From: Desulfurococcaceae archaeon
GTDB taxonomy: Archaea; Thermoproteota; Thermoprotei_A; Sulfolobales; NBVN01
Direction: 5' to 3'
Length of the DNA stretch: 34,949 bases
Assembly: GCA_020833255.1 (NCBI GenBank)
Contig: JAJHQR010000010.1
Location: 1-34,949 of the forward strand
The notes below the pieces were generated by a model. It ran no database searches, was not told where the DNA came from, and saw only the letters and a program-made list of their open reading frames with translations. Shown here piece after piece: positions 1 to 34,949 of this stretch. Positions within the stretch are counted from its first letter, which is position 1. Each line of letters opens with the position of its first letter. The position numbers were made by a program, and so were the translations under genes.

Positions 1-162
1 CTCCTCAATCATTGCTTTACTCTTAGTTGTCTCTAACTCAAGTTGTTTCCTGTCTCGTCGTGCGTGTCTCTGGGTCTGTAAAGGACTGGGCACTCGAAGA
101 TAAGAGCTTTGAATATCCTGTAGCAGAAAAGAGTGATTCCATGCTTGCTGAAACAATAAATT

Positions 163-1281
163 CTATGTTCCGTATTTTTTGCGTAGTATTTCTACTGCTT
201 TAGGTAGGAGAGTTTCTATTGGCTTATACTCTCCATTTTCAGTTTTTTCTATGAAGCTGTATTTGACTAAGTTTTGAAGTAGTGAGTTGAATCTGTTATC
301 CGGTATATACCCTGTAGAGCCTTCAGTGAAATGCTTTATTTCACTCCAAGATTTTAAGCCTAGTGAGATGGCCCGTAGAATCGCTATATATCTTTTGGGA
401 GAGTATTTAACTATTTTCTCTAGTTCGCTAGCTAGTAGCTTTGCCGCATCTTCTTCTACATGCTTCAATGCTTCAACATGGGTTAACCCGTATGTTACTC
501 TATAATATCCGTATAGAGATAGCCAACCAACTATGCCGTTGAGCTTATCTACGGTATCCTCGATTTCTTCTTCTTTAACGGCTATTCCGGCTTCATTGAA
601 GCCTTTCTTGAGAAAGTCTATGGATTGCTCTCTAGAGAATTTACTTAGTTTTATCTCGAGTCTTGCTCTACCAAATAAAGGTGAGTTTGGGTCGCTTAGC
701 TTTAAGAAGTCGCTTAGCACACCGACCTCACTGCCTGTGACCACGAATGTTACATTTTCTAGGGTGTCTATTGACCACGCGAGCAAGTCTCTCCATCGAG
801 GATAAGCCCTGAGTTCTTGCGCCTCATCAAGAACTATGACAACCCGTGTTTTTCGTTTCTTAGCCCATCTATTAGCATGCTCTAATACCTTAGTAGGTAG
901 CTCACCTCTCTTCTCTCTAATCCTCAACTTCAACATTCCTAAGTCTAGAGATTCCACATACTCTAACACATCACTAAGAAACTCTTTAACCCTGCCCTGA
1001 TAACTTTCATACCGCTTCAAAACCTCCCAAACAACCCCTAAGAGAATTTGAGGTGATAGAAAGGATGGGTCTGCAAGAAACCCCCTCACATCAATAGGGA
1101 TGAAAGGTATACCAAGCTCTGAGAGACCTACGTAAACAAGACTAGTTTTCCCCGCTCTTCTAACACCATAAACTATTATCAAGCCTTCACCAGCTTCAAC
1201 ACCTTTAAAGAATAATTGAAGTTCCTCTCTCCTATCATAAAAATCTTCCCCCCTAATTTTAGGTCTCCTATCAAATAACAC
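163..1281 (-). CDS. Archaeal AAA/STAND-type ATPase with C-terminal winged helix
   Basis: The 372-residue protein has a P-loop near residues 39-47 (GVRRAGKTS) and a hydrophobic Walker B strand ending in LDEAQE near 147-155. A sensor-like strand ending in TGSEVG lies near 178-185. This layout, and the N-terminal RREELQ stretch that precedes the P-loop, is typical of the archaeal ATPase family (Pfam PF01637). The C-terminal 110 residues are helical and read like a winged-helix domain. Family members are abundant, lineage-expanded archaeal NTPases of mostly unknown role, often next to mobile or toxin-like genes. The start is GTG, 1 nt after two tandem palindromes (1283-1319). A G-run within the nearer palindrome could serve as ribosome site. 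The gene is monocistronic, and a TATA-like stretch (about 1319-1327, reverse strand) lies just upstream of the palindromes. Substrate and partner are not recognisable. Confidence 0.85.
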   Translation of the reverse strand: MLFDRRPKIRGEDFYDRREELQLFFKGVEAGEGLIIVYGVRRAGKTSLVYVGLSELGIPFIPIDVRGFLADPSFLSPQILLGVVWEVLKRYESYQGRVKEFLSDVLEYVESLDLGMLKLRIREKRGELPTKVLEHANRWAKKRKTRVVIVLDEAQELRAYPRWRDLLAWSIDTLENVTFVVTGSEVGVLSDFLKLSDPNSPLFGRARLEIKLSKFSREQSIDFLKKGFNEAGIAVKEEEIEDTVDKLNGIVGWLSLYGYYRVTYGLTHVEALKHVEEDAAKLLASELEKIVKYSPKRYIAILRAISLGLKSWSEIKHFTEGSTGYIPDNRFNSLLQNLVKYSFIEKTENGEYKPIETLLPKAVEILRKKYGT

Positions 1282-1282
1282 G

Positions 1283-1319
1283 ACTTACACCCCCGTAAGT
1301 AACTTACGCCCCCGTAAGT
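1283..1319. promoter_or_regulatory. Two tandem palindromes overlapping the ATPase promoter and leader
   Basis: Two copies of ACTTAC-N6-GTAAGT lie at 1283-1300 and 1302-1319, a 19-nt period, with C-rich spacers (ACCCCC and GCCCCC). The second copy extends to a 7-bp arm (1301-1320). They sit between a TATA-like sequence and the GTG start of the ATPase. They therefore cover the expected transcription start and put G-runs with ribosome-site character in the hairpin loops. The layout is that of a cooperative operator; an RNA hairpin role is the alternative. Confidence 0.7.
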
Positions 1320-1461
1320 TATAAACTTTTATCAGAATTACAACATTACCAATATGAAGTCTAGTTTCTCCTTACTAAACAACACCTCAAGCTTATGCTA
1401 CGCTAAGATGCTAGAAACTTTCGTTCTAAATCGAGAAGAATATCTGAAACTTGGGTGTAAC

Positions 1462-1518
1462 CTGGTCTGCTAAGCCGGTGGGGGAATCCCCGCGCGGGTT
1501 CAAATCCCGCCCCCGGCG
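1462..1518 (+). tRNA. 3' fragment of tRNA-Ser(GCT), 5' half missing
   Basis: The segment reads as the last 57 nt of a class II tRNA. It has an anticodon stem CTGGT/GCCGG (two G-U pairs), anticodon loop CTGCTAA with GCT at 1469-1471, and a long variable arm with GGGG/CCCC. A perfect T arm follows (GCGGG-TTCAAAT-CCCGC, 1494-1510), then acceptor strand CCCCGGC and discriminator G at 1518, as expected for serine. The matching GCCGGGG 5' acceptor strand and the D arm are absent from the upstream 140 nt, and no CCA is encoded. It is therefore a partial tRNA: most likely an attachment-site remnant left by an integrated element, or possibly the 3' half of a split tRNA. The sequence between the ATPase and this fragment (1321-1461) shows nothing else recognisable. 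Confidence 0.6.
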
Positions 1519-1616
1519 CTCACCCCACCCACTGAAAGCCCCTCCTTAGTGTGAGGAGATGCTTTAAAGCTTATGATTCTCTGTTACGATATTTTGTTCT
1601 TGCTTTCGAGTGTGAA

Positions 1617-1700
1617 GCGGGTTTAGCAGGCCATGAGCCCGCGCCTTCCCAGAGCTGGCGGCGAGTCCTCAAACCATGATGCCGCGCCCGAAGGGGGGCT
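1617..1700. ncRNA. GC-rich structured segment, candidate non-coding RNA
   Basis: About 84 nt of very high G+C lie within an A+T-rich gap. Stems that can form include GCGGG/CCCGC (1617-1621 with 1638-1642), CGCC/GGCG (1642-1645 with 1657-1660), GCGGC/GCCGC (1658-1662 with 1681-1685) and a CCC-GAAG-GGG hairpin near 1687-1696. In hyperthermophiles such islands often mark stable RNAs. A TATA-like TTTAAAG stretch (1563-1569) lies about 50 nt upstream on the + strand. I do not recognise it as tRNA, RNase P RNA, SRP RNA, or a C/D or H/ACA guide. Strand is undecided. Confidence 0.35.
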
Positions 1701-1740
1701 GTATAAATTTTGGTATCATTAATTTCTATGGTAGCCCGGT

Positions 1741-2562
1741 ATGAGGATTCAAGTTGTAGGGGTGAGCGGCTACAGTGTTGAGGGATTGCTTTCCGCAATT
1801 TCAAGACTTTATCGAAGAGAGCCTCTCCCACCACACTTCTACCTCGTGTACGACCTAATCTACGAGCAGGAGAACGTAGATGTTGTCATCGAGCTTGCTC
1901 AGGACGGTGAGATAGGATCCTACGTGCTTGTTTGGAAGTATGGGCGTGGCGGCGTGGTGCACGTATGGGGTGATAAGGGTCCTGAGCTCCTACAGCATGT
2001 CTCGCCGGATATCACGAAGCCTCATATAGTGGAGCTCTACAGTGTCAGGGAGGAATTCATAGAGCGTGTGTCCTCATTCTTATTATCGGCAGGGTTCAAG
2101 GAGGTTGAGGTTAAGAGATTTCATGACATGATCTGCACGGAGGAAGTATTTAAGCCTAGCGCAAACGAACACATAACGGTTAGATTAAACCCTAGTTATG
2201 CCGAGATTTTCGCAGAGTTCGTGAGGCGTAGAGGCGAGGAAATAACTCTCGAGGAAGCTAGGGAGAAACTAACGAAGAGAGCATACTACGGTGTGTTGGT
2301 GGGGGACAAGCTCGCATCAGCGGGGGCTGTGTGCGCGAAACTCCCAGAGATGGGACTTATCTGTGACGTGTATACTGGGGAGGAGTTCAGGGGTAGGGGG
2401 TACGCTACGGCAGTGACCTCGGCCGCCACCAGGAAAGTAGTATCTTCTGGAGCAACCGCGTTTCTCTGTGTCGAGGAAGGCAACGAGTTAGCTATAAGGA
2501 TCTACAAGAAGCTAGGGTACAGCATCCTGAGAACCAGGCCGTGGATAGTTGCTAAACCATGA
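1741..2562 (+). CDS. GNAT-family N-acetyltransferase with divergent N-terminal half
   Basis: The C-terminal 130 of 273 residues form a GNAT fold. A strand pair around residues 182-205 is followed by the acetyl-CoA loop EEFRGRGYA (Q/RxxGxGxA pattern) near residue 214, a helix, the strand AFLCVEEGN and the terminal ELAIRIYKKLGY motif typical of FR47-like enzymes. The N-terminal 140 residues have no clear match but keep alternating strands and helices, so a degenerate second GNAT half is possible. The acceptor is unknown. The ATG follows a TATA-like TATAAATTTT (1702-1711) by about 30 nt and has no good Shine-Dalgarno site, so the transcript probably has a very short leader. The gene stands alone. 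Confidence 0.82.
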   Translation: MRIQVVGVSGYSVEGLLSAISRLYRREPLPPHFYLVYDLIYEQENVDVVIELAQDGEIGSYVLVWKYGRGGVVHVWGDKGPELLQHVSPDITKPHIVELYSVREEFIERVSSFLLSAGFKEVEVKRFHDMICTEEVFKPSANEHITVRLNPSYAEIFAEFVRRRGEEITLEEAREKLTKRAYYGVLVGDKLASAGAVCAKLPEMGLICDVYTGEEFRGRGYATAVTSAATRKVVSSGATAFLCVEEGNELAIRIYKKLGYSILRTRPWIVAKP

Positions 2563-2715
2563 AGCTATAATTATGGAGAGGGGAGCGCGTTCTCACATCA
2601 CTATGCTGTGTTTCGACGTATTCTATAACTCATGAATAATTTAATCACTAACCTTACTGTTTCCGCGTCTCGGATGAGGCATCGCGTAGCAAAAGGTTTA
2701 GCGAGTAACTGAAGT

Positions 2716-2985
2716 CTATACGACAACGGAGATATTAGCTTTTCTTAGCAATTCTCTGAAATCCTCTAGGTCTAAACCTGCTAGTTTAGCTGAAGTTCTT
2801 ATATCGCCTGTTTCAATATAGTACTTCAACGCGGCTCTCAATTTCGGAGGTAATGTCTCTATGAAACCCCAATCAACACTCTTTCTTCGAATCTCCTAGC
2901 CTCTTCCTCTAGTCTATACCACTTCTCTAGCTTGCTCAAGGACCTCCACCAAGATACTATCCCTATCAACTTCTTAAATCTATGC
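2716..2985 (-). pseudogene. Frameshifted small helix-turn-helix gene (antitoxin-like)
   Basis: The reverse strand from 2874 to the TAG at 2716-2718 reads DWGFIETLPPKLRAALKYY, then ETGDIRTSAKLAGLDLEDF and a short tail ending NISVVV. This helix-turn-helix resembles UPF0175/VapB-type archaeal antitoxin proteins. Just upstream, helical charged coding (EEEARRFEE, then EVLEQARE further up) continues in other frames, which implies at least two frameshifts. No intact start is seen, and the upstream side abuts the insertion-element remnant at 3028-3145. I infer a dead toxin-antitoxin-type gene. The rest of the 2563-3175 gap shows no gene. Confidence 0.5.
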
Positions 2986-3027
2986 CGATCTTTAACAGCA
3001 GTGTGCTCGGGAAATTAATGAAGCTGT

Positions 3028-3145
3028 CTGACCTCCACCCACACTAGCAAGAACCTCACTCTTTAGGGCGGGAATGTTTGGAATTACACCCTCTCTTCTT
3101 GAGGGTTCAGTCCCGGACCGGGTCTCCGACTCATTATCCCTACCC
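3028..3145 (-). mobile_element. Decayed right end of a TnpB-type (IS200/IS605-like) element, copy B
   Basis: Read on the reverse strand, this piece contains GGAGACCCG, CCGGGACT, AACCCTCA and AAGA blocks in order, and ends in GGTGGAGGTCAG. The same blocks occur in the same order at 31003-31110 on the + strand (copy A). Copy B has diverged in its middle and lacks any preceding transposase coding. The GGAGGTCAG terminus and hairpin-rich GC content fit the right end, and the guide-RNA (reRNA/omegaRNA) portion, of archaeal tnpB elements. That family assignment comes from memory of such ends and is an inference. Confidence 0.5.
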
Positions 3146-3175
3146 TAAGCAGTGAAAGAAAATGGGGTGAAAGTT

Positions 3176-5260
3176 TCATGAGGTTCTGGTTCTGCGGTTC
3201 CACCCCATTATATCGTTTGCACAAATGATTCCCGATATCACTGCTCCCTCCACTCCGCCTCCCGGGAATGTTGAGGCACCGACTAGGTACAGGCCTTTAA
3301 TCGGTGTTTTGAAGTAGGGTTTCTTAGTCTCTATTGATTGGTCGAAGGAGTATATCGCTCCTTCAGGCATCGAGGTGTATCTCTCGAGAGTTTTCGGTGT
3401 TGCAGCGTCTTGGACCACTATGTGTTTGCTTAGTTCTGGAATGACTTTCTCGGCTTTCTTGATTAATTCTTCCGCACGTGCTTTCTTTTTCTTAACGTAC
3501 TCCTCAGTCCCTCTCTCAGGGAAGTCGTGGTAGTTAGCGAATGTTGTTATAGTAACGCTTGCCTTACCCTTAGGCGCTAGACTTGAATCAGCGTTTGAGT
3601 TCACGACTATGTGGAGTTCTTCATCCAGGTCTATTATGATTGTTGGGTAGCTGGAGAGGTCCATGTCCACCCCGAGGAATACCATGAATGCTGATGGAGA
3701 CATCCTCAAGCTCTTCACATACTCAACAAACCCCCTATCAAGACGTTCCTCACCCACAAGCTCTAGGAAAACCTCTCTCGCGTTAGCGTTAGCCACGACT
3801 ACGGGCGCTTTAAAAATCTTGTCCCCACACCTAACCCCCGCAACCCTCCCGTCCTCAACTAAGATTGCGTCAACTCTATGCTTAAGCAGGACTTTACCGC
3901 CATGATCCTCGATAAACCTCCTCAAGACTTCCGCGAAATTCTGAGCACCCCCCCTAGGGTAGTAACCGCCGTAGAGGAAGTAGGATATGGAGGCCGTGAG
4001 AGCACTTGCGGCAAGCACTTTATCCGGTTTAGAACCAACATACCCTATTAGAGCGCATAGTAATGTCTTAAGATCTTCGTTCTCGAAATACTCGTCAAGC
4101 TTTTGCTTAAGGGTCTTGTTCATCCAATCGTAGAAGTGTGGGTGCTCTTTCGGGTAGTCTAGGAGCTTCCTCTCCCCATAAACCTTCACGATGAGCTCAG
4201 CCGGTAGTGGAGCCCCGTATAGGTGGGCGTCCCGATAGCACTCCTCATAGGCTATCCGAGCTTCATCGAAAAAAGCAACAATATTTTCCTTTTCCTCCGG
4301 GAACATCCCCGCGAGGAGCTCCACCAGCTTGCTCAGGTCGTTAGGCACGTCGATCACCCTACCCTTAAAGATTATTCTCCTCGTATTCCTCACGAACAAA
4401 TCATCTTTCTCAAGCCAGAGCTCTCCAAGAAGGTACGTGAGAGGGCCTCTCTCCCATAACCCGCTCACGTCCTCCACGCCAGTATTGAAGACAAAGCCTC
4501 TTCTCCTAAATGAGGAGCAGTAACCGCCTACCTGATAGTGTTGTTCTAAGACCAAAATCTTATAACCATTCTTAGAGAGTAGCGCGCCACACGTTAAACC
4601 GCCTACGCCCGCTCCAACAATAATCACATCATACTCGCCCTCCCCCTTAGGTTTCCTCGGATCTACCTCAACCAACCAATCATACTTCTTAAACTCTCTG
4701 TAAGCACGGCGCGCAGGACCCTTTATCGGGTAGGTCATCGAGAACGCGATGCCGAGAACTATTAAAGTATTTGAAAGGATCACGCTGAGGGGTGGTTTGA
4801 GAAATAGGTATGTGATCGCACTCACTAAAAATACGGCGGCCCAAACCCCTGAAATCACGTTATTTATCGATAGAAAAAGACTATCTCTCCAGTAAACCTC
4901 AGGGTAATCTCTCTTGGAGACCTGGAAAGTAAACGGTTGCTTAATAGCTAGGGAGAACACCGCCATTAAAAACAGAGCTAGATAGCCGAGAAAACCGCTC
5001 TTCTCGACAAACACGTTCAAACCGAAAGCAAACACGGCTACGACAGCAACACTAAAGTAGAGGACAGCGGCGAAGTCCATCAAGCTAAACTCTTCCCTGA
5101 GTAGTTGAGGAATGATGATAATGATAGAAACCACGAAGGCTGCGACAACTCCCACCCCACCAGTAAAACCGCTTAAAACCCAGTAGAGAATCCAGGGTAT
5201 GAAGGAGAGAAGAATGTAGAGTTGTCCTGGAACCCTCCTGCCACCGCTCGCAGCGTTCAT
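3176..5260 (-). CDS. Membrane-anchored phytoene-desaturase/CrtISO-like FAD oxidoreductase
   Basis: The 694-residue protein joins six predicted membrane helices (residues about 12-30, 35-54, 62-84, 89-106, 131-152, 157-178) to a soluble FAD domain. The dinucleotide fold starts near 211 (DVIIVGAGVGGLTCG) and ends in LEQHYQVGGYCSSF, the hallmark of phytoene desaturases and carotene isomerases. The C-terminal motif GLYLVGASTFPGGGVEGA is the matching FAD-closing motif. Family members desaturate or isomerise polyprenoids or carotenoids. The substrate here is unknown, but a membrane isoprenoid is likely. The usual family length is about 500 residues, so the membrane domain is the odd part. Start is ATG with an adjacent GAGGT; a promoter candidate lies at 5295-5304. 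No carotenoid synthesis genes are nearby. Confidence 0.78.
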   Translation of the reverse strand: MNAASGGRRVPGQLYILLSFIPWILYWVLSGFTGGVGVVAAFVVSIIIIIPQLLREEFSLMDFAAVLYFSVAVVAVFAFGLNVFVEKSGFLGYLALFLMAVFSLAIKQPFTFQVSKRDYPEVYWRDSLFLSINNVISGVWAAVFLVSAITYLFLKPPLSVILSNTLIVLGIAFSMTYPIKGPARRAYREFKKYDWLVEVDPRKPKGEGEYDVIIVGAGVGGLTCGALLSKNGYKILVLEQHYQVGGYCSSFRRRGFVFNTGVEDVSGLWERGPLTYLLGELWLEKDDLFVRNTRRIIFKGRVIDVPNDLSKLVELLAGMFPEEKENIVAFFDEARIAYEECYRDAHLYGAPLPAELIVKVYGERKLLDYPKEHPHFYDWMNKTLKQKLDEYFENEDLKTLLCALIGYVGSKPDKVLAASALTASISYFLYGGYYPRGGAQNFAEVLRRFIEDHGGKVLLKHRVDAILVEDGRVAGVRCGDKIFKAPVVVANANAREVFLELVGEERLDRGFVEYVKSLRMSPSAFMVFLGVDMDLSSYPTIIIDLDEELHIVVNSNADSSLAPKGKASVTITTFANYHDFPERGTEEYVKKKKARAEELIKKAEKVIPELSKHIVVQDAATPKTLERYTSMPEGAIYSFDQSIETKKPYFKTPIKGLYLVGASTFPGGGVEGAVISGIICANDIMGWNRRTRTS

Positions 5261-5294
5261 ACCTCATCGACTACCTGTTTAAACAGTTTTCACG

Positions 5295-5304
5295 AATTTA
5301 TAAA
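5295..5304 (-). promoter_or_regulatory. TATA box for the flavoprotein gene
   Basis: The symmetric ATTTATAAAT lies 35-44 nt upstream of the ATG at 5260 on the reverse strand. At the usual 25-nt spacing, transcription would start about 15 nt before the start codon. Confidence 0.5.
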
Positions 5305-5386
5305 TCTAGTAGGTAGGGATAGAAGAAATTACTTGATTTACGCTAATCCCTTTCCGTGTGAACGTAATGCGTTATTCATTTTAAGA

Positions 5387-6325
5387 TTAAGATATTATCT
5401 CCTCTACACTCACACCTTTCTGAACCCTCAGTAGTGCTAGCGCCGCGCCCACAAATACTAGAATCCACGCCGTGAGTATGAGCCACAGCGTTAGCGGATC
5501 CACTGTTTGGTGAGTGGTGGTGCCTAGCCAGCTACTAAGTTCGGGATCCGTTCGCCACATCATAGTTGCTGGGAGATCTAAGGCTATTGAAGTTCCTGAG
5601 TAGTAGTGGTAGGTTAACAACATGATTAGGTTGAACGGAGAGAGGTGTAGCAGGCCGCTCCCCACGTATATTCCCGCCATTCCAAGAGCGTAGCTCAGTA
5701 GGAACGGAACGAAGCTAATCATTCCTAGTAGTTTTGGTTTCCTCAACACAACTACTAAGAGAGCTAAGGTCGTGGAGAAGAAGAATGTAAACACTCCTCC
5801 GACGGCGGTGGTTGCGAAGACCCCTAGCAAGTTCTTTGGGAGTATGAGTTTCGACAGCTCGTGGAATCTGTAGCTATACACGACTATGGTTGAGGCTATT
5901 AGTATTCCCGCCGCAACTAAGGAGACCGTTACCGCGGCTAGAGTTAAGCCCGCATAAAACCTGGTGGGTGACGCCCTCGAATACTTTGTGAGGTATCGTA
6001 TAGGTATGGTGGAGTAGTATACGTAATAGACTAGCCCTATAGCAATCGACGCGAGTGAGTATAGCGCGATCCCGCTATACCAACCCGCCGTGTAGTAGAA
6101 TGTAGTTTTACTCCACGCATCCTCTAAAATCGATTCAAAGCCCGGCATACTTGAGGGTATGTGACTTGCGAGTTCCTCTCTAAGCGAGTCTTTCGTCATC
6201 GTTGAGCCGAAAACAAAGGCGCCCATCACTAGCCAGAACAGCATGAAGAACACTGCCCAAAACCAGTAGTAGGGGTCTTTAAGCAGGCTCCTAAGGTAGA
6301 ACTTGCATGTCCTCAATATCGCCAT
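5387..6325 (-). CDS. ABC-2-type transporter permease
   Basis: This 312-residue protein has six hydrophobic segments and a large extracytoplasmic loop after the first helix (residues about 35-75), as in ABC-2 export permeases. It starts 13 nt inside the upstream ATPase gene (6313-6325 shared), so the two are translationally coupled and form one exporter. The last segment, with AWILVFVGAALALL, is followed by a short charged tail. No substrate-specific motif is visible; such pairs commonly export lipids, drugs or peptides. Confidence 0.78.
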   Translation of the reverse strand: MAILRTCKFYLRSLLKDPYYWFWAVFFMLFWLVMGAFVFGSTMTKDSLREELASHIPSSMPGFESILEDAWSKTTFYYTAGWYSGIALYSLASIAIGLVYYVYYSTIPIRYLTKYSRASPTRFYAGLTLAAVTVSLVAAGILIASTIVVYSYRFHELSKLILPKNLLGVFATTAVGGVFTFFFSTTLALLVVVLRKPKLLGMISFVPFLLSYALGMAGIYVGSGLLHLSPFNLIMLLTYHYYSGTSIALDLPATMMWRTDPELSSWLGTTTHQTVDPLTLWLILTAWILVFVGAALALLRVQKGVSVEEIIS

Positions 6326-7104
6326 GCCAGCACCTCGTACAGCTTATCCAGTGACTCAAGACTTGTGAGAGGGGTTCCAGACGATTTAGATAGGTATACG
6401 TCGCCTGTCTTCAGCTTTATAGTGATCCTAACGTCTTTCACAGGTTCTCTAGAGACCTTTAACTCCTCTAGCTCCCCAGGTTTTAGCGGGCCGTAGACCG
6501 ACCCCTCAACCATCAGGTAGGTATCCCAGTCTGGGAGTGCTTTAAGCAACCATGTTGAGTGAGTGTCCATGACCTTAACCCCTCTCACCCCCAATATCTC
6601 CTTAAGCATTGCGACTCTCCTAGCCGGGTCTAGGTTCTCGAACGGTTCATCTAGCAATACGTATTTCGCTTTAGTAGCTAGAGCAATCGCGTTCAAGACG
6701 ATTTTCCTCAACCCGGCTGAGAGCTCGTGAAGTCTTTTCTCAAGTACTTCCGCGCCTCCCAACCTACCAACGAGATCTTTAAAGTACTCGTAGTCACCCC
6801 CGAGTATGTCTAAGTAGTATGAAGCAACGTGCTTAACCGGTAACCTGGACGATACCACGACTTCCGGAAGATTAGCCGCGACTAACCCGGGAAGACCTCT
6901 CACAGAATCCACGTCTAAACCGTCAATCAAGATCCTCCCCTTCTTCGACACGGTGATTCCTAGCACTACTCTCATTAACGTCGTTTTCCCGGACCCATTC
7001 GGGCCCAGGATTATCGTGTTGTTAGCGATCCTCAAGTTAATTCCTTTAAGTACGTAATCACCTCTTCTATACCCAGCATATAAGTCCATGAATTCTATGC
7101 TCAA
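6313..7104 (-). CDS. ABC transporter ATP-binding protein (exporter partner)
   Basis: A single nucleotide-binding domain. Walker A is ILGPNGSGKTTLMRV. The signature is LSAGLRK, in place of canonical LSGGQ. Walker B is YVLLDEPFENLD and the switch histidine is in MDTHS. I place the start at the TTG at 7102-7104, preceded by GGGGGTG at 5 nt spacing, which gives LSIEFMDLYAGY as N-terminus. An upstream in-frame TTG at 7137 would add 11 residues but lacks such a site. It is followed by the permease with overlapping ends. The unusual signature is common in small ABC-2 exporters and does not by itself suggest inactivity. Confidence 0.85.
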   Translation of the reverse strand: MSIEFMDLYAGYRRGDYVLKGINLRIANNTIILGPNGSGKTTLMRVVLGITVSKKGRILIDGLDVDSVRGLPGLVAANLPEVVVSSRLPVKHVASYYLDILGGDYEYFKDLVGRLGGAEVLEKRLHELSAGLRKIVLNAIALATKAKYVLLDEPFENLDPARRVAMLKEILGVRGVKVMDTHSTWLLKALPDWDTYLMVEGSVYGPLKPGELEELKVSREPVKDVRITIKLKTGDVYLSKSSGTPLTSLESLDKLYEVLAWRY

Positions 7105-7190
7105 GATAGCACCCCCGAAACCGCGGGATCTCCTCAAGACATAGGTTAGGAACGGGTCTAAATAGCTTACGTGCGGGTCTTCACGTATCT

Positions 7191-8054
7191 TTAGATGAGC
7201 CTCTCCTTCTCTAAGGTTCTCAGGATATCCCTCAGTTCTTCCTCCGTGTATACCTTGTATTTGATGCGGTCTTCAGGTGTTTTGATACCGAAAGTGTAGG
7301 AGATATCGCTTAATAGCTTGTAGTTCTCCACCCACTCTATTAATGGTAATGGCTCTTTGAATAACCTGTAGTTGCCTTCGTTGCTTAACACTATTACGGG
7401 GAGATCAGCCGGTCTTAAGAGATGCGGTATCTCCCTTATCTTACTCCCGTACCTCTTTATAGCCTCCTCCCATACCTCCCTCAAGCTATACCTGGCTTTC
7501 CTCAAGCTCAGCTCCGCCGATATCTCCGTTAAGTCCACTACCTCATCTACCTTCATATAGCCTACGACGTAGATCCCCCTATCAGATTTAAGGAAAGTCT
7601 TCCTAATCTCGGTGAAGCCTTTCTTCTCGTTAAAGAATCCTGGCGGGTACTTAGCGAGGCCTGCAGCAAAAAATATGTGGCAGTCGTCACAGTCTTTAAA
7701 ATCCCTAGGTATTCTACCACCGATAGTCCTCCAATAATCAGCGTAAACACCTATATCGAATCTCGGGTCCCAGTGAGCGACTATCTTGCTCACGTGATGG
7801 CTTGACCCCCCTATCAAGACGTAGTCGTAAGGCATGTACTTACTCAGCGGGTGATCCCCGCACCTACTCGCAATATTCGAGTAAGCAAATCTCTGAATTA
7901 TTGAAGCATCAACGTCACCCCTCACAGGCTCCGGAACCGGCAAAACCTCATAACACCTCTCGAAATGCGGGGAGTAATAACCCCCGTCAGCCGACTCAAA
8001 GAAAACCCTGAGGAGTAGTCCCTTAATAGGGGGTAGAACCAACCCACTCATCAC
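7191..8054 (-). CDS. Nmad3-like protein (putative nucleotide-modification-associated domain)
   Basis: The 287-residue soluble protein has no signal peptide. Its order of motifs is an N-terminal strand followed by FESADGGYYSPHF, a proline-rich strand (EVLPVPEPV), then HWDPRFDIGVYADYW near residue 95. Next come CDDCHIFFAAGLAKYPPGFF and GIYVVGYMKVDEVVDL. This is the pattern I associate with the Nmad3 family (a D-x-G start, a D-P-x-F element, an F-F-x-A-G-L strand, then I-x-G-Y). That family was predicted by comparative genomics to work with modified DNA bases. The match is by eye, so call it probable. The start is GTG (8054) or the following ATG (8051). The stop of the 95-residue gene upstream overlaps it (TGATG), which indicates co-translation. 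Confidence 0.5.
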   Translation of the reverse strand: MMSGLVLPPIKGLLLRVFFESADGGYYSPHFERCYEVLPVPEPVRGDVDASIIQRFAYSNIASRCGDHPLSKYMPYDYVLIGGSSHHVSKIVAHWDPRFDIGVYADYWRTIGGRIPRDFKDCDDCHIFFAAGLAKYPPGFFNEKKGFTEIRKTFLKSDRGIYVVGYMKVDEVVDLTEISAELSLRKARYSLREVWEEAIKRYGSKIREIPHLLRPADLPVIVLSNEGNYRLFKEPLPLIEWVENYKLLSDISYTFGIKTPEDRIKYKVYTEEELRDILRTLEKERLI

Positions 8055-8338
8055 CTACTACCTATTCTCGGCTTCTCGTTTTTATAGTTGAGCGACTGAC
8101 TCGTTAACTCGTTCTTAATCTCGTCTAGAATCTTCCTAAAATCCTCCAGGACGTCAATCACTTCCTCTCTAGAAAGACCGCTGACCTCCATCATACCTAA
8201 AGCCTGCTTAACTGAGCGTTTGAAAGCCTCATTCTTTGTTAAACCCCTCTTCCTCCAATGCCTGTAGAGACGTAACGCGGATATTATAGCTCCCTCAACA
8301 TACCTCCTACGTGATTCTTCCTCGGATACCACCACCAA
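8051..8338 (-). CDS. Small helical protein, unknown function
   Basis: A 95-residue, highly charged, all-helical protein without cysteines or membrane segments. The middle (GLTKNEAFKRSVKQALG, then SGLSREEVIDVLEDF) suggests two helical hairpins. It is the first gene of a two-gene unit; its TGA stop overlaps the start of the Nmad3-like gene, so the two products probably act together. The start is TTG or one of the next two GTG codons behind GAGGAG. TATA-like A+T-rich sequence occurs at about 8383-8405 on the reverse strand. I do not recognise the family. Confidence 0.6.
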   Translation of the reverse strand: MVVVSEEESRRRYVEGAIISALRLYRHWRKRGLTKNEAFKRSVKQALGMMEVSGLSREEVIDVLEDFRKILDEIKNELTSQSLNYKNEKPRIGSR

Positions 8339-8508
8339 CTCCTCGTGCTCCTCATCTTAACCCGGTTGGAGGGCCAATAAAATAAAGCTTTAAGAATTTA
8401 TAAGTACCTCAACACTTCCGAATATCGTGCGCGGTTATGAGAAACGGTCTTTTTAAATTATTTAGTGAGTCCGTTATTCCAGTCTAATGAAAAATATTTG
8501 ATTAATCC

Positions 8509-9780
8509 TTACTTTTTCTTCCTAATCGATTCCAGTATTTCTTTGGCTACATCAAGTCTTATGGCGTCTCTCTTAATCATCTCCTGAACAACTATGTCTA
8601 TCTCCGATCCTCTGGCGCCGGCGGTTATGGCTATGTTTCTTGCGTGTAGTTTCATGTGGCCTTTCTGTATGCCTTCAGTAGCTAGTGCTCTCAGCGCCGC
8701 TAAGTTTTGAGCTAACCCCACGGCACCCATGATCTCGGCTAGTTCCTTAGCTGTCTTAATACCTAAAATCTTCAGGCTTAACTGTGCTATCGGGTTTACC
8801 TTGACAGCGCCCCCTATGAGTCCTACAGCCATAGGCATTTCTAAGAAGCCTACTAAGTCTCCGTTCTCGTCCTTCTCCCAAACACTTAAGGATGTGTACT
8901 TGCCTGATCTAGCGGCGTACGCGTGAGCACCGGCTTCCAGAGCTCTGGTGTCCTGCCCTGTCGCGAGAGCGACGGCGATCACTCCGTTCATTATTCCTTT
9001 ATTGTGTGTCGCAGCTCTGTATGGATCTGCTGAAGCGAAAGCCCAGGCGTAAACAATGCCGTCAACTACTTCCTCCCCTCCTAGGACGTCCTTAGGCACC
9101 TTACCCCAAACACGCACCAACCTCCTATCAGCTAGGTTAGACACTATCCTCAAATAAACTTTACCGCCGGTCCACTTCTCTATGTAGGGAGCGACCTTCT
9201 CCGCCATAGTATTGACTGTGTTAGCACCCATCGCGTCTTTAACGTCCACTATGAGATTCGTTATGACCATAGGTCCTGCAGGGGACTCAATCACGTAGAC
9301 CTCAACATCCCTAACACCCCCTCCCAGACTGATTAAGAGGGGGTTCGTAGCGTTAGCTATCTCCTTTATCTCCTCCTTATGCTCGTAAATCAAGTATTTC
9401 GCGGCATGAGGTGCTGCAACACCGACTAACTGAATCTGAGCTATCATGAGTGACTCAGTAGCTTGAGCTTTTATACCACCACCCTCCCTGAGCATCTTAG
9501 CGGCGTTAGAAGCCGCGGCAACCACCGAGGGCTCCTCTATAGCCATAGGGACCAGGTATTCCTTACCGTTAATCAGGAAGTTAGTAGCTATCCCTAGCGG
9601 CAGGGATAGGGTGCCGACAACGTTTTCTATCATCCGGTCAGCTATTTCGAGAGGTAACGTACCCTCCTTAAGCAAGAGCTTCACGTCCTCGTCGCTTAAG
9701 CCCGCTAACTCCTTAAGCTTCTCAACCCTCTCACTCAAAGTTAGTTTGTGAAAACCCGGTAGACGCGAAGTGGAGACCAC
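8509..9780 (-). CDS. hmgA: Hydroxymethylglutaryl-CoA reductase, class II
   Basis: This enzyme interconverts HMG-CoA and mevalonate, the precursor of archaeal isoprenoid lipids. The 423 residues contain ENVVGTLSLPLGIATNFLIN then MAIEEPSVVAAAS (catalytic Glu). They also contain THNKGIMNG (catalytic Lys), GQDTRALEAGAHAYA (catalytic Asp) and GHMKLHARNIA (catalytic His). The IATNF and VPMAIEEPS forms are those of class II enzymes (Pseudomonas mevalonii type) rather than class I enzymes. No mevalonate-degrading genes are near, so a biosynthetic role is likely, as argued for other archaeal class II enzymes. The start is GTG with a strong GGAGGT site 8 nt upstream. It is divergent from the phosphate transporter across a 112-nt gap that holds both promoters. 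Confidence 0.93.
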   Translation of the reverse strand: MVSTSRLPGFHKLTLSERVEKLKELAGLSDEDVKLLLKEGTLPLEIADRMIENVVGTLSLPLGIATNFLINGKEYLVPMAIEEPSVVAAASNAAKMLREGGGIKAQATESLMIAQIQLVGVAAPHAAKYLIYEHKEEIKEIANATNPLLISLGGGVRDVEVYVIESPAGPMVITNLIVDVKDAMGANTVNTMAEKVAPYIEKWTGGKVYLRIVSNLADRRLVRVWGKVPKDVLGGEEVVDGIVYAWAFASADPYRAATHNKGIMNGVIAVALATGQDTRALEAGAHAYAARSGKYTSLSVWEKDENGDLVGFLEMPMAVGLIGGAVKVNPIAQLSLKILGIKTAKELAEIMGAVGLAQNLAALRALATEGIQKGHMKLHARNIAITAGARGSEIDIVVQEMIKRDAIRLDVAKEILESIRKKK

Positions 9781-9892
9781 GTTACACTACCTCCAGAAAG
9801 ATATCGTAGGCTTAGTTTTAAGGGTGAGGATCTTGAGACCCTTGAGGAGTTCTTAAAAACTTAAATAATCATTGTAGGAGATAACTTTAAAG

Positions 9893-11071
9893 GTGCTTGA
9901 GACGAACACGGCCTTACTGGTATGTTCGCTAGCTATAGCGGCGTTTCTCGCTTGGAGTGCTGGCTCTAACAACGCAGCTAACATAGTTGCGGCCGTGGTT
10001 GGGGCCGGGATCGTTAAGCTAAATAAAGCGTTATTAATTACCTCAATCTTCGTGGTATTCGGTTCTCTAATGCTCGGAGCTAACGTTGCCCGGGTTCTCG
10101 GCACTAGAGTGATTAACTCAAGCTCAGTAAACACATCCTTACTCACCACAGGCATGCTGGTAGCTATGTTTGCCGCCGGTTTCTGGGTTCTTGTAGCTTC
10201 ACTGATTAGGGTGCCTGTCTCAGTAAACGAGACCGTATTAGCTGGTCTCATAGGCTTCGGTGTTTCAGTGAATCCTCACGTGGTTATGTGGGGGGAGGTA
10301 ATCCTGATATACGTCCTCAGATTCCTCACAATACCTCTGTCAGGCCTCATATCTTTCACGGTAAAGAAGTTCTTAGCTAGGTACTTAGAAGATCCTGAGA
10401 CCACCCTACCAGCTAGCTTACTCTCCCTACACCTAATATCAGCGTTCATAACGTACATCATCTTAAGTAAGTTGTTGGATGTAGTGCTCAGCTTAGTAAC
10501 AGCGCTTGCTTTAAGTACCTTACTGCTGGTCGTGAGTAAAGCTTATGTGGATGAGAAAACAAGCAACCGATACGAGAAGATAAGCGTGTTTAGGGGTGTT
10601 TCGTCTTTCTTAACGATTGCTTTGATGTCATTAGCTTACGGCGCGAGCAACGCCGGGATAGTTGCAGGACCCCTGTACGTGATCATGGTTAACGAGTTAG
10701 GGGTTGTTAGCGTGGAGTACTTATCGATCCTGCTATTATTCGGCGGCTTACTCATTTCTCTCGGCGTGTTTTCTTGGGGTAAGAGGGTGGTGGGAACCCT
10801 AGCTGAGGATTTAGCCACCCTCAACTACTCAACGGCTGTGGTGACGTACGTCTCAACATCATTAACTGTGTTGTTGCTGGCTGAGTTAGGAGTGCCTGCA
10901 GCCACAACCATGGTCGTTGCAGGAAGTATTATTGGGGCTAGCTTAGCGGAGGGCTACAGCGCCGTTAACGTGGGTGTTGTGAGGAAGATGTTGGTGATGT
11001 GGGCTTTAACAACGCCTGCGTGCGCGGCGATCTCGTATGCGACGTACGCATTCATAGCAAGACTTATTTAA
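9893..11071 (+). CDS. pit: PiT-family inorganic phosphate transporter
   Basis: The 392-residue membrane protein has about ten helices and the duplicated PiT (PF01384) signature. The first repeat is AGSNNAANIVAAVVGAGIV near residue 20, followed by GSLMLGANVARVLG. The second is SLAYGASNAGIVAGPLYVI near 245, followed by GKRVVGTLAEDL. It would import phosphate with a cation, normally H+ or Na+. The start is GTG, with GGAG 12 nt upstream and a TATA-like TTAAAAACTTAAAT before it. Its 3' end overlaps by 8 nt the convergent DUF47 gene, a usual partner of PiT transporters. Confidence 0.92.
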   Translation: MLETNTALLVCSLAIAAFLAWSAGSNNAANIVAAVVGAGIVKLNKALLITSIFVVFGSLMLGANVARVLGTRVINSSSVNTSLLTTGMLVAMFAAGFWVLVASLIRVPVSVNETVLAGLIGFGVSVNPHVVMWGEVILIYVLRFLTIPLSGLISFTVKKFLARYLEDPETTLPASLLSLHLISAFITYIILSKLLDVVLSLVTALALSTLLLVVSKAYVDEKTSNRYEKISVFRGVSSFLTIALMSLAYGASNAGIVAGPLYVIMVNELGVVSVEYLSILLLFGGLLISLGVFSWGKRVVGTLAEDLATLNYSTAVVTYVSTSLTVLLLAELGVPAATTMVVAGSIIGASLAEGYSAVNVGVVRKMLVMWALTTPACAAISYATYAFIARLI

Positions 11072-11732
11072 GGCTCCTGCAGTAGAGCGCGAGCGTTCTC
11101 AGATAATCGCTAGCGTCTTCAGCGAAATCAGTTATTCCCTCAAGTGCTTCAATAAGCTTATCAACCATCAGTATTATCGCCGGGTTTCTTATCACAGACC
11201 CGTATTTAACTAGTAGTTGACGCCCCCTAACTAAGATCTTATCAGCGTCTTCCTCGGCTACCTCCACCTTATACGCCTCGTCCAAGACTTTATCATACTC
11301 GCGATTGATTAGTAGTGAGGTTATATCATAGAGTCTTGAGACAGATTCGTAAGCTTTCGCGGAGAGCTCGTTAACAGCGTTCTTAATCTCGCCGGGTAGC
11401 TCCAGGTACGGGAATAAGGTCATGTTCCTAGCGACTTCCTTAGATTGCTCAGCTATTAAGTCAAGCCTCCTAAGGAGCGTCGATATTCTCTCCCTCATAA
11501 AGCCTGGGTGCAGGTCCTGCAACCTCACCAGCAGGTTACGCCTGATCTCATCCGCTAACGTATCCTCGTGAATACCCTTAGCGAAAGACTCCATAGCCTC
11601 AGCAGTCCTGAATTCCTCAAGTAATTTAATACCTTCATTACTTAATTTAACGATGTTGACGACAGCTCTCACATATTTCAGCAACTCATTACTCATGCTA
11701 CTCTCAAACTCGCACTCCAACCAAAGCCCCAT
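11064..11732 (-). CDS. PhoU-like phosphate transport regulator (DUF47 family)
   Basis: A 222-residue all-helical protein with the two long helical-bundle repeats of DUF47/PhoU-like proteins (TIGR00153 type). The ends contain the acidic pattern FAEDASDYLRTLALY, typical of the C-terminal helix and matching proposed metal-binding E/D-rich sites. These proteins accompany PiT transporters and are thought to modulate them; the convergent overlap with pit supports this. ATG at 11732 is used here, but the in-frame ATG 12 codons further (MSNELLKYV) fits family N-termini about as well. Confidence 0.85.
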   Translation of the reverse strand: MGLWLECEFESSMSNELLKYVRAVVNIVKLSNEGIKLLEEFRTAEAMESFAKGIHEDTLADEIRRNLLVRLQDLHPGFMRERISTLLRRLDLIAEQSKEVARNMTLFPYLELPGEIKNAVNELSAKAYESVSRLYDITSLLINREYDKVLDEAYKVEVAEEDADKILVRGRQLLVKYGSVIRNPAIILMVDKLIEALEGITDFAEDASDYLRTLALYCRSLK

Positions 11733-11788
11733 AACTAATTCGTAAACAAATAAAATAACCTCCTAATACGGGAACCGCGTGCTCGCCC

Positions 11789-12868
11789 CTACGATTCGGG
11801 GGGAGGGATCTGCTTGATGAACCCGAAGAATTCTTTAACTTGCTTATCACGTTCTCTAATCTCCGCAACGCGGTGTTTAAGTAGTCTCAAGAATTTAAGC
11901 GTGTAGTATGTGGTGAATATTGAGTGTAGGTACATTCCTAGAAGACCGAGCAATCCTTGAAGGGGTCTATACCCTAAATATCTTTCCTTAGCTAGGAGCT
12001 CAAGCCTTACCGCAAGGTAGGTTAAGCCGATTAAATACGCTAAGAACACGGTCTCGGCAGGTATTGATATTAAAGAGGTAAAACCTGACGACGCTGCGGT
12101 AAGGTAGGTAAGCATTATTATGGTGGGCGATAAAGCGAGGAGGAACCAGGGGATGAAGTCTGGCGGGAGCTTCCTCCCAGTAAGTAATGAGCCCTCAACC
12201 AATCCTCTCACCCTATTACGTTGCCAAGCAACAACCTCCTTGAAGGACTTCGGTACCGTGGTTATTAATGAAGCCCCCTCACAATGACAGAACTCAGCGT
12301 TACCCTGTATTGAGAGACTGAAGAAGAAATCATCACTCCTAGGTATTGCGGGATACACGAACCTCTCGTAGAGACTCGTCTTAACAGCTTTGTTATTCCC
12401 TGGAGCGTGCCTCCTGGAGACGAATTTGAAGAGGTGGTGATATGCGTGATACCAGTAGAAGAGCATGCCCCAGAAACTATCTCTCACGTACGTGGACCCG
12501 GAACACACGTCACAAGCCCCCCTATCATTAAAACACTTCAGGAAACTGCTTACGTAGTCCCTAGAATACACGTTCTCAGAATCCCCCCAAATAATCAAGT
12601 CATAACCTGAGTCTATAGCGTACCTAACTGCCTCCACCCTAGCTTGCCCGACCCCGCCCCTAAACCTCTGCTTAACGAAGTTAACACACTTAAACTCCTT
12701 CCTGAACCTCTCGACGACTAGCTCGGAACCGTCCTCAGACCATCCGTCAACGACTAGAATATCGAAATCAACGCAAACACTTACGCCGGACTGGTTAACT
12801 AAAGACTCAAGAGCCTTCCCCAACCCCTCAGCATTATCCTTATTCAGCAACACCACCAGCGCACGCAA
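11789..12868 (-). CDS. Family 2 glycosyltransferase with C-terminal membrane helices
   Basis: The first 230 of 359 residues form a GT-A domain. It has LVVLLNKDNAEGLGKALESL at the start, the strand FDILVVDGWSEDGS, and a metal/sugar-binding acidic site in IIWGDSEN near residue 95. Three hydrophobic segments follow at about 238-258, 265-287 and 304-325, so the enzyme sits on the cytoplasmic membrane face. It would transfer an activated sugar to a lipid carrier, polysaccharide or glycolipid; the specific role is not visible. The start is TTG with several in-frame GTG alternatives within seven codons. It is a single gene. The 380-nt gap after it (12869-13248) holds the repeat and promoter listed next, and no gene. 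Confidence 0.8.
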   Translation of the reverse strand: MRALVVLLNKDNAEGLGKALESLVNQSGVSVCVDFDILVVDGWSEDGSELVVERFRKEFKCVNFVKQRFRGGVGQARVEAVRYAIDSGYDLIIWGDSENVYSRDYVSSFLKCFNDRGACDVCSGSTYVRDSFWGMLFYWYHAYHHLFKFVSRRHAPGNNKAVKTSLYERFVYPAIPRSDDFFFSLSIQGNAEFCHCEGASLITTVPKSFKEVVAWQRNRVRGLVEGSLLTGRKLPPDFIPWFLLALSPTIIMLTYLTAASSGFTSLISIPAETVFLAYLIGLTYLAVRLELLAKERYLGYRPLQGLLGLLGMYLHSIFTTYYTLKFLRLLKHRVAEIRERDKQVKEFFGFIKQIPPPES

Positions 12869-13069
12869 CCGCCAACACCAAGCACTACTAGTTAGCTCCC
12901 TACACTCAGCTTAACTCCTTACTTAAAGATAACGCATTAATTTAAAAACCGACCAGTTAATGAAGTAGCATCTATGAAACCAAGAAAGAGTAGGCTATCA
13001 TCCCGCTGAGGAACAGCCTTAATTATTAGTTAAATACACGCGTTGATATGGTAAGAATCTTTTATAATA

Positions 13070-13115
13070 TTCATGTTAAAATATGTTTTAAGAACTTCTT
13101 ATATTTTAACATGAA
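13070..13115. promoter_or_regulatory. 15-bp perfect inverted repeat upstream of the nucleoside transporter operon
   Basis: Arms TTCATGTTAAAATAT (13070-13084) and its exact complement (13101-13115) flank a 16-nt spacer. It lies about 105 nt upstream of the TATA box at 13220. The position suggests a regulator binding site for the ABC importer operon. A transcript hairpin is the alternative but is unlikely because the repeat lies upstream of the predicted transcription start. Confidence 0.55.
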
Positions 13116-13219
13116 CACATTGTTGATGTGATAGCATACCGTGCAAGACCTCATTACTACGTTTGTTAGTCGGTTCTTTGCAAATACGCCGCACTATTTC
13201 ACGCATCTTTATCAAATAG

Positions 13220-13230
13220 TATTTTAAAAG
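13220..13230 (+). promoter_or_regulatory. TATA box of the nucleoside transporter operon
   Basis: TATTTTAAAAG is centred about 24 nt before the ATG at 13249, the normal archaeal TATA-to-start distance. The mRNA therefore probably begins at the start codon (leaderless). No Shine-Dalgarno site precedes the ATG, which agrees. Confidence 0.6.
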
Positions 13231-13248
13231 CTTTGTTAGAATACACAC

Positions 13249-14706
13249 ATGTGGTGTAATAACTTGGCTTCAGCACCTAGATCAAACATGTTATTGGTTG
13301 GTTTAGTCATAGCTATAATAGTTGTGGGTGTTTTAGGCTATTACTTAGGGAGCATGACGGCTCCAGTCTACACGACTACGTACACGCAAGCAGCGCAGAC
13401 AGTCTTCATGACCACCACGAAGACGGAGACCGTCACACCCGTTTATGAACCGCCTGCGAAGATTAGAGCAGGCTTCATATACGTTGGTCCTATAGGAGAC
13501 TACGGCTGGACCTTCATGCACGACTTAGGGAGGAAGATTGTTGCTGAGCTTTATAAAGACTGGCTTGAAACCACATACTACGAGAATGTTCCTGAAGGTG
13601 CTGAGGTCGATAAGTTGAGGGACTTGATAGGGAAGGGATACAACGTCTTCTTCACTACGTCATTCGGTTTCATGGAGGGCACGAGATCCGTGGCTTTACA
13701 ATATCCTAACTTGATCTTCTGGCACTGTAGTGGTTACTCAAGGGAGAAAAACATGGGTACTTACTTCGCTGACTTCTACCAGGTCTACTACCTCAACGGG
13801 TTAGCTGCCGGCGCTTTAACGAAGACTGGTAAGGTGGGTTACGTAGCCGCCTTCTTAATTCCCGAGGTGGTGAGGCACTTAAGCGCTTTCGCTATAGGTG
13901 CTAGGGAGGTCGCTCAGCAGAGAGGGCTTAACCTGACTCTCTACGTGATAGAGATTGGTGCTTGGTATGACCCTGCTAAGGCGAAAGCCGCTGCCGAGAC
14001 CTTAGTCGAGCAGTACGGTGTCGACGTGATAGCATTCACAGAGGATTCAACAGCTATAATAGATTATGCTCAAGAACAGTTTAGTTTAGGTAAGGAGATA
14101 TATGTCTTCAGCCACTATAGCCCCATGTACGTTTACGGTCCTGACGTAGTAGTTAGCGGTCAGTTAGTTAGGTGGGAGATAATATACGCTGACATACTAG
14201 GCAAGATTAAGGCAGGTATCTACACCCCAACAAACCTGAAGAACGTTGATTACTGGTATCTCCTCAACACAGGAGCTGTTGAGATGGCCGCACACATATT
14301 CCCTAACGGTAGCGTCATGCACATCAACCCGAAGTTTGAGGGGCTTCTTAAGGGAGTTACTGTGACTGATAAGCTGTCTGGCAAGACTATGAGTGTTTAC
14401 GACTTGATATGGCTCAGGTACGAGCAGATGAGGAACGCGCCGATGCTAATGTCTTTCCAGCAGATAGCTACCAGCCACATCTACGAGAACATAACCTCTA
14501 TCACTATAACCATAGGAGGCACGCCAACCACCTACCCGATAGCACCCGTATTCGATCCGTTCATGGGCCCGCTAAGCGGTTATAAGATAGATAAACCTAC
14601 AGAGAAGGTCACGGTAGCTCCCGGCACTAGACTAGGACATGACGGTCTTTGGAGCATGGATTGGGTTCCGGACTTCGTTAAGATAGTCGGTAGAGCCGCT
14701 GGTTAG
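13249..14706 (+). CDS. BMP/PnrA-family ABC substrate-binding protein (nucleoside-type)
   Basis: The 485-residue protein begins with a short basic region and one membrane anchor (LLVGLVIAIIVVGVLGYYLG, residues 15-34). A Thr-rich linker follows (about 40-65), the usual crenarchaeal arrangement for exported binding proteins. The BMP domain starts with IRAGFIYVGPIGDYGWTFMH near residue 76; GDYGW is the conserved purine-contact region of BmpA/PnrA/Med proteins. In bacteria this family delivers purine nucleosides to an importer. It is first in a four-gene operon with a double ATPase and two permeases, 11 nt from the next gene. The exact ligand is unknown. Confidence 0.88.
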   Translation: MWCNNLASAPRSNMLLVGLVIAIIVVGVLGYYLGSMTAPVYTTTYTQAAQTVFMTTTKTETVTPVYEPPAKIRAGFIYVGPIGDYGWTFMHDLGRKIVAELYKDWLETTYYENVPEGAEVDKLRDLIGKGYNVFFTTSFGFMEGTRSVALQYPNLIFWHCSGYSREKNMGTYFADFYQVYYLNGLAAGALTKTGKVGYVAAFLIPEVVRHLSAFAIGAREVAQQRGLNLTLYVIEIGAWYDPAKAKAAAETLVEQYGVDVIAFTEDSTAIIDYAQEQFSLGKEIYVFSHYSPMYVYGPDVVVSGQLVRWEIIYADILGKIKAGIYTPTNLKNVDYWYLLNTGAVEMAAHIFPNGSVMHINPKFEGLLKGVTVTDKLSGKTMSVYDLIWLRYEQMRNAPMLMSFQQIATSHIYENITSITITIGGTPTTYPIAPVFDPFMGPLSGYKIDKPTEKVTVAPGTRLGHDGLWSMDWVPDFVKIVGRAAG

Positions 14707-14717
14707 GTGTCTCAAAA

Positions 14718-16262
14718 ATGAGTACCCAGACCTTTTTTTCTTTAAATGGAGAGAAATCCTTAAACCCCATTATTTCCGCTCGTGGTTTATGGAAGAGTTT
14801 CCCGGGTGTTGTAGCTCTAAAAGATGTTAGTCTTGACGTACTCCCCGGGGAGATACACGCTATCTTAGGCGAGAACGGCGCCGGTAAGTCAACGCTTCTG
14901 AAGATATTGTATGGTATTTACGTGCCGGATAAGGGGGATTTATTCTTCGGGGGGAGAAAGGTAGTAGTGACATCTCCTCAGGACGCTGTGAGGAACGGCT
15001 TAGTACTCGTTTCTCAAGTTCCTCAACTCATAGACTCACTAACCGTCGCCGAGAACCTATCACTATCTTTAAGTCAGTTTGGTTACGTGAGTAGTGTGAG
15101 GAAGGTATCTAAGTTTCTCCTAGAGAAAGGCAGAGAATACGGTGTGCGGGTAGATCCGGACATAGAGGTTTGGAAGCTGAGTTATACTCAGAAACAATTA
15201 GTCGAGGTTTTGAGAGCGTTGTTGCTTAACGCTAAGGTAATAGCCTTCGACGAAGCGACCACACTCCTCCCTCACGCCGAGAAAGAGAAACTCTATGACT
15301 TCATGAAGCTCTTTAAGAGTAAGGGGGGTTCGGTTCTGCTCGTAACGCATAAGATTCCCGAAGCCATGGAAGTTTCGGACAGGATAACGGTTCTCAGGAG
15401 GGGGGAGGTGGTCGGCACGGTCAGAACTAGCGAGACCACCCTAGATCAAGTCAGGTATATGATGTTTGGTGAGAGGCTCACACAACTCAACTCCGGTAAG
15501 TATGAGAAGCTGGGTGAGAAGGGTTCGGAGGTTTTAGTTGTGAGGGATCTCTGGGTTAGGAGTGATTACGGCGTCTACGCGGTGAAGGGCGTGTCATTTA
15601 GTGTTCGTAAGGGCGAGATCCTAGGGATAGCCGGGGTCGCCGGTAACGGTCAGCTAGAACTTATTCAGGCGTTAGCGGGGTTGAGGAAGTCTGAGAGAGG
15701 TAGTATACGCTTACGTATTAACGGGAATGAGATCGATGTTACTAACAAGGGTTCGACAGCGATCAGGCGTTTAGGGATAGGGTACATACCGGACGAACCT
15801 GTTAAGAAGGGTGTTTCACTAGATAATAGTATTGAGGAGAACATAGCGGTACATCCCAGACTCACGAGATTCTTAATAAGGTGGGGGGACGTTAAGAGCT
15901 TAGCGACCGATTTAGTCAGGGAGTTCAGCATAGTGACGCCGTCGACCAATGCTAAGGCTAAGGTACTGTCAGGAGGTAATTTAATGAAGGTTTTAGTAGC
16001 TAGGGAGTTGACGGTCTCTAAGGTTGCTTTAGTGGCTTACAACCCTACTAGGGGGTTGGACGAGGTCTCAACACGTTATGTTAGGAGGTTAATAGTTAGT
16101 AAGGCCGTGAGTGAGGGTATGTGCGTTGTGGTCGCTTCCGAAGATCTTGACGAGATTATGGAGATAAGTGACGTAATAGCTGTCATGAACTCCGGTTCCT
16201 TCGTAGGTGTTTTCAAGTCTGGTGTGAGTAGGGAGGAAGTTGAGAGGGTTATGGTGAGTTAA
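14718..16262 (+). CDS. Double-domain ABC ATPase of nucleoside/sugar-type importer
   Basis: The 514 residues hold two nucleotide-binding domains, as in RbsA/NupO-type ATPases. Domain 1 has Walker A GENGAGKST near residue 54, a variant signature LSYTQKQ and Walker B VIAFDEATTLL, where the usual DEPT is DEAT. Domain 2, from about 263, has a P-loop position reading GVAGNGQLEL without Lys-Ser/Thr, signature LSGGNLMK, and NPTRGLD in place of a normal Walker B. Loss of the second P-loop is normal for this family, so only one composite site should hydrolyse ATP. It powers the permeases encoded next. A seven-T run lies at 14733-14739, codons 6-8. Confidence 0.9.
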   Translation: MSTQTFFSLNGEKSLNPIISARGLWKSFPGVVALKDVSLDVLPGEIHAILGENGAGKSTLLKILYGIYVPDKGDLFFGGRKVVVTSPQDAVRNGLVLVSQVPQLIDSLTVAENLSLSLSQFGYVSSVRKVSKFLLEKGREYGVRVDPDIEVWKLSYTQKQLVEVLRALLLNAKVIAFDEATTLLPHAEKEKLYDFMKLFKSKGGSVLLVTHKIPEAMEVSDRITVLRRGEVVGTVRTSETTLDQVRYMMFGERLTQLNSGKYEKLGEKGSEVLVVRDLWVRSDYGVYAVKGVSFSVRKGEILGIAGVAGNGQLELIQALAGLRKSERGSIRLRINGNEIDVTNKGSTAIRRLGIGYIPDEPVKKGVSLDNSIEENIAVHPRLTRFLIRWGDVKSLATDLVREFSIVTPSTNAKAKVLSGGNLMKVLVARELTVSKVALVAYNPTRGLDEVSTRYVRRLIVSKAVSEGMCVVVASEDLDEIMEISDVIAVMNSGSFVGVFKSGVSREEVERVMVS

Positions 16263-16263
16263 G

Positions 16264-17463
16264 ATGCGTTTGATAGTGGTTAAGCGCGTGAAGACATCAA
16301 ACTTATATTACGTTGGGATACCAGTACTCTCCATACTTGCTGGTCTAGCGTTATCTACACTCATATTCGCTTCCATAGGTGTGCCGCCGGATCTATTCAT
16401 CAGCGAGATCCTCGCAGGTTTCCAAAGTCCTCAGACCTTAAGGTATTTCGCTCTACTCGTGATACTGGGTGTTGCGTTAACCATGAGTTTCAGAGCTTCT
16501 ATCTGGAATATCGGTGCTGAGGGTCAGATGATTTGGGGGATGCTTGCAGGGGGTTATATAGCGCTTTTCGTTGCAGCGCAATCCATGTACGTAAGTCCCA
16601 GCGACCTCCCTAACTATGCTAACGTGCCCGGGGTGGAGATCATTGACGCGTCCCCTGTTAAGCCGGTCATCTCAGTTCTCTTAATGGATCCGTCTCTAGG
16701 CAAGTTATTGATGGTTTTATTCGGGATGTTGGCCGGAGGTTTATGGGCTTTAATACCTGCGGTGCTTAAGGCGTATCTAGACATAGATGAGGTAGCATCA
16801 ACCCTCATCTTAAATTATGTGGCGTATCAACTCTTTAACCACTTAGTCTCCTATAACTTGAGGGGTCTTAGTGTTCAAGCTAGGCAATTCTTTAGGACTG
16901 ATAGGATGAATTCAGCGCTCCTCTTTAACTTAATCCCAGGCACCTCAGTTACTGTGCAGGAAGTGCTCATGGCTGTAATATTCTTTGTTTCCGTCGTCTT
17001 GATGTACAGGTATACGGCGGTAGGTCTTAGGCTGAAGATAATTGGGTCGAACCCGCAACTTCTTAGGTCTGTAGGGGTGGATGAGAGGAGGTATATCCTG
17101 TTAGCGATGTTTTTGAGTGGGATGCTAGCGGGTGCTGCAGGAGTCTCAATACTCGCTAATCCTGGCATAGGTAAGTTGGAGAAGATAGCTAACGTGGTTA
17201 GCCCGCCTACGATGAACTTAGGCTACACCGCTATATTAGTCTCGTGGCTCTCAATACTTGACCTACGGTTCGTCCCTATATACGCTTATATCGTGGCCTC
17301 CTTATTCCAGGGTAGTAGCTTGCTTCAGTCAGAGATTAACTCGCTATTTCCTGAGTTATCCTTGACTGGGGCCGCCCTGACATACATACCCATAGGTTCT
17401 ATACTAGTGGTCTACGTAATTCTGAGGATATTCACGGAATACTCGGTAAGGATAATGAGGTGA
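16264..17463 (+). CDS. Nucleoside-type ABC importer permease 1
   Basis: This 399-residue protein has about ten hydrophobic segments and belongs to the BPD_transp_2 (RbsC/LivH-like) family. The stretch FRASIWNIGAEGQMIWGMLA near residue 78 is the characteristic signature of the first permease of BMP-linked nucleoside importers. GLRLKIIGSNPQLLRSVGV near 257 is the cytoplasmic coupling loop. It starts 1 nt after the ATPase stop and pairs with the next permease to form the channel. Confidence 0.9.
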   Translation: MRLIVVKRVKTSNLYYVGIPVLSILAGLALSTLIFASIGVPPDLFISEILAGFQSPQTLRYFALLVILGVALTMSFRASIWNIGAEGQMIWGMLAGGYIALFVAAQSMYVSPSDLPNYANVPGVEIIDASPVKPVISVLLMDPSLGKLLMVLFGMLAGGLWALIPAVLKAYLDIDEVASTLILNYVAYQLFNHLVSYNLRGLSVQARQFFRTDRMNSALLFNLIPGTSVTVQEVLMAVIFFVSVVLMYRYTAVGLRLKIIGSNPQLLRSVGVDERRYILLAMFLSGMLAGAAGVSILANPGIGKLEKIANVVSPPTMNLGYTAILVSWLSILDLRFVPIYAYIVASLFQGSSLLQSEINSLFPELSLTGAALTYIPIGSILVVYVILRIFTEYSVRIMR

Positions 17464-17469
17464 GCTACG

Positions 17470-18393
17470 ATGATAGGGGAGATACTCAACGTGATAATCG
17501 CTATGTCCCCGATATTCGTTTTCTTGTACTTAGCGAGCCTAGGTAATTCCTTGGTTGAGAAGTCAGGCATACTTAACTTAGCTATTGACGGCGCGTACAC
17601 GCTGGGCGTGGCTCTGGTCTTCACTTTACTGGTGTTCGTGAACGACCCCACGCTAGCGTTGCTCATCACATCACTCTTGATAGGGTTGTTAGGCGTGTTA
17701 ATAGCTTTCTTGACTACGAAGCTACCTATATCTCACGGTGCCGTAGGTCTTTCAATTCAGTTCGTGGGTTACGGTCTCGCGTCATTCCTCGCGTACCCGA
17801 TGTCGTTGAAGGTTAGGGCTGAGAGGATAAGCCTCAATACCTACCTTACGATACCTGAGGTCGTCTTAACTTTCTTAACCCTGTCTGTAGTGATCGGGGT
17901 GTTAACGTACTTACTCATCTATAGAACTAAGTTAGGGGCTGCTATAAGAGCTGTGGGCGAGAATCCTGCCGGGGCCTCAGCCCTAGGTATTAACGTCCTT
18001 AAGATAAGGATCGTGGCTACCTTCCTAGGGTACGTTCTAATAGGTTCTGCGTCCTCACTCTACCTACTACTATACACGAAGAACTGGCAAGAAGGTTTAG
18101 GGATGGGTTACGGCTGGATCTCCTTCGCAATATCTTTATCGTCCGGCAGACATCCCCTCGTAGGGATAGCTACCTCAATAATATTCGCTACACTCATCAG
18201 GTACGCGTACGTACTCCAGGACGTGCTAGTGGGGTACGGAATAAGCATATCAACCTTCATAGTCATCGCACTCCCGTTCATAGCAGCCGTATTCATACCC
18301 CTAGTAGTCACCGCGATCCCGCAACTACGCAGGAGGTTCGCACCGCCTAAACACCTAGGAAAGATATTCTTTAGCGAGGAAAGATCTGTGTGA
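17470..18393 (+). CDS. Nucleoside-type ABC importer permease 2
   Basis: The 307-residue BPD_transp_2 permease has about eight to nine helices. The N-terminal signature SLVEKSGILNLAIDGAYTLG near residue 30 and the coupling loop LGAAIRAVGENPAGASALGI near 157 are typical of the second permease in BMP-linked systems. It lies 6 nt after permease 1 and ends the operon. The C-terminal tail is basic and cytoplasmic. A 143-nt gap follows, holding the promoter region of the AbrB-PhoU gene. Confidence 0.9.
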   Translation: MIGEILNVIIAMSPIFVFLYLASLGNSLVEKSGILNLAIDGAYTLGVALVFTLLVFVNDPTLALLITSLLIGLLGVLIAFLTTKLPISHGAVGLSIQFVGYGLASFLAYPMSLKVRAERISLNTYLTIPEVVLTFLTLSVVIGVLTYLLIYRTKLGAAIRAVGENPAGASALGINVLKIRIVATFLGYVLIGSASSLYLLLYTKNWQEGLGMGYGWISFAISLSSGRHPLVGIATSIIFATLIRYAYVLQDVLVGYGISISTFIVIALPFIAAVFIPLVVTAIPQLRRRFAPPKHLGKIFFSEERSV

Positions 18394-18536
18394 AACCACT
18401 CAGCCTCTCACGTACTGTAATCAATCACTAAAACCTCTGAGTTTTAGGAGAGTTAATCGTAAACAAACTAGCAGGAATTTTACGTTACGGTAATTCTTAA
18501 AGTATCGTATCCTTAATATTAGTTGGGTTAAGGTGA

Positions 18537-19427
18537 ATGACTGAGAAGATCGTTAAGAAGGTTGGTTTGGTCGGTAAGGGATCCTTATCAGTAGTCATAC
18601 CTAAGAAGTGGGCGGATTCTATGGGTGTGAAGCCTGGTGACGAGATAGGCTTGATTTTTAACGGCTCTAAAATAACTTTAGTACCTCACACGCAGGAAGA
18701 GCCTGAGAACGTCAACATATTGATCGAGGTCGATGACCTGGATTTAGCCTTAAGAAAACTCATAGCCTCATACGTTGAGGGGGTTACTAAGGTTAAGGTA
18801 AGAGCTGAGTACACGGAGCTACTTAAGATCTCTGAGAGACTCAGAGAGAATATCTCCATGTTCATGCTTAGAGCGGAGCCCGGCTCGAAAATACATGAAA
18901 TACTGTTTAATGACGTGAAGACAGACATGCCGTCAACGCTGAAGCTTATCGAATCAATAACTACTGAAGTCTTGGAGAGCTTGGTTAGCAAGGATTACGA
19001 GAAGGCTTCTATGTATTATAAAGAGTTTATGAGGAACTACCTCTACTTCTTGAGAAACCTGAAACTCAGTCTAGCCGAGAACAGCATCGAGCCTTATGAA
19101 GCCATAGATCTGCTACTCTCTATAGAATACATTAAAGAACTAGTAAATACCTTCCTCAACGTACGGGAACTCACCCCCTCAGAAATGAGGTGTGTTGAGA
19201 AACTTGTGGAATTAGCTGAGGGATCTATAAACTCCTTGCTAGCTCAAGACGTGGACGCAGCCGTCAATACAGCGAGCAACATACTTAAGCTACTTAAAGA
19301 CATAGACGTGGAAACAGATTTCTGCAGGAGGTGCTCGTACCTCATATCGAAAATCTCGGAATTGGTTTTAGGACGTTGCATAAGGAATAAAGCGTGTAGG
19401 TGTAAGCATTTTTACCCTAAGGTGTGA
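18537..19427 (+). CDS. AbrB-PhoU fusion regulator
   Basis: The first 50 of 296 residues are a SpoVT/AbrB swapped-hairpin DNA-binding domain (VGKGSLSVVIPKKWADSMGV, then PGDEIGLIFNGSKITLVP). The rest is a PhoU-like helical bundle in two repeats. This archaeal combination is usually taken as a phosphate-responsive transcription regulator. The C-terminus adds a cysteine cluster (C-R-R-C and later C-x5-C-x-C), unusual for PhoU domains and compatible with a bound metal or Fe-S cluster. It lies between the ABC operon and the hydrogenase operon and has its own upstream gap. Its target is unknown. Confidence 0.85.
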   Translation: MTEKIVKKVGLVGKGSLSVVIPKKWADSMGVKPGDEIGLIFNGSKITLVPHTQEEPENVNILIEVDDLDLALRKLIASYVEGVTKVKVRAEYTELLKISERLRENISMFMLRAEPGSKIHEILFNDVKTDMPSTLKLIESITTEVLESLVSKDYEKASMYYKEFMRNYLYFLRNLKLSLAENSIEPYEAIDLLLSIEYIKELVNTFLNVRELTPSEMRCVEKLVELAEGSINSLLAQDVDAAVNTASNILKLLKDIDVETDFCRRCSYLISKISELVLGRCIRNKACRCKHFYPKV

Positions 19428-19475
19428 GTCTCACGACACGAGTGAAATCGCGTGACCCCCTCGAGTTAGATCCTT

Positions 19476-19515
19476 CTTAATTAAACTTACTTACCTAAAA
19501 GTAAGTTTAATTAAG
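19476..19515. promoter_or_regulatory. 17-bp perfect inverted repeat before the hydrogenase operon
   Basis: The left arm 19476-19492 (CTTAATTAAACTTACTT) pairs exactly with 19499-19515 across a 6-nt spacer. Its right edge is 5 nt from the TATA box at 19521, over the expected BRE/TFB site, so a bound protein should control hydrogenase transcription. It also lies about 50 nt beyond the stop of the AbrB-PhoU gene, so a terminator role for that gene is possible but less likely without a T-tract. Confidence 0.65.
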
Positions 19516-19520
19516 TTCTC

Positions 19521-19528
19521 TTTATATA
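19521..19528 (+). promoter_or_regulatory. TATA box of the hydrogenase operon
   Basis: TTTATATA is placed so that transcription starts near 19548. The in-frame GTG at 19533 would then lie upstream of the mRNA start, which supports the ATG at 19560 (with GGGGGT 6 nt before it) as the true start of the first gene. Confidence 0.6.
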
Positions 19529-19559
19529 GATTGTGACCCCTAGTATAGCGGGGGTAGTC

Positions 19560-20138
19560 ATGTATTACGAGCAATCGAGGACTTATTTGCGGACGCCTCA
19601 GTCAGGCGCCGTGTTAGACCCTAGGAGGTATCTCAGCGTGGTAGATAGAGTTATTTGTAAGTATGGCGCTGACAGGAGTAAGTTAATTAACATGCTTCAG
19701 GAAATACAGAGGGAGTTTCAGCACCTTCCTAGACAAGCTCTCGAGATGCTGTCTGTTAAGCTAGGCATCTCATTATCTGAGATTATCAACGTCGCTACAT
19801 TCTATCATCAATTCAGGTTAGAACCTGTCGGGGTGTACGTTATTCAGGTATGCTTTGGCACGACTTGCTACCTTAAGGGGTCTTCGGAAATCTACGAATC
19901 TATGAGGAAGGTGCTTGGCTTGAGGGAAAGAGAGAACACGGCTAGGGACGGCACTATAACTATTGAGAAAGCTAGGTGTTTTGGTTGTTGTAGCCTGGCC
20001 CCAGTCATCATGGTTACTTCATCGGATGGGAGTGAGAGATACGTTCATGGCAGGCTCAACGTATCTGAGGGTAAGAGAGTGGTTCTAGACTACAGATCGA
20101 AAGCTTTGATGAAGTTAAAGGGACTTAAGAATGAGTGA
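19560..20138 (+). CDS. NuoE/HydC-like [2Fe-2S] subunit of the hydrogenase
   Basis: This 192-residue protein has an N-terminal helical bundle and a thioredoxin-like [2Fe-2S] domain. The ligands are C98 and C103 (CFGTTC) and C140 and C144 (CFGCC), the full four-cysteine set. Such subunits accept electrons from the FMN of the NuoF-like partner in NADH dehydrogenases, formate dehydrogenases and HydABC-type hydrogenases. It is the first gene of a five-gene operon and overlaps the next by 8 nt. I chose the ATG at 19560 instead of the GTG at 19533 because of the TATA position and the G-rich ribosome site. It is cytoplasmic. Confidence 0.9.
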   Translation: MYYEQSRTYLRTPQSGAVLDPRRYLSVVDRVICKYGADRSKLINMLQEIQREFQHLPRQALEMLSVKLGISLSEIINVATFYHQFRLEPVGVYVIQVCFGTTCYLKGSSEIYESMRKVLGLRERENTARDGTITIEKARCFGCCSLAPVIMVTSSDGSERYVHGRLNVSEGKRVVLDYRSKALMKLKGLKNE

Positions 20139-21954
20139 GGCTCTAGAATTAGGTTCAGGCACTCGAAAAATCAGTGAACTCATAGTTAGGGTACCTCTAG
20201 CTAGCTGTACTCTGGCGGCCGGCGCTAGCAAAGTACTAGAATCTATTGAGAAAGCTTTAGGGAAGCTAGGTCTTGAAGCGAGAGTTAAGAAAACCGGGTG
20301 TATGGGTTTATGCTACCTAGATCCTTGGATAGAGCTGGAGTCGAGGGGGTTACCGCCGACGATATACGCTAACGTCAAACCGGAGCAAGCTGAGGGAATA
20401 ATAAGGAGGTACGTTGAGGGAGACTTAAGCGGTGCCTTAGCGGTCAGGAGTGAAGCAAGCGGATTCAAGGGCGTGCCAACCCTTAACTCCCTGCCTGAGT
20501 GGAGGCTTCAAGTAAGGTATGTCTCGAGAAACTGCGGCTTCATAGACCCTGAGTCAATAGAAGATTACTTGAGAACCGGTGGTTACTCAGGGCTTAAGAA
20601 AGCGCTTAAGCTAGGTAGGGAAGAAGTGATAGAGATCGTGAGGAAATCCGGTCTTAGGGGTCGTGGGGGAGCGGGCTTCCCTACATGGTATAAGTGGAGG
20701 GTAGCGTACGAGCAGAGAAGCGATGTCAAGTACGTGATCTGCAACGGCGATGAGGGGGATCCAGGAGCTTTCATGAATAGATTGCTGGCTGAGTCAGACC
20801 CCCACAGAGTTTTAGAAGGGTTGATTATAGCGGGTTACGCTATAGGCGCTTCCAGAGGCTACATATTCGTGAGAGCTGAGAAGCCTCTCATGGCGGACAG
20901 GCTTGAGGTGGCTGTGAGGCAAGCTAGAGACTACGGCTTCCTGGGCGAGAAGATACTGGGCACTGACTTCAGCTTCGATGTAGAGGTTTACAGGAGTGCC
21001 GGCGCTTTCGTGTGCGGTGAGGAGACGGCTCTCATTGCCGCAATAGAGGGTAGGTCTAGACCCAGGCAGAGACCGCCTTACCCGGCAACAAGCGGCTTGT
21101 GGGGTAAGCCTACAGTAATAAACAATGTTGAGACTCTCGCACACGTAGCAACTATCTTCCAGACAGGTTTAGACGAATTCACTAAGTACGGGACCGAGAG
21201 ATCTAAAGGAACCAAGATGTTTTGCGTGACCGGCTCAGTTAGGAAGACCGGCGTGTACGAGGTCCCTATAGGCACTAAGATCCGTACCTTAGTATATGAG
21301 TTAGCTGGAGGGCCGCCTGACGGGAGATCTGTTAAGGCGGTTCAAGTCGGCGGCCCGAGCGGCGGGTGCATACCGGCTGATCTACTCGACTTAGAGCTAG
21401 ACTACGAGACCCTGCAGTCTTACGGTGCTATAATGGGTTCCGGAGGGCTTGTAGTGATAGATAATACTAACTGCATGGTTGATGTAGCTAAGTATTTCAT
21501 CACGTTCACCCTAGCAGAGTCTTGCGGTAAGTGCCTGCCCTGCAGGGTGGGGGTGAAGGTACTTGGTGATATTCTTGAGAAGGTGGCGTCAGGTACTGCG
21601 ACCCTAGAAGATCTCGAGCTCTTGAGAGAGCTCGGGGAGAGCATTATGAGGTCCTCCCTCTGTGCGTTAGGGGGTACAGCACCTAATCCAGTGTTGTCTA
21701 CGCTCAGATACTTCAAGAACGAGTACGAAGAACACGTAGTCATGAGGAGGTGCCCGGCTAAAGTGTGTTCTAGGCTGGTAACCTACGAGATAGATCCGGC
21801 TAGGTGTAGGGGGTGTGGGCAGTGCGCTAAGAACTGCCCGGTAAGCGCGATCAGCGGCCAACCAGGCAAGGCATTCAAGATAGATACGAGTCGCTGCACT
21901 AAGTGCGGTCAATGCTTAATAATCTGTCCATTCGGCGCGGTAGTGAAGGGGTGA
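20131..21954 (+). CDS. NuoF/HydB-like FMN and NAD(P)-binding flavoprotein subunit
   Basis: 607 residues with four parts in order. The first is a thioredoxin-like [2Fe-2S] domain with C26, C57 and C61; the usual second cysteine of the first pair is not seen. The second is the NuoF core with LRGRGGAGFPTWYKW near 175 (FMN/NADH), CNGDEGDPGAF near 203 and an AFVCGEETALIAAIEG stretch near 290. The third is the [4Fe-4S] site SCGKCLPCR with a distant C in SSLCALG. The fourth is a C-terminal ferredoxin with two CxxCxxCxxxC motifs (CRGCGQCAKNC and CTKCGQCLIIC). This is the HydB layout of electron-bifurcating hydrogenases, where FMN links NAD(P)H, ferredoxin and H2. It lies 4 nt before the next gene. 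Confidence 0.92.
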   Translation: MSEALELGSGTRKISELIVRVPLASCTLAAGASKVLESIEKALGKLGLEARVKKTGCMGLCYLDPWIELESRGLPPTIYANVKPEQAEGIIRRYVEGDLSGALAVRSEASGFKGVPTLNSLPEWRLQVRYVSRNCGFIDPESIEDYLRTGGYSGLKKALKLGREEVIEIVRKSGLRGRGGAGFPTWYKWRVAYEQRSDVKYVICNGDEGDPGAFMNRLLAESDPHRVLEGLIIAGYAIGASRGYIFVRAEKPLMADRLEVAVRQARDYGFLGEKILGTDFSFDVEVYRSAGAFVCGEETALIAAIEGRSRPRQRPPYPATSGLWGKPTVINNVETLAHVATIFQTGLDEFTKYGTERSKGTKMFCVTGSVRKTGVYEVPIGTKIRTLVYELAGGPPDGRSVKAVQVGGPSGGCIPADLLDLELDYETLQSYGAIMGSGGLVVIDNTNCMVDVAKYFITFTLAESCGKCLPCRVGVKVLGDILEKVASGTATLEDLELLRELGESIMRSSLCALGGTAPNPVLSTLRYFKNEYEEHVVMRRCPAKVCSRLVTYEIDPARCRGCGQCAKNCPVSAISGQPGKAFKIDTSRCTKCGQCLIICPFGAVVKG

Positions 21955-21958
21955 TCGC

Positions 21959-22612
21959 ATGGTTAAGGTTTACGTGAATAATAATGAGGTCGAGGTATCT
22001 CAAGACGCCTTAGTCATCGATGCTGTTGAGAAAGCTGGATATGAGGTTCCGACCCTGTGCTACCTTAAGGGCCTCTTCAACGAAGCTACTTGCAGGATAT
22101 GTGTTGTCAAGGTTAATGGGAAGGTCGTGCCGTCATGCAGGTTTCCCGTCTTCGAAGGCGCTAGAATCATAGTAGACGATAGTGAGTTAAGAAGGTTAAG
22201 GAGGGTTAACCTAGAATTACTCCTAGCTACACACGAGATCAAGTGCTGGTCTTGCGTGAGGAAGGGTATGTGTGAGTTACTTAGTCTCAGTAAGAGATTG
22301 GGGGTGGAGGGTATTCCCGTGTGTAGTGAGTGCCCGTTGCGTGGTCGCTCCTGCCTAGTTTTGAAAGGCTTTCCGTGTTTAGGCCCCCTAACAGTGGCCG
22401 GATGCGATGCTGAATGCCCTAGGAGGGGATCCCCGTGCATTGGGTGCAGAGGTTATATCATGAGTGAGGACGTCTGGGTTAGGGCTCTTGAAGAATTCTA
22501 TAAAGATAATGTGAGCTTAAACGAGCTTAAATCATTGATTAGTTTCTTCTGGTCATACCTACCGCAAAACCTTTACAGACTTGTGAGGGAGGTGAGTAAC
22601 GTTGAGTATTAA
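21959..22612 (+). CDS. Chimera: NuoG/HydA-type N-terminus fused to C-terminal segment of a [NiFe] small subunit
   Basis: 217 residues. Positions 1-65 are a plant-type [2Fe-2S] ferredoxin domain with C34, C45, C48 and C60. Positions 90-106 give the His-Cys3 [4Fe-4S] site (H92, C96, C99, C105) of NuoG and [FeFe] HydA. From about 120 the protein no longer follows NuoG. It has eight cysteines (122, 125, 132, 140, 149, 153, 160, 163) in the order CSECPLRGRSC, FPCLGPLTVAGC, ECPRRGSPCIGC. This is the medial/distal cluster segment of MvhG/FrhG-like group 3 small subunits, followed by a helical tail like theirs. The proximal-cluster half is missing and appears instead two genes downstream (23896). The ATG is preceded by GGGGTGAT. 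Confidence 0.8.
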   Translation: MVKVYVNNNEVEVSQDALVIDAVEKAGYEVPTLCYLKGLFNEATCRICVVKVNGKVVPSCRFPVFEGARIIVDDSELRRLRRVNLELLLATHEIKCWSCVRKGMCELLSLSKRLGVEGIPVCSECPLRGRSCLVLKGFPCLGPLTVAGCDAECPRRGSPCIGCRGYIMSEDVWVRALEEFYKDNVSLNELKSLISFFWSYLPQNLYRLVREVSNVEY

Positions 22613-23888
22613 GCTTACTTCAGAAGTGGTGAGGGTTGCTGGAGAATCAGAAATTCTTGTCTCGATTGATGGGGAGAGAGTTAAGGTAGAGTATGATAGC
22701 TTAGCCAGCCCCAGGTCTTTCGAATCCTTGGTTACGGGGCGTAAGTACTGGGAAGTGCCGTACGTGGTTTCCAGGGTGTGCGGGGTCTGTAGCCACGCCC
22801 ATTTCTGGGCGTCAAACTTAGCTATAGAGTTAGCTCTAGGGATTAAGGTAGATGAAGCCACATCAACTCTTAGAGACGCCTGCAATAAACTCCAGATACT
22901 TCAAAACCACGTAATACATCTGGGATTCCTGGTCTTGCCAGACTACGGGTATTCGGTGGGGAACGACAAGTACGTAAGCACGCTACTCAAAGTGAATAGG
23001 GTGGTTAACGAAGCTCTAAGGCTATTAGGTGGTAGACTAACCAACCCAAACGTGTACGTCCCCGGAGGCTTCACCGAAGATCTGAAACAACCGGTGATTA
23101 AGAGGGTCGTGAACCTCTTGGAAAGCGTAGGTAACGACTTGAGAGAATTAGCTAACATTATATTAAGTATCGAGCTCCCGGAGCTTGAGGATCCTTCCCC
23201 CGAGTACGTCTCCCTGAGGAATTCACCCAGCGTGACAGTACCTGTTGAAGGGCCCTACATCATAGATTCTAGCAAGAACACGTATACCGTCTACGAAAAC
23301 TACCGTGAAATCTTCGTTGAACGTTACCTAGACTTATCAACGAGTAAGAAGTGTTTAATGAATGGTGAGAAGGTTTTCCACACGGGTGCTAGAGCTAGAT
23401 TAATCAATTACTTAAAGGGTGGGTCGGGCTTAAGTAGCGAGCTCAGATATCTCATAGCTAGGTATGAACCGCTCTTCAAGAAAAACCCGTTCTCCAATAT
23501 CTACGCGAAAATAATTGAGTCACTACTCATATACGAGAACCTACTGCAAACACTATCCTCGCTAGATACAGGAAAACTTAGTAGGGTGAGGCCCGGCAAT
23601 AGTTTTAGTGGTGGTTTCGGCGTCGGGGTCGTTGAAGCTCCTAGAGGTCTTTTAATACATTATTATGAGTTAAACCCTGAGATGAGGGTAATTAAGGCAG
23701 ACATAATAACGCCTACAGTAATGTTCTCGAAACACATAGAGGTTAGTAGTGAGGCTTTAATAAAAGGTTTGTTAGCCAGCGAGGAGGGGCGAGACGAATC
23801 ACTAGTTAAAAGATTCGTTGAAGCCCTGGTCAGAGCTTACGACCCTTGCATCCCTTGCGCGGTTCACGTAATTAAGATGAAGAGGTGA
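22602..23888 (+). CDS. [NiFe]-hydrogenase large (catalytic) subunit, group 3 type
   Basis: This 428-residue subunit keeps both nickel motifs, RVCGVCSHAH (C60, C63) and DPCIPCAVH (C416, C419, H422), so it should bind the NiFe(CN)2CO centre and split or make H2. Six residues follow His422, the C-terminal peptide that a maturation endopeptidase removes. Overall length and the short L1-to-start distance fit cytoplasmic group 3 enzymes (Mvh, sulfhydrogenase, Hox). The start is TTG behind a perfect GGAGGTGA and overlaps the preceding gene by 11 nt. No maturation genes (hyp, endopeptidase) are in the window. Confidence 0.92.
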   Translation: MSIKLTSEVVRVAGESEILVSIDGERVKVEYDSLASPRSFESLVTGRKYWEVPYVVSRVCGVCSHAHFWASNLAIELALGIKVDEATSTLRDACNKLQILQNHVIHLGFLVLPDYGYSVGNDKYVSTLLKVNRVVNEALRLLGGRLTNPNVYVPGGFTEDLKQPVIKRVVNLLESVGNDLRELANIILSIELPELEDPSPEYVSLRNSPSVTVPVEGPYIIDSSKNTYTVYENYREIFVERYLDLSTSKKCLMNGEKVFHTGARARLINYLKGGSGLSSELRYLIARYEPLFKKNPFSNIYAKIIESLLIYENLLQTLSSLDTGKLSRVRPGNSFSGGFGVGVVEAPRGLLIHYYELNPEMRVIKADIITPTVMFSKHIEVSSEALIKGLLASEEGRDESLVKRFVEALVRAYDPCIPCAVHVIKMKR

Positions 23889-23895
23889 GTCGAGA

Positions 23896-25293
23896 GTGTC
23901 CGTTAGGTTAGCGGTAGTGCCTCTCTCAAGTTGTGATGGGTGTCAGTATAATCTCTTGAATGAGGAATTCCTAGATTTACTGAAGGGACTTAACGTCAAG
24001 CTAGTTTCCTGGCCTTTGCTAGGGCTGGGGGACGGCGCAGAAATGTACGATATAGCGTTAGTTGAGGGATCCGTAATGTCGAGCAGAGACTTGAAAACCC
24101 TTCTTGACGCGAGGAGGAAGTCAAGGGTCTTAGTAGCTATGGGTGCTTGCGCGTTGTTAGGGGGTGTTCAAGCGTGGTCAAGCAACTCGATTTCGAGGAA
24201 ATTGGTGAGTGAAGCAGGTTTTTCCAGACCCATAAATCATTACGTTAAGGTGGATCACTACGTTAGGGGGTGTCCGGTAAACGTAGGCGAGATGATTAAG
24301 TTATTGAAATCATTGATTAGTGGTGACTTAATTTACGTCGGTAGTAGGAGATTTAATTACGTCAGCAGGGATAGTTTCAAGATCAGCGGCTCGCTCCTTG
24401 AGATAGAGACTTCTAAGTGCGTTGTATGCGGTAGGTGTGTTGAGGTTTGCTCGCTGATAGGCGCTAGAGCACTAAACTACGTTTTTAAGGGAATACAGAC
24501 AAATATTTCCACACCATATCAAGAGTCTTTAGAGAGTGCTGGATGCGTTAATTGCGGGCTTTGCTTCGCTTACTGCCCGGTCGGGGCAGTAAGCCTTAAA
24601 ACGAGAACGGAGGATCTGCTAGATAAGATCCGTGAAGGATTTTTGAGAACAGCTTACGTAGAGCCTGAAGCGCTGGCGTCTCTCATGGAGTCAGATAATC
24701 TTGAGTTAGGGCAAGTGATTTCAGCTATTAAACAGATAGGGTTTACGAAGGTATTCATATACTCAAACCTTTGTGAGGCTAAAAACAGTGTTGGGGGTGA
24801 GGTCCTAGCAAGATCGCCCGTAGAATTCTCGATACTTAGTAAGCAGGTTCCTGAGCATAGTGTTTACTTACTCGCTCCAAGAATACCTCAGGACTCCATA
24901 TACATATCTCAATGCGTTTCGTGGAGGAATGTCGTGAACTCGTTAACCACGCGCGAGCTCCAATCACTCATAAGGGAGTTAGGTACGGAAGAATTAGATT
25001 CGGAAAGACCTGACGGCGTGGTAGGCTATGGGGAAGACATTATAGTGGTTAGCGAGCTTAAGGATGTGAGGAAAGCGTTATCGAATCCTGAGAAACCCTT
25101 CAGGAAGATAGTCTTTGAAGCGTGTCCGGGAGGCTGCCTCCTAGGTGGGGGGCAATCAATCAGCAAGTACAACGACTTAACCAAGGTGTTAGTAAGGAGG
25201 AGGGATATGCTTAAGAAAATCACGACCGGAAACCTCGTCTCTCAGGACGGGGAGAGGTCTGTTGTTAATTGCTTAACTAACCCAACTCTCTAA
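23896..25293 (+). CDS. Chimera: [NiFe] small-subunit N-terminus, 2x[4Fe-4S] ferredoxin, degenerate [FeFe]-hydrogenase domain
   Basis: 465 residues in three parts. Residues 1-140 are the flavodoxin-like half of a [NiFe] small subunit with proximal-cluster ligands C13 and C16 (SSCDGCQ), C85 (MGACA) and C126 (RGCPVN). Residues 170-235 are a two-cluster ferredoxin (C175/178/181/185 and C217/220/223/227). Residues 240-465 follow the [FeFe]-hydrogenase catalytic domain: a helix ending GFTKVFIYSN, a central SQC (C340) at the L2 position, SLTTRELQSLIRELGTEELD, then FEACPGGCLLGGGQ (C410, C414), which is the L3 motif. The L1 TSCCPAW motif is absent, so an H-cluster is very unlikely; one remaining [4Fe-4S] is possible. 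This gene supplies the small-subunit half missing from the gene at 21959. The start is GTG with GGTGA 7 nt upstream. Confidence 0.82.
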   Translation: MSVRLAVVPLSSCDGCQYNLLNEEFLDLLKGLNVKLVSWPLLGLGDGAEMYDIALVEGSVMSSRDLKTLLDARRKSRVLVAMGACALLGGVQAWSSNSISRKLVSEAGFSRPINHYVKVDHYVRGCPVNVGEMIKLLKSLISGDLIYVGSRRFNYVSRDSFKISGSLLEIETSKCVVCGRCVEVCSLIGARALNYVFKGIQTNISTPYQESLESAGCVNCGLCFAYCPVGAVSLKTRTEDLLDKIREGFLRTAYVEPEALASLMESDNLELGQVISAIKQIGFTKVFIYSNLCEAKNSVGGEVLARSPVEFSILSKQVPEHSVYLLAPRIPQDSIYISQCVSWRNVVNSLTTRELQSLIRELGTEELDSERPDGVVGYGEDIIVVSELKDVRKALSNPEKPFRKIVFEACPGGCLLGGGQSISKYNDLTKVLVRRRDMLKKITTGNLVSQDGERSVVNCLTNPTL

Positions 25294-26215
25294 GTGTTTT
25301 GAACCCTTTCTCCGTAAGCCTATATATGTACTTACCCCTAGAGTAGATCTTTTCAACATATCCTAACTCCCTAAGTCTTTCCAGCCTCCTCCAAACCACG
25401 GATTTGTTTAGTCCTGTTGCCTTACTCAAATCTGATAAAGTTGCTTCACCCATGCCTAAGGTTTTAAGAATCACTTTATCGCGTTCATCGAAACCGTACT
25501 CTAGCAGAGGCTCTATCTCAGGCGCTTTCTCAAGCCTCCTCTTCAAAATGAAGAACGCTAACAGAGCTACCGCCGCCGCGCCAGCTAAGGCAAGGATGAG
25601 TATGGTTGGGATTACTGCACCTCCAGAGGGTTGCGGACTTGTTTGAGGACCGGGGGCTCCTGTCGTGGTCGTTTCCGTGGGAGGGAGTAACAGGAAGCTT
25701 ACCTCGTAAGTACCTCCCTTATCGTAACTCAACACTATATAAAACTGCTTGCCTGACGAGTCGGTAACGGTGTTTACTCTTGGTGAGCCGTTAAAATAGA
25801 GGAGGGCTGAGTTAAGCGGCAGTATTACTTCAGCAGGACCTAACGGATTTATGACTGCGTTGACTTGAACCTCGTTAAGTACCACCCCTACCACAGCCTC
25901 ATACTCCACGGTCACGTTACTCAAGTATGTCGTGTTAACGATTATTTCCCCGCCTGGCTTCAAAACATAAGGTAGCGGCATCCCATTATCTGAGAAAACA
26001 GTTATTGACTCATTTACGTACCCTCTCTCAAGCCTTATCTCAACGAAATCCTTGCCAGTCACGTTATACACGATCCTTATATCGGCGTGCCCGTCAGGAT
26101 AGAGAATATATGTGCAGCTCACGCTATCAGAAGCTTGAGAAGCTAAACTCGTAAGTAACAGTAAACCAACTACTAACACACTCGTTAAGGTTAGGTAGCG
26201 TTCTCTCTCACTCAA
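25277..26215 (-). CDS. Membrane-anchored winged-helix transcription regulator
   Basis: The 312-residue protein has an N-terminal signal or anchor (LTSVLVVGLLLLTSLAS), an extracellular beta-rich region of about 170 residues and a Pro/Thr-rich linker. A membrane helix follows (ILILALAGAAAVALLAFFIL, near 206-226), then a cytoplasmic winged helix from about 240. The recognition part is TLSDLSKATGLNKSVVWRRL, with wing SRGKYIYRLTEKG. This extracellular-sensor plus cytoplasmic wHTH layout is common in archaea and suggests direct signal-to-DNA transduction. It converges on the hydrogenase operon with a 17-nt overlap. The start is TTG behind GAGGGG; an A+T-rich TATA (about 26255-26265) lies upstream. 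Ligand and targets are unknown. Confidence 0.78.
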   Translation of the reverse strand: MSERERYLTLTSVLVVGLLLLTSLASQASDSVSCTYILYPDGHADIRIVYNVTGKDFVEIRLERGYVNESITVFSDNGMPLPYVLKPGGEIIVNTTYLSNVTVEYEAVVGVVLNEVQVNAVINPLGPAEVILPLNSALLYFNGSPRVNTVTDSSGKQFYIVLSYDKGGTYEVSFLLLPPTETTTTGAPGPQTSPQPSGGAVIPTILILALAGAAAVALLAFFILKRRLEKAPEIEPLLEYGFDERDKVILKTLGMGEATLSDLSKATGLNKSVVWRRLERLRELGYVEKIYSRGKYIYRLTEKGFKTLRELG

Positions 26216-26301
26216 TAGTAACCCCTCACACCCTGAGAAATCTCAAGCAAGCAATTAAATATTTAAACGCTAAGTCATTAAATCAGTCAAAACGAGCAGA
26301 T

Positions 26302-26982
26302 TTAAAGTACCTTAGCTAGTTTGAGGAGATGTGATGGTGGGAGCAAGATTAGCAGGCCTTGAAGTCTCGGCGTATTAAAGCTCTCGTAAACCCTCCCGCA
26401 ATTACATACTTTGTCATGATTAGTTAAGAATTCCTCGAGAAACTCCTCAAACTTGCTAGGCGATTTTATGTATACGTAGCTAACTGCTAAGAAAACCAGG
26501 TATAAGTCCCAAGCCATGTGTTGTGTTTCCGCCTTAGGTATAGCTTGCTCCGCGTCTATCACATAAACCGAGCCATCATCACGTACTAGGAAATTAGTTA
26601 GTTTGACGTCTCCTAGCGCCCACCCCTCCTTGTGAATCTCTCCTAAAGTTTTACCTAGCTTATCCGCGTCAATATCCGTGTCTAACGCCCTGCCCTCCAC
26701 ATATTCGCGCAGCATTCTATGATTCTCTTTATCAACCTCAACTACCTTAGGAGTCTTAAAGAATTCCCACCCTCTGCTGAAGAAAGCGAGCTCCCTCTCC
26801 AACCTCTCAGCGGGGTCGTAAGTGAATGGGTAGACGAAGCTTAAGAAAGTACTTAAGGGGAACCACTTAAGAGACATTTCTTTAGCGAAGTTCTTCAGCA
26901 CGTACTTGACACCGGACTTCTCAATAACTTCAGACTGGGAAATCATCCTGTCTAGTAATGTGATGAGTCCTAGCCTACTCAA
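26302..26982 (-). CDS. Atypical protein kinase-like protein
   Basis: 226 residues with a reduced kinase core. VLKNF (residues 28-32) could supply the ATP lysine and RLERELAFF the helix-C glutamate. LREYVEGRALD resembles a hinge, WALGDVKLTNFLV is the catalytic loop (D with N five residues on) and VYVIDAEQA replaces DFG. The loop form and small size resemble Bud32/RIO and lipopolysaccharide-type kinases more than classical Ser/Thr kinases. No glycine-rich loop is evident. A Cys pair (CNCG) lies near the C-terminus. The start is TTG. It diverges from the membrane protein gene at 27049. Substrate is unknown. Confidence 0.65.
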   Translation of the reverse strand: MSRLGLITLLDRMISQSEVIEKSGVKYVLKNFAKEMSLKWFPLSTFLSFVYPFTYDPAERLERELAFFSRGWEFFKTPKVVEVDKENHRMLREYVEGRALDTDIDADKLGKTLGEIHKEGWALGDVKLTNFLVRDDGSVYVIDAEQAIPKAETQHMAWDLYLVFLAVSYVYIKSPSKFEEFLEEFLTNHDKVCNCGRVYESFNTPRLQGLLILLPPSHLLKLAKVL

Positions 26983-27048
26983 CCTTGATCAACCCACCTA
27001 AATTAGTAATTTATTAGCACGTAATTAAGTTTCCTTAGGGTGAGTGCA

Positions 27049-27774
27049 GTGGCTTACTACCAGAGCAGGAAGCAGCTTGTTTTCACACTCATATACTCTC
27101 AAGCACTTATCCTTAGCTTAGCTATCATAAACGTGTTCTACCCTCAATACTACCAGTACACTTTCGTAGTGTTCTTTATAGTAGCAATACTCTTTACGAG
27201 CTGGAGTGTGAGGAAATCAAGAATAGGCGGTAACGTGTCGCCGAGCGAGATAAGGACTGGCAGACTACTTTTTAAGGCTTCGAGGAATGACGTTCTAGAA
27301 CTCCAGAGCAAGGACGCGGAACTCGTTTCTGAGTTAAAGCCCATACTTAAAATCTCACTACTTAATTTAGTGATATTCCCGGCATTCTTGGTATGGTATT
27401 GGTGGTATTTCGACTTCATCAGGACTCTAGCTATAGAGGTAGCTGAGTACAGATTCTTAGCATATTTAATAGGTTATGAGGTCCCGTACGGTCTAGTCCA
27501 AGTAGTGAATCTCGCGGGGAGGAGAGCTGTCAAATCCTTTGTTCAAGTAGTTGCTGAATATGAGGTCTACGATAAGGGGATCGTGGGGACTGGAATCACC
27601 TTAAAATTCCCTCTGAAAGTAGATCAGTACAGGGTGGAACAAAACACGAAGAGAATGTACGTAGACCTAATCCAAACACCAAGTGGTGGCAGAACGTCCA
27701 TCAAGATTAGACTCTATACGAAAAACCCGGAAAGACTCAACGAGATATTGAGGAAGTACGCTTTAGCTACATAA
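27049..27774 (+). CDS. Archaeal membrane protein of unknown function (possibly DUF2208)
   Basis: About 241 residues: two adjacent N-terminal membrane helices (LVFTLIYSQALILSLAII and FVVFFIVAILFTSW). A charged cytoplasmic stretch follows, then a further hydrophobic region (ISLLNLVIFPAFLVWYWWYF and LAYLIGYEVPYGLVQVV), and a C-terminal soluble beta-rich domain of about 80 residues. The layout recalls the crenarchaeal DUF2208 family, but I am not certain. I prefer the GTG at 27049, which has GGTGA at proper spacing, over the GTG at 27040. Nothing points to a function. Confidence 0.65.
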   Translation: MAYYQSRKQLVFTLIYSQALILSLAIINVFYPQYYQYTFVVFFIVAILFTSWSVRKSRIGGNVSPSEIRTGRLLFKASRNDVLELQSKDAELVSELKPILKISLLNLVIFPAFLVWYWWYFDFIRTLAIEVAEYRFLAYLIGYEVPYGLVQVVNLAGRRAVKSFVQVVAEYEVYDKGIVGTGITLKFPLKVDQYRVEQNTKRMYVDLIQTPSGGRTSIKIRLYTKNPERLNEILRKYALAT

Positions 27775-27820
27775 AAGTTCTTAAGAAGATTAATTAGATC
27801 GCTAGGAAAGGTCTCTCAGA

Positions 27821-28135
27821 CTACTTTGTGGTGTTAGTGCGTGAGCTATCCAGGGATGATAGTAGAGCCAGGCCCTTATTGCTTAGCCTTACGTGCGTTC
27901 CCCTCTCCCTACTCTCTATCACGACTAACCCTACCTGAGCTAACAGCATTAAGTCATTCTCTAAGTCTTTAGAGTAAGGACCGAAAGAATATCTCACGAA
28001 ATCGTAACCGAATTTAAAACCTCTCTCGTTCTGTAACTTATAGACCGTTTTATGGAGTTCTAGTAAGCTACCCGTATTTTCCTGCTCCTTAATTATCCTC
28101 AGCAACCACAAGAGTGGCAACTTACTCTCCAACAT
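27821..28135 (-). CDS. Small winged-helix-like protein
   Basis: A 104-residue protein with LLWLLRIIKEQENTGSLLEL, then FKFGYDFVRYSFGPYSKDLENDL and a C-terminal recognition/wing pattern (LAQVGLVVIE, then THVRLSNKGLALL). The YSFGPYSKDLE element resembles the Y-GPYS pattern of DUF4065-type (Panacea) and related archaeal winged helices, which can act as antitoxins or transcription factors. It is a single gene with an ATG start. The 137-nt gap before it holds only A+T-rich promoter-like sequence. No partner toxin is adjacent. Confidence 0.6.
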   Translation of the reverse strand: MLESKLPLLWLLRIIKEQENTGSLLELHKTVYKLQNERGFKFGYDFVRYSFGPYSKDLENDLMLLAQVGLVVIESRERGTHVRLSNKGLALLSSLDSSRTNTTK

Positions 28136-28272
28136 TTTTACTCACATAACAATTCTGGCTTCACGATCATATAAAAGACTTCACCCGCTTAATAAATTAA
28201 TCCCTCGATGACGCGCTTCACAATAAAACACTGGGAGGTGGTGTTTAAAGATTTAATTGCTTGGCTGAATCC

Positions 28273-28806
28273 TTAGCCGTATGCTTCTTCGTTCACCCAC
28301 CGCATCAAAGCCATTAAAACGGATAGCTTGGTTAAGTAGGTTCTGTCTAGTAATCCCTTAGAAAGCAGGTGGATGACCCCCTCACGTTCACCTATATTCA
28401 CTATATTGTAAGTTTTAGCGACGGCTTCCTCTAATTCTTTAACTTCGTTATTTACGATTAGCCTCATCAGCTTATCCGGTACTTGAAATCCTGGTGAGAA
28501 GCCTATTGATTGACGCCCTCTCAAATCCCTAATCAAGGTTACTTGCACGTCGACGTACGTGTTGGGCATAACCTCTATTACCCCTGCTTCAACCCCTACG
28601 TAGAAATCGCAGTCTTTACGTGATAGCGAGGCGTGAACCCTCCCTAAAGCACCGTTAACGATCTCGTCAAGTCCTATAGGCTGTGGTGTTAGACTCGTGA
28701 ACTCTACGCTAATCAACTCCACGTCCTCGTTTTTGAAGACTTCCTTAAAAGCTTGTCTTATGCCCTCTAGTTTTGAGGGGTTCTTGGTGCCGGCGCAAAC
28801 TCTCAT
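28273..28806 (-). CDS. Inosine/xanthosine triphosphatase (DUF84 NTPase)
   Basis: This enzyme removes non-canonical purine nucleotides (ITP, XTP) from the pool. The 177 residues start with VCAGTKNPSKLEGIRQAF, the substrate-binding GTxNPxK motif. They continue with FYVGVEAGVIE near residue 70 and finish with GEREGVIHLLSKGLLDR, the diagnostic DUF84/YjjX pattern. Length is normal for the family. The ATG lies 17 nt after the PAC2 gene stop, so the two likely share a transcript. Confidence 0.88.
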   Translation of the reverse strand: MRVCAGTKNPSKLEGIRQAFKEVFKNEDVELISVEFTSLTPQPIGLDEIVNGALGRVHASLSRKDCDFYVGVEAGVIEVMPNTYVDVQVTLIRDLRGRQSIGFSPGFQVPDKLMRLIVNNEVKELEEAVAKTYNIVNIGEREGVIHLLSKGLLDRTYLTKLSVLMALMRWVNEEAYG

Positions 28807-28822
28807 AAAAACTTCCCGGATC

Positions 28823-29578
28823 TCACATTATTTCCCTGGATTCTCTCCTCTCAGCGCCCCTACCCATAAGCTTACTAACTTGTGAGAGTGCTGCCTTAAT
28901 CCTAGACTCAACTATCTCCGCCTGACTCAAAAGATCCTCAGTGGGGATCTTTATCTTCAGGTAGCTCTTAAGTAAGTCTACGACAGACTTAACAGCCCTG
29001 TAATCAACTTCGTTAAACTCCACTATAGTTGACCAAGTCTCGCCCAGCATGACGGCACTCCTAATGCCGTAGTAGGAAGCCCACCCAACTATTATTCCGT
29101 TAACCCCGGTTATGACCCCCTCCTCAAGAATATTGCCGCCTAGATTCCCTAACTCGTTTAATAACCCCTCATCGTTCCCGGCCACGAAGACTCTTCTTGA
29201 GTCGCTGTACTCAGGAACTACGTAGGCTGCGGTGGCTATGAGTGAGGCGGGACTACCCCTACTCACCACGTGATTCAGTAACTCAACACATATCTCGTGC
29301 TGCCCGTCCGGGTTCTGAGGCTGTGTCTCGCCAGTGAATATCAGAAAGTTATTAACCTCGTATAAGCGGCCCGTGAAGAGTGTTGAGATCCCTCTCCTGT
29401 TAACGACTAGCTGGGAAGGGAATGTCGTTGAGTAAAGCTCCGCGACTAAGTCACCGCCCATCCTCTCCAGAATATAGTTTACTGAGGCATAGCCAACCCT
29501 ACCCATGCCGGGCAAGCCTATGAGTAGGTGCTTACCCTCACTCTCATACTCCTTTAAAACCTTTATTTTCGTTACCAT
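28823..29578 (-). CDS. PAC2-family protein (proteasome assembly chaperone-like)
   Basis: 251 residues. The opening LLIGLPGMGRVGYASVNYIL is the PAC2 signature. A Rossmann-like alpha/beta domain follows, with FLIFTGETQPQNPDGQ, SLIATAAYVVPEYSDSR and EGVITGVNGIIVGWA. The C-terminus is a helical, coiled-coil-like tail. Archaeal PAC2 proteins are related to eukaryotic proteasome assembly chaperones, and some lineages may bind nucleotides; the role in archaea is mostly inferred. The start is ATG in a gene pair with the ITP/XTP phosphatase. Confidence 0.85.
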   Translation of the reverse strand: MVTKIKVLKEYESEGKHLLIGLPGMGRVGYASVNYILERMGGDLVAELYSTTFPSQLVVNRRGISTLFTGRLYEVNNFLIFTGETQPQNPDGQHEICVELLNHVVSRGSPASLIATAAYVVPEYSDSRRVFVAGNDEGLLNELGNLGGNILEEGVITGVNGIIVGWASYYGIRSAVMLGETWSTIVEFNEVDYRAVKSVVDLLKSYLKIKIPTEDLLSQAEIVESRIKAALSQVSKLMGRGAERRESREIM

Positions 29579-29624
29579 TTTACTACCTCTATTTCAAGTT
29601 GTTTTCTCAAATTATAAAGAACTT

Positions 29625-30350
29625 TCATGTCCTAACACACATGTTCCTCCTGCTCTCCACGTAAGCTCTCTGAGAGGAGATTATTTCCTTGGTAGCGCTC
29701 TCAGGATTTGTTGAGAGAGTTATCGCTCTCCCAACAACTTCCGCGTCTGCACCGTGGCAAATACCCTCACCGGGTTTCGCACCCATCCTTAATATGCCTG
29801 AAGCTAAAATCACGTGTCTCGCACCGAAACTCGACCTGATTTCCCTTATCATGAAACCCTTGCTAGCCGGTATTATCAGTCCTGAAGCGTCGGTTAGGTT
29901 GAGGACGTTCTTTACTAGGTGATATGATTGGTCGATGACTTCACCAGCCCCTTCGTGAGGTAAAGATACCTGTAGGAAGAGCTCCATCTCCAGATCCTTA
30001 ACTCTTGATGAGAGAGGCTCTAAAGCCCCCTTATACCCTATGAAAGCGTGGGATACGACGCCTTGGAAACCGGCCTCGGACAACTCCTCAACTACAGGCA
30101 ACATAACGTCAGCTATGTCAGCTAGCTTCAAGTCGGCGATGAAGTAGTACTTGTCTTTACGCCTGCTAATTAAGTTGCTTATGTTCTTAAGACCATACCT
30201 GAGCACGTAAGGGAGGCCGATCTTTATGCCTGACACGTAGTTATACACTCTGTCGAGCAACATATCTAACCCGATCAGGTCTGGTGGCGGGTAATTCACG
30301 GCAAGCACTATGGTCCTCTCACTATCCCTCAACATCCTGTGAGCAGACAA
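29625..30350 (-). CDS. pyrF: Orotidine-5'-phosphate decarboxylase
   Basis: Catalyses the last step of UMP synthesis. In the 241-residue barrel, the catalytic tetrad region is FIADLKLADIADV (D73, K75, D78), preceded by GIKIGLPYVL with its substrate lysine. The phosphate-gripper end reads GADAEVVGRAIT. The first strand is VLAVNYPP, with Asn where most family members have Asp. The start is TTG at 30350; the ATG five codons later (MLRDSERT) has a CAGG just before it and may be the true start. No other pyrimidine genes are adjacent. Confidence 0.87.
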   Translation of the reverse strand: MSAHRMLRDSERTIVLAVNYPPPDLIGLDMLLDRVYNYVSGIKIGLPYVLRYGLKNISNLISRRKDKYYFIADLKLADIADVMLPVVEELSEAGFQGVVSHAFIGYKGALEPLSSRVKDLEMELFLQVSLPHEGAGEVIDQSYHLVKNVLNLTDASGLIIPASKGFMIREIRSSFGARHVILASGILRMGAKPGEGICHGADAEVVGRAITLSTNPESATKEIISSQRAYVESRRNMCVRT

Positions 30351-30407
30351 CGTCGCACACCAACATATTTTCTAACCACACTTAAAAACACTTCTCAGTA
30401 GCGAGTG

Positions 30408-30545
30408 TTTATGCAGATGGTGGTTCGTTTGTTTGATCCCCGCCATCTGCTTCTCAACGGTCTCCCCGAGCCCCCTCACCGCAGTGACTCCCCTCTAGTC
30501 GCCTAGGGTTCACAGCCTCTACGGATCTCGGAAACCCGGGGTCAC
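30408..30545 (+). ncRNA. GC-rich, hairpin-rich segment, candidate non-coding RNA or element remnant
   Basis: An 11-bp hairpin (30413-30423 with 30440-30450, one G-U pair) is followed by pairings between CCGAG and CTCGG and around a CTAG-TCGC-CTAG hairpin near 30490-30510. Outer CCCC/GGGG runs close the region. A TATA-like ACTTAAAAAC about 25 nt before the first hairpin would allow + strand transcription, but the same A+T block may serve pyrF on the other strand. No tRNA, SRP or RNase P signature is recognised. Some reverse-strand codons read like transposase C-termini, so a dead insertion element is the alternative. Confidence 0.3.
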
Positions 30546-30611
30546 CAATAAATGTTGCAAATGATTATGAAGACCGAAACAGCCTCACTCCTTATCCTGC
30601 TCTCTGAAGCG

Positions 30612-30631
30612 GGTCAGAAAGCTTCATTGAT
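30612..30631 (+). repeat. Short repeat shared with the edge of insertion remnant B
   Basis: This 20-mer (GGTCAGAAAGCTTCATTGAT) matches the reverse strand of 3014-3033 at 18 of 20 positions, and GGTCAGAAA also ends copy A near 31114. It may be the last piece of a third decayed right end. It can also form a 6-bp hairpin with the bases just before it (TGAAGC/GCTTCA). Confidence 0.35.
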
Positions 30632-30775
30632 GCCCCTCCCCCGCCTACAACTACTCATCAAGTTCTCGCAAGCTCCTCACACACCGCTCACCACATAGGG
30701 ATTAATAAACTTCAGACTCTCAAAACCAAATAACATCAAATTCACAAAACATTACAACCGAAAGCCTCGTCATTT

Positions 30776-30967
30776 ATGGCAGGTATGGAGGGGAGAGCTT
30801 ATAAATTTCTCGATTTAGTTTTCTTGATGATGTTGTTTGTGATGTGTGTGGGTCTCGGGGGCTACTCTCTAGCGATGCACGTTAGAAACGCTGGACACAT
30901 TGGACTAAACGTCTATGCCCTCGAGGAGATGATAGGTAGTCTACGCATAACCCCCGAGTCTCGATGA
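30776..30967 (+). CDS. Doubtful small membrane protein ORF
   Basis: A 63-residue frame with one strongly hydrophobic helix (FLDLVFLMMLFVMCVGLGGY, residues 12-31). No clear ribosome site precedes it; a TTATAAATTT inside the frame at about 30799 looks more like a promoter element. It lies in a degenerate patch directly before copy A of the insertion remnant, so it could be a chance frame in decayed sequence. Confidence 0.25.
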   Translation: MAGMEGRAYKFLDLVFLMMLFVMCVGLGGYSLAMHVRNAGHIGLNVYALEEMIGSLRITPESR

Positions 30968-31002
30968 ACCAGCTAGTGGGGGCTCTGGCTGACTAGAGAT
31001 AA

Positions 31003-31125
31003 GGGGTAACGGGCCGGAGACCCGACCCCGGGACTAAACCCTCAGAAGAAGGGAAATGCAGCCCCCAAACCAATGAACCGCCTGAAGGGAACCCACCCTT
31101 CAGAACGGGGAGGAGGTCAGAAACT
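31003..31125 (+). mobile_element. Right end of a TnpB-type (IS200/IS605-like) element, copy A
   Basis: A GC-rich block with GGAGACCCG, CCGGGACT, AACCCTCA, a CTGAAGGG/CCCTTCAG hairpin (8 bp, 6-nt loop) and the end GGGGAGGAGGTCAG. It shares the order of its blocks with the reverse strand of 3028-3145. It is open in one frame from 31003, reading GRRPDPGTKPSEEGKCSPQ, which looks like the low-complexity C-terminus of archaeal TnpB proteins, but no RuvC-like coding precedes it. In intact elements this part doubles as the guide (omegaRNA) scaffold. The family call is an inference from the pattern. Confidence 0.55.
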
Positions 31126-31270
31126 TATATGGGATCTGAAACAGTGGTCAAAGACGTTGTCCTTACTTAAATGGGTTTTAACTTTAGCAAAAATATTTTT
31201 AACTCTAACCAAGAATATTAATAGGTGATGAAGGTTACCTACAACGCATGCGTCAATCACTACCAGTTTA

Positions 31271-31501
31271 GTGAGTGCTTCTAGCACGAAGTTCCGTGTC
31301 AACATAATAACGAACAGGTGTAAGGAGTGCGGTATATGCATAGGCGTTTGCCCTACTAAGGTCTTGGTGAAGGGGGATAAGCATAACGAGCATGGTTTTA
31401 GGTACCCACTCCCAGTCAATATCGAGAGATGCATTGGTTGCAGGCTTTGCGAGTATAATTGTCCTGACTTCGCTATCTTCGTGGAGGTCGTTAAGAAATG
31501 A
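31271..31501 (+). CDS. korD: 2-oxoacid:ferredoxin oxidoreductase, delta (ferredoxin) subunit
   Basis: A 76-residue two-cluster ferredoxin with CKECGICIGVC and CIGCRLCEYNC, each with the distal Cys-Pro turn. It carries electrons from the catalytic subunits to external ferredoxin. Its stop overlaps the alpha-subunit start (ATGA), giving the D-A-B-C order of KorDABC-type enzymes. The GTG start has no clear ribosome site; TATA-like stretches lie near 31191-31203 and 31211-31222. Confidence 0.88.
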   Translation: MSASSTKFRVNIITNRCKECGICIGVCPTKVLVKGDKHNEHGFRYPLPVNIERCIGCRLCEYNCPDFAIFVEVVKK

Positions 31502-32622
31502 GGAAGTCTTTTATTTCCGGGAACATAGCGATAGCTGAGGGGGCCATCACCGCCGGGATGAGGTTCTTCGCCGGATACCCCATAACGCCCGCGTCTGATA
31601 TAATGGAATACCTAGCTGAGAGATTGCCTGAGATCGGGGGAGTAGTTACGCAGTTTGAAGACGAGATCGCGTCAATAAACGCTGTAGTAGGTGCTTCGTG
31701 GGCCGGGGTCAAGTCTATGACGGCTACGTCAGGCCCTGGATTCTCACTCATGCTTGAGGCTCTGGGTCTCGCCGTAATAACTGAGACCCCGTTGGTTGTG
31801 GTAGACGTTATGAGGGCAGGACCTTCTACTGGAGTACCTACCAAGACTTCTCAGAGTGACGTCATGCAAGTCAGGTACGGCGCGCACGGGGATTACGTAA
31901 TCCCCGTCTTCGCCCCGTGGTCCGCTCAAGAAGCTTACGACTTAACCATAAAAGCTTTCAACGTGGCTGAGTCTTTGAGGACCCCTGTAATACTTCTTTC
32001 AGACGCTGTAATCGCTCACTTATGGGAGTCTGTGCTTCTAGCGGAGCCTGGGGAGGTGGAGGTAATCAATAGGAAGAAGCCTAGTAGCCCGCCTGACGAG
32101 TACCTGCCTTACAAGCCAGACAATGATTTAGTGCCTCCTATGGCGACATTCGGCGAAGGCTATAACGTGATAGTTGAGTCCTTAATACATGATGAGAGAG
32201 GGTTCTACAGGCAAGATAGGGAGGCTTACCGCAACCTAGTTAAAAGGATTGTCAACAAGGTTTTAAGCAGGGTTGACTCCTTATTTGAGGTAGAGGCTTA
32301 CTATGGTGATGATTACAAGTACCTGCTAGTCTCATTCGGTTCTACTGCTAGGTCAGCATTAGCTGCCGCCAGGATCCTCAGGAAATCAGGTATTAAGGCA
32401 AGCTTACTCAGGCTTAAGACGTTATCGCCTCTCAAGCTCGAGACGCTTAGGAAGTATTGTGACGAGGCTGAGAAAATATTCGTTGTGGAGAATAACATGG
32501 GCAAGCTAGTGCACGATGTCGAGAGAGCGGCTGAGAACGATAAAGTAATTTCCTTGCCACTACTAGACTTAGAAATACCTGAACCTAAAGATATCGTGGA
32601 GGGTGTTAGGAAATGGTTGTGA
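31498..32622 (+). CDS. korA: 2-oxoacid:ferredoxin oxidoreductase, alpha subunit
   Basis: 374 residues. GYPITPASDI (residues 26-35) holds the YPITP substrate motif, QFEDEIASINAVVGASWAG is the conserved domain I core, and MRAGPSTGVPTKTSQSD near 103-119 contacts substrate and CoA. The C-terminal third (YLLVSFGSTARSALAAARIL) is domain II. The enzyme oxidatively decarboxylates a 2-oxoacid with CoA, reducing ferredoxin. Separate alpha, beta and gamma subunits with a small delta fit a 2-oxoglutarate-type enzyme best, but substrate choice cannot be fixed from sequence. It overlaps the beta gene by 10 nt. Confidence 0.9.
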   Translation: MRKSFISGNIAIAEGAITAGMRFFAGYPITPASDIMEYLAERLPEIGGVVTQFEDEIASINAVVGASWAGVKSMTATSGPGFSLMLEALGLAVITETPLVVVDVMRAGPSTGVPTKTSQSDVMQVRYGAHGDYVIPVFAPWSAQEAYDLTIKAFNVAESLRTPVILLSDAVIAHLWESVLLAEPGEVEVINRKKPSSPPDEYLPYKPDNDLVPPMATFGEGYNVIVESLIHDERGFYRQDREAYRNLVKRIVNKVLSRVDSLFEVEAYYGDDYKYLLVSFGSTARSALAAARILRKSGIKASLLRLKTLSPLKLETLRKYCDEAEKIFVVENNMGKLVHDVERAAENDKVISLPLLDLEIPEPKDIVEGVRKWL

Positions 32623-33449
32623 GCACTTTGGAGAGTTCTCACCCGCTAGACAAATACTTGAGGACCGCGAGGCTACCACACATATGGTGTCCTGGCTGCG
32701 GGCTCGGAATAGCTTTAGGGAGCATAATGAGAGCGATAGACAAGAGAATTAAGGAGGGAACACTAAAGAAAGAGAACTTAGTCTTCGTTACAGGCATCGG
32801 TTGCTCTGCCAGGACCTCATTCTACGTTAATTTCGACGCAGCACACACCCTGCACGGGAGGGCCATAGCTTTCGCTACGGGCGCTAAGCTAGCTAAACCT
32901 GAACTGGAAGTAATAGTTATCGGCGGTGACGGCGATATCGCTGGCATAGGGGGTAATCACCTACTCCATGCGGCTAAAAGAAATATGGACTTGATAGTCT
33001 TGATGATAACTAACTTCGTTTACGCGATGACTGGGGGTCAGGTAGCTCCTACAACACCGCTCGGGCTTTACACAACCACGACACCTCACGGGAATCCTGA
33101 ACCACCCCTAAACGTGGTTAAGGTTGTTTCCTCTCTTAACGCTAACTACGTGGCTAGAGCTTCAGTCACGCATCCGGCACTGGTAGAGCAGTACGTGTAT
33201 AAAGCTCTAGGTATGAGGGGGTTCAGGTTCATAGAGATACTCTCCACCTGTCCTGAGATATTCGGTAGGCACATAGGCATGAGGGATCCCTTCACACTCT
33301 ACAGCACGCTAAGGAGTAAGGTAATCGTTAAACAATCACCCAGCATCGAAGAATCGGATCTTGACTGGGGGAAAGGCTTCGTTATAGGGGAGTATTTAGT
33401 TCGTGATAATCCAGGTTATTTGGATAGGATTGGGAGGGGGTTGAAGTGA
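32613..33449 (+). CDS. korB: 2-oxoacid:ferredoxin oxidoreductase, beta (TPP-binding) subunit
   Basis: 278 residues. The N-terminal WCPGCGLG (a [4Fe-4S] cysteine pair), GIGCSAR near 55, and GGDGDIAGIGGNHLLHAAKR followed by NFVYAMTGGQ form the TPP-Mg site. It carries out the thiamine chemistry and passes electrons through its own cluster to the ferredoxin subunit. It is co-translated with alpha (10-nt overlap) and gamma (4-nt overlap). Confidence 0.92.
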   Translation: MVVSTLESSHPLDKYLRTARLPHIWCPGCGLGIALGSIMRAIDKRIKEGTLKKENLVFVTGIGCSARTSFYVNFDAAHTLHGRAIAFATGAKLAKPELEVIVIGGDGDIAGIGGNHLLHAAKRNMDLIVLMITNFVYAMTGGQVAPTTPLGLYTTTTPHGNPEPPLNVVKVVSSLNANYVARASVTHPALVEQYVYKALGMRGFRFIEILSTCPEIFGRHIGMRDPFTLYSTLRSKVIVKQSPSIEESDLDWGKGFVIGEYLVRDNPGYLDRIGRGLK

Positions 33450-33979
33450 AGATAGAGATACTTCTCGTTGGGAGAGGGGGTCAGGGAATCCTACTCCTAG
33501 GACGTGTTTTAGGAGTCGCTATGTCTAAGTACGCTAACCTCTACGTCACCGGCGTGGAGTCATACGCTTCCGAGACTAGGGGTGGGGAGTCACGCGTAGA
33601 CCTAATAGTTTCCGATAAGTCTGAGGAGATGGATTACGTGAAAGTGTTGAATGCCGACATAGCTCTCTTCATGTATCCCTACAACTTAGTGAAGTATTCG
33701 GAAGTCTTGAAGAGAGACGCGTACGTATTCATCAACTCCACGTTCGTTAAAGAACACCCGTACACGACGCAGAAAGTTTTCATGAGACCGTATAACGAGG
33801 TAGCTGAGAAAGTGGCTGGAACTTCCAGGGTAGCTAATATGGTGGCTTTAGGTCACATAATCGCGAAGACTGGTGTTCAGAAAGCGGAATACGTTGAGAA
33901 AGCTTTGAAGGAAATTATTTCGGAAAACCTCTACGACGTAAACGTTAAAGCTTTAAGAGCTGGTCTTGAACTAGATTAG
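33446..33979 (+). CDS. korC: 2-oxoacid:ferredoxin oxidoreductase, gamma subunit
   Basis: 177 residues of the POR_N-associated gamma domain. VGRGGQGILLLGRVLGVAM is the glycine-rich opening, followed by VTGVESYASETRGGESRVDL, which is diagnostic for the family. The subunit helps bind CoA. The GTG start overlaps the beta-subunit stop. It is last in the operon and is followed within 2 nt by a small palindrome. Confidence 0.92.
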   Translation: MKIEILLVGRGGQGILLLGRVLGVAMSKYANLYVTGVESYASETRGGESRVDLIVSDKSEEMDYVKVLNADIALFMYPYNLVKYSEVLKRDAYVFINSTFVKEHPYTTQKVFMRPYNEVAEKVAGTSRVANMVALGHIIAKTGVQKAEYVEKALKEIISENLYDVNVKALRAGLELD

Positions 33980-33980
33980 A

Positions 33981-34001
33981 TTTCCCGTAATCACCGGGAA
34001 A
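33981..34001 (+). terminator. Palindrome just after the oxidoreductase operon
   Basis: TTTCCCG (33981-33987) and CGGGAAA (33995-34001) form a 7-bp stem with a 7-nt loop, directly after the korC stop. Archaea mainly terminate at T-rich tracts, and only a short A/T-rich stretch follows, so it may instead stabilise the mRNA end. Confidence 0.35.
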
Positions 34002-34097
34002 CCCCTCGCAAAAATTTGTTTATGTAATGAACTTATTTACTAGTCAGACCAAATAATAATTTGAGGGGAAAGGGAAATCAGCGACGAGGTGAGTGTA

Positions 34098-34349
34098 GTG
34101 ACGCTGAGTAGTGCTGACGGAGCGAGATGCCCTGCTTGCGGCAAACGCGTGACATACTACGGGGAAGTCGAGTTAAGTAATGGGTATAAGTTAGCTAGGT
34201 ACGTCATTAAGTGTAAGGCGTGTGGTTACAGGGAGGTATTACAGGAAGTCATCCTCAAAAAGAGGGATGATGGGATAGCAGTTGAAGTGGTTAAGCTACC
34301 TAGTCTGAGAGGAAATAAGGAAGCACACAGACACGCGAGAAAACTTTAA
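34098..34349 (+). CDS. Small zinc-ribbon protein
   Basis: About 83 residues with two cysteine knuckles, CPACGKR and CKACGYRE, roughly 28 residues apart, which form a zinc ribbon. The basic C-terminal tail suggests nucleic-acid or ribosome contact. The GTG at 34098 has a GAGGTGA site 5 nt upstream and is preferred to the GTG at 34089. Its function is not recognised. Confidence 0.65.
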   Translation: MTLSSADGARCPACGKRVTYYGEVELSNGYKLARYVIKCKACGYREVLQEVILKKRDDGIAVEVVKLPSLRGNKEAHRHARKL

Positions 34350-34425
34350 GACTCAAAACACCATCAATTTTTATGGCAAGCCGTATTAGCTTAATTCTAG
34401 GAACTTATCTCGCAGTAGTCCCAGC

Positions 34426-34758
34426 TCATGGTGAGGTCATTAAAGCAACTCTAATCTCATTGCCTTCAGGTATTATCAAGAGCATCCCGTTATTGAAACT
34501 CACGTTGATTTCCTCAACTCTCTGAGAGCTGACGTAGGTAAGTAAATTTTCGGCGAGGACACTCATTATGGCCGATATCTTAGCTATTACCTCAGGATCT
34601 GCCACCCTCGTAGGAACATTCACTACTACGTCAGCTACGTGACCCTTACCATCTATCTTCATTACGAGACCAAACTTGCTGACAACCTCTTCAGAAGTTG
34701 TTTTCTCCCCAAACACTATCTCGTTGACTTCATCTTTGCTTGCCGCGTTATACGTCAA
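34426..34758 (-). CDS. Roadblock/LC7-like domain protein
   Basis: A 110-residue protein whose second half (a long helix with KISAIMSVLAENLLTYVSS, then strand EEINVSFNNGMLLIIPEGN, then EIRVALMTSP) follows the roadblock/LC7 fold. Archaeal members dimerise and often control small GTPases or motility/polarity systems. The gene to its left on the same strand order is off-window or unrelated, so the partner is unknown. The match is by fold pattern only. Confidence 0.5.
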   Translation of the reverse strand: MTYNAASKDEVNEIVFGEKTTSEEVVSKFGLVMKIDGKGHVADVVVNVPTRVADPEVIAKISAIMSVLAENLLTYVSSQRVEEINVSFNNGMLLIIPEGNEIRVALMTSP

Positions 34759-34845
34759 GTAACTCCCTAAAACATCTAGATCACTTCATTACTTTATAAG
34801 GGGTTAGGCTTTTTACGACTGAGCTCACCTCTAGCGTAGCGTGGT

Positions 34846-34949
34846 TTAATCTCCTAAAGTTATTATCTCCTTAAGCACTTTCTTAAAACTCATCGGTGGT
34901 GATGTAGGTTTTTGGAATTCTATTATCACGTGCTTGACTTCCGGCAACC
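34846..34949 (-). CDS. Partial gene, C-terminal 34 residues only
   Basis: The reverse strand is open from the window edge to TAA at 34846-34848, reading LPEVKHVIIEFQKPTSPPM and then SFKKVLKEIITLGD. The strand-then-helix pattern and good codon use suggest a real gene that continues past 34949. The family cannot be named from this piece. Confidence 0.45.
   Translation of the reverse strand, partial: LPEVKHVIIEFQKPTSPPMSFKKVLKEIITLGD

Follow-up and report, generated by a model that had tools for sequence, protein, structure and literature searches.

Greening and colleagues reportedly described, in Cell in 2024, archaeal complexes that arose when [FeFe] and [NiFe] hydrogenases fused, with examples in ten archaeal orders (doi 10.1016/j.cell.2024.05.032). 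A second point of reference is NiFe-HydABCSL (Type 3 NiFe-Bfu) of Acetomicrobium mobile, in which electrons pass along FMN-B1-A1-A2-A3-S1-NiFe and A4/A5 forms a dead end (PMC8880783).

The locus described here is a five-gene operon, hydC-hydB-A'-L-C', at positions 19533-25293 of a 34,949-nucleotide stretch of Desulfurococcaceae DNA (contig JAJHQR010000010.1), the whole of which is referred to as the window. Its open reading frames overlap or stand a few bases apart (Table 1). The operon is likely to encode a NAD(P)H/ferredoxin-linked [NiFe] hydrogenase with a Bfu core. In this enzyme, recombination would have swapped the tails of HydA and the small subunit at one junction, and the H-domain would have become a side arm.

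Table 1. Features of the operon, in window coordinates (SHI, Pyrococcus soluble sulfhydrogenase I).
Feature	Position	Strand	Support
hydC (BfuC), thioredoxin-like [2Fe-2S] subunit	19533..20138	+	PF01257 E 3e-39
hydB (BfuB), FMN/NAD(P)H subunit, 607 residues	20131..21954	+	closest solved structures are bifurcating BfuB
A' gene, HydA N-part and small-subunit C-part	21959..22612	+	profile matches, alignment
A_N, [2Fe-2S] (A1) and His-Cys3 [4Fe-4S] (A3), A' residues 1-119	21959..22315	+	PF13510, PF10588
S_C, group 3b small-subunit part for the medial and distal clusters (8 Cys; A' residues 120-217)	22316..22609	+	SHI delta residues 161-253
L, [NiFe] large subunit, group 3b-like	22602..23888	+	SHI alpha E 8e-38, full length
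C' gene, small-subunit N-part and remainder of HydA	23896..25293	+	profile matches, fold match
S_N, proximal-cluster domain	23896..24345	+	PF01058 E 1e-19; SHI delta residues 3-157
A_mid, HydA 2x[4Fe-4S] (A2, A4)	24349..24615	+	HydA from residue 118 (T. maritima), 121 (T. kivui)
Degenerate H-domain	24616..25221	+	Ser307 for TSCCP ligand Cys; Cys340, Cys410, Cys414 kept

By domain content and alignment, the operon contains the core of a Type 3 NiFe-Bfu enzyme, namely BfuB with its B1-B5 regions together with BfuC. The hydB product, made up of an N-terminal thioredoxin-like [2Fe-2S] region, a B1/B2 region and C-terminal 2x[4Fe-4S], aligns over its full length to 7t2r_B and 9bov_B, including the CMVD, ESCGKC, SLC, RCPAKxC and 2xFer4 elements, and the Cys of its cluster regions line up with those of A. 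mobile HydB. Its best PDB matches are bifurcating BfuB proteins, at 605-690 bits compared with 391 bits for complex I. The same parts could also form a non-bifurcating NAD(P)-dependent hydrogenase with Hox- or SHI-like physiology, as the closeness of L and the small-subunit parts to group 3b sulfhydrogenase might suggest. This is quite unlikely, however, since the N-terminal [2Fe-2S] and C-terminal 2x[4Fe-4S] regions of BfuB are typical of bifurcating enzymes, all of its best matches are bifurcating, and the operon has, by domain content, no SHI beta or gamma genes, with HydB/HydC standing there instead. The predicted enzyme is probably electron-bifurcating, and most likely of the NiFe-type, HydABCSL-like class (Bfu type 3).

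The three remaining genes combine HydA with a divided [NiFe] hydrogenase. In A', residues 5-123 match HydA of bifurcating [FeFe]-HydABC (E 6e-22) and residues 119-185 match SHI delta (E 1e-16), taking in the segment at 120-165 that a first-pass annotation had assigned to a group 3 small subunit. All eight S_C Cys are invariant among 30 A' homologues, as are the 2Fe-2S Cys and the His-Cys3 motif (A_N ligands Cys34, 45, 48, 60 and His92, Cys96, 99, 105); the His-Cys3 cluster is A3, by homology to CpI. L is complete, with RVCGVC and DPCIPC motifs and a short C-terminal tail after DPCxxCxxH. Residues 3-141 of C' match SHI delta (E 2e-17), followed by a match of residues 152-290 to the 2x[4Fe-4S] and post-ferredoxin region of HydA (E 9e-21).

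An NCBIfam FrhG model also aligns to C' residues 3-229 (E 8e-19), from which residues 1-235 might be taken for a complete FrhG-type small subunit, that is, a flavodoxin-like domain plus a ferredoxin. There is next to no probability in this reading: the ferredoxin part fits HydA better, a match (residues 164-288) that continues through the post-ferredoxin region, the spacing is of HydA type with a TPF segment between the clusters, and the supposedly missing S_C sits intact in A'. It was ruled out on the better HydA match and the intact S_C.

Taken as parts of one enzyme, the two chimeras hold all ligands of BfuA clusters A1-A4, including A3, and these are invariant, albeit divided between A' and C'. 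The features of a group 3b hydrogenase are likewise present, with both CxxC pairs in L and ligands for proximal, medial and distal small-subunit clusters, but the small subunit is divided between A' and C' where group 3b enzymes have a single chain. The first-pass annotation had placed A' and C' at 21959 and 23896 with L between them; open reading frames are indeed found there, and its domain assignments for the three, together with the permuted order small-C / large / small-N, are borne out by profile matches, fold and homologues.

The presence of the H-domain, also proposed at first pass, is weakly visible by sequence in the window, where the match to PF02906 (E 8e-4) falls below the cut-off and Pfam sees the last motif alone. 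It is secured by the AlphaFold model of C' (pLDDT 79), which matches [FeFe] HydA (Foldseek E 2e-14, 405 columns), and by two Thermoplasmatota C' that match PF02906 over its full length (E 2e-25 and 3e-22). In aligned Thermoproteota C', the first ligand Cys (the position equivalent to C300) is replaced by Ser, with L045 as the sole exception, and the other three Cys are invariant. At the place of A5, the [4Fe-4S] cluster that stands in for the H-cluster in Type 3 NiFe-Bfu enzymes, Thermoproteota have three invariant Cys with Ser as the fourth residue, and Thermoplasmatota have four Cys. HydF was above cut-off in none of 29 Thermoproteota carriers, and HydG was not found in the window's own genome. 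When compared with Group A [FeFe] hydrogenases, the window enzyme has Ser307 in place of one ligand Cys and is missing HydF and HydG. With these losses its H-domain cannot hold an H-cluster, and an active H-cluster in the window enzyme was ruled out on the same three points.

Elsewhere in the family, all four H-domain Cys are retained in the C' of Thermoplasmatota and CPR. Together with the full-length PF02906 matches in Thermoplasmatota and a CPR genome that encodes both HydG and HydF, this could point to a dual-catalytic hybrid in which an H-cluster and the NiFe site are both active. Such an enzyme is extremely improbable, however, given the Ser ligand and missing HydG in the window, the failure to find HydG in five of five Thermoplasmatota carriers tested, and the separate [FeFe] HydA that the CPR genome encodes at C68. 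Nevertheless, the degenerate H-domain is under purifying selection, with a dN/dS of ~0.11 when the window is compared with the relative closest to it (0.09-0.45 over all domains), suggesting that it serves some other use.

The position of the break was defined with profiles built from 30 A' and 28 C' sequences. A' spans residues 1-119 of T. maritima HydA and C' begins at HydA 118-120; in SHI delta, C' spans 3-157 and A' spans 161-253. The split falls between small-subunit domains, as the initial reading had it, and in each parent one break complements the other (HydA 119 and 118-120; SHI delta 157 and 161). Neither parent loses or duplicates any part across the two chimeras, so that A' and C' resemble the pair of products left by a single, reciprocal swap of tails between HydA and the small subunit. 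At the A_N/S_C joint, xxGVEGIP is followed by VCxEC with a zero-length linker, an arrangement shared by nearly all hybrids. Because the medial/distal S_C domain is fused directly behind A3, the swap would be located at the small-subunit docking site, where both parent folds can be retained.

The swapped operon is kept in ~30 Thermoproteota genomes, with full-length A' in 17 of 60 relatives and full-length C' in ~18 of 398 genomes taken from across the phylum. Among the named carriers are Sulfolobales, Desulfurococcales, Pyrodictiaceae, Ignisphaera, Thermofilum, Wolframiiraptor and one Bathyarchaeota MAG, while a second set consists of Thermoplasmatota and one CPR bin labelled Nealsonbacteria. 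Because many independent assemblies carry the operon, some of them on contigs of several hundred kb, chance or assembly artefact can be ruled out, and the observation is real and far beyond chance.

A survey of gene order, as the first-pass annotation had suggested, found three arrangements among the carriers. The Thermoproteota order is C-B-A'-L-C'; the order C'-C-B-A'-L occurs in L079, L131, L132, L134 and L169; and C-B-C'-A'-L occurs in L133, with L077 consistent over its visible part. A' adjoins L in all three, and in two Thermoproteota (L033, L040) A' and C' have no L between them.

An unfused relative of the hybrids was also identified. In two genomes, G1023 (titled Thaumarchaeota archaeon SJ3.Bin70) and G1042, hydA, S and L make up an unfused hydA-S-L cluster. 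The HydA encoded there has a full H-domain in which the four Cys are all present. HydG was not found in either genome, and hydB/hydC were not adjacent to these clusters over the visible sequence. Among unfused relatives, this HydA stands closest to the Thermoproteota hybrids, a placement that is moderately supported (UFBoot 82 / SH-aLRT 96). Its existence without HydG, along with that of the unfused NiFe-HydABCSL, shows that a NiFe partnership is possible without the swap, and the earlier suggestion that a [NiFe] enzyme was made out of an [FeFe] scaffold by the insertion itself is not supported.

In trees, hybrid S+L sequences fall in three separate places, and a single clade for the NiFe parts was ruled out by AU test, both for S+L (p-AU 9.5e-47) and for S_N alone (p-AU 4e-4). 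For the HydA parts, in contrast, a single hybrid clade is compatible with the data (p-AU 0.35). S_C is not long enough for a decision: its tree brings the hybrids together (support 81), but the S_N/L grouping is not rejected for it (p 0.19 and 0.13). As S+L reject one clade and the HydA parts do not, either the NiFe half would have been exchanged or the swap would have occurred two or more times, always at this one point. It is quite possible, if still tentative, that the HydA/small-subunit boundary at A3 is a reusable exchange point, used through repeated swaps or through repeated replacement of S_N and L, since a cut there would be tolerable where S physically docks on A3. If so, the hybrids would be mosaic enzymes whose HydA comes from a single lineage and whose NiFe half comes from at least two or three different group 3b hydrogenases.

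These results also bear on how the hybrids arose. The single insertion event put forward in the first-pass annotation fares unevenly: the HydA parts do not reject it, but the three gene orders and the rejection of a single clade by S_N and L speak against it. In its explicit form, a circularly permuted S-L circle would have entered an active [FeFe] hydA once and made it a NiFe enzyme. The Thermoproteota order is exactly what a single crossover of such a circle in hydA would give, the Thermoplasmata order is a rotation of the same circle, and the HydA parts of all hybrids fit one origin. This scenario is nonetheless unlikely, as it is at odds with the third gene order, with the placement of S+L and S_N, and with an unfused hydA-S-L that already lacks HydG. 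The simplest route would be a single recombination of hydA with the adjoining S gene in a hydA-S-L cluster. It would leave A'-L and free an S_N-A_rest gene, which could then have been reinserted at different gene borders to produce the three orders. Such a hydA x S recombination would account for each of the three orders in a simpler way than an inserted S-L circle does.

In the enzyme resulting from this recombination, A' and C' are expected to fold together and so to restore both a wire like HydA and the group 3b type of small subunit. Electrons would pass along FMN-B1-A1-A2-A3 to the distal and medial clusters of S_C, which come directly after A3 within one chain, and from there through the S_N proximal cluster to NiFe in L. 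AF2 confidence is low for S_C alone (about 46-66). The A4/H-domain branch would be a side arm without an H-cluster, kept for structure or for a Ser/Cys-ligated cluster. The physiological direction may be from NAD(P)H and ferredoxin to H2. Por genes are found at 31498-33979 of the window, and could be a source of reduced ferredoxin.

In summary, the operon offers a natural case, from heat-loving archaea, in which two unrelated hydrogenase classes were joined by a reciprocal crossover at the protein level, as opposed to end-to-end fusion. The exact reciprocal break, its common position in distant lineages and the unfused relative mean that its origin can be traced. The unfused hydA-S-L, the intact-fold H-domains of Thermoplasmatota and the degenerate ones of Thermoproteota look like steps from an [FeFe] catalytic subunit to an electron wire. 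In addition, the coincidence of the fusion joint with the A3 docking site of A. mobile is open to direct structural test.

A literature search for a permuted hydrogenase small subunit found none. The window operon joins [FeFe] and [NiFe] parts, as reported for the archaeal hybrids of Greening and colleagues, and its family is very likely included among them, which makes the fusion itself less novel and the novelty of the hybrid architecture uncertain. Whether or not that work also has the reciprocal breakpoints, unfused relative, gene orders and NiFe-half exchange, these are the features that may be additional here.

The operon can be compared with three known enzymes. Like A. mobile NiFe-HydABCSL (PDB 7t2r), it has a HydB/HydC core and a HydA wire with a degenerate catalytic domain, with the NiFe module connected through A3. 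However, HydA and HydS are separate chains in A. mobile, whereas the window operon has the reciprocal fusions A_N-S_C and S_N-A_rest; A. mobile also pairs a one-cluster HoxY-type HydS with a HoxH-like (3d) L, in contrast to the split, 3b-type S and the 3b-type L of the window. With the [FeFe]-HydABC of Thermotoga maritima and Thermoanaerobacter kivui, the operon shares HydB, HydC and all HydA domains in order, but its HydA is cut after the His-Cys3 domain and has lost an H-cluster ligand and the maturases. Finally, the Pyrococcus soluble sulfhydrogenase I (group 3b) is the closest match for L and for each half of the small subunit, although in the window the small subunit is spread over two chimeras and HydBC replace beta/gamma.

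Several tail-swapped A'/C' operons depart from the arrangement in the window. In two Thermoproteota loci, L033 and L040, no L (the [NiFe] large subunit) lies between A' and C'. Elsewhere in these genomes, the best L is only a sulfhydrogenase I-like copy with ~30% identity; the subunit may therefore have been lost or act in trans. A further cluster, with HydB in three pieces and C' interrupted by stops (L046), is apparently in decay. L045, the deepest branch among the Thermoproteota hybrids, carries the first H-domain motif IIPCCYSA, whose CC pair is unique among aligned Thermoproteota C' proteins; from this motif, its C' may have kept all four cluster ligands.

Coordinates of the hydrogenase loci and neighbouring genes
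Feature	Location	Remark
A' followed directly by C'	L033:1067-3154	Thermoproteota
A' followed directly by C'	L040:5125-7194	Thermoproteota
Fragmented A'/C'-type hydrogenase cluster	L046:6231-9868	Genome related to that of L040
C' with CC pair at first H-domain motif	L045:6065-7525	
Unfused hydA-S-L cluster	L165:4837-8566	
Unfused hydA-S-L cluster	L166:7174-10862	
BmpA-type substrate-binding protein, ABC transporter genes and, after these, AbrB/MazE-domain protein	window 13249-19427	
Three 2-oxoacid:ferredoxin oxidoreductase subunits	window 31498-33979	
Long HydB	L079:3783-6977	Also in L131, L132, L134, L169
CPR contig	L134:1-14848	Bin label Nealsonbacteria

In the unfused relatives, where HydA and the small subunit are separate genes, hydB and hydC were not seen beside hydA-S-L, and HydG was not found in either genome. 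Their H-domain HydA apparently does no more than carry electrons for a group 3b hydrogenase.

In the window, the 2-oxoacid:ferredoxin oxidoreductase is a plausible source of reduced ferredoxin, and the AbrB/MazE-domain protein, encoded immediately upstream of hydC, could be a regulator.

In the long HydB proteins (~1050-1070 residues), the NADH-4Fe-4S region is followed by a GltD/NfnB-like FAD/NAD(P) domain, which replaces the usual C-terminal 2x[4Fe-4S]. This domain suggests a bifurcating hydrogenase with NADP(H) coupling. One such locus, L134, lies in a genome that also encodes the maturases HydF and HydG and a separate [FeFe] HydA, and its contig combines a tail-swapped operon with a divergent, unfused hydCBA-S-L operon of the Acetomicrobium mobile type.
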